Shown here piece by piece: positions 1-64,000 of a stretch of 64,000 bases of DNA. Under the pieces are notes generated by a model that saw only the letters and a program-made list of their open reading frames with translations, was not told the origin of the DNA and searched no databases. Numbering within the stretch: position 1 is the stretch's first letter; every line of letters starts with the position of its first letter. Source of the stretch: Natronosalvus caseinilyticus (lineage in GTDB: Archaea; Halobacteriota; Halobacteria; Halobacteriales; Natrialbaceae); contig NZ_CP071596.1 of the NCBI RefSeq assembly GCF_017357105.1, forward strand, positions 2,232,001-2,296,000. Reading direction: 5' to 3'. The translations under genes and the position numbers were made by a program.

Positions 1-1147
1 TCCGACTCGGCGTCGCCTTCTGGAGGAACGTGAACGACTCGCGCCACTCGGGATACCCCTCGAAGAGGCGCTCGAGGGCGGCCAGTCGCTCCGGGATCCC
101 TTTGGTATAGTCAAGGCGGTCGACGCCCAGGCCGACCGCACAGCCGTCGGGGATGGCGTACCGTTCGCGCAGGGAATCCCACCTGTCGTCTCCGATCGTT
201 CGGGCCCGTTCCTCGTAACTGCTCGCATCGACGCCCATCGGCGTCGCGACGATTCGCGTCTCGTGGCCGTCGTACTCGACGGTACGCTCGCGGTAATCGA
301 CCGTCGCCGACGGGAGCGTTTCCTCGACGCACTCGAGGAAGGCCGTCCCGTAGCGCTCGACGTGGAAGCCGAACACGTCGGATCCGAGCAGTCCGACGAG
401 GAGTTCACGGGCGTTGGGACAGGCGGCGAACGACGACGGATCCGGCCACGGAATGTGCCAGAACTGAGCGACCGTCGCACCCGCTGGCGCCGCCGCCTGG
501 ATCATCGACGGTGCGAGTCCGAGGTGGTAGTCCTGGAGCCAGATCACGGACTCGTCGGTGGCCTCTTCGAGGACGGCGTCGGCGAACTGTCGGTTGACCT
601 GCCGATACCACTCGAGGTCGGTCGGACGGAACTCGAGCAGTTCGGTCATCCCGTGACAGAGCGGCCAGAGGACGCGGTTGCTGTAGCCCGTGTAGTAGCC
701 GTCGACGGCCTCGTCCGAGAGCCAGACCCGCCGCAGCGTGTACTGGTCGTCGCTTTCGGGTGGGACGTCGACGCGGTCGTTTTCGTCGGTGACCGCGCGG
801 TCGGCGCTGCCGTCGCCCCACGCGATCCACGTGCCGCCGGTCGCTCGCATTACGGGGTCGAGTCCGGCGGTCAGGCCGCCGGTCGGTTCGTCGACGGTGA
901 CGTCACGCTCGCTCGAGTCGACGTCCGCTCCGTTCGCTTCGTTGTCACCGCTGTCGCCGCTGTCGCCGTGACCGCCATCACCGTCGTCTGCCCACTCGTG
1001 ACGATACGGCTGCCGATTCGAGACGACGAGCAGCGATTCCGGGGCGTCGAAATCGACGCCACCGTCGGTCACGAGCCGTCGACCGTCGTCCCGTAAATCG
1101 TTCGCTTGATTCGACTCCGCCACCGCTACTCGCTCCGTAGATCGCAT
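1..1147 (-). CDS. otsA: alpha,alpha-trehalose-phosphate synthase (GT20), truncated by window edge
   Basis: Glycosyltransferase family 20 enzyme that makes trehalose-6-phosphate from a nucleotide sugar and glucose-6-phosphate in the cytosol, for compatible-solute synthesis. The reverse strand reads open from ATG at 1147 to the left edge: 382 codons with no stop, so the C-terminal part (about a quarter of a ~500-aa family) lies outside. Visible family motifs are LLVVSNRQP (about residue 39), GGLTAGL (about 90), WLQDYHLGLAPSM (about 205), HIPWPDPSSF (about 230) and GVDRLDYTKGIPERL (about 340). The LDYTKG segment carries the sugar-nucleotide-binding Arg/Lys region. Unusual is an acidic Gly/Asp/Ser insert (about residues 55-80) between the N-terminal loop and GGLTAGL, a typical haloarchaeal surface insertion. 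The function is firm; the donor (UDP- or GDP-glucose) cannot be told. Confidence 0.93.
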   Translation of the reverse strand, partial: MRSTERVAVAESNQANDLRDDGRRLVTDGGVDFDAPESLLVVSNRQPYRHEWADDGDGGHGDSGDSGDNEANGADVDSSERDVTVDEPTGGLTAGLDPVMRATGGTWIAWGDGSADRAVTDENDRVDVPPESDDQYTLRRVWLSDEAVDGYYTGYSNRVLWPLCHGMTELLEFRPTDLEWYRQVNRQFADAVLEEATDESVIWLQDYHLGLAPSMIQAAAPAGATVAQFWHIPWPDPSSFAACPNARELLVGLLGSDVFGFHVERYGTAFLECVEETLPSATVDYRERTVEYDGHETRIVATPMGVDASSYEERARTIGDDRWDSLRERYAIPDGCAVGLGVDRLDYTKGIPERLAALERLFEGYPEWRESFTFLQKATPSR

Positions 1148-1364
1148 CTATGAAATTTCCTCGTTTGCCCTACTGTTTCGTTCGCGGCCTGCAGTCACAG
1201 GCCATTGATATAGCCCTCCGTGATCCGCCTCCTTCCGGGACATTCACGGTCGATCGAGGCTTGCATCAACCGGCGACCAGCAGTGCCAACCAGTGACCTG
1301 GGATCAGCGATCAGCGACCGACACCTCGAGCAACGTTCAAGGGGCTCCCCTCGCATCGTCAGCT

Positions 1365-2525
1365 ATGAACGAGCCGTTCGCCGAACGAGTACGGCGGTGC
1401 CAGCGAGGACTCGCCGACCGCGGTGGCGCCGCACTGGTCGCCTCGCCCGGTCCGGCGCTCACCTATCTGACGGGCGTCGAGGAGTCGCCGTCCGAACGTC
1501 ACTTCCTGGCCGTCGTTCCCCGCGACGGATCGCCGGTCGTGGTCGCACCTGCGATGTACGAGGCGGAACTCGAGGTCGCGCCCATCGATCGGGTCGTCCT
1601 CTGGGACGATGGCGACGACCCCGTCGAGGCGCTCGCGAGCGTGTTCGAATCCGCCGGTCTCGAGGCGGGGCCCGGGGGCGGCGAGACGATCTTCCTCGAC
1701 GACCGCCTCTGGACGACGTTCGCCAAGGACGTCCGCGGCCTGTTTCCCGACGCGACGTACGACCTCGCGAGCGATGTGCTCGAGCCCCTTCGCCTGAAAA
1801 AGGATCGAACTGAACGGGCGACCCTCCGACGAGCAGGGGCCCTCGCCGACCGCGTCTCCATGACGCTCCGCGAACGCGGCGAGGCGGTCGTCGGGATGAC
1901 CGAACGGGAACTCGCCGACGAGATCGATCGGCTGCTCGAGGCCGAGGGCGGCCGCGGTCCCGCGTTCGACACCATCGTCGCCGCGGGTGAGAACGGAGCG
2001 CGCCCGCACCACCAGCCCAGCGACCGTCCCATCGAGGCCGGGGAGCCGGTCGTCCTCGACTTCGGCGCGTTCGTCGACGCGGACCTCGAGTCTGCCCAGG
2101 CCCGCTATCCCGGCGACCAGACCAGGACGCTGGTATTCGCCGGCGAACCGCCCGAGGGGTATCGGGAGGTACACGAGACTGTCGCCCGCGCCCAGCGGGC
2201 GGCGATCGAGCACGTCGAACCCGGCGTCACGGCGGAGTCGGTCGACGCCGTCGCTCGCGAGATTATCGACGACGTAGGGTACGGCGACGCCTTCGTTCAC
2301 CGCACCGGCCACGGCGTCGGTCTCGAGGTTCACGAACCGCCGTACATCGTCGAGGGGAACGAGCAGACCCTCGAGCCGGGAATGGTCTTCAGCGTCGAGC
2401 CGGGAATCTACCTCGAGGGCGAGTTCGGAGTCCGACTCGAGGACCTCGTGGTGGTCACGGAGGACGGCTGCGAGCGGTTGAATACGACGCCGCTGGACTG
2501 GGCGTGCGAGGGCGCTCGCCGGTGA
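1365..2525 (+). CDS. Xaa-Pro aminopeptidase/dipeptidase, M24 family
   Basis: Cytosolic two-metal peptidase of the M24B (Xaa-Pro) family, 386 aa, which cleaves the bond before proline in small peptides. The creatinase-like N-terminal domain spans about residues 1-155 and the pita-bread catalytic domain about 160-386. All five metal ligands are visible in order: Asp in VVLDFGAF, Asp in YPGDQTRTL, His in TGHGVGLEVHE, Glu in FSVEPGIY and Glu in GVRLEDLVV. The ATG at 1365 is preferred because the residues of the longer frame (from 1293) are Arg/Ser-rich and noncoding in style. It stands alone. A decayed fragment of a homologous gene lies at 4202-4308. Confidence 0.92.
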   Translation: MNEPFAERVRRCQRGLADRGGAALVASPGPALTYLTGVEESPSERHFLAVVPRDGSPVVVAPAMYEAELEVAPIDRVVLWDDGDDPVEALASVFESAGLEAGPGGGETIFLDDRLWTTFAKDVRGLFPDATYDLASDVLEPLRLKKDRTERATLRRAGALADRVSMTLRERGEAVVGMTERELADEIDRLLEAEGGRGPAFDTIVAAGENGARPHHQPSDRPIEAGEPVVLDFGAFVDADLESAQARYPGDQTRTLVFAGEPPEGYREVHETVARAQRAAIEHVEPGVTAESVDAVAREIIDDVGYGDAFVHRTGHGVGLEVHEPPYIVEGNEQTLEPGMVFSVEPGIYLEGEFGVRLEDLVVVTEDGCERLNTTPLDWACEGARR

Positions 2526-2628
2526 CAAGAGTTGCACCCGTCCAACTGGGTGCTACTGTGTACCTGAGGACCGTCGGCGAAGGAAGACTGATGGGTGCCT
2601 GCAGACCGTCAGCAGAGTAAACGCTGGT
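2526..2628. other. short convergent intergenic region
   Basis: 103 bp between the 3' ends of the M24 peptidase gene and the gshA-like gene. No gene or clear hairpin is seen. Confidence 0.6.
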
Positions 2629-3741
2629 TCAGACCGGCTGGAGAACCGGAGACCGTGCTGGCGACTGCTCGGTGGTGAGCGCGTCGACGTCCCGTTCGAG
2701 CCGGTGGGCGTAGCGAAGGCGAAGTCGCCGTGCTCGCGCTCGAGACAGCCGAGGTCCATCCTCGAGATCCGTCGAGAGGGGACGATAGGCGGAGGGGTCG
2801 AACCCCATCGTCTCGAGGTATCGCTCGACAGTAGGCGCCTCGAGCCCGTAATCGATGGCGTTACTCACGTGCTGTTTCACTCGGTCGAACTCGGGAATCG
2901 ACACGGTCGACCCCGTAACGTCGCCACGTCCACCGATCTCCACGCATCTGCTCTCGACGAGGCTCAAGATGTCTCGAACGTCTTCGGCGAGTTGCAGGAC
3001 CTGTCCAGGGAGTGCGACGTCCGGGGCCCGCCATTCGATCGTGTCGAATTCGTCGCGCAACCGAACCGGTGCCCAGATCGTATCCTCCGGCGTAAAGTGC
3101 TCGTCGAACGTCTCTCGATCGATGCCTTCGGCAATCGCCTGGCGGCGAAAGTCGTCGAACGTGGCGTCGATCCGGTCGTTCCACTCGCCTACGTCCTCTG
3201 CGTAGGGCCACAATCGACCGAGTCGAGGGTGGTCGCCGTAACACGTCCGCCGGTAGACGTGGGGGCGCGCACAGGCAGCCACCTTCTCTCCCTGGTGGTA
3301 CGTGGAACTCCCGGCGAGCGCAAACGCCGGGTCCAGTGCAGTCAGGAGGTTCAACTGGTCGGCTTCGGCCCCCTCGATCTGGTCGACGTGGAGGTGGGTG
3401 CCGGCGCAGTGGGTGGCCTTCTCGAACGCGTCACCGAGAACCTGACGCTGAATCCGCGTCCGAGGCGTCTCGCTCGTGCCGAACGAACCGGCGTTGAGCG
3501 GCGTACTGAGCGGGACGAGGTGGCGTCCCTCTTCTCGCCCGACGTCGATCGCTTCCTGGAGTCTGCACGCGACCTCCTCCCGTAGTTCAGGGATGGTGTC
3601 GCACGGGTCGGTGACGACCTCGAGCACGGGGTCTGCGCTCTCGGCGTGAAGGTCGTCGATGCGGTCGAGCACCGGTTTTGCAGGTGCGAGTGCACCCGTA
3701 TCGTCGACGGTCCAGTATTCGAGTTCGAGACTGAGTTTCAT
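2629..3741 (-). CDS. gshA: glutamate-cysteine ligase (GCS2 family)
   Basis: 370-aa ATP-dependent carboxylate-amine ligase of the GCS2/YbdK family. In haloarchaea this family makes gamma-glutamylcysteine, their main low-molecular-weight thiol. Family signatures are the opening LSLELEYW, VTDPCDTIPELREEV (about 45-60), LSTPLNAGSF (about 80), CAGTHLHVDQ (about 115), and the C-terminal IEWRAPDVALPG region (about 235-250), which matches the EWR(I/L)PD motif of the GCS2 active site. The start ATG at 3741 gives an immediate family-like N-terminus. The gene is monocistronic and convergent with the M24 peptidase. Assignment to GshA rather than another GCS2 member rests on known haloarchaeal biology and is an inference. 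Confidence 0.85.
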   Translation of the reverse strand: MKLSLELEYWTVDDTGALAPAKPVLDRIDDLHAESADPVLEVVTDPCDTIPELREEVACRLQEAIDVGREEGRHLVPLSTPLNAGSFGTSETPRTRIQRQVLGDAFEKATHCAGTHLHVDQIEGAEADQLNLLTALDPAFALAGSSTYHQGEKVAACARPHVYRRTCYGDHPRLGRLWPYAEDVGEWNDRIDATFDDFRRQAIAEGIDRETFDEHFTPEDTIWAPVRLRDEFDTIEWRAPDVALPGQVLQLAEDVRDILSLVESRCVEIGGRGDVTGSTVSIPEFDRVKQHVSNAIDYGLEAPTVERYLETMGFDPSAYRPLSTDLEDGPRLSRARARRLRLRYAHRLERDVDALTTEQSPARSPVLQPV

Positions 3742-3804
3742 AGTGTTGGTGAGTTACTGCACGGTGAGCGGTTTCACATCACAGCGACGACGGCATGGGA
3801 TCGA

Positions 3805-3818
3805 CCCCGAAAACGGGG
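3805..3818. terminator. short GC hairpin CCCCG-AAAA-CGGGG
   Basis: Perfect 5-bp stem with an AAAA loop, 64 bp upstream of the gshA start. No gene reads into it, so it could be an operator-like site or structural noise; a terminator role is only a possibility. Confidence 0.2.
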
Positions 3819-4130
3819 ATCTGTCGCCGTACGACCGTACAGAAATCAACCGAGTGAGCGGGAAGACCCCTCCTCCAAAGTAATTAGGCCGGATGTGATC
3901 TGTCGTGATTACAGATACTTGGCGACTCGAACGTCAGGCCGGCTATCAGTCGTACGCGGTGTCACCGATTCTGGAGGGACGTTCGAACAGAGGTGCAAGT
4001 TACTGCTCCCCACGAACAGGGGAACTGCAACGGCGTTCCGAATCGTTCCGTAGTCCAAATCCACAGCGATGCGAGTTCTCTCTCAGCGATTTCCAGGCGT
4101 GATTGCGCAGTCTCGGAACGGCGACGACCC

Positions 4131-4205
4131 GCTCGGCGCTCACCGCTGCCGCTTCGGCGCGCTCGAACAGGTCGTCGGGTTCGACCTCGAGCAATCGCTC
4201 GAGAC
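4131..4205 (-). pseudogene. fragment of the 3' end of a thiI copy
   Basis: The reverse strand encodes LLEVEPDDLFERAEAAAVSAER, which matches the last residues of the intact ThiI at 6153-7331 (LLEVEPDDLFERAEAAAASAER) with one substitution. The DNA aligns without gaps to 6168-6241 with scattered, mostly third-position differences, so it is an old duplicate or a remnant from a relative, not a recent copy. The stop codon has been lost. The N-terminal side is cut at about 4205, where an M24 peptidase fragment begins on the other strand. Confidence 0.75.
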
Positions 4206-4308
4206 GTACGAACTTACGAGCCAGGTACCCGAGCCTCTCTGCCTGCGAAAGGATCGAATCGACCGGGCAACCATTCGTCGAGCGAGGAAGCTCGTCGACC
4301 GCGACTCG
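4202..4308 (+). pseudogene. fragment of an M24 (Xaa-Pro) peptidase gene
   Basis: The forward strand reads TYELTSQVPEPLCLRKDR followed by IDRATIRRARKLVDRDS. This aligns residue for residue to TYDLASDVLEPLRLKKDR and TERATLRRAGALADRVS of the intact peptidase at 1365-2525 (about residues 130-165), on the same strand. Homology stops at both ends, at the thiI fragment on the left and about 20 bp before the propeller gene's stop on the right. It is a decayed piece of a paralogue or of a displaced orthologue. The junction with the thiI piece falls in a shared GAGACG/CGACG stretch, which fits illegitimate recombination. Confidence 0.75.
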
Positions 4309-4327
4309 AATCGGGCAAACGGACTCG

Positions 4328-5857
4328 TCAGCAGCCCTCGACGGTCAGCATCCCGTCGACGCGTTGCTCGCCCGCGACAATCGCCCACTCGACGTCGCCC
4401 GTCGGGAGGTCGCTCCCGGCGACGGTGAAGGTACTCGAGATGCAGTCCTCGCCCGCAATCTCGACCGTTCCGGACCGGGTGCGATCCTCGACCTCGAGCG
4501 TCACGTCGAGTTCGACCGACTCCGCGCCGTCGTTACACAGGGTGACGGTGAAGTCGGCCGACTCTTCGTGAGCGATCGAATCCGGGCCGGTTACCGAGAG
4601 ATCGATCGACGTCGGTTCCTCGTCACCGGGTTCCTCTTCCGGATCGTCGTCGGCCGGATCGTCTTCGTCGGGGTCTTCCTTGCCGTCGTCAGATTCGTCC
4701 TCGGTTCGAAGGGCCAGTAATTCCCCCTCGCGACTGACGTAAACGGTGTTTTCGTCGGCGACGATCGACTCCTCCGTCCCGACCCACTCGCGCTCGTCGA
4801 ACGCGTACCGCCAGCGTTCCTCGCCGGTCTCGAGGTCGTAGGCGATCACCCGATCCTCGTCGTCTTCGTCGTTGGGCATGTCGGCCGAGTCCGGACCGTA
4901 CACCGTGAGCACCGTTTCGTCCTCGAGTGCGGGGAGGCTGTGGTATTGATCGAGGGTCCAGACGTGTTCGGCGCTCTCGGAGAGATCGAACGCCGAGAGT
5001 GTCCCGTCCCTGCCGAGCGCGAAGTACGTCTCGTCGACGATGGTGTGATCGAGCGTCCTGGACGTACTGGCGACGACCTCCCGGGTGTCCATATCGTAGA
5101 GAGAGGTGGCGTCGTAACCGGGGAAGAGGGCGACGTAGCCCGAGCCGGCGATGAGTTGAGTGACCGACTCGTCGTGGTCGACCGTGACCACCGTCTCGCC
5201 CGTCTCTGGATCGAGCCCGGCGAACATCCCTGCGCGTCCAGGTGCGTAGGACGAATCGAACACGTAGACGGCATCGTCGGAGACGTCGCCGAACTGCAAT
5301 TCTTCGGCCGTTTCCGTCCCGTCGTCCGTCTCTACTTCGACGCGCTCGCGCTCCCACCGAATCGAACCGTCTTCGGCGTCGAGCGCGTAAACGGCGTGCT
5401 CGCTCGCGGTGTAGACCATGCCGTGACCGACCGCCAGCTCGGGACTGTCGATCTCGCTCTCCCAGCGTACCTCGCCGGTCTCGGCGTCGATTGCCTGGAT
5501 CGGGTCACCACCCACGTAGAGCGCGTCGCCGTCGATCGAGAGCGTTCGTTCGGCGCCGATGTCGCCCGTCTTCCACTCGCTCGAGCCGTCCTCGGCGTCG
5601 AGTGCGGTTACGCCTCCCTGGGCCAGGGTGTAGATGCGGTCGTCGGCGATCACGGTCGAACCGAGGTCGTGCGCCCCGTCGTACCGCCAGGCGATTTCGG
5701 TCGGACGTTCGCGATGAGAACCGTCTCCGTCCTCGACGCTATCCTCGTCGCCTTCTCCGTGCTCGTCGGCGAGGACTGACCCGACCGATGCGAGAACTCC
5801 GGTTGTCGAAAGCGTTGCGCCTGCTGACAGTACCGTACGGCGGTTCAAACCTGCCAT
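4328..5857 (-). CDS. secreted PQQ-like beta-propeller protein with C-terminal Ig-like domain
   Basis: 509 aa. N-terminal Tat signal (NRRTVLSAGATLSTTG, then a hydrophobic stretch ending near VLADE), an acidic spacer, then tandem PQQ-like (quinoprotein/BamB-type) repeats from about residue 60 to 400, recognised by the recurring pattern xVxALDAEDGSxxW / Y-V. A low-complexity Asp/Glu/Pro linker (about 400-425) leads to a CARDB/Ig-like domain (SIDLSVTGPDSI... to the C-terminal VEGC). The ATG at 5857 places the twin arginines at residues 6-7, which suits a Tat signal better than upstream starts. No catalytic quinoprotein residues can be named; a scaffold or binding role outside the cell is likely. 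It has a paralogue at 13786-15348 with the same architecture and a similar Cys-terminated tail. Confidence 0.85.
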   Translation of the reverse strand: MAGLNRRTVLSAGATLSTTGVLASVGSVLADEHGEGDEDSVEDGDGSHRERPTEIAWRYDGAHDLGSTVIADDRIYTLAQGGVTALDAEDGSSEWKTGDIGAERTLSIDGDALYVGGDPIQAIDAETGEVRWESEIDSPELAVGHGMVYTASEHAVYALDAEDGSIRWERERVEVETDDGTETAEELQFGDVSDDAVYVFDSSYAPGRAGMFAGLDPETGETVVTVDHDESVTQLIAGSGYVALFPGYDATSLYDMDTREVVASTSRTLDHTIVDETYFALGRDGTLSAFDLSESAEHVWTLDQYHSLPALEDETVLTVYGPDSADMPNDEDDEDRVIAYDLETGEERWRYAFDEREWVGTEESIVADENTVYVSREGELLALRTEDESDDGKEDPDEDDPADDDPEEEPGDEEPTSIDLSVTGPDSIAHEESADFTVTLCNDGAESVELDVTLEVEDRTRSGTVEIAGEDCISSTFTVAGSDLPTGDVEWAIVAGEQRVDGMLTVEGC

Positions 5858-6152
5858 GCCACGGTGATTATTAATTTGTGTTATTATTATCGGACGGATA
5901 TGACCAGATTGCACGCTCGAGAACTATTTCGTTGTGCTGAACTATCACGCTGTGGAACACTATCGTCGAGAAATGAACGAAAGTGGTCGTCACGGCGCCG
6001 ACACCGTTTCGGTTGCCGTATGGTCAGTCGTCGATCGAAGCGTATTCGAACAGAGTTCCCGCGAAGGGGATTCTGATACGCTATAGTTTGTATAGTATAG
6101 GCGACGCCAGCGTTCAGTTTCGCCGGCGAACGGCGTCCGAACCTCGAGTTCG
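5858..6152. other. intergenic region between the propeller gene and thiI
   Basis: 295 bp. The propeller gene is preceded by an AT-rich tract (TTATTAATTTGTGTTATTATTAT, about 5867-5890) that probably contains its promoter. Just after the thiI stop (in its direction) lies CTATAGTTTGTATAGTATAG (about 6082-6101), AT-rich and possibly where thiI transcription ends. No gene is recognised. Confidence 0.5.
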
Positions 6153-7331
6153 CTACAGCTCGATCCGCTCGGCGCTCGCTGCCGCCGCTTCAGCACGTTC
6201 GAACAGGTCGTCTGGCTCGACCTCGAGCAACCGGTCGAGACGGGCGTTCGTCTCGGCGCGGTCCGGCGCGATCCGGTTACAGCCGGCGTTGATCGTCGAG
6301 TCGCGGTAGGTGCCGATCTCGCGGGCCTGCGCGACGATTTCCTGTTTGTCTCGCGTGAGAAGGGGTCGGTGGATCGGCAGTCGCGTCGCACGACTCGTGA
6401 CGGCGACGTTCTGGGCCGTCTGGCTCGACTTCTGGCCGATTGCCTCGCCGGTGACGATTCCGCTCGCGCCGTGTTCTTCAGCGATCTGCTCGGCGATCCG
6501 GTAGAAGAATCGCCGCAGGGAGAGCATCCGCCCCTCTTCCATCGTCTCCGCGAGCAGGGAGACGGTTTCCCCGCCAGGCACGCGGTAGACGCTCAGGTCG
6601 ACGTTCGGCGCGTACCGCGAGAGCGAGCGGACGGTCTCGATTGCTCGCGCCTCGTGATCCGGGCCGCCGTAGTCGCCCAGTGCGACGTAGACCGGGATCA
6701 CCGGCGAGCCTCGACGCATCATCTCGTAAGCCGCGACGGGGGAGTCGATACCGCCGCTGACGAGCGCCACCATCGGCGCCTGCGATCGAAGGGGCAGGCC
6801 GCCCGGCCCCTCGAGGCGCTCGAGGTAGACGTAGGCCGCCTCGTCGCGAACCTCGACGCCGAAGGTGAGGTCGGGGTCCTCGAGGTCGACCTCGGGTTCG
6901 AACTCGTCCTCGACGGCCTCCCAGACCGCGGTGCCACCCTGTCGGGCGACGTCCTCGCTCGTAAACGGCAGGCGCTTGTCCGCGCGGGTGGCGTCGACGG
7001 CGAAACTGCCGCCGTCGTAACGGGCGTGAGCGGTCTCGGCGAGCGCGTCGCAGATCGTCTCGAGGTCGGCCTCGACGACGATTGCGGGGCTGGTCGAGAC
7101 GACCCCGAAGACGTCGGCGGCCGCGGCGGCCGCAGCCTCCACGGCGTCCTCGGTGGTGTGAATCAGCGGCCGGTTCCAGTTGCCCTCCACGTCGCCGGTC
7201 ACCGAGCGGTCCGCGAGGACGGCCTCGAGGTTCTCGAGCAGGAAGTCGAGCATGTACCGCTTGACGGTGTTGCTCTTCGTGTTGAGGTCCCCGTGTCGGA
7301 CGAGGACGGTGTCGGCGCCGGGCGGGTGCAT
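6153..7331 (-). CDS. thiI: tRNA 4-thiouridine synthase ThiI
   Basis: 392 aa. ThiI adenylates U8 of tRNA through a PP-loop and installs sulfur; archaeal forms act with a sulfur carrier or sulfide. An N-terminal ferredoxin-like part plus THUMP domain (about 1-165) precedes the PP-loop ATP pyrophosphatase domain with SGGIDSPVAAYEMMRRG (about 190) and VTGEAIGQKSSQT (about 285). There is no C-terminal rhodanese domain (E. coli ThiI is about 480 aa), as is usual in archaea. Start at 7331: a CTTATA box on the minus strand at 7355-7360 sits 24-29 bp upstream, which fits a leaderless mRNA. It is divergent from lhr. A fragment of its 3' end is duplicated at 4131-4205. Confidence 0.92.
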   Translation of the reverse strand: MHPPGADTVLVRHGDLNTKSNTVKRYMLDFLLENLEAVLADRSVTGDVEGNWNRPLIHTTEDAVEAAAAAAADVFGVVSTSPAIVVEADLETICDALAETAHARYDGGSFAVDATRADKRLPFTSEDVARQGGTAVWEAVEDEFEPEVDLEDPDLTFGVEVRDEAAYVYLERLEGPGGLPLRSQAPMVALVSGGIDSPVAAYEMMRRGSPVIPVYVALGDYGGPDHEARAIETVRSLSRYAPNVDLSVYRVPGGETVSLLAETMEEGRMLSLRRFFYRIAEQIAEEHGASGIVTGEAIGQKSSQTAQNVAVTSRATRLPIHRPLLTRDKQEIVAQAREIGTYRDSTINAGCNRIAPDRAETNARLDRLLEVEPDDLFERAEAAAASAERIEL

Positions 7332-7354
7332 GGAGGGGAGTAATGGGTCCGGCG

Positions 7355-7360
7355 TATAAG
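7355..7360 (-). promoter_or_regulatory. TATA box for thiI
   Basis: TATAAG on the plus strand (CTTATA in gene orientation), 24-29 bp before the thiI ATG; this spacing is that of leaderless haloarchaeal transcripts. Confidence 0.6.
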
Positions 7361-7439
7361 GGGATTACGAGCGACGAGGCCGCGGTACTGGCGGGCGAGA
7401 CGCTCGAGAACACAGTGCACGTCGGGCCGGTAACACGGC

Positions 7440-7445
7440 TTTTAT
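7440..7445 (+). promoter_or_regulatory. TATA box for lhr
   Basis: TTTTAT lies 26-31 bp upstream of the lhr ATG at 7471 with no Shine-Dalgarno between, so the transcript is probably leaderless. Confidence 0.55.
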
Positions 7446-7470
7446 CCTCGTTCGGCGCCTGCTAGAATCG

Positions 7471-10296
7471 ATGACCAACGGGGACGTCGCCGCCTTCACC
7501 CACCTCGGCTCGAGCGTCCGGGAGGCCCTCTCCGAACGCGGGTTCGCGACGCCGACGGCGCCACAGCGACTCGCGATTCCGCCGCTGGCGGCCGGCGAAC
7601 ACACACTCGTAATCGCGCCCACGGGGAGTGGCAAGACCGAGACGGCGATGCTTCCCGTCTTCGACGACCTCGTCGCCGATCCGCCAGACGGGTTCGGTGC
7701 GCTCTACGTCACCCCGCTGCGGGCGCTCAACCGCGACATGCGCGAGCGCCTCGAGTGGTGGGGCGAGTACCTCGGCCTCGAGGTGGACGTCCGTCACGGC
7801 GACACCACCCAGTACCAGCGCGGAAAACAGGCCGAGAATCCGCCCGACGTGCTCGTGACGACTCCCGAGACGCTCCAGGCGATGCTCACCGGCGAGCGCC
7901 TTCGGGAAGGGCTCGAGGACGTCTCCCACGTCGTGATCGACGAGGTTCACGAACTCGCCGCCTCCAAGCGGGGCGCCCAGTTGGCGGTGGGGCTCGAGCG
8001 ACTCCGCGAACTCTCGGGCTCGTTCCAGCGAATCGGACTCTCCGCGACCGTCGGCGACCCCGAATCGGTCGGCCAGTTCCTCACCGGGGACAGATCGTGT
8101 ACGATACGCGAAATCGACGTCGGGAGCCGGATCGACGTGCGGGTTCGTCAGCCCGAGATCACGGAGGAAGACCACCGACTCGCGGGCGAACTCGCCACCG
8201 ATGCGACGACGGCCAGCCACGTCCGATTCATCCGGGACCTCGTCGCCGAAAACGAGTCCACGCTCATCTTCGTCAACACCCGCCAGACGGCCGAGGCGCT
8301 CGGCTCACGGTTCACCCGCCTCGACTTGCCGATCGGCGTCCACCACGGCTCGCTCTCGAAAGAGGCCCGGATCGACGTCGAGGATCGATTCAAAGCCGGC
8401 GGCCTCGACGCGCTGCTGTGTACCTCCTCGATGGAACTCGGGATCGACGTGGGCCGGATCGACCACGTGATCCAGTACCAGAGCCCGCGCCAGGTCTCGC
8501 GACTGCTCCAGCGAATCGGACGGGCAGGCCACCGCCGCGACCAGGTCTCGCGGGGGACCATCGTGACGACCCGGCCGGACGACACGCTCGAGGCACTGGC
8601 CATCGCTCGCCGGGCGAGCGCGGGTGAGGTCGAACCGGCCGAGATCCACGACGGGAGCCTCGACGTGGTCGCCAACCAGATTCCGGGGATCGTCCAGTCG
8701 ACGGGGTCGCGCCACCTGACGGAGATCCGCGACCTGTTTGCCCGCGCCTATCCGTTCCGCGACCTCGAGGAGTCGGCCCTCCGGAGCGTCCTCTCGGAGC
8801 TTCACCGGAATCGAATCGTCTGGTTCGACGAGAGTACCGACAGAGTGGAAACTACCGGCGGCACCTGGCAGTACGTCTACGCCAACCTCTCGATGATCCC
8901 CGACGAGGCAACCTACGAGGTCCACGACATCGCCTCGAGCGGCCAGATCGGCACCTTAGACGAACGCTTCGTCACGACGTTCGGTCAGCCGGGGGCCGTC
9001 TTCATCCAGCGCGGGGAGATGTGGCGCATCGTCGAAATCGACGACGACGAGGAGCGAGTACGGGTCACGCCCATCGAGGACCCCGCCGGCGAGGTCCCCT
9101 CCTGGATCGGCCAGGAAATTCCCGTCCCAGAACCGGTCGCCCAGGAGGTCGGCGAGATCCGCGGGACCGTCAGCTCGCAACTCGAGACCGGTGCCGACGA
9201 CGCGCCCGTCGCTCGCGACCTCGGTGGGCGCTACCCGGGCGACGATTCGACGCTCCTCGGGGCCGTCTCTGGGCTCCGGAAACAGCTCGAGGGCGAGGCG
9301 CCGATGCCGACCCACGACCGAATCGTGCTCGAGCGACAGGGACGGACGGTCGTCTGCAACGTTTGCTTCGGTCACCGGACGAACGAGACGCTCGGCCGGG
9401 TGCTCTCGGCCCTTCTCGGCCAGCAGTCGGGATCGTCGATCGGGCTCGACACCGACCCCTACCGGATCGAACTCGAGGTGCCGACCGACGTGGCGACGAG
9501 CGATATCGTGGCCGTCTTGACCGAGACGGACCCCGACCACGTCGGCACCATCGTCGAACTGGGATTGAAGGGGTCGGACGCCCTCGCCTACCGCCTCTCG
9601 CAGGTCTCGGCGAAGTTCGGCGCGCTCAAGCGCTGGCAGGGATCCGGCCGCATGTCGAACGAGCGGTTGCTCAAGGCGCTCGAGGACACGCCGATGTACG
9701 CCGAGTCGATCCGCGAGGTGTTCCACGAGGACCTCGACGTGACGGGCGCGAGTCGCGTCCTCTCGCGTCTCCAGTCCGGCGAGATATCGCTCGAGACGGT
9801 TCGCGGCCGGACAGCCATCGGGAGCGCGGGCCGCTCCGGTGGCAAGGAACTGCTGGTCCCCGAGAACGCCGACGCGAGCGTCATCCAGACCGTCAAGGAG
9901 CGCCTGCAGGACGACCGGGTGACCCTGCTGTGTACCCACTGTCGAGAGTGGTACTCGCGGACGAAAGTGAAGCGGGTCGCAGAACAGCCCGAGTGCCCGA
10001 ACTGCGGATCGACGCGCGTGGCGGCGCTGAGTCCGTGGGCTGACGACGTCCTCCAGGCCGTCCGGGCCGACTCGAAGGACGAGGAACAGGAGGAGCTGAC
10101 CCGTCGCGCGGTGAAAAATGCGAATCTGGTCCAGAGCCACGGCAAGCAGGCCGTCGTCGCCATGTCCGCCCGCGGCGTCGGCCCGCACAACGCCGCGCAG
10201 ATCATCAGCCGTCTTCGCGAGAACGAAGCCGACTTCTACCGGGACATCCTCGAGAAGGAGCGCCAGTACGCCCGGACGAAGGCGTTCTGGGACTGA
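7471..10296 (+). CDS. lhr: Lhr-family large DEAD/DEAH helicase with C-terminal zinc finger
   Basis: 941-aa superfamily 2 helicase of the Lhr family, thought to act in DNA repair and recombination or in RNA metabolism. Motif I is APTGSGKTE (about residue 50), motif II DEVHE (about 153), motif III SATVG (about 191), motif IV LIFVNTRQTAEAL (about 265) and motif VI QRIGRAGHR (about 345). The Lhr-specific winged-helix and beta-barrel core follows (about 380-750). The C-terminal ~140 residues add a Cys4 zinc ribbon (CTHC about 811, CPNC about 838) and a helical tail. Bacterial Lhr-Core lacks this ribbon at the same place, so it is an archaeal variant. The gene begins at the first ATG after a suitably spaced TATA box. 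Confidence 0.92.
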   Translation: MTNGDVAAFTHLGSSVREALSERGFATPTAPQRLAIPPLAAGEHTLVIAPTGSGKTETAMLPVFDDLVADPPDGFGALYVTPLRALNRDMRERLEWWGEYLGLEVDVRHGDTTQYQRGKQAENPPDVLVTTPETLQAMLTGERLREGLEDVSHVVIDEVHELAASKRGAQLAVGLERLRELSGSFQRIGLSATVGDPESVGQFLTGDRSCTIREIDVGSRIDVRVRQPEITEEDHRLAGELATDATTASHVRFIRDLVAENESTLIFVNTRQTAEALGSRFTRLDLPIGVHHGSLSKEARIDVEDRFKAGGLDALLCTSSMELGIDVGRIDHVIQYQSPRQVSRLLQRIGRAGHRRDQVSRGTIVTTRPDDTLEALAIARRASAGEVEPAEIHDGSLDVVANQIPGIVQSTGSRHLTEIRDLFARAYPFRDLEESALRSVLSELHRNRIVWFDESTDRVETTGGTWQYVYANLSMIPDEATYEVHDIASSGQIGTLDERFVTTFGQPGAVFIQRGEMWRIVEIDDDEERVRVTPIEDPAGEVPSWIGQEIPVPEPVAQEVGEIRGTVSSQLETGADDAPVARDLGGRYPGDDSTLLGAVSGLRKQLEGEAPMPTHDRIVLERQGRTVVCNVCFGHRTNETLGRVLSALLGQQSGSSIGLDTDPYRIELEVPTDVATSDIVAVLTETDPDHVGTIVELGLKGSDALAYRLSQVSAKFGALKRWQGSGRMSNERLLKALEDTPMYAESIREVFHEDLDVTGASRVLSRLQSGEISLETVRGRTAIGSAGRSGGKELLVPENADASVIQTVKERLQDDRVTLLCTHCREWYSRTKVKRVAEQPECPNCGSTRVAALSPWADDVLQAVRADSKDEEQEELTRRAVKNANLVQSHGKQAVVAMSARGVGPHNAAQIISRLRENEADFYRDILEKERQYARTKAFWD

Positions 10297-10390
10297 CTGG
10301 AATCGAGTACGGCGTCAGGCTCGAGCGGGAATCGGTTCCTCTCGAGCCGCGGTCGTAACGCCCATGCGTTCACGCCGCGTTCGCCCGACT

Positions 10391-11116
10391 ATGAAGTTCG
10401 CGCCGGGCGCGTGGCGCTACGCCATCGTTCCGCTGGTCGTGGCCCCGTTCGCCTACCTCATCAGCGTCGGCGTCGGCATCGCGACCCTCCTGCTCGGCGT
10501 CGGGACGCTCGCGTTCTTTCGCGACCCCGAGCGAACGCCGCCCCTGTCCGGCGTCGTCGCACCTGCCGACGGAAAGGTATCCGTTATGCGGACCGAGGGC
10601 GACCGGTTTCGGCTGGGGACGTTCATGAACGTCCACAACGTCCACGTCGTCCGTGCGCCGTTCGACGCCACGGTTCGGGACGTAGAGCACTCGCCGGGCG
10701 GATTCAAACCCGCGTTCTCGAAGGACTCCGACCGGAACGAGAAAGTTCATTTGCACCTCGAGCCTGCAGAGGGGACGTTTTCCGAGGACGACGAAGAGAC
10801 CTCCAACTCGAGCGCCAACAAAACCGAAACCCAGGAACGACCGACGGAAGCCGAGGTCACGTTCATCGCCGGCGCGTTCGCCCGCCGTATCCACCCCTAC
10901 GTCGAACCCGGTGACTCGCTCGAGCGCGGCCAGCGAATCGGCCACATCGCGTTCGGGAGCCGCGTCGATGTGGTGTTTCCACCCACAGTCGACCCCGAGG
11001 ACCTGGCGGTCGAGCCGGGCCAGAAGATGATTGCTGGAGAGACGGTGATCCTCGAGACTGACGAAAATCTGCTGTCGGACAACGACGGACTCGACGCCGG
11101 CGGCTCGAGGCCCTGA
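10391..11116 (+). CDS. asd: archaetidylserine/phosphatidylserine decarboxylase
   Basis: 241-aa membrane-associated pyruvoyl enzyme that converts archaetidylserine to archaetidylethanolamine. A hydrophobic N-terminal segment (about 8-40) comes first. The core contains FFRDPERTPP, VVAPADGKVS and FMNVHNVHVVRAPFDATV. The self-cleavage Gly-Ser that yields the pyruvoyl group is in IAFGSRVDVVFP (about residue 197). An acidic Asn/Ser/Thr-rich insertion (about 138-158) before VTFIAGAFARRI is a haloarchaeal feature. The ATG at 10391 is chosen because the upstream in-frame part is out of character and overlaps lhr. It may follow lhr in transcription (94-bp gap). Confidence 0.9.
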   Translation: MKFAPGAWRYAIVPLVVAPFAYLISVGVGIATLLLGVGTLAFFRDPERTPPLSGVVAPADGKVSVMRTEGDRFRLGTFMNVHNVHVVRAPFDATVRDVEHSPGGFKPAFSKDSDRNEKVHLHLEPAEGTFSEDDEETSNSSANKTETQERPTEAEVTFIAGAFARRIHPYVEPGDSLERGQRIGHIAFGSRVDVVFPPTVDPEDLAVEPGQKMIAGETVILETDENLLSDNDGLDAGGSRP

Positions 11117-11204
11117 TCGTCCACTGGCTGATGTCCGACCGATCAGCCAGCACAGGCGGCGACCAGCCAGCCATCACCAGCCGTCGACCGGCCAGCACCA
11201 GCCG

Positions 11205-13400
11205 TTAGCGTTTGGCGTCCACCGCCTCTCGAGCCGCCTCGAAGTGGCGCTGCTCGACCACCACGTCGTCGGCGTGGTCGTTCGCCTCGTCGGGACCATA
11301 CTTCGTGGCGACCTCGCGGATCGCTCGCATCGAGGCGTCTCGGACGAGCGCCTCGAGGTCGGCCCCGGTGTAGCCGTCGAGATCGTCGGCGAGGGCGTCG
11401 AGGTCGACGTCCTCCCCGAACGGCTTGCCGCGGCCGTGGACCTCGAGGATCTTGCGGCGGGCCTCGAGGTCGGGTTCTGGCACGAGGACGTGCGTGTCGA
11501 GGCGGCCCGGCCGGAGCAAGGCCGGGTCGAGGTGGTCCTTGCGGTTGGTCGCCGCCAGCACCACGAGGTTCGGGTTCTCGCGCATGCCGTCGAGTTCGGT
11601 CAGCAGCTGGGAGACGACGCGGTCGGTCACCTCGTGACCGTCGTCGCGATTGGCCGCGATGGCGTCGATCTCGTCGAAGAAGACGATCGAGGGGGCCGAC
11701 TGGCGGGCGCGCTCGAACACCTTGCGGATCGCCTTCTCGCTTTCGCCGACGTAGCGGTCGACGATCTCCGGGCCGTCGACGCGTACGAAGTTGACGTCCG
11801 TCTCGCCGGCGAGTGCCCGAGCCAGAAGCGTCTTCCCCGTTCCTGGCGGCCCGTAGAGGAGAACGCCCGACGGCGGATCGGTGTTCGTCCGATCGAAGAG
11901 TCGCTCGTAGGTCAGCGGCCACTCGACGGACTCCCGGAGGACCTGTTTGGCGTCCTCGAGGCCGCCGACGTCCGCGAAGTCGGTGTTGGGCGACTCGGCG
12001 ACGTACTCGCGCATCGCGGAGGGTTCGACGGCCGCGAGCGCGGTGTCGAAGTCCGCCCGGGTAACCGTGGGATTCGCACTCCAGGCCGCGCGGTCGTCGG
12101 CGTCGGTGGGACGGCGACGGATGGCGGCCATCGCGGCCTCGGTGACGACCGAATCGAGGTCCGCGCCGACGAAGCCGTGGGTCCGACTCGCGATTTTGTT
12201 GACGTCGACGTCGTCAGCAAGGGGCATCCCGCGGGTGTGAACCTCGAGGATCTCGCGTCGGCCGTCCACGTCCGGGACGCCGATCTGGATCTCGCGGTCG
12301 AAGCGCCCGCCACGCCGGAGAGCAGGGTCGATGGTGTCCACCCGGTTCGTCGCCCCGATGACGATCACCTCGCCCCGGGCGTCGAGGCCGTCCATCAGGG
12401 TCAGCAACTGGCCGACGATTCGGTTCTCGGCGTCGCCGTCGTCGTCGCGCGTCCCCGCGATGGAGTCGATTTCGTCGAAGAAGATGATTGTCGGGGCGTT
12501 CTCGCGTGCCTCCTGGAAGGTCCGTCGAAGTTGCTCCTCGGACTCGCCCTTGTACTTCGACATGATCTCCGGCCCGGAGATGGTGACGAAGTTGGCCTCG
12601 ACCTCGTTGGCCACTGCGCGGGCGATCAGTGTTTTCCCCGTGCCAGGCGGTCCGTACAGCAGGACGCCCGACGGCGGCTCGACCCCGAGGCGCTTGAACA
12701 GCTCGGGTTCGGAGATCGGTAACTCGATCATCTCCCGGACCTGCTCGAGTTCCTCGTCGAGGCCGCCGATGTCCTCGTAGGTGACGCCCGATGGTCGATT
12801 CGGCTTGGCCGCCGTCCCTGCCGATTCGCGTCCGTCGTCGACGTCTCGAGACGGCGTCGAACTCGGTGCGTCGGCGCCGTCGGTATCGGTGTCGTCGAAG
12901 ACCAGCACGGTCGTGGAGCCGGTGATCTGGACGTCGCCCGCGGGTTCGGTCTCGACGACGGTGAAGGGGTCGGCCGCGACGCCCTCGATCCGGATCTGTT
13001 CGCCGGCGCGAATCGGCCGGTTGCGCAGTTTCTGGTTGGCGACGCGCTCGGCCAGTCGCGACTCGGCGTCGCTCAGCGACGGCGGCGGCGAGAGCGTAAC
13101 GGTTTCGGCCTCCCGAATGGACGAGCCGTCCGTCGCTCGCACCTCGACGGTGTCGCCCACGTTCACGCCAGCGTTCGCGCGGGTATCGGCGTCGATCTGG
13201 ACGACCTGCTCCGGGATCGCCGGATCCGCCGGCCACATCTTCGCGACGGTTCGCCCCTCACCCTCGATGACGACGGTGTCGCCGCTCAACACGCCGAGGT
13301 TTCGCCGCGCCGTCTCGGGGATCCGTGCGACGCCACGGCCGGCGTCGCGCTTCTCCGCCGCGCGCACGGTCAGCGTGACGCCGTCGTCCGTCTCGATCAT
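11205..13400 (-). CDS. cdc48: CDC48/VCP-type AAA+ ATPase
   Basis: 731-aa double-ring AAA+ unfoldase, the archaeal homologue of p97/VCP, which extracts and unfolds proteins in the cytosol. The N-terminal double-psi barrel plus 4-stranded domain (about 1-170) is followed by a haloarchaeal acidic linker (about 175-205). AAA module D1 has GPPGTGKT and IIFFDEIDSIAG; D2 has a second GPPGTGKT and IVFFDEIDAIAA with the SRH region. Both Walker A and B sets are complete. The C-terminal tail is short and lacks the HbYX motif that would dock to the proteasome. It converges with asd; 385 bp separate its start from the next gene. Confidence 0.95.
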   Translation of the reverse strand: MIETDDGVTLTVRAAEKRDAGRGVARIPETARRNLGVLSGDTVVIEGEGRTVAKMWPADPAIPEQVVQIDADTRANAGVNVGDTVEVRATDGSSIREAETVTLSPPPSLSDAESRLAERVANQKLRNRPIRAGEQIRIEGVAADPFTVVETEPAGDVQITGSTTVLVFDDTDTDGADAPSSTPSRDVDDGRESAGTAAKPNRPSGVTYEDIGGLDEELEQVREMIELPISEPELFKRLGVEPPSGVLLYGPPGTGKTLIARAVANEVEANFVTISGPEIMSKYKGESEEQLRRTFQEARENAPTIIFFDEIDSIAGTRDDDGDAENRIVGQLLTLMDGLDARGEVIVIGATNRVDTIDPALRRGGRFDREIQIGVPDVDGRREILEVHTRGMPLADDVDVNKIASRTHGFVGADLDSVVTEAAMAAIRRRPTDADDRAAWSANPTVTRADFDTALAAVEPSAMREYVAESPNTDFADVGGLEDAKQVLRESVEWPLTYERLFDRTNTDPPSGVLLYGPPGTGKTLLARALAGETDVNFVRVDGPEIVDRYVGESEKAIRKVFERARQSAPSIVFFDEIDAIAANRDDGHEVTDRVVSQLLTELDGMRENPNLVVLAATNRKDHLDPALLRPGRLDTHVLVPEPDLEARRKILEVHGRGKPFGEDVDLDALADDLDGYTGADLEALVRDASMRAIREVATKYGPDEANDHADDVVVEQRHFEAAREAVDAKR

Positions 13401-13785
13401 GACAGATCGTTGTGGGGGAGTCGCCTTGAGAATTTCCCACCAGCGACGACGCGTTCGATGATCGACGGGTGAGTGTCCATCGACCGGTGTCGGGAGTGGG
13501 ATTTCTCGAGACGCGAGGGCGAGTCACACTGGAAACGTCGACCGTGACCCGCTGGAATCCGCCACATCCGCCGTTCAATTTCCGTGCCGTCGTCCGAAAC
13601 GACAGGTGGACAATACCGATTGCTCGAGCGGAAGCCCGCTTCGTGGAGTCGGTCGCCGCCTCGCCCTCGACGGTCGACCGATCCCGTGCCGGCGCTATAG
13701 TTACAGCGCGAACAACAGTTTCCCTGCGTGAAACGTTCGGATAAACACCTGCATAGGAATAGGAAGAGGTCCGTTTTTCGCCCGT
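13401..13785. other. 385-bp divergent intergenic region (cdc48 / propeller gene)
   Basis: No gene is supported; overlapping ORFs have poor codon character. It contains a GCGCT-N8-AGCGC inverted repeat (13692-13709) about 80 bp upstream of the propeller start and GGATAAAC (about 13739), a possible promoter element. Confidence 0.5.
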
Positions 13786-15348
13786 ATGTCGTCCTGGAAA
13801 CGACGATCCGTTTTGGCATCAGGTGCAGCACTCGCGACTGGGAGCATTCTCGTCTCCGCCGGAGCGACACAGGAGACCGAGGAGCCGGAACGCTCGTTCG
13901 AAGCGCAACGTGGCTGGTCCTCCCATCACGGAGGTATCAAAAACTCGTCGGCTATCCCGCTCGATGGCTGGTTGCCCGCGCCGACGTCTGTCGCCTGGGA
14001 GTACGACTACACGGGAGACGTCGCCGTCGTCGATGGGGCCGTCTACCTTCGAACTGACGGGGAAGTACACTCACTCGAGGCCGAGGACGGCACGGTACGG
14101 TGGGAGAGCGACGACGTCGGTGCCGCGGGGACGCCGGCGGTGGTCGACGACGCCGTCTACGTTGGCGGTGATACCGTGACGGCACTCGAGGCTTCGACGG
14201 GCGAGGTTCGCTGGCGAGCGGGCTTCGAGTCCGATAGCGAGGTTTCGGTTCCGGATCCGGTCGTCGCATACGAGACGGTGTACGTCGTCGTCGACGAGAC
14301 GCTGTACGCGCTCGACCGGGCCGACGGCTCGATCCGGTGGGAGCGAGAGTCGGTCACGCTCGAGACCCGCGACGGCGAGAAAACGGCCCGGTTCGCATCG
14401 ACGCCGATCGCCGCCGACGAGGAATCGATCTACGCAGGGGTCGGCGAGGCGGGATTCGTGGCGTTCGACCCGGTTACGGGTGACGAGCAATGGACCTACC
14501 GGGAACGGTATCCCAACTCGACCGGAGGCTACCACGACGACCTCACCGTCGGGGCAGGACGCCTCTTTACGGGTAGGATCAGCGACGGCGAGGAGTTCCC
14601 CGTTCTCGACGTGCAAACAGGCGAACGGGTCGGTGAGGTCTCGTATCGGTTTCCGCTTGCGGTCACCGACTCGGCGAGAGTCCGGGCGGGCAGGCACGGC
14701 TTCGGAGCGTACCACTACGATACGGACTACCGGTGGTCGATCGGCGGCTCGACGGATGCGTGGGGTCGCCCGATCGTCATTGATCGAACCGTCATCATCG
14801 CGTACCACCCGTATTCGAGTGAACAGCCAGAGTTGTACGGATTCGATATCGAAAACGGGGACGAACTCTGGTCGTTTTCGCTCGCGAAACTCGGCGTCGA
14901 GGATTACAAGGGGGCGATGTGGCCGGACATGACGTACGTCTCCGACGGGGACGCACTGTACGTCTCGATGCGGGACAGGATCGCGGCCCTCCGACCGTCC
15001 GAAGATGGGGACGAGGACCAGAACAACAATCCACCCCATCTCTTGGTTCAGGCCCCAGAATCGATCGAGTACCGGGAAGACGCCGATCCCGACCCCGACG
15101 AAGACGGCACGGACTTCGACGTTACCGTGACGAACCGACGAAACGAGACGACCACGATCGAGGTCCGACTCGAGATCGGTCCGTACGACGAGTCGGTTTC
15201 CCTCGAGCTGGACGGTGGCGAGACCGACGCCGTTCACTTCATCGTCACGAGCAGGGATCTCGGGGCGGGTGAACACGACTGGATCGCCTCCGCGAACGAC
15301 GTGACCGAGACGGGGACACTGATCGTCACCGATCCGGAGGAGTGCTAG
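13786..15348 (+). CDS. secreted PQQ-like beta-propeller protein with C-terminal Ig-like domain (paralogue)
   Basis: 520 aa. Tat signal KRRSVLASGAALATGS with cleavage probably near SAGATQ. About seven PQQ-like repeats (ALEASTGEVRW, ALDRADGSIRW, AFDPVTGDEQW and others) run from about residue 60 to 405, then an Asp/Asn-rich linker and an Ig/CARDB-like domain (DFDVTVTNRRNE... to DPEEC). The architecture, linker position and C-terminal Cys match the product of 4328-5857, so the two genes are paralogues on opposite strands about 8 kb apart. The opening GWSSHHGGIKNSSAIP is typical of haloarchaeal propellers of this kind. Function is unknown; ligand binding or a cell-surface scaffold is possible. Confidence 0.85.
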   Translation: MSSWKRRSVLASGAALATGSILVSAGATQETEEPERSFEAQRGWSSHHGGIKNSSAIPLDGWLPAPTSVAWEYDYTGDVAVVDGAVYLRTDGEVHSLEAEDGTVRWESDDVGAAGTPAVVDDAVYVGGDTVTALEASTGEVRWRAGFESDSEVSVPDPVVAYETVYVVVDETLYALDRADGSIRWERESVTLETRDGEKTARFASTPIAADEESIYAGVGEAGFVAFDPVTGDEQWTYRERYPNSTGGYHDDLTVGAGRLFTGRISDGEEFPVLDVQTGERVGEVSYRFPLAVTDSARVRAGRHGFGAYHYDTDYRWSIGGSTDAWGRPIVIDRTVIIAYHPYSSEQPELYGFDIENGDELWSFSLAKLGVEDYKGAMWPDMTYVSDGDALYVSMRDRIAALRPSEDGDEDQNNNPPHLLVQAPESIEYREDADPDPDEDGTDFDVTVTNRRNETTTIEVRLEIGPYDESVSLELDGGETDAVHFIVTSRDLGAGEHDWIASANDVTETGTLIVTDPEEC

Positions 15349-15430
15349 GCGTCAGTAGCGACGGTACGCGAAACGACTCGGCGGCCACGAGACACGTACG
15401 CCTAAGCCCCGCCGGCGTGCAGGTGTAGGC

Positions 15431-16285
15431 ATGCGACCGGATCGAACCGCCGAACTCGCGCTCTTGCTCGAGGTCGCCGGCACCCCAAAACCCGGGAACG
15501 TCGATCGCAACCGCGACCTCAAGGACTTGCGCTTCGAACACTTCCTCGCGGGGGCCGTGGGCGCTCGTGGCGGCCTCGAGATGGCGGCCGACGGCGCGCC
15601 CGTCGGCCCGTCGTTCCAACGTGCCGTCGAAGGGATGGCCGAACAGGAGGGCGGCAACACGCAGTTCGGGGCACTGCTCTTGCTCGTTCCGCTGGTTCGA
15701 ACGGCTCGAGTCGGTGACGACCTGACCCGGTCCGCCACCGAGGCCGTCGTCGAGTCGACGACCGTCGCCGACGCGGCGGCGTTCTATCGCGCGTTCGATC
15801 ACGTCGACGTCTTCGTTGGCGACCCGCCGGCTGACATGGAACCTCTCGACGTGCGCCGCGGGAGCGACGCGATTCCGGCGCTCGAGGCGCGCGAACTGAC
15901 GCTGTACGACGTGATGGATCGAAGCGTCCCCGGTGACGACGTCGCTCGCGAGTGGGTTCGCGGGTTCGAGCGGTCGTTCGCGGCAGCCGACCGCCTCGCT
16001 GCGGCCGAGGGTCCCATCCTCGAGCGCGCCGCTTCAGTCTTCCTCTCGTTGCTCGCAGAGCGACCGGATACGCTCGTCGCCGCCCGCCACGGCGAGGACG
16101 TCGCGGTCGAGGTGACCGACCGCGCTGCAACGCTCCACGAGCGGGACGTCCTCGCGGACGATCGGCCGGCGGTCGAGGCGTTCGCCGACGAGCTGGTCGA
16201 CCGTGGGATCAACCCGGGGACGACGGCGGATCTCACCGCGGCCGGGCTATTCATCGCCCTCGAGCACGAAACGGTCGAGGTATGA
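15431..16285 (+). CDS. CitG/MdcB-family triphosphoribosyl-dephospho-CoA synthase-like protein
   Basis: 284 aa. The family transfers a ribose-triphosphate to dephospho-CoA for citrate or malonate lyase prosthetic groups. Conserved motifs include TPKPGNVDR (about 20), [16 protein letters not shown] (about 75), [17 protein letters not shown] (about 160), and the end [19 protein letters not shown]. No citrate-lyase genes are near, and haloarchaea carry this gene beside DUF447 as here, so the true substrate is probably different. The stop overlaps the DUF447 start (ATGA), which indicates translational coupling. Confidence 0.8.
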
Positions 16286-16926
16286 GCGATCCGGGAACCG
16301 TAGACGACGGCGCGAACACCGTCGGGTGGCCACTCGAGCTACGCGGCGTCAGCGAAACCGTCGTCACCACGCTCGGGCCCAACGGGCTGTGGAACGTCGC
16401 CGCCCTCGGCGTGTTCGCCGACGACCCCGCCACTGCCAGAACCTGGGGGAACACGCGAACGCGCCGGAACTTCGAGCGGCGAGGCGAGGGCTACGTCCAG
16501 TTCACCCGCGACCCGGTCGACTTCGTCGCCGCCGCGCTCTCGATCACCGAACGCGAGGACCCGATACTCGAGTCCGCCGACGCCTGGGCTCGCGTGGCGG
16601 TCGAGCAAGTCGATACGGGCACGGCCGACGGCACCGACTGGGCGGCCTGGACGCTCGAGCCACGCGAATCGGCCATCGAACGCGAGTCGGTGACGCCGAT
16701 CCCGATCAATCGTGGCTTCGGCGCCGTGATCGAGGCGACTGTCGCAGCCTCCCGGCTGGGCGTCGAGGGCTACGATCGCACGCGGCTCGAGGAGCGACTC
16801 GAGCACTCCCTCGAGGTAGTCGGCCGGGCTGGCGGAGCCAGGGAGCGGGCGGCGTTCGCGAATCTCGTGGCGTACAGCGAGTGGGACCCGTCGGCGCGGG
16901 CGCGAGACGAGAACGAATGGCTTTAG
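16282..16926 (+). CDS. DUF447 (flavin-reductase-like fold) protein
   Basis: 214 aa, DUF447 family with an FMN-binding split-barrel fold; function unknown. The N-terminal part ([32 protein letters not shown]) forms the barrel and the C-terminal part is helical ([27 protein letters not shown]). It starts at ATG 16282 overlapping the CitG-family stop by 4 bp, so the two are one operon and may share a pathway, possibly in coenzyme or folate/pterin chemistry; this is conjecture. Confidence 0.8.
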
Positions 16927-16927
16927 A
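16922..16927 (+). promoter_or_regulatory. possible TATA element for rps17e
   Basis: TTTAGA overlaps the DUF447 stop and lies 23-28 bp before the rps17e ATG, fitting leaderless transcription; the match is imperfect. Confidence 0.35.
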
Positions 16928-16949
16928 AGGCGCTCACGGAATAACGGGT

Positions 16950-17141
16950 ATGGCAATCAAGCCGGCCTACATCAAAAAGACGGGGAACATCCTCCTGGAG
17001 CAGTATCCGGAGGCGTTCACGACCGACTTCGAGCAGAACAAAGACAGCGTCACGAAGCTGACGAACATCGAATCGAAGGGCGTTCGAAACCGAATCGCGG
17101 GTTACGTCACGCGAAAGAAAGGCGCCGCCGTTTCGGCCTGA
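16950..17141 (+). CDS. rps17e: 30S ribosomal protein S17e
   Basis: 63-aa archaeal/eukaryotic small-subunit protein. The sequence is colinear with the family: [19 protein letters not shown], then [33 protein letters not shown]. Length is normal for archaea. The ATG at 16950 is the only sensible start. It lies 23 bp after DUF447 and could be co-transcribed or use its own promoter. Confidence 0.97.
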
Positions 17142-17252
17142 AACGAGGATTTTCTCGACTGTCACTGACTCGGTGAGTGACGACGCTGACGACTCTCGAG
17201 CCGGCGAGTCGACACCATCGCGACTCGATTCACTGCGCGTTCGAGACGACGC

Positions 17253-17915
17253 TCATCGATCCCGCTCGAGCGCCTCGTCCTCGAGCACGACGGGACAGTC
17301 GACGACGCGATAGGTGTCCATTGACGGCATCTCGAGGATTTCCGTCCCCTCGTGGGTGCAGGTGACCGCGGGTGGGTCCGAGAAGTACTCACACTGGTGG
17401 CAGTAACTTCGCTTCGGAATAGTCCGATACTCCCGTTCGGCGGACGCCTCGAGCGGTGTGTCCGTGGACTCGTCCTCGAGTTCCGCCCAGAGACGCTCGC
17501 GATCGATTTCGGCCACGTCCTCCCGGTCGAACAGGTCGTCGACGGCCGGATCACTCGTCCGCGAGGAGGTCGCCCGCTCCGAGACTCGCTTCGCGAGGTC
17601 GCCGAGAGGGTCCGCGCGATCGTCGGGTTCCTGGGGGGCCGGCTCGAGTGCTGGCGGCGTCTCGTCAATGGTGTCGGGTTCCAGCGTTCGTTCGTCGAAT
17701 GCCACGGCTCTCGAGTCCTCGTCCGGTTCTGAGTTTTGATCCGGTCTCGAGTTCGCGTCCGGGTCCGACGTGTTCGAGTCCGACGTGTTCGAGTCCGACG
17801 TGTTCGAGTCCGATGCCGAATCCGAATCTGGATCCGAGTTCGTGTCTGCATCCACATCACCGTCGTCGAACTCCCTACTCACATCACCACCGTCGTCGCT
17901 ACGATCGTCACTCAT
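17253..17915 (-). CDS. acidic protein with C-terminal Cys/His cluster, unknown function
   Basis: 220 aa. The N-terminal half is extremely rich in Asp, Ser, Asn and Pro and contains a 5-residue repeat SNTSD in three tandem copies (DNA 17770-17814). The C-terminal 50 residues hold a likely zinc site: YCHQCEYFSDPP, then TCTHEGTEI and DCPVV. ATG at 17915 overlaps the stop of the upstream coiled-coil gene (ATGA), so the pair is coupled. The middle has short helical segments (DLAKRVSERATSS, IDRERLWAELEDE). I do not recognise a named family; small haloarchaeal proteins with this Cys/His tail are seen next to the neighbouring gene in my experience, which is weak evidence. Confidence 0.75.
   Translation of the reverse strand: MSDDRSDDGGDVSREFDDGDVDADTNSDPDSDSASDSNTSDSNTSDSNTSDPDANSRPDQNSEPDEDSRAVAFDERTLEPDTIDETPPALEPAPQEPDDRADPLGDLAKRVSERATSSRTSDPAVDDLFDREDVAEIDRERLWAELEDESTDTPLEASAEREYRTIPKRSYCHQCEYFSDPPAVTCTHEGTEILEMPSMDTYRVVDCPVVLEDEALERDR
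17770..17814. repeat. three 15-bp tandem repeats inside the acidic protein gene
   Basis: The unit GTGTTCGAGTCCGAC occurs three times head to tail (last base of the third copy T). In gene orientation it encodes SNTSD. Such in-frame repeats expand and contract by slippage. Confidence 0.85.
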
Positions 17916-18868
17916 TTGCCTTCCTCCTCGTTCGCGGTCGATCGGCCGTCGTCCGCCGGTTCCGCGTCGGCCTCGACCGTCTCGAAGACCGACGCCGTTT
18001 CGTCGGTATCGACCGCCGCGTGCGCTGCCGGCTCGAGGGCCGGCGGCTCGCCCGTCTCGAGCGTGTTCGATCCCAGGAACGAACGCTTCTTCGAGACGTC
18101 CGCGAACTGGGTGCCACAGTGTGGGCAGGCCGGCTCGGTCAGGAGTCCCATCGAAACGGCCGTCGAACACGCCGCGCAGGTGGCCGTCTGAATCCCGAGC
18201 CGACTCGCCGCTCGCTGCAGTCGTTCGGCCTCCGAACGGCGACGCTCGCGAGCCGCGAGGGCGTCTCGCTGTTCGCGAAGGTCGAGCACCGCCGTCGCCA
18301 GCGTCGTCGACCGCCGCTCGAGTTCGTCGGTGGTCTCCAGAACGTGCTCGAGGACGTCCTCGAAGTTCTCAAAGCCCGAGTCGACCGTCTCCGAGAGGTC
18401 CTCGAGGTCGGCTTCCAGGCTTGAAAGCGCGTCGATCCGGTCCTCGAACGCCGACAGTCGCCCTGCCATGGTCTCGAGGTCCTCGTCGAGCGCTTCGACC
18501 GCCGAACGGTCGGCGTACTCGTCGTGGTCGTGGTCCGTTGGTGCCTTTCGATCAGCCTCCTGCTTGACCTGGACGACGCGCTCGCGAACGTCCTCGACGT
18601 GGTCGACGAACTCGGTTCGCTGCTCCTCGAGTGCGGATCGGAGCGTCTCGGAGTCGACGGAGTCGGCGGGCTCGATCTGGTCTTCGTCAGGGCCTTCATC
18701 GTCGGGTCCCGCATCGTCGGTGGTGACCGCGTGCGTCGCCGACAGGAGCCGTCGACAGAACGCTGCTCGAGTCTCGCCGCGCCGGTCGGCCTCCTCGTCG
18801 ATCCAATCGTTCACATCGACCGGTAACGCGAACGAGACCGCCCCGTCCTCGTGGTTCTCGCTCGCCAT
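17912..18868 (-). CDS. RHH-like / coiled-coil / zinc-ribbon protein
   Basis: 318 aa. The N-terminal segment FALPVDVNDWIDEEADRRGETRAAFCRRLL (residues about 13-42; only its layout is meant) has the strand-helix-helix look of CopG/RHH DNA-binding domains. An acidic spacer is followed by a long coiled coil (about 75-220, heptads such as LDEDLETMAGRLSAFEDRID and LEADLEDLSETVDSGFENFE). Then comes a Cys4 zinc ribbon (CAAC about 230, CPHC about 247) and an acidic tail. The start at 18868 follows a GC-rich untranslated stretch; longer frames are out of character. It is the first gene of a pair with the acidic Cys/His protein. The layout suggests a DNA- or membrane-organising factor, but no function is established. 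Confidence 0.78.
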   Translation of the reverse strand: MASENHEDGAVSFALPVDVNDWIDEEADRRGETRAAFCRRLLSATHAVTTDDAGPDDEGPDEDQIEPADSVDSETLRSALEEQRTEFVDHVEDVRERVVQVKQEADRKAPTDHDHDEYADRSAVEALDEDLETMAGRLSAFEDRIDALSSLEADLEDLSETVDSGFENFEDVLEHVLETTDELERRSTTLATAVLDLREQRDALAARERRRSEAERLQRAASRLGIQTATCAACSTAVSMGLLTEPACPHCGTQFADVSKKRSFLGSNTLETGEPPALEPAAHAAVDTDETASVFETVEADAEPADDGRSTANEEEGK

Positions 18869-19074
18869 GCGTACCCGATTCGACGGGCGCACTCTTAGGG
18901 GTTGTGTCGGTTTCAGCGCTCGATACGTACAGGAGATTGGCTCTCGACGTGGTATTCGGTCGACGGGTGTGGTTGGGTGGAGGACAGGGAGAGGAGGTGG
19001 GGCACGATACAAAGGTCGGCATGGACAGAATGGAGACGGTGGAGACGGGAACAGAATGGGAATCAGGTAGGAAC

Positions 19075-19917
19075 CTACCGAATCTTTCGCACGTTACTGA
19101 TGTCGAATCCGCTGTCGCGAATCTCGGTTTCGAACTGGACGATGTTCTCGTCCTCGAGCCGCGAGAGCACCCCTCGAAACTCTTCGACGACCAGCGTCCG
19201 ATCCCGTTCGGAGCCTCCGCTCTCCCACTCGAAGTGTAGCGTCCCGTCGACGGCTTCCTTGAGCCGACCGAACGCCTGCCCGGTGAGCGTTTCGACGTCG
19301 ACGAGCAACAGGACGATGCCGCCCCATCGGTACGCCGCTCGTTTGAGCCCCTTGAGTAATATCGTCAGACCGCTCTGGGAGAACTGATCGCTGGTGGCTG
19401 CGGCCGCGAGCAGGTCCGTCGCGGAGTCGATGACGACCAGATTTCCGGGGGCGTGTTCCGTGAGGTACTCGCCGAGCGCCTCGAGCACGTTCCGGCGGTT
19501 CGTCCCGTCGCCCAGGTTCGTGATGTCGGTTCGCGTGTCGCTGTACCAGTCGGTCGGTACCGGCGTCAACTGGAAGAACTCCTGTGAGAGGTCGACGAAC
19601 GAGACGGCCGACGTCCCCGTCTCGACGAGGTCGTCGTCGAGGACGAACCGCATCTCGTCGACGATGGCGTCGCGCTCGCTCGTAAAGGAGACGTAGTGGA
19701 CCCTCTCGGGGAGCGCGACGCCGGGCTCGAGGTCGCCGTAGTAGAACTCGAACTGGTCGCCGTCGGCCCTGGCGAGGCCGTTCATGGCCGTTGCCGTGTA
19801 ACAGAACTCCCGGCCGCCCGCGCCCGCCTCGGTGGCCAGCAAGACGACGCTCCCGCTCGGTGCCCCGCCGCCGATCATCGCGTCGAACCGCGAGATTCCG
19901 AGTGGCATCCGCTGCAT
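19075..19917 (-). CDS. RecA/KaiC-superfamily protein with degenerate P-loop
   Basis: 280 aa, similar in plan to KaiC/RadA-like ATPases of haloarchaea: PLGISRFDAMIGGGAPSG at the N-terminus, beta-strand GSVVLLATEAGAGGRE where the Walker A should be, Walker B-like NLVVIDSATDLL (about 170), and KGLKRAAYRWGGIVLLLV. The P-loop reads EAGAGGREF: the invariant Lys and following Thr/Ser are missing, so ATP hydrolysis is doubtful. ATG at 19917 gives the normal family start. It sits alone between the coiled-coil pair and sucD. A regulatory or signal-binding role is possible. Confidence 0.75.
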   Translation of the reverse strand: MQRMPLGISRFDAMIGGGAPSGSVVLLATEAGAGGREFCYTATAMNGLARADGDQFEFYYGDLEPGVALPERVHYVSFTSERDAIVDEMRFVLDDDLVETGTSAVSFVDLSQEFFQLTPVPTDWYSDTRTDITNLGDGTNRRNVLEALGEYLTEHAPGNLVVIDSATDLLAAAATSDQFSQSGLTILLKGLKRAAYRWGGIVLLLVDVETLTGQAFGRLKEAVDGTLHFEWESGGSERDRTLVVEEFRGVLSRLEDENIVQFETEIRDSGFDISNVRKIR

Positions 19918-20100
19918 ACGGTCAGCGTCGCAGGGGACTCGCTTACATGTTGTGGCAGGCTCGAGTTCGTTTGACGGACGAGCTCTGAGAGTCGTGCAGT
20001 GAACGAACGCGTCCTCGGCTTGAGTGCGTGTCCTCATCTCGAGTTGCCTCGAAGCCTACAAACGAAACGACGAAACGACGAAATCCGACCGTCTCGCGCT

Positions 20101-20970
20101 CTAGAGGAAGCTCTCGATGTGATCGGCGACTTCCTCTGGCGTGTCGCCGACGGGGACGCCCGCATCGTTGAGCGCGTCGATCTTGCTCTCTGCGGTGCCA
20201 GTTCCGGACCCAGAGACGATGGCGCCCGCGTGACCCATCCGCTTTCCTGGCGGAGCCGTTCGGCCGGCGATGAAGCCCGCGACGGGCGTCTCGACGTGCT
20301 CGTCGATGTACGCTGCGGCCTCCTCTTCGTCTTCGCCACCGATCTCGCCGCACATGACGATCGCCTTCGTGTCGGGATCGTTCTCGAACAGCTCGAGGGC
20401 ATCGACGAAGTCGGTTCCGATGATCGGGTCGCCACCGATACCGATGGCGGTCGTCTGGCCAATTCCGCGCTGAGTGAGGCTGTCGACGACCTGGTAGGTC
20501 AGCGTCCCGGAGCGGGAGACGAGACCGACGTCACCCTCGGCGAAGATGTTCCCCGGCAGGATGCCGAGTTTGGCCTCGCCGGGCGTGATCAGACCGGGAC
20601 AGTTCGGCCCGATGAGCCGCGTGTCGGTCTCGGTCAGGCGCTTGTTGACCTTCGCCATGTCCTGGGTCGGGACGCCCTCGGTGATCGCGACCGCGAGGTC
20701 GAGGTCCGTATCCAGGGCCTCGAAGATGGCGTCCGCCGCGAACGCGGGCGGGACGAAGATGACCGAGGCGTCGGCGTCTTCTTCCTCGACGGCCTCGTCG
20801 ACCGTGTCGTAGACCGGGACGCCGTGGACCTCCTGGCCGCCCTTTCCGGGGACGGCGCCGGCGACCACGTTGGTCCCGTACTCGAGCATCTGACCGGCGT
20901 GGAACTTCCCTTCGCCGCCGGTGATTCCCTGTACAACCACGCGAGTGTCGTCGTCGACTAGAACGCTCAT
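20101..20970 (-). CDS. sucD: succinyl-CoA synthetase subunit alpha
   Basis: 289-aa alpha subunit of ADP/GDP-forming succinate-CoA ligase (TCA cycle, cytosol). Rossmann CoA-binding motif [14 protein letters not shown] (about 10), [24 protein letters not shown] (about 130), and the phospho-histidine in AAYIDEH / [17 protein letters not shown] (about 245-260). The start at 20970 overlaps the sucC stop by 4 bp (ATGA), so sucC-sucD form an operon with coupled translation. Confidence 0.97.
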
Positions 20971-22121
20971 TGGTCTCCCTCCTCGTCCTCAGCGTAAGCA
21001 ACGGCACGCTGAACCGCATCCTCGAGGGTCTGTTCGACCGTCACGAGGTCCTCGTTCAGAATCTCCATGCCTTCCTCCCAGTTCGTTCCGGCCAGCCGTA
21101 CGACGACCGGCTTTGGAATCTCGTCGAACTGTCCGAGGGCCTCGTTGATCCCTTTGGCGACCTCGTCGCCGCGGGTGATGCCCCCGAAGATGTTGAACAC
21201 GACCGAATCGACGTTCTCGTCGGAGAACACCATGTCCAGCGCGTTGGCGATTCGCTCGGCCTTCGCGCCCCCGCCGACGTCCAGGAAGTTCGCGGGCTTC
21301 CCGCCGTAGTGGTCCACGAGGTCGAGCGTCGTCATCACGAGGCCGGCACCGTTGCCGATGATCCCGACGTTGCCCTCGAGGCGGACGTAGTCGAAGTCGT
21401 ACTCGTCGGCTTTCTGCTCGAGTTCGTCGCCGCTCGCGGCTTCGTCTTCCATCTCCGCGAGCTCAGGCTGGCGGAAGAGGGCGTCCTCGTCGATGTTCAT
21501 CACGGCGTCGGCCGCGATGACCTCGCCGTCGCTGGTGACCATCAGCGGGTTGATTTCGGCGTCGGATCCGTCGCGGTCGTCCCAGAGTTCGTAGAGCGTC
21601 GTCAGGACGCCCGCGACGTCGAGGGCGAGGTCCGGATCGACGTCCGCGTCGTAGACGGCCTTGCGAGCCTGGTAGGGGTGCATGCCGAAGGCGGGATCGA
21701 CGTGTTCGCGAGCGATCGCTTCGGGCGTCTCCTCGGCGACCTGTTCGATGTCGACGCCGCCTTTCGTCGAGACCATGGCGACGGGCTTGCCCTCTCCGCG
21801 GTCCATCGTCACGCCGACGTACAGTTCGTTGACGAAGTCGACGGCTTCCTCGACCAGCACGCGGTCGACGTGGTAGCCCTTGAGGTCCATCCCGAGAATC
21901 GATTCGGCCGCGTCGCGGGCCTCGTCGGCGTCGTCGGCGAGTTTGATCCCGCCGGCCTTGCCGCGACCCCCGACCTGAACCTGTGCCTTGATCGCGACCG
22001 GATAGCCGATCTCGTCGGCGGCCGCCAGGACGCCGTCGACGTCCGACGCGAGCGTCGACGCTGGCGTCGGAACCCCGGCGTCAGCGAACACCTGCTTCGC
22101 CTGGTACTCGTGGAGTTTCAT
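20967..22121 (-). CDS. sucC: succinyl-CoA synthetase subunit beta
   Basis: 384-aa ATP-grasp beta subunit that partners SucD. Recognised by [19 protein letters not shown] at the start, [20 protein letters not shown] (about 45), [19 protein letters not shown] (about 105) and the C-terminal [17 protein letters not shown] (about 320). It is the first gene of the operon. A minus-strand TATA-like ATTTAA (22152-22157) is 31-36 bp upstream of the ATG. Confidence 0.97.
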
Positions 22122-22151
22122 TGCGCACTCGAAACGCAGTCGCGCCGTTGC

Positions 22152-22157
22152 TTAAAT
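22152..22157 (-). promoter_or_regulatory. TATA-like box of sucC-sucD
   Basis: TTAAAT on the plus strand, 31-36 bp from the sucC ATG, consistent with a very short leader. Confidence 0.45.
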
Positions 22158-22273
22158 CATGGGAGTTTGCGTCGAGTGTGGTGTCTCGAAGTCACGTGGC
22201 TCGAGTTCGACGCTCGACACTCGGCCCCTGCTATCGAGAGGTTGCACTGGTTGGACTCGGGTCAGTACGAGGG

Positions 22274-22285
22274 CAGGATTCGAAC
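22274..22285. repeat. 12-bp duplicate of the tRNA-Leu T-arm
   Basis: CAGGATTCGAAC is identical to 22387-22398 within tRNA-Leu (T-loop region), preceded by a similar GGG(A)C context. A further T-arm-like GTTCGAATCCCTCG (on the plus strand) is at about 22327-22340. These look like fragments left beside a tRNA gene, perhaps an old integration scar. Confidence 0.4.
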
Positions 22286-22345
22286 AACGCGAAGACGTGC
22301 TCACTTCGTTGCGCGCGACTTCTCTCGTTCGAATCCCTCGTCGCG

Positions 22346-22378
22346 ATGCCTCTCCTCGCGGAGTGCTCGGAGAGGCAT
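22346..22378 (-). terminator. 9-bp stem hairpin abutting the tRNA-Leu 3' end
   Basis: ATGCCTCTC (22346-22354) pairs perfectly with GAGAGGCAT (22370-22378), leaving a 15-nt loop. It begins exactly at the discriminator base of tRNA-Leu on its downstream side, so it could serve in tRNA 3' processing or transcript termination. Confidence 0.4.
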
Positions 22379-22459
22379 GCGCGGGACAGGATTCGAACCT
22401 GCGGACTCCTACGAGACAGCGTCCTAAGCGCTGCGCCGTTACCACTTGGCTACCCGCGC
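22378..22459 (-). tRNA. tRNA-Leu (anticodon UAG)
   Basis: The reverse strand folds as a class II tRNA: acceptor stem GCGCGGG/CCCGCGC, D-arm GCCAAGTGGT, anticodon stem-loop CAGCG-CTTAGGA-CGCTG (anticodon TAG, reading CUA/CUG leucine codons), a long variable arm and T-arm GCAGGTTCGAATCCTGT. The discriminator A is at 22378. CCA is not encoded, and there is no intron. Upstream is a small zinc protein gene on the same strand. Confidence 0.95.
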
Positions 22460-22506
22460 TCGAGTTCGAATACACGTCGAATCGGCTAAGAAAGTATCGG
22501 TCCGTC

Positions 22507-22677
22507 CTAGTGCGTCACCGGTTCCTCTGGCGACCAGTCCGGCGGCACGATGAACGTAATGTGCTCGGCGTCTCGCAACTGGTGGAGTTCGGCTGCCTGC
22601 TCGGCCAGCGATCGGTCTCGATACGGCATCTCGAGCCCGCAGCCAGTACAGACGAGTTTGCAAGTTGGTTCGTTCAT
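22507..22677 (-). CDS. 56-aa CxxC small protein
   Basis: Reads MNEPTCKLVCTGCGLEMPYR and continues with a helix (RSLAEQAAELHQLRD) to the end PPDWSPEEPVTH. Three Cys in CKLVCTGCG could form part of a metal site, perhaps completed by His residues. Codon usage is haloarchaeal and both ends are clean (ATG 22677, TAG 22507). It lies between tRNA-Leu and the TFB-like gene. Function is unknown. Confidence 0.7.
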   Translation of the reverse strand: MNEPTCKLVCTGCGLEMPYRDRSLAEQAAELHQLRDAEHITFIVPPDWSPEEPVTH

Positions 22678-22934
22678 GTGGTGACGCGTACCCCCCGCCG
22701 GGTGCGTTGTCCTTGCTTCGAATCCGAACCGCTTTAGTAAGAGTGACCTAGTGAAATCCCGGGCGAACGGCCAGTTAGCCTAGGGTTTCGTAGCTGGACG
22801 TTGTCTGGCGTAGCACGTTATTGCGATGAGAGTCACGGCCGCCACCAGAGTCCGCGACGGATGAACGACGGTGGGACGCGACGGGAGGGACCGCCAACCG
22901 TGTGTTTATGGTGCAACCATCCGTTGTAACGAGC

Positions 22935-23243
22935 ATGTACAGCGCCAATACGCGCGTCGAACACGAACCGTGGCTCGAGGAACTCGAGCAGGCCGCGGAT
23001 CGCCTCGAGCTGACGGGCGAGGCTCGCTCGACGGCCGCCGATCTCTTTCTCGCGAACGTCCCCGAGGCCGATCGATCGAAGCCGGCGGTGCTGGCTGCGA
23101 GTATCTACGCCGGGTCGCTCGTCGCGGGCGACGGCCGCACCCAGTGTGCCGTCGCCGACGCGGCGGACGTCTCCCGCCTCTCCATCCAGCAGCGCTGGAA
23201 GGACCTGCTGGCCGGTGCCGGCCTCGAGCCGCCGAAGTGGTAG
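22935..23243 (+). CDS. single cyclin-repeat TFIIB-like protein
   Basis: 102 aa containing one TFIIB core (cyclin) repeat: WLEELEQAADRLELTGEARS, AADLFLANVPEADRSKPAVLAASIYAGSLVAG, and the helix-turn-helix end CAVADAADVSRLSIQQRWKDLL. Full TFBs are about 300 aa with an N-terminal zinc ribbon and two repeats; here there is neither ribbon nor B-finger nor a second repeat. It may modulate transcription initiation or have become a stand-alone regulator. ATG at 22935 fits the family start; the next gene is convergent 341 bp away. Confidence 0.78.
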   Translation: MYSANTRVEHEPWLEELEQAADRLELTGEARSTAADLFLANVPEADRSKPAVLAASIYAGSLVAGDGRTQCAVADAADVSRLSIQQRWKDLLAGAGLEPPKW

Positions 23244-23584
23244 GCCAGGGCCGATCGGTGATCGAGTACTTCGTTCCCTCGCGACCATCTTCTCGCCACC
23301 TCCTGTACTCACTATCTTCCGTCGGCAGCTGCTGGACTCTCGCTCGACGCACTGAGTAATGGTCGATAATCCCGATTCACGGAATCGTTCCAGCGGGAAA
23401 ACGCCAATGTCGTTCCGGTAGGCCGCCGCTACACCGGTGAAAGTGTTCCGTTGCCCGATAGGTATTCGGCACGTCGAGATGCGTTTTCGCCCGATGCGCT
23501 CACCGGGTGTTGCCAACCGATTCACGCTCGAGACGACCACGCTCACCGGCTTCGAATACCGACGACAACGCGAGTAGCGAGGCG
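23244..23584. other. 341-bp convergent region without recognised gene
   Basis: Between the TFB-like gene and the GH13 gene. ORFs here are short and not haloarchaeal in codon bias. Nothing structured stands out. Confidence 0.5.
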
Positions 23585-26500
23585 TTATTCGTCGTCCTCG
23601 CTGAGGCGCTTCGCTGCCAGTGCGGTTCCGCCGGCGACACCTGCGGTGCCGACGACGGCGCCGAAGCCGGGGAGGCCATCAGCTTCCGATCCGTTGTTTC
23701 CGTCGCTTCCGCTGTCGTCGCTCGAGTTGCCGTCACTCTCGTCCGTACTTTCGTTTTCGCCATTGCTGTTGCCGTCGGCGTCGCTACCATTGTTGTCGTC
23801 GCCATCGCCGTCGCTCCCGTCGTCGCCGCCGGCCCCATCGCTCCCGTCGCTGCTGTCGTTTCCGTCGCTCCCGTCGCTCGAGGACCCATCCCCGGCCTCG
23901 GGCAAGTCGACGCCACCGAGCGCGACGAACGGAAGTTGTGGCACCGAACCGTCGGATTCCGAGAGCACTTCGACGCGGTCCACGCCCTCGGGGGTGACCA
24001 TGTCCATCACGGCCGGATCGTTCTCGCCGGTGCCGCCGCCGATGACGTATTCGCCGGCCTCTGGGGCGATGCCGCGGATCGCGCCGTCCCCGTAGCCGTC
24101 GAATGGGGCGACGAGGGCCGCGATGCCGATCCCACCGTCGGCCTCGACGTCCCAGCCGATGGCGTCGGCGGGGACGCGGACCGAGATCGTGCGCCCTTCC
24201 ACGTTCGTCTCGACGTTCGACGTCACGGCGTCGCCAGTCGCGGACTCGACGCTCTTGACCGACTCGCCGTTGACGACGACGCGGTAGTGGTAGGGCGTCG
24301 CCATGTTGGCGTTCAGCCCGGTTCGACCCTCCGTGATTCCCTCTCCGTCGGCGTCGGGGTCGTGGACGTACACCTGGAAGAACTGGTGAGAGAAGCCGCG
24401 GGGCAGCCCCCACGGGTTCTGTATCTCGCTGGCCATCGTGAACGCGAACTCGACGTGATCGCGCGAGGCCGAGACGGTCAGTTCGTCGATGTCCCAGGCG
24501 CCCTCGTAGAAGTCGTCGCTCGTCGGGTACTCGTAGGTTCCCGGTCCGTAGGGCTCGCCGGTAGATTCGTCGAACGTGGCGACCGGCTCGAGCGTGGTTA
24601 CGAGCGGGACGTACTGCACCGTCGCTCGCGTTCCGTCGCTGTAAGCCAGCCCCCGGTACCAGTCGACGTCGGCCGGCGTCACCACGTCGATCGCGTTGGG
24701 CGCGGCGTCGTTCTGTGCGCCGCCGAAGGTCGTCTCGGTGGCCTCCGCCTCGGCCTGCATGACGTTCCCCGGCGCGTTCGGATCGTAGCCCAGCATTACC
24801 ACCGCGACGTCCAGATCCTCGAGGGGTACCACCAGCGCGGCCTTCGGCACGTCGACGAGAATCTCGTCGGCGGCCGGGTTCGCGGCGACGTCACCCTCGG
24901 CGAGGAGCGTCCCGTCGGCGGCCTCGAGTCGCGTCCCATTTTCGCCGTCGACGACGACCCGGTACTGGTGGGGGCGTTCGAGGGTTGCGTTGACACCCTC
25001 GCGCATCTCCGTCGTCCCGTCGTCGGAACCGTCGGCCAGATACAACTGGAGGTGCTGGGCGGAGAACCCGCCGTCGTACCCGTCGTAGTTCTCGAGGTCG
25101 CCGCCGACCGCTGCGCGGAACTGGTAGGTGTCGCCGCCGTCGTGAACCGAGAACGCCGTCAGGTCGAAGATGCCGTCGGTGAACCGGTCGTCGGTCGGGT
25201 ACTGGTAGCGGCCGTTGCCACCCTTGTCGGTTCCGGGAGTCACCGACAGGTTCGCGATACGGTCGCCCGCGGCGAAGAACGTCGGCGTCTCGAGGATCGC
25301 GACCTGCTCGACCTCGACGGTGCGTCGTTCGTCGTCGGCCTCAACCTCCAGATCCGCACCGGAGACGATGTCGGTCGCGTGCACGTCAGAGCGGAGGTCG
25401 ACGGTCGCTGCCCCTTCGGGGTCGAAGTTGACGATCACGACGACGCGTTCGGGCCCGGCGACGTCCTCGAGGTGACTGGCGTCGCGCCCGAAGACGAGCA
25501 CGCGATCGTCGGACTCGTGCCACTCGCCGACGAGGTCCGCGTCGGTTTTCAGCACGTCGAGGTCGTGGTACGTACTGATGAGCGTCCGGTAGAACTCGAG
25601 ATGGTCCTCGTCGTACTCCTCCCAGTTCATGAACGCGCGCTGGCGGCCACCGGGGCGGACGTCGGCGCCGCTGTTGACCGAGCCGTCGTCGTTGTAGCCT
25701 CGCGGGTCGTCCTCGCCCATCTGTCGACCCTCGCCGAAGCGGCTGATCTGGCGCTCCTGGCCGTAGTAGACGAAGGGGACGCCGGGGAGAGTGACGCCGG
25801 CAGCCCAGCAGGCGCGCTGGAGGGCGGCGCCGCGCTCCCACTCGTCGTCGGAGGTCTCGTCGTGGTTCGGGTTCGCCTGGTCGATCACGGTCTGATTGAG
25901 CAGGCGCAACTCGTCGTGGTTCTCGACCGCGTTGAGGACGAGCGAGTGGTCCGGGATGCCCTCCGCAGCTCGCGCCCTGACGTCGTCGTAGAGGTCGGTG
26001 GGCGAGGCCAGTCCGCTGGCGACGTCGTGGGTCGTCGTCGTGAACCCCTCGGTGTCGAAGTGCATGTCGAACTCGTTCTCCGAGAATGCAGGGTCCTTCG
26101 GGATCGTCTCGTCGAGCATGAGGAACTCGCTGTCGTTCGACCGGACGACCTCGCGGACCGCCTTCCAGAAGCTGTGGGGGACCCCCCAGGCGATGTCGCA
26201 GCGGAAGCCGTCGACGCCGACCTCGCCCGACCAGAACTCGGCAACGGCGAGCATGTGCTCGCGGACCGCCACGTTGTCGTAGTTCCAGTTGGGCATGACC
26301 CGGAGGCCCCAGAAGCCGGTCGGACTGGGGGCCGGTTCCACCGTTTCGCCGTCGTGGGTAATCGGCGCCTCGAGGCGGTCCCACCAGTCGAAGTGCTTCG
26401 AGTCCTCGTTCCAGGATTCGACGGGCGGATACTCCCAGTTCGGTGCCGGCGGTTCGGATCCCTGCTCGGCGATGGTATCCTGGAAGTACGCGTGGCCGCG

Positions 26501-27715
26501 TCCGGCGTGGTTGCTCACGAGGTCGAAGACGACCCTGATGTCCTGCTCGTGGCAGGCGTCGACGAACGCCGCGTAGGCCTCGATAGGGTCCATTCCGTCC
26601 GGGACGAGGTCCTCGGCGATCCCGAAGTAGTCGTTCGTGTCGTAGCCGTGGGGTCCGCCGCCGGGTGGTCCCTCCTGGAAGCCGGAGTCGTTGTTATTCC
26701 CGAAGAGTTTGTCGACGCTCTCGGCCGGAACGACGGGCGTCAGCCAGACCGCGTCGACGCCCAGGTCGGCGAGGTAATCGACGCCGTCGATCAGATCCTC
26801 GAACGTCGTCGCGCCGCGTTCGCCCGCCCAGGAGCGTGGAAAGATCTGGTACATGACGCCCTCGGCCATCCACTCCGGCGGGCGGTTGGGCAGGGAGATC
26901 GCACCGTCTGGTCCGAGTTCGATCGTATCGAGGGTGCTCAGACTGTCGCCGTCGGAGGCGACCGCGTGGATACGGGCGGACTCGCCCTCGAGGGCCGATT
27001 CGGGTACGCGGCCGGTCAGTCCGTCGACCTCGATGTCCTCGGTCGTGAGCGCGTCGCGGTCGTCAACGAGGAAGACTACCTCGAGGTCGGCCCGGGTCGC
27101 CCGGCTGTTCGGCGCGAGTCGAGCGTTCGTCTCCAGGACGTACTCGCCGTCCTCGTACCGACCCTCGAGTTCGATCCGGGGCTGGCCGCCCGCTCCGCCC
27201 TCGGATTCGGGGAACGCGTGGATGGTCAACTCGTGAGTGCCGTCGGGCGCCTCGAGTTCGAGGACGTAGGTGCCGGGGACGTCGGCCTCGAACTCGGCGA
27301 CGTTGTCCCGGCCCTCGTCGTACCGGGGTCGATCCGGGTCGAGCGACGACTGGTAGGTCAGGTCGACCTCGCTCCCCTCTGGACGCTGTGCAACGGACCA
27401 GGTAAAGTCCTCGGCTGCGTAGCCCTCCGGATTTGGGCTGGCCTCGGGAACGGGCGGGGCGAGGTTGTCTCGTCCACCGATCATCTCGGGGCCGACGAAC
27501 GCCGAGTTCCACAGTTTCTCGCCGACCTGGACGAAGCGCGGATGGCCGGGGTGGAAGGAGTCGATGCCGCTCGCTGTCACGCCCTCCGGGGCGCTCGCCG
27601 CGACCGAACCGCTCAGCCCGGCCGTCAGTCCGTAGGCGCCGAGTCCCGCAACGCCGCCGAGGACGGTTCGTCTGTACAGCGATCTCGAGTCATCATCTCG
27701 TGAATTGTCGCTCAT
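23585..27715 (-). CDS. extracellular GH13 alpha-amylase-family enzyme with PGF-CTERM anchor
   Basis: 1376 aa. Tat signal YRRTVLGGVAGLGAYG (about residues 16-31). An N-terminal all-beta region (about 45-260) includes possible carbohydrate-binding domains. The GH13 catalytic barrel (about 265-720) has region I DLVSNHAGRGH, region II GVDGFRCDIAWG (nucleophile Asp), region III LMLDETIP (acid/base Glu) and region IV AVENHDE. After a domain-C barrel come two related modules resembling the glucodextranase C-terminal domain: QYPTDDRFTDGIFDLTAFSV and YEYPTSDDFYEGAWDIDELT. A Ser/Asp/Gly-rich linker precedes LPGFGAVVGTAGVAGG, then AAKRLSEDDE: a PGF tripeptide, hydrophobic helix and basic end, a PGF-CTERM archaeosortase signal. 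The ATG at 27715 is chosen for its Tat signal. It probably hydrolyses starch or pullulan-type glucans at the cell surface. Confidence 0.92.
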   Translation of the reverse strand: MSDNSRDDDSRSLYRRTVLGGVAGLGAYGLTAGLSGSVAASAPEGVTASGIDSFHPGHPRFVQVGEKLWNSAFVGPEMIGGRDNLAPPVPEASPNPEGYAAEDFTWSVAQRPEGSEVDLTYQSSLDPDRPRYDEGRDNVAEFEADVPGTYVLELEAPDGTHELTIHAFPESEGGAGGQPRIELEGRYEDGEYVLETNARLAPNSRATRADLEVVFLVDDRDALTTEDIEVDGLTGRVPESALEGESARIHAVASDGDSLSTLDTIELGPDGAISLPNRPPEWMAEGVMYQIFPRSWAGERGATTFEDLIDGVDYLADLGVDAVWLTPVVPAESVDKLFGNNNDSGFQEGPPGGGPHGYDTNDYFGIAEDLVPDGMDPIEAYAAFVDACHEQDIRVVFDLVSNHAGRGHAYFQDTIAEQGSEPPAPNWEYPPVESWNEDSKHFDWWDRLEAPITHDGETVEPAPSPTGFWGLRVMPNWNYDNVAVREHMLAVAEFWSGEVGVDGFRCDIAWGVPHSFWKAVREVVRSNDSEFLMLDETIPKDPAFSENEFDMHFDTEGFTTTTHDVASGLASPTDLYDDVRARAAEGIPDHSLVLNAVENHDELRLLNQTVIDQANPNHDETSDDEWERGAALQRACWAAGVTLPGVPFVYYGQERQISRFGEGRQMGEDDPRGYNDDGSVNSGADVRPGGRQRAFMNWEEYDEDHLEFYRTLISTYHDLDVLKTDADLVGEWHESDDRVLVFGRDASHLEDVAGPERVVVIVNFDPEGAATVDLRSDVHATDIVSGADLEVEADDERRTVEVEQVAILETPTFFAAGDRIANLSVTPGTDKGGNGRYQYPTDDRFTDGIFDLTAFSVHDGGDTYQFRAAVGGDLENYDGYDGGFSAQHLQLYLADGSDDGTTEMREGVNATLERPHQYRVVVDGENGTRLEAADGTLLAEGDVAANPAADEILVDVPKAALVVPLEDLDVAVVMLGYDPNAPGNVMQAEAEATETTFGGAQNDAAPNAIDVVTPADVDWYRGLAYSDGTRATVQYVPLVTTLEPVATFDESTGEPYGPGTYEYPTSDDFYEGAWDIDELTVSASRDHVEFAFTMASEIQNPWGLPRGFSHQFFQVYVHDPDADGEGITEGRTGLNANMATPYHYRVVVNGESVKSVESATGDAVTSNVETNVEGRTISVRVPADAIGWDVEADGGIGIAALVAPFDGYGDGAIRGIAPEAGEYVIGGGTGENDPAVMDMVTPEGVDRVEVLSESDGSVPQLPFVALGGVDLPEAGDGSSSDGSDGNDSSDGSDGAGGDDGSDGDGDDNNGSDADGNSNGENESTDESDGNSSDDSGSDGNNGSEADGLPGFGAVVGTAGVAGGTALAAKRLSEDDE

Positions 27716-28059
27716 GGGTGCGATGGTGTGCCGTCGTTCCCGTGATGGCGGCCTCGAGCGTGTGGCCTGAGGACACGGGCCGTGCCACCAGTGGGGACGA
27801 CGTGTTACAACTACGGTGTAATTTTTCATCACACTTAATCGTATCTGTTGGTGCGATAGGTCGGTATTCACACCGGAGTCATCCCTCGAGAGAAACGATG
27901 GAAGGCAAATGGTTACGGGCCAGTAAGGCGACGCTATCAGACGGGGATCGCCGGTGAGAGAAGGTTCCCAGAAACGTTGGGCCGGCTCCGTCGAAATCCG
28001 GAGAGTGGACTGCTCGAGACTCACTACGGTCAGTACACACGTACCAGAATGGCTTCTCG
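27716..28059. other. 344-bp upstream region of the GH13 gene
   Basis: No gene is seen. Contains an inverted repeat TTACA-N7-TGTAA (27805-27821), about 90 bp before the ATG, next to an AT-rich stretch (about 27820-27842) that may hold the core promoter, so the repeat is a candidate operator for sugar control. Confidence 0.45.
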
Positions 28060-28272
28060 CTACGAGCGTTCCACTTCTTTCCTGGGGAGCGTCTTTCGTT
28101 CAGAGAGATAATACAGGACCACGACGAGGCCGCCCGCAGGTACGACGATACCTAACCAGTACCTCTCTGGATTCTCGAGGTCGAGTCGCTTCGCATCGAT
28201 GTACACCAGGATAGCGATTGGAAACTGGAGAGCGAGTGCCGCGAGAACGAGTAGAATGATCGAGTTCGACAT
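28060..28272 (-). CDS. 70-aa two-helix membrane protein
   Basis: Small haloarchaeal membrane protein. Helix 1 SIILLVLAALALQFPIAILVY (residues about 4-24, given in part) is followed by the loop DAKRLDLENPERYWLGIVVP, then a second helix GGLVVVLYYL and a basic tail. The YIDAKRLDLENPxxW pattern recurs in small haloarchaeal membrane proteins of unknown role. Its start (28272) is only 14 bp from the left end of an IS6-family element inserted upstream (IS at 28287), so its native promoter has been pushed 754 bp away. Confidence 0.75.
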   Translation of the reverse strand: MSNSIILLVLAALALQFPIAILVYIDAKRLDLENPERYWLGIVVPAGGLVVVLYYLSERKTLPRKEVERS

Positions 28273-28278
28273 AGCTAG

Positions 28279-28286
28279 CCATAACT
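28279..28286. repeat. left copy of 8-bp target-site duplication
   Basis: CCATAACT directly precedes the left inverted repeat and is identical to 29033-29040 after the right repeat. Confidence 0.9.
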
Positions 28287-29032
28287 GGCACTGTCTAGTT
28301 GAGCCAGTTTGAGGAACGAGCAGGTCGTTGAGTGAATTGGGCTAGAATGCTCGCAGACCTGCTCAGCGAGTCCTACGACGCGGATTTAGAAGAATCTTGG
28401 GAGAACGAGCGGACAGCGACGCCCGTCAGGGCGTTCGCCGTCCGCCTCCACGAAACCGGGTGTTCGCTCCGCGAGACAACTTCAATATTAGCAGAATTAG
28501 GCGTTGAACGCTCGCATGGAGCGGTCTGGAACTGGGTGCATCGGCTGGCTAACAACGGATGCGACCCGCCTGAGGCGCAGCCGAAGCGGGTCGCGGTTGA
28601 CGAGACTGCTGTCAAGATCAACGGCGAGTGGTCTTGGTTGTACGCTGCAATAGACACCGAGACGAAGCTGGTTCTCGACGTCGCGTTATTTGGTCGGCAT
28701 GGCACCGATCCGGCAGCTGCGTTTCTACATCGACTCGACGAGAAATACGATCTCTCCGACACCGTATTTCTCGTGGATCAATTCGGATATCGGACTGCCC
28801 TTGCTCGATTAGGATTGAGCGGTCGGATCAACTATACCGAGCGAAACCTCATCGAAAAATGGTTTCACACCCTCAAAATTCGCATCGACCGCTTCCACAA
28901 TTCATGGGTGGGCAGTCGGTCGAGCGCACGCGAATGGTTTGAGCAGTTCATGCACTACTACAACCGTCAGAGACCGCACCAAGCTCTCGACGGAAAGACG
29001 CCGATCGAGGAGGTGCAGAACTAGACAGTGCC
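28287..29032 (+). mobile_element. intact IS6-family insertion sequence (746 bp)
   Basis: Terminal inverted repeats GGCACTGTCTAGTT (28287-28300) and AACTAGACAGTGCC (29019-29032) are perfect over 14 bp and enclose one transposase gene. An 8-bp duplication CCATAACT on both sides matches the IS6 target-duplication size. Perfect ends and duplication point to a recent insertion. It split the upstream region of the small membrane protein gene. Confidence 0.95.
28332..29024 (+). CDS. IS6-family transposase
   Basis: 230-aa DDE transposase. Helix-turn-helix N-terminus (CSLRETTSILAELGVERSHG), then the catalytic triad: Asp in KRVAVDETAVKI, Asp in TVFLVDQFGY and Glu in NYTERNLIEKWFHTLK, with the IS6 end YYNRQRPHQALDGKTPIEEV. 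The start may be GTG/TTG-like at 28332 (frame begins MNWARMLADLL); an ATG at 28347 is the alternative. The stop codon lies within the right inverted repeat. No frameshift is present, so it should be active. Confidence 0.93.
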   Translation: MNWARMLADLLSESYDADLEESWENERTATPVRAFAVRLHETGCSLRETTSILAELGVERSHGAVWNWVHRLANNGCDPPEAQPKRVAVDETAVKINGEWSWLYAAIDTETKLVLDVALFGRHGTDPAAAFLHRLDEKYDLSDTVFLVDQFGYRTALARLGLSGRINYTERNLIEKWFHTLKIRIDRFHNSWVGSRSSAREWFEQFMHYYNRQRPHQALDGKTPIEEVQN

Positions 29033-29040
29033 CCATAACT
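29033..29040. repeat. right copy of 8-bp target-site duplication
   Basis: CCATAACT, identical to 28279-28286. Confidence 0.9.
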
Positions 29041-29153
29041 CATAGTGGCAGAAATAATTTATCAACACGCGTATCGGTATTCAGGACAACGAAGCGAATC
29101 CACCCGGAGAATCGAATCCAACAGTGCGAGCGATTCGGTTTCGGACTGTCCGA

Positions 29154-29648
29154 TTACTCCGGCCTCGAGGACTCCCGCCCTTCGCGGTCGGGCGTCAGGT
29201 TTCCGTGCTCGTCGATCTCGCCGTTGACGATACGCGTACTCGAGATGATGTCGTCGTCCTCGGCGCGGACGTGGGGGACGACCACGAGTTCCAGCGGGTC
29301 GTGGCCACGCTCGCGGCGCAGGTCGTTGATCTTCTTGCCACCCTCGACCGTCTCGGGCGAGACGATCAGGTAGTCGAACTGGGCCTCGGTCGCGATTCCC
29401 GTCGGCTCGGTGAGCGTACGGACCTCGAACTCGCGGTCGTGTTCCTCGGCGAGCGTCTCGAGTTCGGCCTCAAGGTCGCGCTTTCGCTCGTCGTAGGGAC
29501 GGACGTACCGGTCGACGTGTCGGGTCTTCGGCGCGAGTTCGTTGCTGGTCAGCCCGACGGTCACGTCCCCGAGTTCGAACGCCCGTTCGAAAAGCCGTCG
29601 ATGGCCATCGTGAACGGGGTCGAAGGTCCCACCAAGCGCGACGTCCAT
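29154..29648 (-). CDS. coaD: archaeal phosphopantetheine adenylyltransferase
   Basis: 164 aa. Nucleotidyltransferase of coenzyme A synthesis (4'-phosphopantetheine + ATP to dephospho-CoA). Motifs are GGTFDPVHDGHRRLFERAF at the N-terminus (HxGH class), LTSNELAPKTRH, VSPETVEGGKKIN (about 100) and ISSTRI near the C-terminus. Start 29648 is supported by TATAAAA 25-31 bp upstream; the longer frame has a nonsense-like N-terminus. It is divergent from the malic enzyme gene. Confidence 0.93.
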   Translation of the reverse strand: MDVALGGTFDPVHDGHRRLFERAFELGDVTVGLTSNELAPKTRHVDRYVRPYDERKRDLEAELETLAEEHDREFEVRTLTEPTGIATEAQFDYLIVSPETVEGGKKINDLRRERGHDPLELVVVPHVRAEDDDIISSTRIVNGEIDEHGNLTPDREGRESSRPE

Positions 29649-29672
29649 ACCCGTTGTCACTGGTGGGGTGCG

Positions 29673-29679
29673 TATAAAA
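29673..29679 (-). promoter_or_regulatory. TATA box for coaD
   Basis: TATAAAA (plus strand) 25-31 bp from the coaD ATG, with the correct spacing for leaderless transcription. Confidence 0.65.
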
Positions 29680-29775
29680 GGGTCGAATCGTCGATTCCCG
29701 CTCGCGAGCGATATACGACGATCGTCGAACATCCGCTTCGCATCGTTTTTTGTACTGCACGTTCCTCTCCCCGAT

Positions 29776-32031
29776 ATGGGACTGGACGAAGACTCGCTGG
29801 AGTATCACCGGAGCGAGCCACCGGGCAAGATCGAAATTTCGACGACGAAGCCGACGAACACCCAGCGGGACCTCTCGCTGGCGTACTCGCCGGGGGTCGC
29901 CGCGCCGTGTATGGAGATCCACGAGGACGAAACCGACGCCTACACCTACACGGCGAAGGGCAATCTCGTGGGCGTCGTCTCGAACGGCTCTGCCGTCCTC
30001 GGGCTGGGCGACATCGGCGCCCAGGCTTCGAAACCCGTCATGGAGGGCAAGGGCGTCCTGTTCAAGCGCTTCGCCGACATCGACGTCTTCGACATCGAAC
30101 TCGACGAGGCCGACCCCCACAAACTCGTCGAGGCGATCAAGATGATGGAACCGACCTTCGGTGGCGTCAACCTCGAGGACATCAAGGCCCCCGAGTGTTT
30201 CACCATCGAGGAGCGCCTCCGCGAGGAGATGGACGTCCCCGTCTTCCACGACGACCAGCACGGGACGGCCATCATCTCCGGCGCCGCACTCGTCAACGCC
30301 GCCGAAATCGCCGGCAAGGACCTCGAGGACCTGAACATCGTCTTCTCTGGCGCCGGGGCGAGCGCGCTCTCGACGGCCCGGTTCTACGTTTCCTTGGGCG
30401 CGAAGCGAGAGAACATTCAGATGTGTGACTCCTCGGGAATCATCACGCAGGCGCGAGCCGACGCCGGCGACGTCAACGAGTACAAACGCGAGTTCGCCCG
30501 CGACGTCCCCGAAGGCGACCTGGCGGACGCGCTCGAGGGTGCGGACGTCTTCGTCGGCCTCTCGGTGGGCGGCATCGTCTCCCCGGAGATGGTCAGATCG
30601 ATGGGCGACAATCCGATCATCTTCGCGATGGCGAACCCGGACCCCGAAATCGGCTACCAGGAGGCCAAAGATGCCCGCGACGACGACGTCATCATGGCCA
30701 CCGGACGCTCGGACTACCCCAACCAGGTTAACAACGTCCTCGGGTTCCCGTTCATCTTCCGCGGCGCCCTCGACGTCCGCGCGACCGAGATTAACGAGGC
30801 GATGAAAGTCGCGGCAGCCGAGGCGCTCGCGGACCTCGCCCGCCAGGACGTCCCCGACGCCGTCGTCAAGGCCTACGGCGACGAGGCGATCCAGTTCGGC
30901 CCCGACTACATCATCCCCAAGCCGGTCGACCCCCGGGTGCTGTTCCGCGTCGCACCGGCCGTCGCCCAGGCCGCGATGGACTCCGGGGCCGCCCGGACCG
31001 AGATCGACGTCGAGGCCTACGAGGAGCAACTCGAGGCCCGCCTCGGGAAGTCCCGGGAGATGATGCGCGTGGTTCTCAACAAGGCCAAGAGCGACCCCAA
31101 GCGGGTCGCGCTCGCTGAAGGAGAGGACGAGAAGATGATCCGCGCGGCCTACCAGCTCGCCGAACAGGGGATCGCCGATCCGATCCTCATCGGCGAGGAG
31201 GACACGATCGCCCGGACGGCGGCGAACCTCGGCCTCGACTTCACGCCCACCGTTGCGGACCCGACCGCGGGTGCCTACGACGAGTACGCCGAACGGCTGT
31301 TCGAGCTGCGCCAGCGCAAGGGGATCACGCGCTCGGAGGCGACTGAACTGATCCGCCGGGACACGAACTACTTCGGCAGTGTGATGGTCGAAGAGGGGGA
31401 TGCTGACGCCCTGCTCACGGGCCTGACCCACCACTATCCCTCGGCGCTTCGGCCGCCGTTGCAGGTCATCGGCACCGCCGACGACGTCGACTACGCCGCG
31501 GGCGTCTACCTCATGACGTTCAAGAATCGGATCGTCTTCTGTGCCGACGCCACCGTGAACCAGGACCCCGACGAGGAGGTGCTGGCGGAGGTCACGAAAC
31601 AGACCGCGAAACTCGCCCGCCGGTTCAACGTCGAGCCGCGAGCGGCCCTGCTCTCGTACTCGAACTTCGGGAGCGTCGACAACGAGGGGACCCGAAAGCC
31701 GCGTCGCGCCGCCGCGATGCTCCAGGGCGACCCCGAGGTTGACTTCCCCGTCGACGGCGAGATGCAGGCCGACACGGCCGTCGTCGAGGACATCCTCACC
31801 GGTACCTACGAGTTCTCCGACCTGGACGCGCCGGCGAACGTGCTCGTCTTCCCGAACCTCGAGTCGGGCAATATCGGCTACAAACTCCTTCAGCGCCTCG
31901 GCGGTGCGGAGGCCATCGGCCCGATGCTCGTCGGGATGGACAAACCGGTCCACGTGCTCCAGCGAGGCGACGAGGTCAAAGACATCGTCAACCTGGCCGG
32001 AGTGGCGGTCGTCGACGCCCAGTCGGAGTAA
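29776..32031 (+). CDS. maeB: NADP-dependent malic enzyme with C-terminal phosphotransacetylase-like domain
   Basis: 751 aa. Decarboxylates malate to pyruvate with NADP. N-terminal malic domain (about 1-430): [63 protein letters not shown]-binding [15 protein letters not shown]. The C-terminal ~320 residues are a PTA_PTB (phosphate acetyl/butyryltransferase) domain ([17 protein letters not shown] to [21 protein letters not shown]), as in MaeB-type fusions, where it acts as an acetyl-CoA sensor rather than an enzyme. The ATG at 29776 gives the canonical start. An AT-rich TTTTTTGT lies about 30 bp upstream. Confidence 0.96.
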
Positions 32032-32453
32032 CGCGCGTACTGGTGTTCGGTGATCTCAATTTTTGACTTCTGACTCTGAATCGCCAACCGCAGCGGTACG
32101 ACTCTCGGACGACTAGTCGCTCGAAGTCGGTGCCAGGTGTCAGGTGTCAGTGAGGAGTGAGAATGGCCACCTCGGGAGGGGGGGGGGGAGGGTGGGAGAG
32201 GTGGCCAGATTCGATCGTCAACGGGTGAATTCCAAGCGGTCTGTGTCCTCTCGCGCTCGAGGTTTCAGACCAATTTGAAAGTCACCGACAGACACAAAGA
32301 ACGTTAACCTGTCATATTCAAGCACCCGTTTATACGGCGTTACGTCCTCGATTTCAGCGGGTAGAATCGATTGTCCTAGTTCGGTTCCCGGTTCGGTAGT
32401 TCCCAGTCTTCCGACCGAGGTTAGACGTCGAGTAGCCCGTTCGTTCTACGCGA
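32032..32453. other. 422-bp convergent region with a G-quadruplex hairpin
   Basis: Between the malic enzyme gene and the glycosyltransferase (tail to tail). No gene is present. It holds the inverted repeat and G-tract at 32164-32207 described separately, and an AT-richer half (32270-32330). Its function is probably in termination or in something structural. Confidence 0.6.
32164..32207 (+). terminator. perfect 10-bp stem with G-quadruplex loop
   Basis: TGGCCACCTC (32164-32173) and GAGGTGGCCA (32198-32207) are exact inverted complements. The 24-nt loop is GGGA, eleven G, A, GGG, T, GGG, A, four or more G3 tracts with 1-nt loops, the canonical G4 pattern; the opposite strand is an i-motif candidate. 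It lies about 130 bp after the malic enzyme stop and 250 bp before the glycosyltransferase stop. Roles in termination or replication pausing are conjecture. Confidence 0.6.
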
Positions 32454-33254
32454 TCACCCAAACACGCGCCCGACGTCCAACCTGACGTAGTGCCAGAGCG
32501 TGCCCGTCAGACCGCTCGCCGCGATTCGTCGACCCGACGTCTCGACCAGCACCCGCGGACAGTACCCCGTCGGGAACGAGCGCGCGAGCGCCCGACTGAA
32601 CGCCGTATCCTCGTTGGCGACCGGCGGAAAGCCGCTGATCGCCTCGAACGCGTCGCGGTGGACGAACGTGTTGAACCCCGGCAGGATCGGCCGCTCGAGT
32701 CGCGGAAACGCGTAGTTGATCGTCGCCTCCATGCACTTCGCCCGGAGGGGGCCGGTCACCCGACAGCGCGAGGAAGCCGCGGCCAGCCCCTCGGCCTCGA
32801 CGAACCCGAGCATCCGGGTCAGGTACGAGGCACGAACCTCGGTGTCGGCGTCGACGAAGGCCAGCCACTTGCCCTCGGCCCGGCGAGCACCGCGGTTTCG
32901 CCCCGCCGCGATTCCGTCCGCCGGGCCGGAGACGACCGTCACATCGTACTCGCGGGCGACGTCTCGAGTGGCGTCGCTCGAGTCGCCGTCGACGACGATC
33001 ACCTCGTAGCCGTAGGCAGTGTCCAGGGCCTCGATGCTCGAGAGGGCTCCCCGGATGTACTCGGCTTCGTTGCGCGCGGGAACGACGAAACTGACCAGGG
33101 GTCGGCTCGAGCGGTCGGCGCGTCTGGCGCGTTGGCCGTCGGTGCGGTCACCCGCGTCGGTCCGTTCGGGTTCACAACCGCCGTCCGCACGCGTCTCCCG
33201 GTTTCGGTTGTCTCCAGTGTCCAACCCCGTCGACCGCCGCCTCGAACGTCGCAT
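32454..33254 (-). CDS. family 2 glycosyltransferase
   Basis: 266 aa, GT-A fold. SFVVPARNEAEYIRGALSSI (about 54-73), YEVIVVDGDSSDATRDVA, GPADGIAAGRNRGARRAEGK and the metal-binding FVDADTEVR (about 132). There is no clear membrane helix. The N-terminal ~45 residues are Arg/Asp-rich and probably disordered. Acceptor unknown; haloarchaeal homologues serve N-glycosylation or lipid/cell-surface polysaccharide synthesis. Its neighbours are unrelated, so it is not part of a visible glycosylation cluster. Confidence 0.85.
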   Translation of the reverse strand: MRRSRRRSTGLDTGDNRNRETRADGGCEPERTDAGDRTDGQRARRADRSSRPLVSFVVPARNEAEYIRGALSSIEALDTAYGYEVIVVDGDSSDATRDVAREYDVTVVSGPADGIAAGRNRGARRAEGKWLAFVDADTEVRASYLTRMLGFVEAEGLAAASSRCRVTGPLRAKCMEATINYAFPRLERPILPGFNTFVHRDAFEAISGFPPVANEDTAFSRALARSFPTGYCPRVLVETSGRRIAASGLTGTLWHYVRLDVGRVFG

Positions 33255-33415
33255 CTAGGACCCTGGTCTCGAGGCACTGACTTATACTGTCGGCTCTTCG
33301 TTCGACTGTCGAATCGTGTCGACGTTCGGGCCACCTGTTCGGGTCATCTATCAGGTCGACGTCCGGATCGAGAGACGACGTCACGGTGTTCTTCGCTTGT
33401 GATCGGAGAGTGGTC

Positions 33416-33448
33416 AGGTAGTAATCGGGTAGTAACCAGATAGTGTAC
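33416..33448. repeat. three tandem 11-bp imperfect repeats
   Basis: AGGTAGTAATC, GGGTAGTAACC and AGATAGTGTAC follow each other directly, with the core GRTAGTRA. An 11-bp period matches one helical turn, so a cooperative regulator may bind one face upstream of the amino-acid transporter promoter. Confidence 0.4.
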
Positions 33449-33481
33449 TGATAAGTGCCGCACAATATTTGCCGCAAGCCA

Positions 33482-33500
33482 CTCTCGAGGGGCTCGAGAG
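33482..33500. promoter_or_regulatory. palindromic candidate operator CTCTCGAG-N3-CTCGAGAG
   Basis: Perfect 8-bp arms with a GGG spacer, ending 28 bp before the TATA box of the amino-acid ABC operon; a likely regulator site, though CTCGAG words are common in this genome. Confidence 0.4.
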
Positions 33501-33528
33501 CGCCGATTTGCGACCCTCGTGCGAAACG

Positions 33529-33534
33529 TTAAAA
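33529..33534 (+). promoter_or_regulatory. TATA box of the amino-acid ABC transporter
   Basis: TTAAAA 25-30 bp upstream of the ATG at 33559; leaderless spacing. Confidence 0.55.
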
Positions 33535-33558
33535 CGTCAGTCTTGCGAGTTCACGGGT

Positions 33559-34344
33559 ATGACTCGCAGATTCGACATGGATCGCCGTGCGTACCTCAAG
33601 ACCGTCGGCGCGGTTGGTGCAACCACCGGCGTCGCTGGCTGTCTCGGCGACGTTTTCGGCGGTGGCGACGAGGACGTGATCGTCCCGGGGACGGCGTCCG
33701 GATTCCCGCCGTTCGAGTACACCGAGGACGGGGAACTCGTCGGCTTCGACATCGACCTCGCCGAGGAGGCCATCGATCGGGCCGGCTACGAGGTCGGCGA
33801 CTGGACCGACATCGAGTTCGACTCGCTCATCCCGTCGCTCACCGAGGGCGACATCGACCTAATCGCTGCGGCGATGACGATCAACGAGGAGCGCCAGGAG
33901 GCCATCGCGTTCTCCGACCCGTACTACGAGTCCAACCAGGCCGTACTCGTCGCCGCTGGCGGCGACGTCAACCCGAGTTCGGTCGAAGACCTCGAGGGAC
34001 TGGTCGTCGGCGCCCAGAGCGGGACGACCGGCGAGGACGAAGTCGAGGCGCTCGTCGACGAGGGGATCCTCGAGGGCGACGACACCCGACCGTACGACAA
34101 CTACACGTTGGCCGTCCAGGACCTCGAGAACGGCAACGTCGACGCCATCGTCATCGACATTCCGGTCGCCCAGAACTTCGCGGACAGCCGCGACGTCGAG
34201 GTCGCCTTTGAGATCGAAACTGGGGAGGTGTTCGGCCTCGGGATGCGCCAGGACGACGACCGTCTCGGCGACATCAACGACGCGATCGCGGAGATCCAGG
34301 ACGACGGCACCTACGAGGAACTCGTCGAAAACTGGTTCGAGTGA
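33559..34344 (+). CDS. amino-acid ABC transporter substrate-binding lipoprotein
   Basis: 261 aa of the bacterial extracellular solute-binding family 3. Tat/lipobox start DRRAYLKTVGAVGATTG with GVAGC as the lipidation site. The ligand domain starts at IVPGTASGFPPFEYTEDGEL and includes GFDIDLAEEAIDRAG and LVVGAQSGTTGEDEVEALVD. The family binds polar amino acids (His, Arg, Gln, Glu); which one cannot be told. The first of four transporter genes, 7 bp before the first permease. Confidence 0.9.
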   Translation: MTRRFDMDRRAYLKTVGAVGATTGVAGCLGDVFGGGDEDVIVPGTASGFPPFEYTEDGELVGFDIDLAEEAIDRAGYEVGDWTDIEFDSLIPSLTEGDIDLIAAAMTINEERQEAIAFSDPYYESNQAVLVAAGGDVNPSSVEDLEGLVVGAQSGTTGEDEVEALVDEGILEGDDTRPYDNYTLAVQDLENGNVDAIVIDIPVAQNFADSRDVEVAFEIETGEVFGLGMRQDDDRLGDINDAIAEIQDDGTYEELVENWFE

Positions 34345-34351
34345 CCGAGCG

Positions 34352-35080
34352 ATGGAGGTGGATGCCGTCGTCCTGCAGGCGAGCGACTGGGAGGTAATCG
34401 TCGCGAACTGGCGATTCCTCGCCCTAGGGACGTTCGTCACGATCCTGCTCACCGCGACGAGCCTGTCGCTCGGTTTCCTGGCCGGATTCCCGGCCGGCGC
34501 CGTCGAGGTCTATGGCTCGGGGTGGCTCCGCGAGGCGGTGAGCACCGCCGGCGTCGTCCTCCGGGGTACGCCCATCGTCGTCCTGATCGTCCTCTTTTTC
34601 TTCGGGTTGCCGATCCCCCGTCTCGGGACGATACAGATATTCGAACTCGACATCGGGCTGAAGGCGTTCATCGCAGCGACGCTCGCGCTAGGGCTCCGCA
34701 GCGCCGCCTATCAGGGACAGGTGTTTCGCGGCGCCATCCAGTCGATCAGCGAAGGGCAGATGGAAGCCGCCCGATCGGTCGGCATGACCCGGCGAAAGGC
34801 GATCCAACACGTGATCTTCCCGCAGGCGATCCGGCGCTCGATCCCCGGCTTCCAGAACGAGTTCACGATCGTCCTCAAGGACACGAGCGTCGCCTTCGCC
34901 ATCGGGCTCGCGGAGTTGCTCACTCGCGCGGAGCGGATCTACCTTCAGCCCGGCAACGACACCGCCGTCATGGAGGTGCTGCTCGTTATCAGCCTGATCT
35001 ACTTCGTGTTGACGTTCACGACGAACCGCACGCTCGACCGCCTGCACGACCGCTACGCGATTCCCGGAGGAAACGACTGA
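34352..35080 (+). CDS. amino-acid ABC transporter permease 1
   Basis: 242 aa of the HisMQ/GlnP type. Several membrane helices (FVTILLTATSLSLGFLAGF, GTPIVVLIVLFFFGLPI, VLLVISLIYFVLTFT) and the permease EAA loop EAARSVGMTRRKAIQHVIFP (about 145-165), which docks on the ATPase. The ATG at 34352 is 8 bp after the SBP stop. Confidence 0.9.
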   Translation: MEVDAVVLQASDWEVIVANWRFLALGTFVTILLTATSLSLGFLAGFPAGAVEVYGSGWLREAVSTAGVVLRGTPIVVLIVLFFFGLPIPRLGTIQIFELDIGLKAFIAATLALGLRSAAYQGQVFRGAIQSISEGQMEAARSVGMTRRKAIQHVIFPQAIRRSIPGFQNEFTIVLKDTSVAFAIGLAELLTRAERIYLQPGNDTAVMEVLLVISLIYFVLTFTTNRTLDRLHDRYAIPGGND

Positions 35081-35084
35081 GCCT

Positions 35085-35816
35085 ATGAGTCTGTTACGCG
35101 TCGACCACGTCGACAAATCCTACGGCGACGAGGAGGTACTGCACGACGTCAGCTTCGAGATGGAGTCCCAGGACGTCGAAGTGATCGTCGGCCCCAGCGG
35201 GTCGGGGAAGTCGACCCTGCTCCGGTGTGTCAACCGACTCACCGAGATCGACGACGGGGCCATCTACCTCGACGACGTCGAGATCCACGACATCGACGAG
35301 AACGACCTCCGGCGGCGCGTCGGCATGGTCTTCCAGGACTTCAGCCTCTTCGCCCACCGCACGGCGCGAGGCAACATCACCCTCGGGCTCGAAGAGGTCC
35401 TCGGGCTCTCGAGCGAGGAAGCCGACGCCAGAGCCATGGACTACCTCGAGCGCGTCGGACTCGAACCCCAGGCCGACTCCTACCCCGCCGAGCTGTCGGG
35501 CGGCCAGCAACAGCGCGTCGGCATCGCCCGCGCGCTCGCGATGGACCCCGAACTCATCCTCTTCGACGAGCCGACCAGCGCGCTCGACCCCGAACTCATC
35601 GGCGAGGTGCTCGCGGTCATGAAAGACCTCGCTGACGAGGGGATGACCATGCTCTGTGTGACCCACGAGATGGGCTTCGCCCGCTCGGCTGCCACGACGC
35701 TGACGTTCCTTGACGAGGGACGGATCGTCGAGCGCGGCCCGCCCGAGGCGTTGTTCGACGACCCGGAACACGATCGCACCGCCGCCTTCCTCGGCGACCT
35801 CACCGTCCACCGATGA
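35085..35816 (+). CDS. amino-acid ABC transporter ATP-binding protein
   Basis: 243 aa. Walker A GPSGSGKST (about 37), Q-loop VFQDFSLF, signature LSGGQQQRV (about 135), Walker B LILFDEPTSALD and switch His in CVTHEMG. Closest in layout to GlnQ/HisP. The stop overlaps the second permease start (ATGA). Confidence 0.95.
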   Translation: MSLLRVDHVDKSYGDEEVLHDVSFEMESQDVEVIVGPSGSGKSTLLRCVNRLTEIDDGAIYLDDVEIHDIDENDLRRRVGMVFQDFSLFAHRTARGNITLGLEEVLGLSSEEADARAMDYLERVGLEPQADSYPAELSGGQQQRVGIARALAMDPELILFDEPTSALDPELIGEVLAVMKDLADEGMTMLCVTHEMGFARSAATTLTFLDEGRIVERGPPEALFDDPEHDRTAAFLGDLTVHR

Positions 35817-36760
35817 CGGCGCTCGAGGAGGCTCGCGGCTCGGCGGTCGACACCCTCCCCGGCCGGCGACGGCTCGTCGTCGGCGCTATCGGGGTCGTCT
35901 TCTGGACGTGGCTGCTCGCCCGCTGGGCCTACCACAACGCGTGGCTCGACAGCCTGTTCACGGCCGTCGGGTTCCCGGACCTGATCCGCTCGGAGCTGGG
36001 AGTCAGCCAGCGCGAGCCCTGGCTCCCCCTCGAGCCGTTCGAATCGTTCGACCTCGTAAGCCTGGCGATTGAATCGGCGCCGTCGCTGGCGGCTGGCGCG
36101 TTCATCACCGTCTACCTGACGGTCCTCTCGATGCTCTTCGGGCTGGTGATCGCCGTCCCCCTCGCCGTCGCGCGAACGTACGGCGGCCCGATCCTCAGCC
36201 GGGTCTCGCTGGCTTACACCGAACTCATCCGCGGGACGCCCCTGCTCGCCCAGCTCTTCTTCCTCTACTTCGGGTTGCCACTGGCGAGCACTTTCGACTC
36301 GATCGGTTTCGTCGGCCAGGGTGGGATTCCGCGGGCCGCCATCTTCGTCGCCATCGTCGGCTTCACGATCAACTCCTCGGCCTACCAGGCCGAGTACATC
36401 CGGGCGGCCCTGCAGTCGGTCGACCCAGGACAGCTCACGGCGGCCAGAGCCGTCGGCCTCTCGAGGACGGAGGGCATCCGTCACGTCGTCCTCCCGCAGG
36501 GGCTTCGGTTCGCGATCCCCGGCTGGACCAACGAGTTCATCTACCTCATCAAGTACTCCTCGCTGGCGGCGTTCATCACCGTCCCCGAACTGTTCCGCCA
36601 GGCCAGGAACATCGGTTCGGATACGTTCCAGTTCACCAATATCTACATCGTCGTCGCGCTCTTCTACCTCGCGCTGGTGCTCACGACGTCGCTCGCGATG
36701 GCCCGCCTTGAGCGAACGGTTGCGATTCCGGGACTGGGAACAGCATCGGGACGGGACTAG
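35813..36760 (+). CDS. amino-acid ABC transporter permease 2
   Basis: 315 aa, a longer partner permease. An N-terminal helix RLVVGAIGVVFWTWLLARWA adds to the usual HisMQ core; the EAA loop is TAARAVGLSRTEGIRHVVLP (about 204-222). Two permeases around one ATPase suggest a heterodimeric channel. Followed by a T6 tract. Confidence 0.9.
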   Translation: MTALEEARGSAVDTLPGRRRLVVGAIGVVFWTWLLARWAYHNAWLDSLFTAVGFPDLIRSELGVSQREPWLPLEPFESFDLVSLAIESAPSLAAGAFITVYLTVLSMLFGLVIAVPLAVARTYGGPILSRVSLAYTELIRGTPLLAQLFFLYFGLPLASTFDSIGFVGQGGIPRAAIFVAIVGFTINSSAYQAEYIRAALQSVDPGQLTAARAVGLSRTEGIRHVVLPQGLRFAIPGWTNEFIYLIKYSSLAAFITVPELFRQARNIGSDTFQFTNIYIVVALFYLALVLTTSLAMARLERTVAIPGLGTASGRD

Positions 36761-36770
36761 AACGAACTGA

Positions 36771-36776
36771 TTTTTT
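36771..36776 (+). terminator. oligo-T terminator of the ABC operon
   Basis: TTTTTT lies 10 bp after the last stop codon in the sense strand; archaeal RNA polymerase terminates at such tracts. Confidence 0.45.
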
Positions 36777-37060
36777 GAGTGGAGGACGTAGGCTCGAGCG
36801 GCCGATGACGACGTACTCGCTCCGAACCGGACTCGGCACCCGGTGATGACGAGCCCTATGAGTGCCGAGGCCACTAATTCACGGACGGTTCTACTCCACA
36901 ACGACGATACGCCTCGCCATGCTCGAGTGACTGTCCTATCCCTCATCGATGCTAATCGGTGGTGACCAGTTCCAATCGACTGAATGCGACAAGCCTGAAC
37001 ACATATCTATTTGCCAACTCCCTTCCATCAGGACCGGTAGAGCCAAACGGCTCAGTTATC
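36777..37060. other. intergenic region with an 8-bp inverted repeat
   Basis: About 300 bp between the ABC operon and the AIM24 gene. CTCGGCAC (36832-36839) and GTGCCGAG (36862-36869) form perfect arms around a 22-nt loop. No gene is seen. An AT-rich stretch CACATATCTATTTG (about 37000-37014) may be the AIM24 promoter. Confidence 0.4.
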
Positions 37061-37726
37061 ATGAACGTCAACGAATTTGTCGATGCGAACGAACCCAGGG
37101 AGGGCGGCGAGACCTTTCAACTCGAGAGCGACAAACTGCTGGACATCGACCTCGACGGGTCGGTGATCGCGAAGGCCGGCTCGATGATCGCCTACAGCGG
37201 CGAGGTCTCGTTCAAAGGAAAGTCCTCCGCCGAGGGCGGCATCAAGGGCTTCCTCAAGGAGAAAGCGACGAGCGAGGGAACCCCGGTGATGGAGGCGACC
37301 GGTACCGGCCACCTCTACCTCGCAGATCAGGAGAAGAAGATCCAGCTGCTCGAACTCGAGGCCGGCGAGGAGATTTCGGTCAACGGTGACGACGTGCTCG
37401 CGTTCGAATCGAGCGTGAACTACGAGATTCGGACCATCAAGAGCATCGCGGGCTTCTCGGCGGGCGGACTGACGAACGTCTCGCTCATGGGGCCGGGGTG
37501 CGTTGCGATCACGACCCACGGGTCGCCGCTGGTACTGCGGCCGCCGGTCCGGACCGACCCGAGCGCGACCGTTGCCTGGAGCGGCACGACGCCCGGGAGT
37601 CACGTCGACCGGACGCTCTCGAACATGATCGGCCAGTCTTCAGACGAGACCTACCAGCTCGAGTTCACGGGATCGGAGGGGTTCGTCGTCGTGCAGCCGT
37701 ACGAGGAACACGGTCCACAGCAGTAG
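37061..37726 (+). CDS. AIM24-family protein
   Basis: 221 aa of the AIM24/TIGR00266 beta-rich family, a tryptophan-RNA-binding-attenuator-like fold of unknown role. Motifs are LDGSVIAKAGSMIAYSGEVS, FLKEKATSEGTPVMEATGTG, LLELEAGEEISVNGDDVLAF and VTTHGSPLVL-like ITTHGSPLVLRPPVRTDPSA. The ATG at 37061 replaces an out-of-character upstream frame. Monocistronic; the exchanger gene follows 71 bp later on the same strand. Confidence 0.88.
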   Translation: MNVNEFVDANEPREGGETFQLESDKLLDIDLDGSVIAKAGSMIAYSGEVSFKGKSSAEGGIKGFLKEKATSEGTPVMEATGTGHLYLADQEKKIQLLELEAGEEISVNGDDVLAFESSVNYEIRTIKSIAGFSAGGLTNVSLMGPGCVAITTHGSPLVLRPPVRTDPSATVAWSGTTPGSHVDRTLSNMIGQSSDETYQLEFTGSEGFVVVQPYEEHGPQQ

Positions 37727-37797
37727 CAGGCCACAGTATCATCTCGAGGCGCACCGTAGGGTGGCCGGTACGCGTTTCAGGTCACGAGAGTTGCACT

Positions 37798-39183
37798 ATG
37801 AACCGACGAGTCTTCCTCGCCCTGGCAGCTGCGTTCGCACTGACACTCCCCTGGGTCGTCGTGGGCGGAGCAACGACCATCCTCCCCTGGCTGACGTCCG
37901 TCGTGGGACTCGAGTACCAGGCGCCGACCGTGCTCGCCACGCTCTCGACTCTCGAGACCGTGATCGTGACGGGACTCGCCGTCCTCGGTTCGGCATTCCT
38001 CCTCGCGTGGGCCGCCGAGACCGCCGAGAAGGACGTCCCGCAGGCGTTTGCAATCGCGGTCCTCGCCGTCCTGGCGGTGGCCCCCGAGTACGCCGTCGAC
38101 GCGCTTTACGCGTGGAACGCGGGCGCGTACGCGGGAACCCCGCGGGGCGCCGAAGCTGGGAACCTCGCCGTCGCCAACATGACCGGTGCAAACCGCATTC
38201 TCATCGGCCTCGGCTGGGCCGGCGTCGCACTTTTCACGATCTATCGGGCGGGAGCGGCCACCGACCCAGCGGTTCGAAACCGGCGCGGCATCCTCTCCGA
38301 TTCGGTCGTGCTCGACCGCGAGATCGGCCTCGAGGTCGTCTTCCTCTTGCTGGCGACCCTGTGGGCGTTCCTCGTGCCGCTCAACGGCGGCATCGACATC
38401 CTTGACATGCTGGTCCTGGTCGGACTCTACGCCTGTTACATTGCGGTAATCATCCGCGGCGACGTCGAACCCGATATGGATCACGTCGGCGTTCCCGCGT
38501 ACCTCCAGCACTTCCCGAAACGACTCCGGATAGCTACCGTGTTTGCGCTGTTCGCGTACTCCGGGACGATGATCTTCACGGCCGTCGAACCCTTCGCTCA
38601 CGGCCTCGAGTTCCTGGGCGAGGGGATCGGCATCCCCGCGTTCTTCATGATCCAGTGGATCGCCCCACTGGCTTCGGAGGCGCCGGAACTCATCGTCGTC
38701 GTCTACCTGGTGAACAAGGCGCGCTCGACGGCGGGGTTCAACGCCCTCATTTCCTCGAAGCTCAACCAGTGGACGCTGCTCATCGGGACGCTCGTGGTCG
38801 TCTACTCGATCGCGCTGGGGCGCTACGGCGTGCTCGCGTTCGACTTCAAGCAGGAGGCCGAAATCTGGCTCACCGCCGCCCAGTCGTTCTTCGCCGTCTC
38901 GTTGCTAATCCGGTTCGAAATTTCCGTGACAGAGGCGCTGACGCTGCTCGTGTTGTTCCTCTCACAGGTTCTGCTCGAGTTCATTATCATCCGGGACTTC
39001 GTGACGCTCCCCGTCTCGAGTATCGAACTTCTGCTGGCGTACTCCATCGTCTACATCGTTCTCGGGGTGACGTTGTTCGTCAAGCGTCGTCGAGAATTTT
39101 GGCTCCTCCTCCGCCGGACTGCGGGGACGATCGGCGACGCGATGTCACCCGATGATAGTCGTGCTCACGGCGCAGACGATTGA
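37798..39183 (+). CDS. sodium/calcium exchanger family protein (CaCA)
   Basis: 461 aa with about 11 helices. The two inverted alpha repeats are seen as LAVAPEYAVDALYAWNAGAY (about 97-117) with N-terminal NLAVANMTGANRILIGLG, and the later IAPLASEAPELIVVVYLV (about 284-302). The ion-binding acidic residues (Glu in PEY and PEL) are present; the usual T/S after G is replaced by other residues, so ion preference is uncertain. It probably exports Ca2+ in exchange for Na+ or H+. The start at 37798 begins with a basic residue pair and a helix. Confidence 0.85.
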   Translation: MNRRVFLALAAAFALTLPWVVVGGATTILPWLTSVVGLEYQAPTVLATLSTLETVIVTGLAVLGSAFLLAWAAETAEKDVPQAFAIAVLAVLAVAPEYAVDALYAWNAGAYAGTPRGAEAGNLAVANMTGANRILIGLGWAGVALFTIYRAGAATDPAVRNRRGILSDSVVLDREIGLEVVFLLLATLWAFLVPLNGGIDILDMLVLVGLYACYIAVIIRGDVEPDMDHVGVPAYLQHFPKRLRIATVFALFAYSGTMIFTAVEPFAHGLEFLGEGIGIPAFFMIQWIAPLASEAPELIVVVYLVNKARSTAGFNALISSKLNQWTLLIGTLVVVYSIALGRYGVLAFDFKQEAEIWLTAAQSFFAVSLLIRFEISVTEALTLLVLFLSQVLLEFIIIRDFVTLPVSSIELLLAYSIVYIVLGVTLFVKRRREFWLLLRRTAGTIGDAMSPDDSRAHGADD

Positions 39184-39432
39184 TCCAGAACCCGTCGTTC
39201 GAAGAAGTGCACGTCGCCCACTCGTCGTCGCCGAACCGAGAGGTATCACGATCCGGGAGGTATCGCTATACGCTGACTCGCAGTAGTCTTCGCTTCGAGT
39301 CTCGAGTGCGAACTTTTCGACGGTCTTGACACCAGTCTTCGACCCTCGAAAACGATCGATATTCCGGTACCGATCGCTATCCACCAGTCGCGAGAATCAC
39401 GTCGTTCAGATCCATCTGAAAGCGGACAGTGG
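39184..39432. other. intergenic, nothing recognised
   Basis: 249 bp between convergent genes. No gene, repeat or hairpin of note. Confidence 0.5.
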
Positions 39433-39900
39433 TCAGTCGGCAGCGGAGCCGACGGCGGTCGGCTGGTCCGGCGTCCCCTCGAGCAGATGGACGTAGTCGT
39501 CTAGGTCGAGCGCGAACGAGTGTGGCTCTCGGAGGTCGACCCAGGAGTACTCGAACTCGAGGCCGACTTCTTCGCCTTCGCCGGTGACGACGTGGGTGAA
39601 CTCGTCGGGCGCGTCGTGGACCGTCGCGTGGAAGAAGTGTCTGACGTAGTACTTCGGTGGGGACTCGTACCGGTTCCAGACGTCGGTGGCGACGTGTTTG
39701 GTCAAGCCAACCGCACTGAGGCCGCTCTCCTCGACGATTTCCCGAAAGACGGCTGCTCGAGGTGATTCACCGCTTTCGATCGTTCCCTTCGGAATCTGCA
39801 GTCCGTCGTGCTCGGGGCTCTCGAACGCCAGTAGCTCCGCTTCGTCTCGAGTGATGTACGCGCACGACTTGTGCACGTACGTCGGTGATCGAGTGCCCAT
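39433..39900 (-). CDS. NUDIX hydrolase
   Basis: 155 aa. The complete Nudix box GTIESGESPRAAVFREIVEESGL (residues about 40-62: G, E, REIVEESG) marks a nucleoside-diphosphate-X hydrolase. Its substrate is unknown. The start at 39900 has TAAAAA at 39928-39933 about 28-33 bp upstream. Four Trp/Tyr/His residues in YVRHFFHATVH may form the substrate pocket. Confidence 0.9.
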   Translation of the reverse strand: MGTRSPTYVHKSCAYITRDEAELLAFESPEHDGLQIPKGTIESGESPRAAVFREIVEESGLSAVGLTKHVATDVWNRYESPPKYYVRHFFHATVHDAPDEFTHVVTGEGEEVGLEFEYSWVDLREPHSFALDLDDYVHLLEGTPDQPTAVGSAAD

Positions 39901-39927
39901 TCTATACCACCTAATCACGGTAATACG

Positions 39928-39933
39928 TAAAAA
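39928..39933 (-). promoter_or_regulatory. TATA box for the NUDIX gene
   Basis: TAAAAA on the plus strand (TTTTTA in gene direction), 28-33 bp from the ATG. Confidence 0.5.
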
Positions 39934-40069
39934 GGTTCCACCCAATGCGTACTAGTATGATTAAAGGTCTCTTCCGACAGACGAGCAAGTCGAGGCAGTC
40001 GTCCTCGAGCGCGTCTCGAGTCGTCGGCGTGTGCGATCCGATTCGTATGGCTCGTTCGGCTCGTTCGAC

Positions 40070-40360
40070 TTACTCGACTCGCGGCGCAGTTTCGTCGGTC
40101 CGCCCCGGAAGCTCGAGTTCGACCTCCAGTTCCGGGTCGCCCACCCCGTCGAAGTCGATCTCCAGTTCGATCGGTTCGCCGAACGCGAAGGGGAGCTCCC
40201 ACTCGTCGTCGCTGATCGTGAGTTTGTCACCCATCTGGAGTTGTTCGCCCAGGGAGATCAGGAAGGCGCCGACTTCGTCCGCGTCGAGACGGTACGCCCG
40301 TTCGAACTTCCGGCCGCTTCGGATCACCGTTCGTTCGGAGTTGGTTTCGTCTGACGACAT
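40070..40360 (-). CDS. amphi-Trp domain protein
   Basis: 96 aa. Short helix-beta protein with the haloarchaeal amphi-Trp layout: FERAYRLDADEVGAFLISLG, then GDKLTISDDEWELPFAFGEP and an acidic beta region. Function unknown. The start at 40360 gives the normal length for the family. Confidence 0.8.
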   Translation of the reverse strand: MSSDETNSERTVIRSGRKFERAYRLDADEVGAFLISLGEQLQMGDKLTISDDEWELPFAFGEPIELEIDFDGVGDPELEVELELPGRTDETAPRVE

Positions 40361-40455
40361 GGTGGTATCGATTCGGGTCGGATGCGGATAGGGGCGTCGC
40401 TCGAGTCAGTGTGACCGTCCAGTAGATTCATCCGGTCGCTCCGACGCGAGTACGT

Positions 40456-40905
40456 ATGGGCGTCGATCGAGCAGAACTCTGGAAGGGACTCGCCGAGACT
40501 CGGCGGTTCCTGCTCGCCCACCACCTGCCCTCGGAACGACACCGGTGTTACTCGCCGGTCGTCTTCGGTCGTCGGGTGGACGTCTGTGCTAGGTGCCTGG
40601 GCATCTATCCTGGCATCGTCGCCGGCTTCTTCGCGTATCTGTTCGCTCCGTTGCCAGCGAACCCGACGCTTCTCGTGGCAATCCTCCCCGCACCCGCACT
40701 CCTCGACTGGTCGATGACGACCTTTCGAGAGGCCCGCGGGACGAACACTGCGCGAACGCTGACCGGCGCACTGCTCGGTTTCGGCTACGGACTGGGGCTC
40801 TCGCTCCTGGTCCTCGAGTCGGTGCTGGCGGTACTCGTCGTCGGTCTCGCCTACGGGCACCTCGCTGCCCTCTTGCTCTCGTACTCGCTTCGCCTAGCCG
40901 ACTGA
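40456..40905 (+). CDS. DUF2085 membrane protein
   Basis: 149 aa. LAHHLPSERHRCYSPVV and VDVCARCLGIYPGIVAGFF (Cys-Ala-Arg-Cys, possibly metal-binding) precede three or four helices. Function is not known. It lies 60 bp before the TM2 gene on the same strand and may share transcription. Confidence 0.82.
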   Translation: MGVDRAELWKGLAETRRFLLAHHLPSERHRCYSPVVFGRRVDVCARCLGIYPGIVAGFFAYLFAPLPANPTLLVAILPAPALLDWSMTTFREARGTNTARTLTGALLGFGYGLGLSLLVLESVLAVLVVGLAYGHLAALLLSYSLRLAD

Positions 40906-40965
40906 ACAGCACACTTGCACCTGGTTATTTACCTCGAGCGTGAGAAGTTTCGCTGACACCTGCCC

Positions 40966-41403
40966 ATGAAACACTGCATCAACTGCGGCGACGAAATCCA
41001 GGACCAAGCGTCGGTCTGTCCCAGCTGCGGGGTCAACCAGTCGATTTCTCTCGAGGGAAGCCACGGGGAACGCGGCGCGAACGAGAAGTACTGCGTCGAG
41101 TGCGGGTCGCTCATCACCAGACAGGCTGAGATGTGTCCAGAGTGTGGTGCTCGACAGCCCTCGTCGGGTAGTGGGTCGTCCAATTCGGACAAGATCGCCG
41201 CCGGCGTCCTCGCGCTGTTGCTGGGCGGAATTGGCGCTCACAAGTTCTACCAGGGGAACATGAAGCTCGGCGTGCTGTACCTGTGTTTCTTCTGGACCGG
41301 GATTCCGGCGGTCCTCGGGTTAATCGAGGGCATCCTCATGCTGATAGCCGACGACGCGGAGTACGAGGAGAAGTGGGCCGACGGGAGTCTGCTGGGTCGA
41401 TAA
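40966..41403 (+). CDS. double zinc-ribbon TM2 membrane protein
   Basis: 145 aa. Two Cys4 ribbons CINCGDE/CPSCGVN and CVECGSL/CPECGAR, a Ser/Gly linker, then a TM2 domain (AAGVLALLLGGIGAHKFYQG and LGVLYLCFFWTGIPAVLG). In haloarchaea such proteins are common and unstudied; membrane anchoring of a cytosolic zinc head is suggested. The gene has a clean start at the first ATG. Confidence 0.88.
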   Translation: MKHCINCGDEIQDQASVCPSCGVNQSISLEGSHGERGANEKYCVECGSLITRQAEMCPECGARQPSSGSGSSNSDKIAAGVLALLLGGIGAHKFYQGNMKLGVLYLCFFWTGIPAVLGLIEGILMLIADDAEYEEKWADGSLLGR

Positions 41404-41522
41404 CGAGTCCAACTGTGCTGGGTCGATAACGGGCCCAGTCGTCGTTCTTACTCCGATTGCGTCCGCGTCTCGAGGTACTGGCCCCCGCCTTCGTTCATTA
41501 GTCTCGTCGATGTAGACGTCGT

Positions 41523-42251
41523 ATGCCACCCTCGAGCGACGATGCGACCGACTCCGGCGATACTCGAACACGAGACGGCGACGCAGCGATCGGAAGCGAC
41601 CTCGAGCGAGACCGAACGACCGTCAGTTCGGTGTTAGGGGACACCTATCGCGGAGAGGTCTCCCGGGAAACGACCTGGCGCTCGCGCCTCGACCAGACGA
41701 CGACCTGGAGCGTCACCATCATGGCGGCCATCCTGACCTGGGCGTTCTCGAGTACGGACAACCCCCACTACATCATCCTGATCGCGGGGCTGGTGGTCAC
41801 CACGTTCCTATTCATCGAGGCCAGACGCTACCGGGATTACGACGTGTACCGCGCCAGAGTGCGACTCATGCAACAGAACCTGCTCGCGACGACGCTCGAT
41901 CCCGACGCTGCCCTCGATAATCCCGACTGGCGCACCGAGCTGAGCGACGATTATCGACGGCCGACGGTGAAAGTATCGCTGCTTGAGGCGCTCGCGAACC
42001 GACTCCGCCGAATCTACCTGGCCCTGTTCACCGTGCTGGTGCTGGCGTGGGTCTTTCGAATCACGGCGTTCGTCCCGAGAGAGGCCTGGCTCGAGTCGGC
42101 GTCGGTCGCCCTCGTTCCCGGCGAAGTGGTCGTTACCGTCTGCGCTCTGTGGTACCTGGCCGCCGTCGCCATCGGCCTCTGGCCGCGCGAGCGACAGGCG
42201 AAAGGGGAGTTTCGTGAGGGCGAGCACGGCGAGTGGAAATCCGGGCGCTAG
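41523..42251 (+). CDS. DUF2270 membrane protein
   Basis: 242 aa. An acidic N-terminus, four helices in two pairs (TIMAAILTWAFSS, HYIILIAGLVVTTFLFIEAR, LALFTVLVLAWVFRITAF, VVTVCALWYLAAVAIGLWP) and the DUF2270 signature RRYRDYDVYRARVRLMQQNL between them. Function unknown. Start 41523 is the first ATG in frame. Confidence 0.85.
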   Translation: MPPSSDDATDSGDTRTRDGDAAIGSDLERDRTTVSSVLGDTYRGEVSRETTWRSRLDQTTTWSVTIMAAILTWAFSSTDNPHYIILIAGLVVTTFLFIEARRYRDYDVYRARVRLMQQNLLATTLDPDAALDNPDWRTELSDDYRRPTVKVSLLEALANRLRRIYLALFTVLVLAWVFRITAFVPREAWLESASVALVPGEVVVTVCALWYLAAVAIGLWPRERQAKGEFREGEHGEWKSGR

Positions 42252-42293
42252 ACCGAACCTTTCGACCCCATCGTCACCACTTTCGAACGACGG

Positions 42294-42749
42294 TCACTCC
42301 GCCGTCTCGACTTCTCTCCGACCCGTGACGCGGTTCGGCACGAGCCGAAAGTCGCGAAACGTCACGTCGTCGGGCGGCCGTTCGAAGACGTCGACGGCCG
42401 GAATTTGTACCGCCCACATCCCCTGGACCGCCGCTGATTCGTACGGCGCGTCCGAAATCTCCTCGAGCGACCCGGTCGCGACGACGCTGTGCCACCCGTC
42501 GTCGGTCTCCGCGTAGACGACGAACGAGACCGGTCGGTCGAGGACCGCCGATTTGCCGCCGCTGTGCCCTTCCGGGAACGAAAGCCGGAAGTAGAAGTGG
42601 CCCTCGTCAGCGTAGTAGCCGTAGGAAACCGGAATCGAGAACGGCGGTTCCTCGGCGGTCGAGCCGAACGAGAGTACGCCGGTGCCGCCCCGGTCGAGAA
42701 ACGAATCGAGGTCCTCGCCACCGAGTTGTACCCAGCGGAGCCCTTGCAT
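42294..42749 (-). CDS. pyridoxamine 5'-phosphate oxidase-family (split-barrel) protein
   Basis: 151 aa of the PNPOx-like/NimA-like split barrel, likely flavin-binding. FLDRGGTGVLSFGS, FSIPVSYGYYADEGHFYFRL and SFVVYAETDDGWHSVVATGSL are characteristic. A paralogue lies at 54435-54896. Substrate unknown. The start at 42749 is preferred because it gives the family N-terminus. Confidence 0.83.
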   Translation of the reverse strand: MQGLRWVQLGGEDLDSFLDRGGTGVLSFGSTAEEPPFSIPVSYGYYADEGHFYFRLSFPEGHSGGKSAVLDRPVSFVVYAETDDGWHSVVATGSLEEISDAPYESAAVQGMWAVQIPAVDVFERPPDDVTFRDFRLVPNRVTGRREVETAE

Positions 42750-42969
42750 GTCGGCCGGTACGACCGTCGGACAAAAATAGGCCATTTACGAGCGCAGGGA
42801 CTGTCTCGAGAAACGGATCATTTCATCCCGAGCGCTCCGACGCTCTTTGCTCGCCGACGCTCGAGTACGCCACGTCAATGACGGTTTTCGTATCCTCGGC
42901 ACCTCGAGATCCCTTCGTCTCCTTCGATGCACTGATTCACCCGGACCGCCAAGGGGAACTCGAGCCACG

Positions 42970-43620
42970 ATGCCCGAGACATCCTCGCGCGCCGGCGTCA
43001 TCATCGCGGGCGGATTTTCGACTCGCTTTCGGGGCGGCGACAAGGCGGTCGCCGACCTCGACGGCACCCCGTTGATCGGCCACGTCGCCGACCGACTCGA
43101 GGGCGTAACGGACGAACTCGTCGTCAACTGCCGCGCCGAGCAGGTCGACGTCCTCCGGGACGCGCTCGAATCCGAGTCGCGGACGATCCAGGTGGCCGTC
43201 GACCAGACGCCCGACCGCGGCCCCCTCGCCGGGATCGCGACGGGTCTCGAGGCCGCGAGCGCTCCCGTCGCGGCGGTCGTGGCGTGTGACATGCCGTTCG
43301 TCGAACCGGCGTTGCTCGAGGCGTTGTTCGAGCGACTCGAGGGCGGTGACGCTCACGATTCCGACGAACGGACGGCGGCCGTCGTCCCGAAACACCCGGA
43401 CGGCTGGTTCGAGACCACCCACGCGGTCTACCGGGCGGAACCGATGGCCGACGCCTGTCGCGCGGCGCTCGAGGTCGACGAGGGCAAGATCCTGGCCGCG
43501 CTCGACAGGCTCGAGTGGACCGTCTTCGAGCCGGCCGATTGGAGCCGATACGCCACGGTCGATTCGTTCGACAGCATCGACACGCGGGCGGACCTCGAGG
43601 TGGCACGGAAGCGATTCTGA
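42970..43620 (+). CDS. mobA: molybdenum cofactor guanylyltransferase
   Basis: 216 aa. Attaches GMP to molybdopterin, making bis-MGD-type cofactor for enzymes such as nitrate or DMSO reductase. Motif VIIAGGFSTRFRGGDKA (about 10-26), DGTPLIGHVADRL, VACDMPFVEPALLEAL (about 97) and the C-terminal FEPADWSRYATVDSFDSI typical of MobA. It fits respiratory genes elsewhere in the window, such as nirK. ATG at 42970 is the start, just upstream of the conserved strand. Confidence 0.88.
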   Translation: MPETSSRAGVIIAGGFSTRFRGGDKAVADLDGTPLIGHVADRLEGVTDELVVNCRAEQVDVLRDALESESRTIQVAVDQTPDRGPLAGIATGLEAASAPVAAVVACDMPFVEPALLEALFERLEGGDAHDSDERTAAVVPKHPDGWFETTHAVYRAEPMADACRAALEVDEGKILAALDRLEWTVFEPADWSRYATVDSFDSIDTRADLEVARKRF

Positions 43621-43673
43621 CTGCAGAAATTCCGACCCAGCCGATCAGGCCACTCGCAGTGGTGGCACGATGA

Positions 43674-44519
43674 TCAGGCCACATGCGGTGGCGGCACGAG
43701 CAACACGTTCCCGTTCGCACGGGCGACGAGGTCCTCAGAGACGCTCCCGAGCAGGAGCCGTCGGAGGCGGCTGTGCCCGCGTGAGCCAACGAGGGTCGTC
43801 GTCGGCTCGTACTCCGTCTCGACGTCGAGGATCTCGTCGGCCGGGTCGCCCCGTCGTATCTCGATCCGGGTGTCGATTCCCCACTCCTCGAGCTGGTCGG
43901 CGAGTTCCTCGAGTCGCTGGCGGGGGTCCTCACCCTCGGGTAGCCCGGGGTCTTTCGGCGTCTCGACGTGAACGAGGGTCGCCTCTTTGGCGGCGTGCCG
44001 GAGATACGAGAACGCGTCGAAGGCGCGGTCGGCGTTCTCGGAGAAGTCCGTCGCGTAAAGCATTCGCTGGAACAGGTGTTTGCGGACGATTTCGGGTTCG
44101 TCGACGCCGCGCTCGATCCGGTTGACGAGCAACGGCGTCTCGCTCGTTCGCGCGAGGTTACGCGCGGTCGATCCGATCACCCGGTTCTCGAGTGGGCTTT
44201 TTCCCCGCGAACCGACGATGGTCATGCTCGCACCAATCGTCTCCGCGATGCCCCTGATTCGCCGATGGGGTGTCCCCCGGACGACGTGACTCTCGACGTC
44301 GAATCCGGCGCCTTCGATGACCTTTCGGTATCGCTCGAGTGCGCGTTCGCGCCGTCCCTCGAAGTCCATGCCGGGCATGCCCGCGTGCACGTTCGAGGGA
44401 ATGACCGTCACCAGGTGAATCTCCTCGATGCCGATCCGGCCGAGGCACTCGAGGCAGGTTTCGGTCTCGATCGTGGCTTCGCTGGCTGCGGACAGGTCGG
44501 TTGCGATGACGGCCTTCAT
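43674..44519 (-). CDS. tandem universal stress protein (two Usp domains)
   Basis: 281 aa with two Usp domains. Each has the ATP-binding loop G-x2-G-x9-G-S: VGSRGKSPLENRVIGS in domain 1 and VGSRGHSRLRRLLLGS in domain 2, so both should bind nucleotide. Strands start as KAVIATDLSAASE and RMLYATDFSENADRA. The leaderless start at 44519 is supported by TATAAT 23-28 bp upstream. Confidence 0.88.
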   Translation of the reverse strand: MKAVIATDLSAASEATIETETCLECLGRIGIEEIHLVTVIPSNVHAGMPGMDFEGRRERALERYRKVIEGAGFDVESHVVRGTPHRRIRGIAETIGASMTIVGSRGKSPLENRVIGSTARNLARTSETPLLVNRIERGVDEPEIVRKHLFQRMLYATDFSENADRAFDAFSYLRHAAKEATLVHVETPKDPGLPEGEDPRQRLEELADQLEEWGIDTRIEIRRGDPADEILDVETEYEPTTTLVGSRGHSRLRRLLLGSVSEDLVARANGNVLLVPPPHVA

Positions 44520-44541
44520 ACCGCCACTAGGGACCCCCACG

Positions 44542-44547
44542 TATAAT
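44542..44547 (-). promoter_or_regulatory. TATA box for usp
   Basis: TATAAT/ATTATA, 23-28 bp from the ATG at 44519. Confidence 0.6.
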
Positions 44548-44609
44548 ATTGTTTGTTTCATCCAATACCGTCCGGGGAATGTATCGGGCATTGATTGCTC
44601 TATTCGGTG

Positions 44610-44620
44610 TGTACAACAGT
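44610..44620. repeat. 11-bp direct repeat TGTACAACAGT (copy 1)
   Basis: Identical to 44939-44949. It contains a TGTACA palindrome; could be two binding sites for one regulator flanking the region. Confidence 0.35.
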
Positions 44621-44938
44621 TCGTTCGATACAGGTTGGTAGGCGTACGAATGTGCCACCGTTCTTCGCGACCCGTACGGACGGCTCGAGTCCTCGACACG
44701 ATGGTGCGGTCGCGATGAGCCAGCGAACGGTTACAGCGAGCGCATCGACTGGCGAGCGAAACAGGTGCATCAGACCAGATGCCCTCGTGACCGGTGACCA
44801 CGTGTCCTCGTGACTGGGGGTCGTTCCGCGCGTGAGGCGACAGGGTCCTTGCTCAACCGCCTCGTCGAATACACCTGTATTCCCATAACCTATGCGAATA
44901 TCTCTGTTGGTTAGGCGTGTGATAGGCTGCAGTAATAT

Positions 44939-44949
44939 TGTACAACAGT
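44939..44949. repeat. 11-bp direct repeat TGTACAACAGT (copy 2)
   Basis: Second copy, with TTGTACAA palindromic context (44938-44945), about 100 bp upstream of the exporter operon. Confidence 0.35.
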
Positions 44950-45047
44950 CCCAAAAGCGTTATAGGCACTTCCCCAGTAGAAGGTGATGAGCAGAAAATC
45001 ATGATCCGCACACAACCGAAACACACGCAGAACGGAGGTCGAGACGA

Positions 45048-45197
45048 ATGATCGAGCTCGCCTCACTCTCGGAACCAGCACAGGCAGGCGTCCTCGTGGG
45101 AGCCGTCCTCGTCGAGGCGATCGTCCTCTACGGCGGGTACGGTTTGTTCGAGCGAGTCGCCGCACCGCCCCTGATCGACGCGATCGAGAACGTCTAA
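45048..45197 (+). CDS. 49-aa single-helix membrane protein before the TauE/SafE exporter
   Basis: Short but convincing: a strong Shine-Dalgarno GGAGGT (45034-45039) precedes ATG 45048, and the product IELASLSEPAQAGVLVGAVL, then VEAIVLYGGYGLFERV, has one helix and a short tail. It ends 1 bp before the exporter ATG, so both form an operon. Similar haloarchaeal small proteins occur directly upstream of TauE homologues; it is probably an exporter accessory. Confidence 0.75.
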   Translation: MIELASLSEPAQAGVLVGAVLVEAIVLYGGYGLFERVAAPPLIDAIENV

Positions 45198-45198
45198 C

Positions 45199-46236
45199 AT
45201 GGAGGTATTCGGCATCGCGCTCACGATGCTCGTCCTGTTCGTGAGCTTCGGCTTCATGGTCGGCGTCCTGTTCGGCTTCTTTGGAATGGGCGGATCCTTC
45301 CTCGTGACGCCGGCGCTCCTGGTCATGGGCTACCCGGCCCGCGTCGCGGTCGGGAGCGGTATGGCATTCGTCTTCGGGACCGCCGTCATCGCGACGATGA
45401 AACACCACGACCTCGGCCAGGTCGACTACAAACTCGGCGGATTGATGATCGTCGGGACGACCGCCGGCATCGAAGTCGGACGGATCGGGGTCTTCTACCT
45501 CGAGGAACTCGGCCTCGCCAGCGGCGTCATCGGCATCACGTACGTCGTGTTGTTGGGCGCGATCGGTCTGTTCGTCACCCGGAACGCGCTGAAGAGTGAC
45601 GGTACCGATAGCTCGAGCGGCCACCACGACGCCGCCGACGAGGAGATCGATCCGGACGCGATCCCGGACATCGCGAAGAAGATCCAGTCCTACCACGTGC
45701 CCCCGATGATGACCATCGCCGGCGGGATCACGGTCTCGCTGTGGATGGTCCTCGGCGTCGCGTTCGCCACGGGGCTGTTGTCTGGCTTCCTCGGCGTCGG
45801 CGGCGGGTTCATCCGCATGCCCGCGATGTTCTACCTGATCGGGGTTCCCGTTCCGGTGGCCGTCGGGACCGACCTGTTCGAGATTGTATTCTCTGGCGGG
45901 ATCGGGTCGTTTCTCTACGGCCTCGAGGGCGGCGTTGACCTCTCGATCGTCGCACCGCTGCTGGCTGGCAGCGCACTCGGCGCACGGATCGGTTCAGCGG
46001 CGACCAGCATCGTCGACGAGGGCGACATCAAGATCTACTTCGGGCTGATGCTCCTGGGTGGGTCGGTCGCCGTCGCGTTCCGCCAGGCCGGGGACTACCT
46101 CGGGATGGGGGTCCTGAACATGGTCAGCTTCGCGCTGATCTTGCTCTCGGCGTTCATGGTCAGCGGGGCCGTCATCTACAGCACCGTCGTCACGATGCGA
46201 CAGAACGCTCGGATCGCCCGTTCGACGGCCGATTAG
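45199..46236 (+). CDS. sulfite exporter TauE/SafE-family permease
   Basis: 345 aa with about eight helices in two homologous halves. Family patterns GFFGMGGSFLVTPALLVMGY (first half) and GFLGVGGGFIRMPAMFYLIG (second half) are clear. A cytosolic loop with ATPEDIP-like acidic stretch (about 130-165) separates them. The family exports sulfite, sulfoacetate or related anions. Translated from its own ATG 45199 directly after the 49-aa gene. Confidence 0.92.
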   Translation: MEVFGIALTMLVLFVSFGFMVGVLFGFFGMGGSFLVTPALLVMGYPARVAVGSGMAFVFGTAVIATMKHHDLGQVDYKLGGLMIVGTTAGIEVGRIGVFYLEELGLASGVIGITYVVLLGAIGLFVTRNALKSDGTDSSSGHHDAADEEIDPDAIPDIAKKIQSYHVPPMMTIAGGITVSLWMVLGVAFATGLLSGFLGVGGGFIRMPAMFYLIGVPVPVAVGTDLFEIVFSGGIGSFLYGLEGGVDLSIVAPLLAGSALGARIGSAATSIVDEGDIKIYFGLMLLGGSVAVAFRQAGDYLGMGVLNMVSFALILLSAFMVSGAVIYSTVVTMRQNARIARSTAD

Positions 46237-46323
46237 TCGAGCCTCGACGCATTCGGCGGACCCGTTTTCGACGTGACACGGTACTCGAGACTGTCAGCCA
46301 GTGGTCTCGAACCCGTGGGGACG

Positions 46324-46611
46324 CTATATCGGATCGTCAGGCTCGTGCTCGGCGGCCATTCGGGACGCCTCGGTCGCGTAGCGTTCCAGCTGGTCGGGGT
46401 CGTCGACCGATCCGAGATTGTCGGCGTCGACCTCGAGTGCGGCGGTCGTCTCTCGTGCGTCGGTGAAACTCGTGAGCGCCCGTTCCTTGCGGAAGTAGCG
46501 CTCACCGTCGGGCGTCGCGTAGACGAGGATGATGAGGTTCTGTTCGTCGTCGGAGTACGTTCGCTCGACCAGCCAGACCCGAACGCCTTCCTGATCCGCT
46601 TCGGACGCCAT
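46324..46611 (-). CDS. conserved haloarchaeal small protein
   Basis: 95 aa. VWLVERTYSDDEQNLIILVY, ATPDGERYFRKERALTSF, then a helical acidic tail with DDPDQLERYATEASRMAAEH. The pattern (Y-S-D-D-E-Q-N-L-I-I-L-V-Y-A-T-P-D-G) is known to me as a recurring haloarchaeal motif without function. Single gene. Convergent with the exporter operon. Confidence 0.7.
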   Translation of the reverse strand: MASEADQEGVRVWLVERTYSDDEQNLIILVYATPDGERYFRKERALTSFTDARETTAALEVDADNLGSVDDPDQLERYATEASRMAAEHEPDDPI

Positions 46612-46748
46612 ACCGGGTCCTAGACGCGGATTCCCAAAGACGTTTGGCAGTCACGTGCCCTTCGATGGGGACCGCTCTCGTGTGCGCCGGGCGACGCTTG
46701 CATGAGCATGTGTGGCGTTGAACCGGTTTGGTGTTGTTCGTTCTTGTG

Positions 46749-47090
46749 ATGGCGCTACAACAGCTCCCGCGAGACGACGAGATGAAAGACTGCATCGACA
46801 ACTGCCTCGAGGCCGCCCAGGTCTGTGAGTGGTGTGTGGACGCGTGTGCCGACCACGGCGAGGAGATGGCTGAGTGCATCCGGCTCTGTCGGGACGTCGC
46901 CGACCTGGCGACCCTCCACGCGCGATTCATGGCACGCGATTCGGCGTACCACGGCGAACTCGCCTCCATCTGTGCGGACGCCTGCGAGGCCTGTGCCGAG
47001 GAGTGCGAACAGCACGACCACGATCACTGTCAGACCTGTGCGGAGGTCCTTCCGAAATGTGCCGAATCGTGTCGTGAAATGGCCAGCTAG
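46749..47090 (+). CDS. four-helix-bundle copper-binding protein (Csp/DUF326)
   Basis: 113 aa with 15 cysteines in CxxxC and CxxC spacing (KDCIDNCLEAAQVCEWCVDAC, given as a layout; ICADACEACAEEC; HCQTCAEVLPKCAESC). That is the copper storage protein layout, in which Cys side chains line the bundle and bind many Cu(I). The DHDH segment adds His. The ATG at 46749 gives the family N-terminus. DUF2243 follows 1 bp after the stop, and thioredoxin genes follow, which suggests metal or thiol homeostasis. Confidence 0.88.
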   Translation: MALQQLPRDDEMKDCIDNCLEAAQVCEWCVDACADHGEEMAECIRLCRDVADLATLHARFMARDSAYHGELASICADACEACAEECEQHDHDHCQTCAEVLPKCAESCREMAS

Positions 47091-47091
47091 C

Positions 47092-47622
47092 ATGGCAGCA
47101 CCCCCGCGATCCGAGACGTGGCTCGGGCTGTCCGCGCGGTCGAAACCGCTCGTTCAGGCCGGAGCGGTCCTCGGCGTCGGCCTGGGCGGTTTTTTCGACG
47201 GCATCGTCCTGCACCAGCTCCTGCAGTGGCATCACATGCTCTCGGCCCGGACGGACACGACCGACCTCGCTACCTTGCGGCTCAACGTTCTTGCCGACGG
47301 GCTCTTTCACGTGGCGACTTACGCGTTCACGGTCGTTGGCATCGTGTTAATCGTCCGCGCGTGGCGACATCCGTACGTCCCGCCCTCGGGCCGTACGCTG
47401 CTCGGTTCGGTTCTGATGGGCTGGGGAATCTTCAACCTGGTCGAGGGACTCGTCAATCACCACCTCCTCGAGCTCCATCACGTGTGGCCCGACGGGCCGG
47501 CAAGCACTCTGGTCTTCGACGTCGCGTTCTTGCTGTCGGGCGTGCTCTTGCTCGCGCTCGGGTACGGTATCGCTCGATCGCACTCTGACGCAGCCGGCAG
47601 TACCCGAAGTGAAGCCGCCTGA
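47092..47622 (+). CDS. DUF2243 membrane protein
   Basis: 176 aa with four helices. Strong family motifs are LGGFFDGIVLHQLLQWHHML (about 30-50), LADGLFHVATYAFTVVG and WGIFNLVEGLVNHHLLELHH, with His residues in HQLLQWHH and NHHLLELHH that may bind metal, probably copper or heme. The start at 47092 overlaps by position the Csp stop region (1 bp apart), an operon with the copper-binding protein. Function unknown, but a role in copper handling is a sensible inference. Confidence 0.85.
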   Translation: MAAPPRSETWLGLSARSKPLVQAGAVLGVGLGGFFDGIVLHQLLQWHHMLSARTDTTDLATLRLNVLADGLFHVATYAFTVVGIVLIVRAWRHPYVPPSGRTLLGSVLMGWGIFNLVEGLVNHHLLELHHVWPDGPASTLVFDVAFLLSGVLLLALGYGIARSHSDAAGSTRSEAA

Positions 47623-47772
47623 TTGCGGTCGTCCTGCCGTTTCGACCCCGTACAGAATTTTGGAAAGTACGCAATCGAAAATCGCTCGTGATTCGTTCTA
47701 TTTGATCTGGGTGCTGCCAACACCCATTAATTCAAGGAATGGTCGTGATACGACCCTGCTCCACAACTCGAG

Positions 47773-47791
47773 GCACAATACTGTATTGTGC
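47773..47791. promoter_or_regulatory. palindromic operator GCACAATA-CTG-TATTGTGC
   Basis: Perfect 8-bp arms with a 3-nt spacer, 17 bp upstream of the TATA box of trx. A second overlapping inverted repeat TTGTG-N7-CACAA lies at 47786-47802. Both are placed so that a bound protein would block or recruit TFB/TBP. Confidence 0.6.
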
Positions 47792-47807
47792 AATATACAC
47801 AAAATCT

Positions 47808-47813
47808 TTAAAC
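47808..47813 (+). promoter_or_regulatory. TATA box for trx-trxB
   Basis: TTTAAA 25-30 bp upstream of the trx ATG (47838). Confidence 0.6.
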
Positions 47814-47837
47814 ACTCTCGGACCATACGAAGAGGTG

Positions 47838-48197
47838 ATGTCATCTGATGCATACAGCGGAACCGACCAGACCGCCGACGAACCAGTCTACGTCCAGGAC
47901 CAGTCCCACTTCGAGGAGGTCGTGAGCGAGAACGACGTCGTTCTCGTCGACTTCTTCGCAACGTGGTGTGGCCCGTGCCAGATGCTCGAGCCGGTAATGG
48001 AGCAACTCGCCACGGAGACCGACGCCACGGTCGCGAAGGTCGACGTCGACGAGAACCAGCCCCTCGCGGCCAGCTTCGGCGTTCGCGGCGTCCCGACGAT
48101 CATGGTGTTCGCCGACGGTGAGCAGGTCGAACAGCAGGTCGGTGCGTTGCCCGCCGACCGACTTCGTAGCCTGGTCGAGGGATATACGAACGAATGA
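47838..48197 (+). CDS. trx: thioredoxin
   Basis: 119 aa. Active site WCGPC in [13 protein letters not shown] (about residue 50), cis-Pro in [10 protein letters not shown] (about 88) and [14 protein letters not shown] complete a functional thioredoxin fold. An acidic N-terminal extension of about 20 residues is haloarchaeal. Directly followed by a 4-bp overlap with the trxB reading frame, so a redox operon is expected. The start at 47838 has a correctly spaced TATA box and a strong operator. Confidence 0.95.
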
Positions 48198-49225
48198 GCG
48201 AGGAGACACGTGACCGCGACATCGTCGTCGTCGGCTCCGGCGTCGCTGGCCTCTCCGCGGCCGTCTACGCCGCGCGGGCGGACCTCGAGCCGCTCGTCCT
48301 CGAGGGCCCCGAACCCGGCGGTTAGTTGACGCTCACGACGGAGGTCGAGAACTTCCTCGGCTTCCCGGAGGGCGTCGGCGGGATGGAACTCGTCCAACGC
48401 GGGAAGGAGCAGGCCGAGCGATTCGGCGCCGAGTTCGCTCAGGGCACCGTCGAGGCGGCCGACCTCGAGGACCGGCCGTTCGAACTCGACCTCTCGAACG
48501 GCGAGACGATCCGGACGCGCGCATTGATCGTCGCCACTGGCGCGAGCGCGCGCTGGGTCGGTGCTAAGAACGAGGACGAGTTGATGGGCTACGGGCTCTC
48601 GACGTGTGCAACCTGCGACGGGGCCTTCCACCGCGGCGACGACGTGCTCGTCATCGGGGGCGGCGACAGCGCGATGGAGGAGGCACTCTTCCTCGCGAAG
48701 TTCGCCGAGAGCGTCACGGTCGTCCACCGGCGCGACGAGCTTCGCGCCTCCGACATAATGGCCCGGCGCGCTCGCGATCACGAGAAGATCTCGTTCCGCT
48801 GGAACGCCGAACTGCTCGCAATTCACGGCGACCGGGAATCCGGCGTTATCGGCGCGACGCTCGTGAGCCACCCCGAGGGCCACCCGATCGAGAAAGTCGA
48901 GGCCGGCGAGGACGTCACCGAGGAAACCGTCGACATTGGCGGCATCTTCTACGGCGTCGGCCACGTCCCGAACACCGACTTCCTCGCGGAGACGCCCGTC
49001 TCGCTGGACGCGGCGGGCTACCTCGAGACCCACGGTTCGACGACCGAGACCGACGTGCCCGGCGTCTTCGGCGCCGGCGACGTCATGGATCCGCAGTACC
49101 GCCAGGCGATCACCGCAGCCGGGACGGGGAGCATGGCCGCGCTCGACGCCGAGGCCTGGCTCGAGGAGACGGACGCCGAACTGGCAGCGAAACCGGCAGC
49201 CCTCACGATCGAGGCCAACGATTAG
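48194..49225 (+). pseudogene. trxB: thioredoxin reductase gene interrupted by in-frame TAG
   Basis: The frame from ATG 48194 (overlapping the trx stop as ATGA) encodes an FAD dinucleotide-binding N-terminus [20 protein letters not shown] and would continue through EGPEPGG[TAG]LTLTTEVENFLGFPEG. Codon 44 (48323-48325) is TAG where this family has Gln (GGQLTLTTEVENF). The rest is intact: CATCDGAFH with the redox Cys pair (about 138), NADPH loop VIGGGDSAMEEALFL (about 157) and the FAD end VFGAGDVMDP. A downstream restart at TTG 48326 would lose the FAD GxGxxG. CAG to TAG is a single transition. Unless suppressed or a sequencing error, this copy is inactive. Confidence 0.85.
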
Positions 49226-49255
49226 GGCCTTCGACGAGTAGACGCACCTACCTTC

Positions 49256-50368
49256 ATGGACTACGAGACCCTTCGCGCAGACATTCCGGCGCTCGAGCAC
49301 GGCGTCTACCTGAACACCGGCGCCGGCGGACCCAGCCCCCGGCCCGTCGTCGAGACGATCGAGTCGTCCCTCGAGTCCCACGAGTACGACGCGCCGACCG
49401 GCGAGGGCATGTACGCCGCGGCCGGCTCGAGCCTCGAGCGGGCGAAGACGGCGGTCGCAGACCTCATCGGCGCTCGCGAGGCCGAAATCGCGCTCACCCA
49501 GAGCACGACCGACGGCATCAACCGCGTCGCTGGCGCGTTCGACTGGGACGAGCACGATGTCGTCGTCCGCACCGACCTCGAGCACCCGGCAGGCATCCTG
49601 CCGTGGCGTCGGCTCGAGCGTACGCGCGGCACGGAGGTTCGCGTCCTCGAGACGGAAGACGGCCGACTGGACCTCGAGGCCGCGAAGGACGCACTCGAGG
49701 GAGCGACGCTGCTGGTCGTGAGTTCGATTACCTGGACCCACGGAACGCGACTGCCGATCGCGGAACTCGTCGAACTGGCACACGATGCCGGCGCACGGGT
49801 CCTCGTCGACGCCGTACAGTCGCCCGGCCAGACGGCCGTCGACGTCACCGAGTGGGGCGCCGATTTCGTCGTCGGCGCCGGTCACAAGTGGCTGCTCGGC
49901 CCCTTCGGCGCCGGCTTCCTCTACGTTCGCGAAGGGACCGAACGCGAGTGCGTACCGGGTGCGATCGGCTACCGGAGCGTGATCGACGCCGCCGCTCGCG
50001 ACTACGAGTACGCACCCGGTGCCGGTCGGTTCGAGGTCGGCACGACCAGTCCGGCCCTCTACGAAGGCCTGGCGGCGGCGATCGATTATCACCAGGAGCT
50101 CGGGACGGACGCGATCGAATCCCGTATCGCCGACCTCACCGGGTACCTCAAGGATGGCCTCCCGGACTCCGCATTGCTCAGCCCTCGCGAGTTCGAGTCC
50201 GGGCTCGTCACGATCGACGTGCCCGATCCGGAAGCGACGGTCGAGCGCCTCGCCGAACAGGACGTCGCCGTTCGGTCGCTCTCGTACCCGGACGCTATCA
50301 GGGCGTCAATTCACGCGTTCAATACACGAGACGACCTGGACGCGTTGCTCGAGTCGTTGGAACGATAG
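49256..50368 (+). CDS. class V aminotransferase/cysteine desulfurase-like protein
   Basis: 370-aa fold-type I PLP enzyme. VYLNTGAGGPSPRP at the N-terminus, TTDGINRVAGAFDW, DAVQSPGQTAVD (Asp binding the PLP pyridine) and the Schiff-base Lys in VVGAGHKWLLGPFGAGFLY (about 208). The usual catalytic Cys loop of SufS/NifS is not evident, so it could be a selenocysteine lyase-like or isopenicillin-epimerase-like enzyme. It starts 30 bp after trxB. Confidence 0.85.
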   Translation: MDYETLRADIPALEHGVYLNTGAGGPSPRPVVETIESSLESHEYDAPTGEGMYAAAGSSLERAKTAVADLIGAREAEIALTQSTTDGINRVAGAFDWDEHDVVVRTDLEHPAGILPWRRLERTRGTEVRVLETEDGRLDLEAAKDALEGATLLVVSSITWTHGTRLPIAELVELAHDAGARVLVDAVQSPGQTAVDVTEWGADFVVGAGHKWLLGPFGAGFLYVREGTERECVPGAIGYRSVIDAAARDYEYAPGAGRFEVGTTSPALYEGLAAAIDYHQELGTDAIESRIADLTGYLKDGLPDSALLSPREFESGLVTIDVPDPEATVERLAEQDVAVRSLSYPDAIRASIHAFNTRDDLDALLESLER

Positions 50369-50399
50369 TTGCAGAAGGAAGGAGAAGAATCGGAGCCAA

Positions 50400-50780
50400 T
50401 CAGGCGGTGGGGTGAGAGAGCAACAGTTCGATCCCGCTGTCGGCTTCGACCGAGATCTGGACGTCGTCGACGCGGTGGCCGTACTCGCTCGTGTGCTTGC
50501 CCGAGCGGCGGATGCGAAGCTTCTCGTCGAGCATCCCCGCGTCGGTCAGCTTCTCGATCTTGCGGTAGGTCGTCGAGAGGGGGACGTCACAGCGCTCGGA
50601 GAGTTCGGATGCGGTGAGATACCCGGCGTCCTCGTTGAGGGCCTCGAGGATGGTCCGGCAGTCGGCGTCGGTGAGTGCGTCGAGAATCGTCTGGACGTCG
50701 TCGCCGGTCGTGATCGTCGTCTCGTCGTTTGGGGTGTCGTATCCGAAGGGGCTCGTCGTCGCGGTCAGTGACTGGCTCAT
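50400..50780 (-). CDS. winged-helix transcriptional regulator
   Basis: 126 aa. ArsR-like wHTH: DVQTILDALTDADCRTILEA, then GYLTASELSERCDVPLSTTY (recognition helix), KIEKLTDAGMLDEKLRIRRS (wing). The C-terminal HTSEYGHRVDDVQISVEAD resembles haloarchaeal regulators of this type. A TATA-like stretch (50836-50844) lies 56-64 bp upstream, giving a leader of about 30 nt. Targets are unknown. It is convergent with the aminotransferase. Confidence 0.85.
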   Translation of the reverse strand: MSQSLTATTSPFGYDTPNDETTITTGDDVQTILDALTDADCRTILEALNEDAGYLTASELSERCDVPLSTTYRKIEKLTDAGMLDEKLRIRRSGKHTSEYGHRVDDVQISVEADSGIELLLSHPTA

Positions 50781-50835
50781 ACTTCTGTAGAGGAACCGAT
50801 GGCCCTCGAGTGTACACCACCGATATCGTGGGTCG

Positions 50836-50844
50836 TTTATATAG
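50836..50844 (-). promoter_or_regulatory. TATA box for the wHTH regulator
   Basis: TTTATATAG (CTATATAAA in gene direction), a strong archaeal TATA match, but 56-64 bp from the ATG, so the mRNA has a leader of about 30 nt. Confidence 0.6.
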
Positions 50845-51029
50845 GGTGGCGAAAATAGGGGTTTCGAGACCTGTGAACGCATCACACGGCCTCGAGTGGC
50901 TGTTGGAACGAGGTCGTCTCGTACACGAATCGTCAGTCGCCGTCCATCGAGAACAGTCGTCCATCGAGAAATCGGCTGGTTGCGAAAAGAGAGAAACGGG
51001 CGTTCGACGCGTCGGTGACGGGCGGTTCT

Positions 51030-51191
51030 TCAGGCGTCGCTTTCGGCCAGCTCTTCGAAGTCCGCTCGAGAGACGGTGCTCCCACAGACCACACAGCCGT
51101 TCTCGACGAGGGCGTCCCGCATCGACGCGTTGACCGTGATGGCCTGGGCGCACTCGGGACAGACGAAGCGATAGTCCTCACTTGCACTCAT
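51030..51191 (-). CDS. 53-aa zinc-ribbon protein
   Basis: YRFVCPECAQAITVNASMRD and NGCVVCGSTVSRADFEEL: two CxxC pairs separated by about 23 residues form a typical Cys4 ribbon. A close paralogue is at 54966-55103 (FTCPDCGQRGPVDGDVRD, YGCPVCGTTVSREHF). Probably one of the abundant haloarchaeal mini zinc-finger proteins; role unknown. Confidence 0.75.
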   Translation of the reverse strand: MSASEDYRFVCPECAQAITVNASMRDALVENGCVVCGSTVSRADFEELAESDA

Positions 51192-51461
51192 TGCTACTAG
51201 GTCAGACAGCCTCCAGTAATAAGTTGTCCACTCTCGTTCTGAGGGTATGAGAATACCTCGTGACGTCGAGTCTCGTCCTTCTGGGGCGACTCCTCGCTTC
51301 GATGAGACCGAACGACGAGTCGACGACGTCGAGGACGTCGCTCGAGGCTCGAGAGTCACCGTAGATGGATCGAGCGCGAGTAGGCGAATCACGCTCGAGT
51401 GTCCAGTTGGACTGGACGCGTCCGCGCGTCAATCCATCCGTAATGGTGACCGCTGCGGCCC
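51192..51461. other. intergenic, nothing recognised
   Basis: 270 bp without supported gene or hairpin. Confidence 0.45.
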
Positions 51462-53525
51462 TCACTCGATGTGCTCACCGGCCGGAGGAAGGGTAAACGA
51501 AACTGTGGTTCCGCCATCGGGTTCCGACTCTGCCCAGATCTCGCCGCCGTGGCGTTCGACGATTCGCTCGCAGACGGCGAGTCCAATCCCGCTTCCCTCG
51601 TACTCCGTTCGGCTGTGCAGCCGGGAGAATACCTCGAAGATGTGATCCGTCTCGTCGGGATCCATTCCGATCCCGTCGTCGCGAACCGAAACGACCCATC
51701 TGGAACCGTTTCGTTCCGCCGAGACGTGAATCGACGGCGGCTCGTCGCCGCTGTACTGAATCGCGTTGCTCACCAGGTTCTGGAAGACCTGTCGCAACTG
51801 ATCGTGGTCGCCTTCGACGATTGGGAGCGATTCGGCCGCCATCGTCGCGTCGCTCCGGGAAATCTGCACCTGGAGGTCCTCGCGAGCGTTCTCGAGGACG
51901 GCTTCGAGATCGACCGGCTCGAGCGGTTCGCCGCTCGTTTCCACCCGCGAGTAGGCGAGCAATCCTTCGATCATCCCCCGCATGCGGTCGGCCCCGCCAA
52001 TCGCAAATTCGAGGTACTCTTCCCCGTCTTCGTCGAAGGCGTCGCCATAGCGGCGCTCGATGAGCTGGAGGTAACTCGAGACCATCCGGAGCGGTTCCTG
52101 GAGGTCGTGGGAGGCGGCGTAGGCGAACTGCTCGAGACGCTTGTTGGATTCTCGCAGGCTGGTCACGGACTGCTCGAGTTCGTGCTGGTACTGGTGGCGT
52201 TCGATGGCCTCCGCGATGACGTTGGCGACGCTCTGGACGAACGTGACGTCTTCGTCGCTGAAGCCCTGCGGATCGGTGTCATGGGCTCCCAGGATCCCCC
52301 ATGGATCGTTACTCGGGCCGATGATGGTGCTAATTCCGCTACGAACGTCGTGGTTTCGGAGCAAATCCGGACCGGTAAACCGCGTTTCCGACTTCAGATC
52401 CTCGACGATGATAGGTCGATCGCTCGCCAGGGTATATGCCGCCTGCGAGTCGGCTTCGATGGCGGAAACCGTCGCTCCTCCGACGAGCCCGGGTTTCCAG
52501 CCCACTCCCTGGCGGAGGAGCAGTTCGTCAGCCTGGGGATCGAGGTCGAGCACTTTGCAGTACTCGATGTCGAGCGCGGCCCTCACCCGCTGGGCCGCTT
52601 CGTGCATGAGTTCGTCGAGATCGTCCGTCTCGAGTGCGAGCTGGCCGAGATCGGCGACGACCTGTTGCTGGCGAATCCGGTCCGTGAGTTCCTGTTCGCG
52701 GCGTTTTCGATCGGTGATGTCCTGGGACATGACCAGCACGGCGTACACGCGTCCGCCCTCGTCGGTCAACGGATGGGTTCGGAACTCGAACACCTGTTCC
52801 GGCGTCTCCAGCTCGAAAACTGTCGATTCGCCCTCGAGCGTCGCGCGATAGTGCGGTTCGACGACGTCCACGACCTCCGGCGGGAAGGCGTCCTGGACGC
52901 GTTTTCCCTGCAGTTCGGTCGGATCGTACCCGGTTTCCTCGAGGGCGTTCCCGGCGACGAGCGTGTGTCGTAACTCGGTGTCCAGTAGGGCGACGGCTCC
53001 GTTCGGAAAGTTCTCCGTCAACGTTCGGTAGCGCTGTTCGGACGCCGCGAGGCGATCGAGCGTCTCTTCGAGTTCCGCCTGCGTGTCCTGGAGTTCCTGA
53101 TTGCGCTGCTCGAGAACGTACGTTCGCGATTTTGCGCGCGCGTCGTACGCTCCTGCGCCGAATCCGGCGACGCCAGCGAGCGCAGAGAGGATGAGGAAGT
53201 TGTTCACTGGATCCGACAACTGACCGGCGAGATAGATGAAGAGGAGAATACTGGCGACCACGCCAATCGCGCGGAGACACCAGCTGGCGATGGTCGTGAA
53301 GAACCTCGGCTGAATGTCGGTCCGGGGCAGCCCGTATCCCCCGTAGAGGAGCACGAGGCCGGACCCGCTGACTAGGACGACGACGATTATTGCCGCCGAA
53401 CTCGACAGCGCTTCGCCGACTTGCGTGAGTGGCCAGCTCACCCCGATAACGGCGTACAGTCCCCCGAGTGCGAGGATCGCACGACGCCCACCGAACGCCG
53501 AGTGGAATCGGGCCAGGGGATTCAT
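51462..53525 (-). CDS. membrane PAS-GAF sensor histidine kinase
   Basis: 687 aa. Four N-terminal helices (AILALGGLYAVIGVSWPL, AIIVVVLVSGSGLVLLYGG, CLRAIGVVASILLFIYLAG, FLILSALAGVAGFGAGAY), a coiled segment, a PAS domain (SEQRYRTLTENFPNGAVALL, about 160-285), a GAF domain (about 300-445), HisKA with the phospho-His in FAYAASHDLQEPLRM (about 478) and HATPase with NLVSNAIQYSGDEPP and GSGIGLAVCERIVERHGG. No receiver domain is present, so it must pass phosphate to a separate regulator; none is adjacent. AAATAAATA (53546-53554) is 21-29 bp before the ATG. Confidence 0.93.
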   Translation of the reverse strand: MNPLARFHSAFGGRRAILALGGLYAVIGVSWPLTQVGEALSSSAAIIVVVLVSGSGLVLLYGGYGLPRTDIQPRFFTTIASWCLRAIGVVASILLFIYLAGQLSDPVNNFLILSALAGVAGFGAGAYDARAKSRTYVLEQRNQELQDTQAELEETLDRLAASEQRYRTLTENFPNGAVALLDTELRHTLVAGNALEETGYDPTELQGKRVQDAFPPEVVDVVEPHYRATLEGESTVFELETPEQVFEFRTHPLTDEGGRVYAVLVMSQDITDRKRREQELTDRIRQQQVVADLGQLALETDDLDELMHEAAQRVRAALDIEYCKVLDLDPQADELLLRQGVGWKPGLVGGATVSAIEADSQAAYTLASDRPIIVEDLKSETRFTGPDLLRNHDVRSGISTIIGPSNDPWGILGAHDTDPQGFSDEDVTFVQSVANVIAEAIERHQYQHELEQSVTSLRESNKRLEQFAYAASHDLQEPLRMVSSYLQLIERRYGDAFDEDGEEYLEFAIGGADRMRGMIEGLLAYSRVETSGEPLEPVDLEAVLENAREDLQVQISRSDATMAAESLPIVEGDHDQLRQVFQNLVSNAIQYSGDEPPSIHVSAERNGSRWVVSVRDDGIGMDPDETDHIFEVFSRLHSRTEYEGSGIGLAVCERIVERHGGEIWAESEPDGGTTVSFTLPPAGEHIE

Positions 53526-53545
53526 ACCATTCCGAAAGAAGGGCC

Positions 53546-53554
53546 AAATAAATA
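53546..53554 (-). promoter_or_regulatory. TATA box for the histidine kinase
   Basis: AAATAAATA (TATTTATTT in gene direction), leaderless spacing. Confidence 0.55.
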
Positions 53555-53697
53555 GTACTTCTGGATATCCGACCGTCGCTTCAACGACAGTACCGCCGTC
53601 CCCCGTGGCTCGCCGAGTGACCGTCGACCGACACGTCGGCCCCGAGTCCGCGGAACCCTATCTTCATTAGGCCGGACTTCGAACCCACCGGTAGACG

Positions 53698-54372
53698 ATG
53701 TCGCCGGGAATTCGCGCGACGGTGAAAGTCGGGTCGCCCGAGGGCTGTCCAATTGCGGCCTTTTCACAGCGGACGGGGACGACGGTCGATCGGGTGTCGA
53801 CGAGTGCGGCGAGCGAGGGTAACTCGAGCGACAGCGAGGGAAATACCAGGAGTACCACGAGCACCACGGAGTTCCTCGCCGCTACCGACGAGGAGATCGA
53901 CGACGTCTCCGGTCCGATCTTCTCCTACGGGCCCACCAACCTCTATCGTCACACGCACGACGACTCGAGGTGTCCCTGCGCCTGTCTCGGCTCGTTCGGC
54001 TGTCCGGTCCACCGCTACGTCGCCGAGGACGGGGGCCTCACGCTGGTCTTTCACGCCGAGGATTTCGACCAGCTCCAGGCGATCATGACCGAGTTCCGCG
54101 AACGATACCCCGATATCGACGTCCAGCGACTCCTCCAGCCGCCGTTGCAGGGGTCGACCGAAGAGCAAGTGTTCGTCAACCGTGGGAAACTCACCGACCG
54201 CCAGCACGAGGTCCTGCAGGCCGCCTACGATGCCGGGTATTTCGAGCGGCCGAAAGGGGCCAACGCGACCGAAATCGCCGCCGAGCTCGACATTAGCCAG
54301 TCGACGTTCACCGAACACCTCGTCGCCGCTCAGCGAAAGCTCTTCGAGGACATCCTCGAGACTGACGCGTGA
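53698..54372 (+). CDS. cysteine-rich HTH_10 (Bat-like) regulator, NarO-like
   Basis: 224 aa. A Cys cluster CPCACLGSFGC (about residues 98-108), plus Cys17, precedes a central domain and a C-terminal bacterio-opsin-activator HTH_10 (KLTDRQHEVLQAAYDAGYFE, then GANATEIAAELDISQSTFTEHL). Cys-rich Bat-like proteins with this layout, such as NarO of Haloferax, control denitrification genes, possibly through an Fe-S cluster; from recollection, so the name is not assigned. The gene sits 4 kb before nirK. The start at 53698 is the first ATG of the frame. Confidence 0.78.
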   Translation: MSPGIRATVKVGSPEGCPIAAFSQRTGTTVDRVSTSAASEGNSSDSEGNTRSTTSTTEFLAATDEEIDDVSGPIFSYGPTNLYRHTHDDSRCPCACLGSFGCPVHRYVAEDGGLTLVFHAEDFDQLQAIMTEFRERYPDIDVQRLLQPPLQGSTEEQVFVNRGKLTDRQHEVLQAAYDAGYFERPKGANATEIAAELDISQSTFTEHLVAAQRKLFEDILETDA

Positions 54373-54398
54373 CCGTCGGCGACCGACAACGGAAATAG

Positions 54399-54404
54399 TT
54401 TAAT
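54399..54404 (+). promoter_or_regulatory. TATA box for the split-barrel gene
   Basis: TTTAAT 31-36 bp upstream of the ATG at 54435. Confidence 0.5.
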
Positions 54405-54434
54405 GCCGCATAGGCTTTGACTCTGCATACGACG

Positions 54435-54896
54435 ATGTCACTAGCCGAGGAAACCGAGATGACGGCGACGGAGATCGACGCCTTCCTGAATCGCCACGAG
54501 ACTGGCGTCCTGGCACTCGCCAGCGACAACACGCCGTACGCGATCCCGATCTCCTACGGATACGACGCCGACAGCCGATCGTTCTACATGCGACTGGTTT
54601 CGACGCCCGAAAGCGAGAAACGCGAGTTTCTCGCCTCTTCTCCCCAGGTTCGTCTCGTCGTTTACAACGAACGAGATGGCGGTGAGACCTACCACAGCAT
54701 CGTGGCCGTCGGTACGCTCGAGACGATCGACCCGGCCAATCTCACCGTCGAGGACGTTGAGCAGTACGGGACGACGAAGCGACCGCTGTTCGAAATCTGG
54801 GGCGAGTCGAAAGCGAATCTCGACATCCAACTCTATCGGTTTGAACCCGACGACCTGAGCGGGCGCCGAACCGAAATCGATCGCGGGGACGCGTAG
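54435..54896 (+). CDS. pyridoxamine 5'-phosphate oxidase-family protein
   Basis: 153 aa, a split-barrel flavin-type protein. LNRHETGVLALASDNTPYAI, ISYGYDADSRSFYMRLVSTP and RDGGETYHSIVAVGTLETID. It is about the same length as its paralogue at 42294-42749, with the same I-P-[IV]-S-Y-G-Y motif. Here a stop at 54894 ends the barrel. Role unknown. Confidence 0.85.
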   Translation: MSLAEETEMTATEIDAFLNRHETGVLALASDNTPYAIPISYGYDADSRSFYMRLVSTPESEKREFLASSPQVRLVVYNERDGGETYHSIVAVGTLETIDPANLTVEDVEQYGTTKRPLFEIWGESKANLDIQLYRFEPDDLSGRRTEIDRGDA

Positions 54897-54965
54897 CTCC
54901 TGTCGGTTTTTCGGTGTGATCCTCGGTCCGTCCCTCGGGCGGTGGCTGGGCGCGCTAAAACGCAA

Positions 54966-55103
54966 TCAGTGAACGAGAAAGTGTTCGCGGGAAACCGTCG
55001 TTCCGCAGACTGGGCACCCGTACTCGACCGTCGCGTCGCGCACGTCGCCGTCCACGGGGCCTCGCTGGCCGCAGTCCGGACAGGTAAACTCGTGTGTTTT
55101 CAT
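54966..55103 (-). CDS. 45-aa zinc-ribbon protein (paralogue)
   Basis: HEFTCPDCGQRGPVDGDVRD, YGCPVCGTTVSREHFLVH. The two CxxC pairs and the C-terminal TVSRxxF match the 53-aa protein at 51030-51191, so the two are paralogues 4 kb apart flanking the kinase and HTH_10 genes. Start ATG 55103. Confidence 0.7.
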   Translation of the reverse strand: MKTHEFTCPDCGQRGPVDGDVRDATVEYGCPVCGTTVSREHFLVH

Positions 55104-55180
55104 TGGAGTCGGTTGGGCACCTCTACCTAGACGAACACGACGGGTCTCGATAGGGGTCTAGCCACACTATGTGGGGGTGT

Positions 55181-55636
55181 TTAAACGGGACGTCGAAGCG
55201 TCCGACGACCGAGCAGCGAAACGCAGAGTCGCCACGGCAGGACGAAGGCCAGCCCGAAGACGACGTTGACGAGGACGAACTCGAGCGGGGCACCCCCGGG
55301 GAAGTATTCCGTCGCCCGAATCGCGGCGCCGACGAACGAAGCGCCGATCCAGCCGAGCGTGACGTATCGAAGGGTCCTGGTGGGGCTGGAAAGCGTGTCG
55401 AACCGGAGCGTCCCGACGAGCATACTCACGAACAGCCAGCCGACCAGAAACGGCACGGCGGTTCGAAGGGTGTGGATCGGGTACACCCACGGCTCGACCG
55501 CGTGCGAGAACAAGCCGATGCCGAAGAAGGCGAGGATGGCGATTCCGTCGCCGAGAGCGACGACGGCGGCGACGACGGCGGTACTCGAGTCGAGGCTGGC
55601 GAGTCGGATGCGTTGGGATATCGCGTTCATGGTCAT
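55181..55636 (-). CDS. DUF3054 membrane protein
   Basis: 151 aa with four helices (VVAAVVALGDGIAILAFFG, PFLVGWLFVSMLVGTL, YVTLGWIGASFVGAAIR, EFVLVNVVFGLAFVLPW). DUF3054 family; function unknown, but often near heme/respiratory genes. The ATG at 55636 overlaps the ctaB stop by 4 bp (ATGA), so the two form an operon. An alternative ATG lies 6 bp downstream. Confidence 0.82.
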   Translation of the reverse strand: MTMNAISQRIRLASLDSSTAVVAAVVALGDGIAILAFFGIGLFSHAVEPWVYPIHTLRTAVPFLVGWLFVSMLVGTLRFDTLSSPTRTLRYVTLGWIGASFVGAAIRATEYFPGGAPLEFVLVNVVFGLAFVLPWRLCVSLLGRRTLRRPV

Positions 55637-57096
55637 GGTCGGACTCCGACGACGAGCGCTTCGGCGACGATGGCGAGCAAGACGACGCCGAGGTAGGCGT
55701 TCGAGGCGTGGAACGTCCGGAGCGTCGCGCGGTCGGTTCGGCGGCGACACTGCACGACTGCCGCGACGAGAAACATTCCACCCGCGGTAATCGTCGAGAG
55801 GGTGAAGAGCCAACCGAGCGGGGTCACGAGGCCGAGCACGGTCGTCATCACCAGCGTTCCGCCGAGGGTCAGGAGGATCCGGCGCCGGGCGGCCGAGATG
55901 CCCGAGACGACCGGAAACATCGGGTAGCCGGCCCGCGCGTAGTCGTCCCGGTAGACGATCGCGAGGTTGTAGAAGTGCGCCGGCGTCCAGACGACGACGA
56001 TCAGCGCGAGCACGATCGCCGGCAGCCCGATCGAACCCGTGACGGCAGCCCAGCCGATGAGGGCCGGAAGCGCGCCCGACCCGCCGCCGATCGCGATGTT
56101 CCAGGTCGTATTCGGTTTGAGGACGACGGTGTAGAGTACGCTGTAGTAGACGATGGCCGCCAGCGTCAGCGCCGCGACGAGACGGCTGACCAGCGTCACG
56201 AGCACGACCATCGAAAGGACGGCCAGCGCGAACGCAAAGAGGGTCGCACGAGCGGCCGACACCTGATCGGTCGCCACGGGCCGGTCCGCCGTTCGCGACA
56301 TCTGCTGATCACGGTCGCGCTCGTAGGCGTGGTTGAACGCCCCGCTCGCTCCCGTCGCCAGCACCCCGCCGGCGAGCGTCGCCACGACGGTCACGCCGTC
56401 GGGCCACTGACCGGTGGTCGTCGCGAGCGCCATCCCCGCGAGCGCGAGCAGACACAGCAGCCACATCAACCGCGGTTTCGTCAACTCGAGGTAGGTTCGC
56501 CCCTTCGAACGGAGTCGGGCGTGCGTCGACCGTTCCGCGTTGGCTCGAGTCGGGTTCGACGGCGGCTCACTCGCGGGTGCGGACGACGGCGATTCGCTTG
56601 CAGGTTCGGACGACGGTGCAGGCTCGGCGGTGTCGACTGTGGTCCGTTCGGTGGTCGACTCGCCCTCGAGCGTCCAGCCGAGGGCGGCGAGCAGCGCGGT
56701 GAAGAGCACGGCAGCGATCGCGAGGTGGGCTCGTCTCGCGACGGGTTCTCCAGTAACAACGACGAGTCCACCGACGGCGACCTGGATCACGAAGAGGGCC
56801 ACGCCGCCGCTGATGGCGATACGCGTCCGTCGACTCGCCTCCGCCTTCCAGGCGCCGACCATCGTCAGGGCGAGTACCAGACCGACGATCCCGGCGAGCA
56901 GTCGATGGCCGAGAACGGCGATCAGCGTCGGGTCGGTCAGTGAGGCGATTCCGTCGGTACAGAGCGGCCACGTCCCGCAGGCGCTCCCGGCGTCGGTCGT
57001 CGCGAGCGCCGCCCCCGTCGCGAGCAGCGCGTAGGTCGCGAGCGTCGTTGTCGCGAGAAGGAGAACGAATCGACGTGTCGTAAACAGGGTCGTCAT
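55633..57096 (-). CDS. ctaB: heme A synthase-like / heme O synthase fusion
   Basis: 487 aa. The N-terminal half (about 1-150) has four helices of the CtaA (heme A synthase) type, with HRLLAGIVGLVL and ARRAHLAIAAVLF His residues; a Pro/Ser/Glu linker (about 150-195) leads to a protoheme IX farnesyltransferase with NHAYERDRDQQMSRT (aspartate-rich prenyl site), VYYSVLYTVVLKPNTTWNIA and YRDDYARAGYPMFP. Together they would make heme O and begin heme A for terminal oxidases. The fusion is known in haloarchaea. Start 57096. The CGAACGCCTTCG motif lies 47-58 bp upstream. Confidence 0.9.
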   Translation of the reverse strand: MTTLFTTRRFVLLLATTTLATYALLATGAALATTDAGSACGTWPLCTDGIASLTDPTLIAVLGHRLLAGIVGLVLALTMVGAWKAEASRRTRIAISGGVALFVIQVAVGGLVVVTGEPVARRAHLAIAAVLFTALLAALGWTLEGESTTERTTVDTAEPAPSSEPASESPSSAPASEPPSNPTRANAERSTHARLRSKGRTYLELTKPRLMWLLCLLALAGMALATTTGQWPDGVTVVATLAGGVLATGASGAFNHAYERDRDQQMSRTADRPVATDQVSAARATLFAFALAVLSMVVLVTLVSRLVAALTLAAIVYYSVLYTVVLKPNTTWNIAIGGGSGALPALIGWAAVTGSIGLPAIVLALIVVVWTPAHFYNLAIVYRDDYARAGYPMFPVVSGISAARRRILLTLGGTLVMTTVLGLVTPLGWLFTLSTITAGGMFLVAAVVQCRRRTDRATLRTFHASNAYLGVVLLAIVAEALVVGVRP

Positions 57097-57115
57097 GAGT
57101 GGGTAGAGCGTGTTC

Positions 57116-57139
57116 GAACGGGCGGTTCAGTTCCCGTTC
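57116..57139. promoter_or_regulatory. inverted repeat GAACGGG-N10-CCCGTTC upstream of ctaB
   Basis: Perfect 7-bp arms with a 10-nt spacer, 20 bp from the ctaB start, directly beside the CGAA-N4-TTCG element. Confidence 0.4.
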
Positions 57140-57142
57140 ACA

Positions 57143-57154
57143 CGAAGGCGTTCG
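57143..57154 (-). promoter_or_regulatory. CGAACGCCTTCG element of ctaB
   Basis: In gene direction CGAACGCCTTCG, starting 58 and ending 47 bp from the ctaB ATG; one of four related sites in 3 kb. Confidence 0.6.
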
Positions 57155-57478
57155 AAACGGTCGTACCCGACAATTCCCCCGAACATGTTTCGACCGGCTC
57201 GAGCGGCGAGAGGTCTCGAGGGTAAGAGGGGGAGGTTGCGGGTAGCAGTTCTGACGTTCCTTACCGTCAGATCCGACGGTCGTCGGTTCCGTCGCCAGTT
57301 ATCAGAACGGTCAGGGATCCATCCCTCGAGCCTGGATCTGCACCTGGTTACATCCGACAGGACGGTACGTTCGACGAGTGACAGTTCATCGACCGTCGCG
57401 AGTCGTGGATGAGAAGCGGGTCGAATCGTAGAGGAGAGAAAACGTGGAAAAGAAAAGCGAGCTCCGCACACGGCGAGC

Positions 57479-58582
57479 CTACGGTTCCGGATTGAATATC
57501 TCGGGTTCAGGTTCGCCCTCGACCTCGATGACGCCCAGCATCCCCCGCCGGGCGGCTCGAGTGAGCGCGTGGTCGACGAGTTTGATCGGTCCGGGAACCG
57601 GAGTCTCCATTTCGCCGGCCGCGACGGATCCGGGGACGACTGGCGCGGTTTCGACGAAGCGGCCCGGCTCGGAGACCAGGTCGCCTTCGCGGTAGTACGC
57701 GTCGAAGACGTTCCCGATGGGGTGGAGGGCACTCGTCAGGTTCGGCCCGCCGTTGGCGAAGAAGACGCGAACCCGTTCGCCCTTCTGGACGGTCACGGGG
57801 CCGTAGCCGTTCCCGGTGAACGCGTAGGCCTCGCCGTTGAGGGTGACGTAGGTTGGCTCCTCGGCTTTCATCTTGTCGAAGCTGAACGCGTGATGGCCCT
57901 CCTCGCCGGGCGCGCCCTTCGTGTACAGCTCGTTCTGGCCGAAGTACAGTTCGCGGTCGACCGCCGGGAGGCCGTCCTCGGGCTCGACGAGGATTGCGCC
58001 GTACATCCCGGCGCTGATGTGGTAGTCCATGTTCGGGACCGCACAGTGGTAGACGTGCACGCCGGGGTACATCGCTTTGAACTCGATCTCCGCGCTCTCG
58101 CCCGGACTGATCGTCGTGTCCTCGGCGCCCCCGCCGGGGCCGTAGACTGCGTGAAGGTCGATGTTGTGTGGCATCGAGTTCTCCTCGCTGTTCGTGAGCG
58201 TGAGGTGGATCGTGTCGCCCCGACGTACGCGGATCATCGGTCCCGGGATCTGGTCGTCGAACGTCATGTAGTCGAAGGTGACGCCCGGTTCGATCTCCGC
58301 GGTGACCTCCGTCGTCGTCATCGAGATTTCGTGGTGGCGCGGCTCGGTCCAGTCGACCGGCGCTGGAATGTCCGTCGGATCGGCCGCGACGCGGTCGACG
58401 TCGACCGGTTTCGCACTCGCGAGCGACTCTTCCGTGTCGGCCGCTGGTTCTTCGCCGTTGCCATTTCCGTTGCCGTTTCCGTTCCCCTCGTCAGCGTTCC
58501 CGACACAGCCAGCGACCGCTACTGCACCAGCCACACCGAGTCCCTGCAAGAACCGCCGTCGTTTCGAATTCAGTTGGGTCAT
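57479..58582 (-). CDS. nirK: copper-containing nitrite reductase
   Basis: 367-aa lipoprotein-type NirK, converting nitrite to NO outside the membrane. Tat/lipobox start RRRFLQGLG with AVAGC; then a Gly-Asn repeat linker, and two cupredoxin domains. T1 copper ligands are in YHCAVPN and YHISAGMYG. T2 ligands are His in NIDLH, VYH and the late VDHAL. The catalytic Asp is in HNIDLH and the catalytic His in SALHPIGN. ATG 58582 is used; a GTG 9 bp upstream is less likely. It has a 5'-side palindrome and a degenerate copy of the local motif (see separate entries). Confidence 0.95.
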   Translation of the reverse strand: MTQLNSKRRRFLQGLGVAGAVAVAGCVGNADEGNGNGNGNGNGEEPAADTEESLASAKPVDVDRVAADPTDIPAPVDWTEPRHHEISMTTTEVTAEIEPGVTFDYMTFDDQIPGPMIRVRRGDTIHLTLTNSEENSMPHNIDLHAVYGPGGGAEDTTISPGESAEIEFKAMYPGVHVYHCAVPNMDYHISAGMYGAILVEPEDGLPAVDRELYFGQNELYTKGAPGEEGHHAFSFDKMKAEEPTYVTLNGEAYAFTGNGYGPVTVQKGERVRVFFANGGPNLTSALHPIGNVFDAYYREGDLVSEPGRFVETAPVVPGSVAAGEMETPVPGPIKLVDHALTRAARRGMLGVIEVEGEPEPEIFNPEP

Positions 58583-58602
58583 TGTCCTCACCTGGGAGTT
58601 TG

Positions 58603-58621
58603 ACTTGACGTATGTTCAAGT
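58603..58621. promoter_or_regulatory. palindrome ACTTGA-N7-TCAAGT upstream of nirK
   Basis: Perfect 6-bp arms ending 21 bp before the ATG (58582), where TBP/TFB or RNA polymerase would sit for a leaderless gene; repressor or activator site. Confidence 0.45.
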
Positions 58622-58623
58622 AT

Positions 58624-58634
58624 GAATACGATTC
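58624..58634 (-). promoter_or_regulatory. degenerate CGAA-type element of nirK
   Basis: GAATCGTATTC in gene direction, 42 bp from the ATG. It differs from the local consensus by one inserted T and outer bases, but has the same position. Confidence 0.35.
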
Positions 58635-58675
58635 CCGGACAATGGAAATACGTACGGAGGTGTTCGGATAGGAGT

Positions 58676-58707
58676 TTAAATATTTAAAAGACCCCTCGTT
58701 ATGAGGG
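58676..58707 (-). terminator. hairpin plus T tract after DUF2249-1
   Basis: In minus-strand order CCCTC-N5-GAGGG (58707-58693) is followed by GTCTTTTAAATATTTAAA, i.e. a 5-bp stem then a T/AT-rich run, 73 bp after the DUF2249 stop. It could instead be an AT-rich promoter of nirK. Confidence 0.35.
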
Positions 58708-58779
58708 TGTCAACTTCAAGCAGTTCGTTCAGACGGGGTTCGAATTCGGTGAAATTGGGGACGACACCCCACTATCCGG

Positions 58780-59073
58780 TCACGCTCGCCAGATGACGGT
58801 CACGACTTCGGCGTCCATCTCGAGCGTCTCGTACACGTAGCCTCGATCCTCGAGTTTCGGATACAGGAACTGCGGGGCGCGGTCGTTTCGCTGGATCAGC
58901 ACCGTCTCCTCGGGCAGCTCCACCAGCCGCTCGAGCGTGTTCGCGAGCGGGGCCGGCGGCCCTAGCGATCGAACGTCGAGCACGGTTCGCGGTCGGTCCT
59001 CGGGCGCTGCCGTCCGTTCGACGACGGACTCGTGGTTGTAATTGTGGTCGTGGCCCTGGCCGTGAGTAGACAT
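58780..59073 (-). CDS. DUF2249 protein 1
   Basis: 97 aa of the DUF2249 (TusA/SirA-like fold) family. A His-rich N-terminus (GQGHDHNYNHE) then LDVRSLGPPAPLANTLERLV, LIQRNDRAPQFLYPKLEDRG, and VVTVIWRA. The conserved Asp-x-Arg and the Pro-x-L-x-P replace the catalytic Cys of TusA. It occurs beside nitrite/nitrate respiration genes. Regulated probably by the CGAACGCATTCG site 39-50 bp upstream. Confidence 0.85.
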   Translation of the reverse strand: MSTHGQGHDHNYNHESVVERTAAPEDRPRTVLDVRSLGPPAPLANTLERLVELPEETVLIQRNDRAPQFLYPKLEDRGYVYETLEMDAEVVTVIWRA

Positions 59074-59111
59074 ACGTCTACAAATGAACTCGAGGGTCGT
59101 CTACTTGTTCG

Positions 59112-59123
59112 CGAATGCGTTCG
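59112..59123 (-). promoter_or_regulatory. CGAACGCATTCG element of DUF2249-1
   Basis: In gene direction CGAACGCATTCG; its near end is 39 bp from the ATG at 59073. Confidence 0.6.
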
Positions 59124-59266
59124 GGTGACGAGCGAGACTGATGGACGAGGGTGCCAGGTGAGGATGACAACTCAGCGTGATCACTGCGGACGACAGACGA
59201 AAACGCTCGCGTCTTCGCGCGAACGGTGGAGATGACGGGGTAAGAGTACCAGTTTCGAATGGTGCG

Positions 59267-59500
59267 TTACTCGGCTCGTTTCGGGAACTCCGCAACGAAT
59301 TTCCCCGCCTCGGCCTGTTCGACGGCGTATCCGTCGACGTCGAACTCGTCGACTTCCGCCTGGAACTCGTAGAACAGCGGCTTCGGTTCGTGATCGTTGA
59401 TGATCGTCAGCGTTTCGCCTGCCTCGAGTTCGTCAAAGGCGTCGTGAATCGTCGGGTGGCGGTCGACCGGCGGGATCGATCTGACGTCGAGTGTCGTCAT
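59267..59500 (-). CDS. DUF2249 protein 2
   Basis: 77 aa, a DUF2249 paralogue. LDVRSIPPVDRHPTIHDAFD, LIINDHEPKPLFYEFQAEV-like TIINDHEPKPLFYEF, ending in a short tail. The first ATG with the family start is 59500. It has the CGAACGTATTCG element 41-52 bp upstream. Its function is unknown; family members go with denitrification. Confidence 0.85.
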   Translation of the reverse strand: MTTLDVRSIPPVDRHPTIHDAFDELEAGETLTIINDHEPKPLFYEFQAEVDEFDVDGYAVEQAEAGKFVAEFPKRAE

Positions 59501-59540
59501 GCAGTCGTCGGTAGTGGTTCCACCGGTATCGGCGTTCCTC

Positions 59541-59552
59541 CGAATACGTTCG
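59541..59552 (-). promoter_or_regulatory. CGAACGTATTCG element of DUF2249-2
   Basis: In gene direction CGAACGTATTCG, extended palindrome CCGAA-N4-TTCGG (59540-59553), 41 bp from the ATG. Confidence 0.6.
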
Positions 59553-59695
59553 GGTCGATTCTGGGCTCGCAGACGTCTCTCGTCTCCGAATCGCGTGCTC
59601 ACGTGCGTATCACACCATAATTAGGTAGCGTTCGGACGACCGTCGTGTCGGATACGCGAGAACACTTATGCGGATCCGAACGGTACTGATACTCG

Positions 59696-59911
59696 ATGTA
59701 TCCGACCGATGCTGGTACACACGGATTCCTCACCGTTCAGGTCGCGGTCCTCCTCCACGTCGGACTCGCCCTCGGAAGCACGGCCCTGCTGTGGTGGCTC
59801 GGACTGCCAGCGCGGTTGGCTGTCCCCGCCTTCGTCGTCGCTGTCTTCCTTCTGCTGGTCCCCTTCTGGCCGGTCTATGCCGACTTCCATCCGTCGTCTG
59901 GAGAACGCTAG
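59696..59911 (+). CDS. small two-helix membrane protein
   Basis: 71 aa. FLTVQVAVLLHVGLALGSTA and VPAFVVAVFLLLVPFWPVYA are membrane helices with a WWLGLPARLA loop; Glu/Arg end. Codons and start look real (a TTATG-like AT stretch 35-40 bp before). It lies divergent from DUF2249-2 and 128 bp before the HTH_10 gene. I do not recognise a family; possibly an accessory to nitrite respiration. Confidence 0.6.
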   Translation: MYPTDAGTHGFLTVQVAVLLHVGLALGSTALLWWLGLPARLAVPAFVVAVFLLLVPFWPVYADFHPSSGER

Positions 59912-60026
59912 CGCCGCTGCTCGTCGATCTCGAGCGAGATCCTGCCGCGATTCCGTTTCGAGATGATAAACCCCGCGGTCGTTCCCGACCGATCATATTC
60001 TGGGGTACTCATTAGGGGAACGCACC

Positions 60027-60038
60027 CGAACGTGTTCG
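60027..60038 (+). promoter_or_regulatory. CGAACGTGTTCG element of the HTH_10 gene
   Basis: CGAACGTGTTCG ends one base before the ATG at 60040. Such a position would let the gene product repress itself. Confidence 0.55.
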
Positions 60039-60039
60039 T

Positions 60040-60711
60040 ATGGCTCACGCGACGCTCACCGTCACGCTCCCGGAGAAGGTGTGGGTGCAGGAGGTCTCGA
60101 GCGCCCACCCGGAGGCGACCTTCTACGTCGACGCCGCGGTTCCGGGCGCCGAATCGGGGTTCGCCCTGGTTCGAATCACCGGCCCCGACGTCCCGGCCGT
60201 CCTCGAGGACATGGAAGACCACCCGCAGCTCACCGAAATTTCGCTGATTCAGTGGAGCGAGAACGAGGCGACGGTCCACTTCGAGACCACGGCTCCGCTG
60301 TTGCTCTTCTCCTCGCGCGATTCCGGCATGCCAATCGAACTCCCAGTCGAGATTCGCCAGGGGAAAGCGACGCTCGAGGTCGCCGGCTCTCGGGACCGAC
60401 TCTCCCAGTTGGCCGACCAGTTCTCCCGGTTCGGGCTCGAGTACCGCATCGACAGCGTCCAGGAACGGCTCCACGACACGCAGTTACTGTCCGAGCGACA
60501 GCACGAACTCGTCGTCGCCGCCGTCGAGCACGGGTACTACGATACCCCGCGCCGGTGTTCGCTGACCGACCTCGCCGACCGTCTCGACATCGCGAAGTCG
60601 ACCTGCAGCGAGACGCTCCACCGCGCTGAAGAGGCGATCATCAAGCAGTTCGTCGACAATCTGGTCGACGTGGAGCGACACCCGCCGCTCGAGGAAGAGC
60701 TGGTGTCCTGA
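60040..60711 (+). CDS. HTH_10 (Bat-like) transcriptional regulator
   Basis: 223 aa. An N-terminal beta-rich sensor half (ATLTVTLPEKVWVQEVSSAH, VRITGPDVPAVLEDMEDHPQ, IQWSENEATVHFETTAPLLL) and a C-terminal bacterio-opsin activator HTH (LLSERQHELVVAAVEHGYYD, SLTDLADRLDIAKSTCSETL). It has no Cys cluster, unlike the HTH_10 gene at 53698. The position next to nirK and the two DUF2249 genes, and the same motif in front of it, make it the best candidate regulator of this locus. Confidence 0.85.
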   Translation: MAHATLTVTLPEKVWVQEVSSAHPEATFYVDAAVPGAESGFALVRITGPDVPAVLEDMEDHPQLTEISLIQWSENEATVHFETTAPLLLFSSRDSGMPIELPVEIRQGKATLEVAGSRDRLSQLADQFSRFGLEYRIDSVQERLHDTQLLSERQHELVVAAVEHGYYDTPRRCSLTDLADRLDIAKSTCSETLHRAEEAIIKQFVDNLVDVERHPPLEEELVS

Positions 60712-60892
60712 TCGATTCTGACGCCCGACGAGGAGTTCGTCGACACCATCACCGACCGCTTCGGGAGCCGAACCACGCTCGAGTCGGCGACGAAACGTCG
60801 AACGAGTCCGAAGCGCCCGTTCAGTTCGCGACAGCCAGTCGTGGTTTCAGCTCTCGTCGATCGCTCGAGTGGGGCCGCGGATCCCTACTAAC

Positions 60893-60910
60893 TATACTTA
60901 TTGAAGTATA
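60893..60910. repeat. perfect palindrome TATACTT-ATTG-AAGTATA
   Basis: 7-bp arms with a 4-nt loop in an AT-rich island between genes; operator or terminator-like. Confidence 0.4.
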
Positions 60911-60927
60911 TCGCATTCTTGCATTCG

Positions 60928-61065
60928 TCACGGTTCGAGACCGAGCGTTAGGCCCAATACGCCGATGGCGCACGCGTACACAGGGGAGTGCCGCCAGACC
61001 GCGTTCAGGATAACTCGGATCGCGTACGTGGGCGACGAATGCCGCGAGAACCCTCCGACGGGCAT
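60928..61065 (-). CDS. possible 45-aa small membrane protein
   Basis: ATG 61065 opens MPVGGFSRHSSPTYAIRVIL and ends with SPVYACAIGVLGLTLGLEP, a potential single helix. It reads well but is short and has no homologue known to me. It could equally be the tail of a decayed membrane gene. Confidence 0.3.
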   Translation of the reverse strand: MPVGGFSRHSSPTYAIRVILNAVWRHSPVYACAIGVLGLTLGLEP

Positions 61066-61279
61066 CTCACACGTCGAACGACGACAACCGCTACCGATCG
61101 AAGCGGTACTCCCCGCCGCCGACGGGGTGGGTGTTTTATTCCCCTGGCAGTGGTTCTCGTACCCGACTCGGGCGCTCGACTTCCGTACCGACTCGAGACC
61201 GCGGGCGTCGTCCTGATCGAAACGACGACGGTCATCGGAGCGCTCGAGAACGCGAACCTGAGACGCAACAGGAACGGAG

Positions 61280-61870
61280 ATGAACATGACACGACGCACG
61301 ATTACGACCGCACTCGTCGCGATTCTCGCGGGGTGTTTCGGCGGATTCGGCGGTCCCGGCGATTCCGGCGGTGGGAACAGCGACGACAACCCCGCTCTCT
61401 CGAGAGTGGACCAGCGGGGTGACCTCAGACTCACCAGCCCCGCCTTCGACGACGGCGAGCGCATTCCCGACGAGTACGGACGTAGCGAACGGGACGTCAA
61501 CCCGCCGCTCGAGATCGAGAGGGTACCGGACGAAGCCGACTCGCTTGCCCTGGTGGTCGACGATCCAGACGCCGTCGAACCGGCCGGGCGGATCTGGGTC
61601 CACTGGCTGATGTGGAACGTGCCGCCGGAGACGACCACGATCCCGGAGGACTGGGATGCCGCTGGTGCCGTCGAGGGCGAGAACGACTTCGGCGGCGTCG
61701 GCTACGGCGGCCCGTCGCCACCGGACGCCGAGCACACCTATCGATTCAAGGCGTACGCCCTCGACGCGGTGTTCGACCTCGAGGCGGGCGCCTCGGCCGA
61801 CGAACTCGGAAGGGCGATGAACGGGCACGTGATCGCACAGACGCAGTTGACCGGGACGTATCCGCCGTAG
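61280..61870 (+). CDS. PEBP (YbhB/Raf-kinase-inhibitor-like) lipoprotein
   Basis: 196 aa. Signal RRTITTALVAILAGC with Cys at the lipobox, a Gly-rich linker, then the PEBP fold: FDDGERIPDEYGRSERDVNP, LVVDDPDAVEPAGRIWVHWL and YGGPSPPDAEHTYRFKAYAL, conserved DPDA and GP ligand-binding motifs. Bacterial and archaeal members have unknown ligands. An alternative start is the ATG at 61286 (M3). Confidence 0.88.
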   Translation: MNMTRRTITTALVAILAGCFGGFGGPGDSGGGNSDDNPALSRVDQRGDLRLTSPAFDDGERIPDEYGRSERDVNPPLEIERVPDEADSLALVVDDPDAVEPAGRIWVHWLMWNVPPETTTIPEDWDAAGAVEGENDFGGVGYGGPSPPDAEHTYRFKAYALDAVFDLEAGASADELGRAMNGHVIAQTQLTGTYPP

Positions 61871-61950
61871 GTCGGCTGGGCGGATTCGGACGGGATCCGA
61901 CAATTCGACCGCCGTCGAGGTACTCGAGGCGGTTATTGTCCCTGTCTCTG

Positions 61951-62439
61951 TCACTCGGAGCCGTCCCCGTCCCCGTCACCGTCGTCCGTCGACTGTGGAC
62001 CGCCGCCGGTCTGAGCCTCCTCGGCCTCGCCCCAGCCGCCGCCGTCGACGACCTCGAAGAGCTTCCGCCAATTCTCTTCGTCTTCGCTCTCGGGCAGCTG
62101 GTCGCGGAGTTGCTGGAAGTCAGAAGCAGGAACCTGCGTCCGAACGAAGTCGACGATGACTCGAGCGTGGTAGGCTGCTTCAGGCGGGTCGGCGCGCTCG
62201 ATGTCACTCACCCGTGAGACGAACTCCTTCCAGTCGAATCGCTGGCCATGCTCGTGGACGGCGCCGGTCATGTACCACTGGATCTCCATCGGGAGCGATG
62301 CCGCGAAGTCCTCGGCTGCCCCTTCGGGTATGCGCTGTCCTAACGTCATAAGCGTCGCCCGGGTCGCGCGGACGGTCTCGCCGGTGCCGGGAAGCTCGAG
62401 GCGGTGCTGGACCTCGCCGGTGAACTCGTCGAAATTCAT
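61951..62439 (-). CDS. DUF2267 protein
   Basis: 162 aa. DEFTGEVQHRLELPGTGETV, ATLMTLGQRIPEGAAEDFAA, LPMEIQWYMTGAVHEHGQRF and the second helical repeat FVSRVSDIERADPPEAAYHA mark the DUF2267 family (two helical repeats, pterin-like name only in bacteria). The C-terminal GGGWGEAEEAQTGGGPQSTD is a low-complexity acidic tail. Function unknown; in bacteria sometimes linked to stress. Confidence 0.85.
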   Translation of the reverse strand: MNFDEFTGEVQHRLELPGTGETVRATRATLMTLGQRIPEGAAEDFAASLPMEIQWYMTGAVHEHGQRFDWKEFVSRVSDIERADPPEAAYHARVIVDFVRTQVPASDFQQLRDQLPESEDEENWRKLFEVVDGGGWGEAEEAQTGGGPQSTDDGDGDGDGSE

Positions 62440-62526
62440 GGCAGTGAACGGACGACGAATAGCGTTATAAACCAACAGTGGGCGGAGATACCCGTTCACT
62501 ACCCGAGCGACCTCGAGGGGAAACCA

Positions 62527-63087
62527 CTACTCCTGGATTGCGTACCGAAGCTCGACGAGCCCGCTCTCGAGCGACGTCGTCTTTTCCAGCGTCAGCCGGT
62601 TTCTCGGCCCGTTCGTCCCGAACAGGCGAATCCCGCCGCCGAGCAGGATGGGAGCGATGGTCAACTGGAGTTGGTCCAGCTGCCTCGTCTCGAGAAACGC
62701 CCGGGCGACCTGAGCGCCACCCACGAGCCAGATACTGGCGTACTGATCCCGGAGTCGGAGAGCGAGATCCGCAACCGGTTCGTCGACGAACTCGACGGTC
62801 TCGACGGAGTCCACGACCGGTTCGGTATCGTCGTGAGTTAACACGTACGTCGGCCTGTCCTCGTAGGGCCACGCGCCGAAGGACCGCACCTGTTCGTACG
62901 TATTTGCGCCCATCACGAGGGCGTCGATCTCTGCGAAGAACGCGTCGTATCCGCTTTCACCTTCGCCTTCGCTTTCGCGCTCCCTCGTCGATTCAAACTC
63001 TTCGAGCCACTCGACGTCGCCGTCGTCGTCGGCGATGAATCCGTCGACGCTGATCGCGATGTAGAGGGTGATCGTCCCGGTGGTCAC
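62527..63087 (-). CDS. dihydrofolate reductase-family (RibD C-terminal-like) protein
   Basis: 186 aa. ITLYIAISVDGFIADDDGDV, DALVMGANTYEQVRSFGAWP, YVLTHDD and IWLVGGAQVARAFLETRQLD, IAPILLGGGIRLF. The fold is that of RibD C-terminal/YwjB-like NADPH reductases; true folate reduction is unproven. The acidic insert ERESEGEGESG is haloarchaeal. Confidence 0.87.
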   Translation of the reverse strand: MTTGTITLYIAISVDGFIADDDGDVEWLEEFESTRERESEGEGESGYDAFFAEIDALVMGANTYEQVRSFGAWPYEDRPTYVLTHDDTEPVVDSVETVEFVDEPVADLALRLRDQYASIWLVGGAQVARAFLETRQLDQLQLTIAPILLGGGIRLFGTNGPRNRLTLEKTTSLESGLVELRYAIQE

Positions 63088-63170
63088 GCTGCTCGTACGA
63101 CTCCAGGGGCAATCGTTCTTGGCCTCGAAGAGTGCGTCCCGTCGATAACGACGGGCCTAATCGCTAATCG

Positions 63171-63500
63171 CTAATCGGCTCGAGGCGCCAGCACCAGCAA
63201 CGCCACGCTGTCCTCGATGGCCGCCGGAGAGACGTACTGGTCGCCGTCGAAGCGAACGATATCGCCGGCCTCGAGGTCGTGGTCGTCCTCGCCGAGCGTG
63301 ACGGTCAGGCGTCCCTCGAGCAGGTAGAAGACGATCTGTCGGTCGGGGTGCTGGTGAGAGGCGATGGAATCGCCGGCGGAGAGCGTGAGCCTGATCGTCT
63401 GTGGTTCGCCCTCGAAGACGCGGGCGTGGGGTGAGCCCTCGAGGTCCTTGAGGACAGCGCGTTCGGTGGGTGCAGCGGAATCGGTGGTCGGTTGTGGCAT
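63171..63500 (-). CDS. cupin-domain protein
   Basis: 109 aa. A single cupin barrel: LTLSAGDSIASHQHPDRQIVFYLLEGRL with the metal-binding His pair and Gln, and VTLGEDDHDLEAGDIVRF with the second motif. May sense a small molecule or act as an isomerase/dioxygenase. The ATG at 63500 gives a shorter, cleaner N-terminus than the one at 63518. Confidence 0.85.
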   Translation of the reverse strand: MPQPTTDSAAPTERAVLKDLEGSPHARVFEGEPQTIRLTLSAGDSIASHQHPDRQIVFYLLEGRLTVTLGEDDHDLEAGDIVRFDGDQYVSPAAIEDSVALLVLAPRAD

Positions 63501-63632
63501 ATAGTGGTACGCACGCATACCGAAGCCTTGGGGATTCGTCCGAATCGATTCGGGTGCCGGACCTCGATCGATACGGTCGCGACCGGACCTCGAGCGATGC
63601 GCCCACGTCCAAATCTCGAGCGACGATTGGTC

Positions 63633-64000
63633 TCAGACACCCCTGATCAAACTGGTCACGCCGATCGTTTCCGCGATCACCCAGCCGACGAACACCAGAT
63701 AGCTCACGAGCAACAGGTACGCCTCTCGGGTGGTCAACGAGAGGTCGGTTCGCATGACCGCAAAGAGGACCACCGTGGCGAGGGTGAGCACGCCGAACAT
63801 CGGGATGGCGACCGCGAAGTCCACCGCGACTGTCCCGACGATCAACACGCCGATGGGAATCGCCACGAGCAGGTCGAACGTGTTCGAACCGAGGACGTTA
63901 CCGAGGCTCGTCTCCTCGTTGCCGCCTCGAGCCGACCGAATGCTCACCAGCATGTCAGGCAGGCTCGTCGCACCCGCGATAATCGTGACGCCAGCGAGGA
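63633..64000 (-). CDS. CaCA-family cation antiporter, truncated by window edge
   Basis: The C-terminal part of a Na+/Ca2+ or K+-linked exchanger, open to the right edge (no start inside the window). The visible frame begins LAGVTIIAGATSLPDMLVSI; GATSLPD is the second alpha-repeat motif with the ion-binding Thr/Ser and Asp. It is followed by NEETSLGNVLGSNTFDLLVA and four helices. Its counterpart in the window is the exchanger at 37798. Confidence 0.9.
   Translation of the reverse strand, partial: LAGVTIIAGATSLPDMLVSIRSARGGNEETSLGNVLGSNTFDLLVAIPIGVLIVGTVAVDFAVAIPMFGVLTLATVVLFAVMRTDLSLTTREAYLLLVSYLVFVGWVIAETIGVTSLIRGV

Follow-up and report, generated by a model that had tools for sequence, protein, structure and literature searches.

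A hairpin with a G-quadruplex motif between convergent Natronosalvus genes is the 5' end of a dispersed, structured noncoding element

What is a perfect hairpin with a G-quadruplex (G4) motif in its loop doing between two convergent genes of the haloarchaeon Natronosalvus caseinilyticus? The window analyzed here is a stretch of 64,000 nucleotides of this genome (contig NZ_CP071596.1, positions 2,232,001 to 2,296,000). A sequence-only reading had described a 10-bp perfect stem around a G-rich loop at 32164–32207, and the sequence bears this out; the loop holds G-tracts of 3, 11, 3 and 3 separated by single-base spacers. The stem lies, as that reading had also stated, between the malic enzyme gene, which ends at 32031 (+), and the glycosyltransferase gene, which ends at 32454 (-). 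We find that the G4 hairpin is the 5' hairpin (P1) of a structured noncoding element of ~150–160 nt, at window positions 32164–32322 (Table 1).

Table 1. Features of the malic enzyme–glycosyltransferase locus, in window coordinates
Feature	Position	Strand	Remarks
Malic enzyme fused to phosphotransacetylase domain	29668..32031	+	longest-ORF start
T5 tract downstream of the malic enzyme stop codon, probably the terminator of this gene	32060..32064	+	absent in G002
Entire conserved element of 159 bp, from the P1 hairpin through the 3' tail	32164..32322	+	bounds by comparison of four copies; covariance-model match 32162-32325
P1 5' arm, TGGCCACCTC	32164..32173	+	pairs with 32198-32207; helix present in 15/15 copies, 94% of cells paired
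P1 loop with G4 motif, GGGAGGGGGGGGGGGAGGGTGGGA	32174..32197	+	G4 motif in 3/15 copies
P1 3' arm, GAGGTGGCCA	32198..32207	+	pairs with 32164-32173
P2 5' arm GGTGA, proposed	32224..32228	+	hand-placed for the window group; partner 32282-32286
P3 5' arm GGTCTG	32238..32243	+	97.8% of cells paired, 15 copies
P3b 5' arm CCTC	32247..32250	+	pairs with GAGG 32259-32262
P3 3' arm CAGACC	32266..32271	+	partner of 32238-32243
P2 3' arm TCACC, proposed	32282..32286	+	TCGCC in G002 still pairs via U.G
Conserved 3' tail, GTTRACCTGTCATATTCAAG	32303..32322	+	strongest primary-sequence conservation in copies with 69% overall identity
3' flank, CCTCGATTTCAG...	32346..32369	+	weakly resembles the flank 3' of the element in three group A copies
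Glycosyltransferase (family-2 type), convergent neighbor	32454..33254	-	

The sequence-only reading had held that such a stem around a G-run was unlikely to arise by chance. This did not hold for the stem by itself, as the window contains seven perfect inverted repeats with arms of at least 10 bp and loops of 3–40. It did hold for the coincidence of stem and G4: the motif in the P1 loop is the sole G4 motif (loops up to 7) in the 64-kb window, and the best 25-nt G4Hunter score is 2.88 there versus 1.76 at the next-ranked place. In 400 kb sampled from this genome as 20 stretches out of 4.2 Mb, nine G4 motifs occurred, none of them closed by a stem of more than 4 bp. Long G-runs were rare in this sample (L043–L062), with one 13-base G/C homopolymer run besides 57 runs of 6.

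The exact stem pattern occurred once in the own genome (G000) and in 2 of the 392 genomes of the order, both within Natronosalvus. When the stem was sought in related genomes, it was present in G004, which we take to be Natronosalvus rutilus WLHS1, and interrupted by a 2-nt bulge in a third species (G002), and both share the gene order malic enzyme, hairpin, glycosyltransferase. Their loop reads GGGAGGGGGAGGGTGGGA, in which the run of eleven G of the window is a run of five in both; the motif is still present, and thus survives a change in run length. That the structure is a chance inverted repeat around a slipping G-run has, in our judgment, a negligible probability: repeats with arms of this size are frequent enough in the window, but the stem recurs in 15 copies with paired changes and is conserved across species.

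Those copies were collected with sequence and covariance searches. A BLAST-type search with window positions 32150–32360 gave a 71% match on a plasmid of N. rutilus. This plasmid copy shares the stem and the GGTCTG/CAGACC hairpin and carries the tail TTGACCTGTCATATTCAAG; its loop measures 8 nt and holds no G4. A covariance model (R1) of the window-group sequences and one plasmid copy (four sequences) found eight further full-length places in three genomes, with E values from 6e-6 to 0.34. A second model (R2), made from those eight copies alone and from none of the window group, recovered the window copy with 53.8 bits (E 9.3e-10), as well as two more places and one copy adjoining a known one; two further R2 matches at E 0.14 were treated as chance. 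A third model (R3) of all 15 copies was searched over eight Natronosalvus genomes and gave 15 copies in three of them: seven in the own genome (the window copy and three others on the chromosome, and three on replicon C2), five in N. rutilus, spread over C1, C2 and C3, and three in G002. No R3 copy was found in G001, G003, G005 or G007. The count of 15 was taken after one R3 match at E 0.2 in the incomplete genome G006, R1 matches at E 0.008–0.7 in G342, G333 and G007 (short in G342 and G333), R2 matches at E 0.04–0.05 in G162 and G335, and a BLAST match of 35 bases in G416 (E 0.005) had been dropped. The copies are 144–159 bp long, and inspection by eye revealed no small reading frame kept among them.

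In wider searches run with stricter filters, which weak copies may escape, R2 matched 5 of the 392 genomes of the order at E 0.05 and R1 matched 6 of the 125 genomes of the family at E 1; three in each case were the Natronosalvus carriers. There was no convincing copy outside these three among the 392 sampled genomes of the order. A sequence-only profile, run over the examined loci, gave the same 15 copies and otherwise weak reverse-strand self matches and one G006 match (E 0.0045), at the locus dropped above; it found nothing in 30 TnpB loci or in the 400-kb sample. The stem pattern was absent from the viral contigs searched, and the window element had no match among plasmid records. The plasmid copy of N. 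rutilus matched its own N. rutilus record only and no phage. Scans of genome contigs gave no match for a 20-mer and, for a 19-mer, one chance match in a Bacteroidales contig. The element is best read as lineage-specific, dispersed over chromosomes and plasmids within one Natronosalvus branch.

The copies share paired structure as well as sequence. In the 15-row alignment, 91.3% of 400 cells were paired, compared to 82.8% after shuffling (none of 500 shuffles as high) and 29–50% in slid-partner controls, and double changes numbered 37 cells versus 13.7 in shuffles; these counts are biased towards structure, the alignments having been fitted to the model, and in alignment A9 row D is misregistered by 2 nt, so that some P1 double changes are not real. 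A clean double change is the P3 pair GGCCTG/CAGGCC in a plasmid copy, and the foot of P1 shows a C-G to U-A change. Every one of the 15 copies retains P1 and P3, and both helices show paired changes. The closing helix P2 is partly supported: equivalents in other groups are UGRUGG/CCACCA and UGAUGC/GCAUCA, and placement by hand gave GGUGA/UCACC in group C and GGAUC/GAUC(C) in group D. RNAalifold, applied to eight copies of groups A and B, recovered P1, P2, P3 and small inner helices, with 28 pairs of which 6 were changed on both sides. Compensatory changes in these fitted alignments exceed the controls, a mark that a role as single-stranded DNA would leave equally.

Free folding was used to compare the strands. 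The consensus fold of the 15 rows had z -12 on the + strand and -10 on the - strand, with none of 60 column shuffles as low, so that both strands yield strong consensus folds; on + it recovered P1 and P3 only. Single sequences, with P1 left out for group C, gained little over shuffles (z -2.3 to 0, and -2.7 for one copy). For group C alone, the + fold was no better than shuffles (7 of 60 as low), and the - fold was better (0 of 60). A strand test on 12 copies revealed no preference, with 10 G.U and 9 A.C. Eight copies directly follow a small gene or gene remnant and, judged by eye, all have the orientation of that gene; this shared orientation is the one ground on which we prefer the + strand. 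No promoter was identified for the element.

The G4 motif was found in 3 of the 15 copies, all of them malic-enzyme copies. In the other 12, the longest G-run of the P1 loop is 4–6 in eight copies and 2–3 in four. Since the motif is present in some copies only, the element and not the quadruplex is the object of study. The framed G4 put forward by the sequence-only reading is thus real and conserved in relatives, but the hairpin is not the unit: the unit is 159 bp, and the G4 is an optional part of it. The motif of the malic-enzyme copies, known here from its pattern and its G4Hunter score, looks like local growth of an older G-rich loop. Potential quadruplex sequences are reported to be commoner in annotated archaeal noncoding RNA than in genes (PMC7565180). 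It could be argued that the G4 itself is functional, as a replication pause, recombination site or protein site, with the remainder as its carrier. The motif is kept in three malic-enzyme copies although its run length changed, and G4s in DNA and RNA, with helicase effects on them, have been reported for Haloferax volcanii (PMC12873603). We regard this explanation as very unlikely, as the rest of the element is conserved in 12 copies that carry no G4 motif.

A further proposal was that the hairpin acts as a bidirectional transcription terminator for its convergent neighbors. Its position between convergent genes at two independent loci fits this proposal, as do T4–5 tracts after P1 on the - strand in four of the 15 copies. 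In H. volcanii, a T stretch is described as the main intergenic terminator motif, and one hairpin that was tested gave 59% termination (PMC7237163). The pattern of an intrinsic terminator, a hairpin and then a T-run, was nevertheless not seen on the + strand: in none of the 15 copies does a T-run of at least 4 follow either P1 or the 3' end. The window already has a T5 tract upstream of the element, and this tract is probably a better terminator candidate for the malic enzyme gene than the element; at the second locus, in the own genome, a GC hairpin with T5 (CACCTGCGGTGCGGTTTTT) stands between the yciH gene and the element. P2, P3 and the tail would also serve no need in a terminator. Because of the missing + T-runs, the T5 tract of the window and the H. 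volcanii motif data, we did not uphold the proposal and consider it unlikely to be right.

Conservation at the two loci points to selection. Between the window and N. rutilus, positions 32164–32322 differ by 1 substitution in 153 aligned bases, the G-run aside; the flanking spacer is 80–85% identical and the third codon positions of both neighbors 84%. With sites taken as independent and an expected divergence of 16%, at most one change in 153 has P ~1e-10. Against G002, positions 32198–32345 are 89% identical versus 86% for the adjoining spacer, which is moderate conservation only. The second of these, the group B locus, again has convergent neighbors, yciH (SUI1) and a rhodanese gene. The element there is 96–97% identical, versus 66–82% for the downstream flank, 83–93% for the upstream flank and 72–87% for the box region. 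Being better conserved than its flanks at both loci, the element is kept by selection where it is located. In the own genome, a second malic enzyme copy (G000:C1:370743-370865), 93% identical over the matched end, has no element downstream.

The yciH locus also records a gain. From the yciH stop to the rhodanese stop, the three carrier species have gaps of 488, 492 and 524 bp, and G005, G001, G003 and G007, which lack the element, have gaps of 110, 118, 139 and 177 bp; no yciH match was found in G006. The shorter gap in four relatives indicates that the element was gained at this locus. The gain would amount to ~0.3–0.4 kb, comprising the element and flanks with unreadable ends; loss in the four relatives is formally possible.

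Gain and dispersal raise the possibility of a transposase-free mobile DNA repeat, similar to the PATEs and SMRs of haloarchaea, whose hairpins would act as single-stranded DNA in transposition and which would have no RNA function. Its 15 copies are scattered over chromosomes and plasmids, some clustered with repeated ~31-bp boxes, and a palindrome stands at one end; in haloarchaeal PATEs, palindromes are found near the terminus, and inverted ends are absent (PMC3119063). Copies at two loci are, however, more alike between species than their flanks, as passive repeats would not be, and no target duplication was established. MITEs carry terminal inverted repeats and target-site duplications; in the present family, the beginning and end of the aligned core (TGGCC..., ...TTCAAG) do not form an inverted pair, and the flanks are too diverged for a duplication to be visible. 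We hold the mobile-repeat explanation to be possible but doubtful.

Known families and mobile elements were compared directly. An IS200/IS605-derived PATE or omegaRNA was rejected, as the family profile, at E 0.01, matched nowhere in the TnpB loci examined or within 1.5 kb of them (30 of the 75 TnpB matches in three genomes). A TnpB/omegaRNA origin was rejected since the 3' ends were unlike the element in the 16 of these 30 loci that were readable; both results also count against the mobile-repeat explanation. REP/BIME sequences, which are palindromes of 20–40 bp in high copy number, were set aside, the element being 144–159 bp long with 15 copies over three genomes. A search of window positions 31900–32700 against Rfam 15 gave two unrelated matches up to E 10, both far below gathering, and six other copies gave nothing on the element up to E 1. 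A sub-threshold match to sot0042 (sense overlapping transcript RNA; L109:626-762), 44.6 bits versus a gathering score of 88, lies ~0.7 kb from one chromosomal copy. A transposase-like ORF was read from the sequence at window positions 28332-29024, shortly upstream of the malic enzyme region. The open-access literature on G4s, haloarchaeal repeats, Natronosalvus, termination, integrons and structured RNAs contained no paper on this element family that we could find; subscription papers were mostly outside the scope of this search.

Several copies lie in gene clusters with a repeated box. In copies of groups A and E, a box of ~31 nt (about GACTCGAGGGTTCCGGTACGTGGATCGGTAG) immediately precedes P1; within these clusters it recurs ahead of the small membrane-protein genes, and every occurrence closely follows a stop codon. 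In plasmid clusters, ~31-bp direct-repeat boxes part small membrane-protein genes (C-terminus LYE) from the element (L131:8602-9305, L135:8354-9058, L130:8557-9063). Some clusters have one of the membrane-protein genes and others have both. These small proteins, encoded upstream of several copies of the element, matched no Pfam family above cut-off, no NCBIfam and no PHROGs family. Just upstream of a cluster on replicon C2 (L131:6404-8485), a radical-SAM protein gene is followed by a gene without Pfam match, which we take to resemble three-Cys-motif partner proteins. On an N. rutilus plasmid (NZ_CP100357.1; L135:5101-8095), a tyrosine recombinase gene lies ~2 kb from one of the element clusters, and the sequence beside the last box is similar to site-specific integrases from other plasmids. 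The arrangement suggests that modules may have been exchanged at the boxes between clusters. A more speculative and rather improbable extension would make the element a noncoding cassette within a modular archaeal array. In such an array, ~31-bp boxes would part small membrane-protein genes and the RNA module, and modules would be shuffled at these sites, with a tyrosine recombinase as a possible agent; RNA modules would escape to the chromosome and be used between convergent genes, where one gained a G4 cap.

On comparative sequence evidence, the element is a real, dispersed and structured family: ~150 nt long, it has spread to several chromosome and plasmid sites in one Natronosalvus branch and is selected where it landed. 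We consider it moderately probable that it works as RNA. It would be transcribed with the upstream gene or from the same strand, which is the G-rich strand, and the RNA would fold into P1, the closing helix P2 and the hairpin P3. The exposed conserved 3' tail, GUUGRCCYGUCRUAUUCA, may bind a target RNA or protein. At the malic enzyme locus, the P1 loop would have grown to a G4 motif that might lock the P1 end in the KCl-rich cytosol.

If the RNA reading is true, the family is a structured RNA that moves between haloarchaeal plasmids and chromosomes and is then selected. Its P1 loops would form a natural series from plain G-runs to a full G-quadruplex motif, through which the effect of a G4 in an RNA hairpin of a K+-rich archaeal cell could be tested by comparing copies and swapping loops. 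The striking G4 hairpin spotted by eye is the tip of a larger element. In one respect this is one more small noncoding family; the G-rich P1 loop, the presence on several replicons and the later conservation are unusual.

Candidate structured RNAs from comparative genomics are likewise recognized by covariation in intergenic regions; the present element has no Rfam 15 family, and it is set apart by a G-rich P1 loop that carries a G4 motif in one branch. The sotRNA or TnpB guide RNAs (Rfam sot0042) are haloarchaeal noncoding RNAs tied to mobile DNA, a trait that the element would share. Unlike them, it has no TnpB beside it in the window, its 3' ends are different and it has no Rfam match. BIME and BOX are interspersed palindromic elements of bacteria, also structured intergenic repeats. 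REP sequences of bacteria share with the element the character of structured intergenic repeats (PMC3733652). In contrast to REP, BIME and BOX, the element is ~150 nt long, has three helices and a conserved tail, occurs in 3–7 copies per genome and belongs to one branch of an archaeal genus. Also comparable are the PATEs, SMRs and MITEs of Haloquadratum walsbyi (PMC3119063), which are similarly short, noncoding, dispersed and gained at new sites, with palindromes in the case of PATEs; the Natronosalvus element differs from them in being unlike the examined TnpB-type loci of the same genomes, in its few copies, in its conserved multi-helix pairing and in the selection that followed its insertion.
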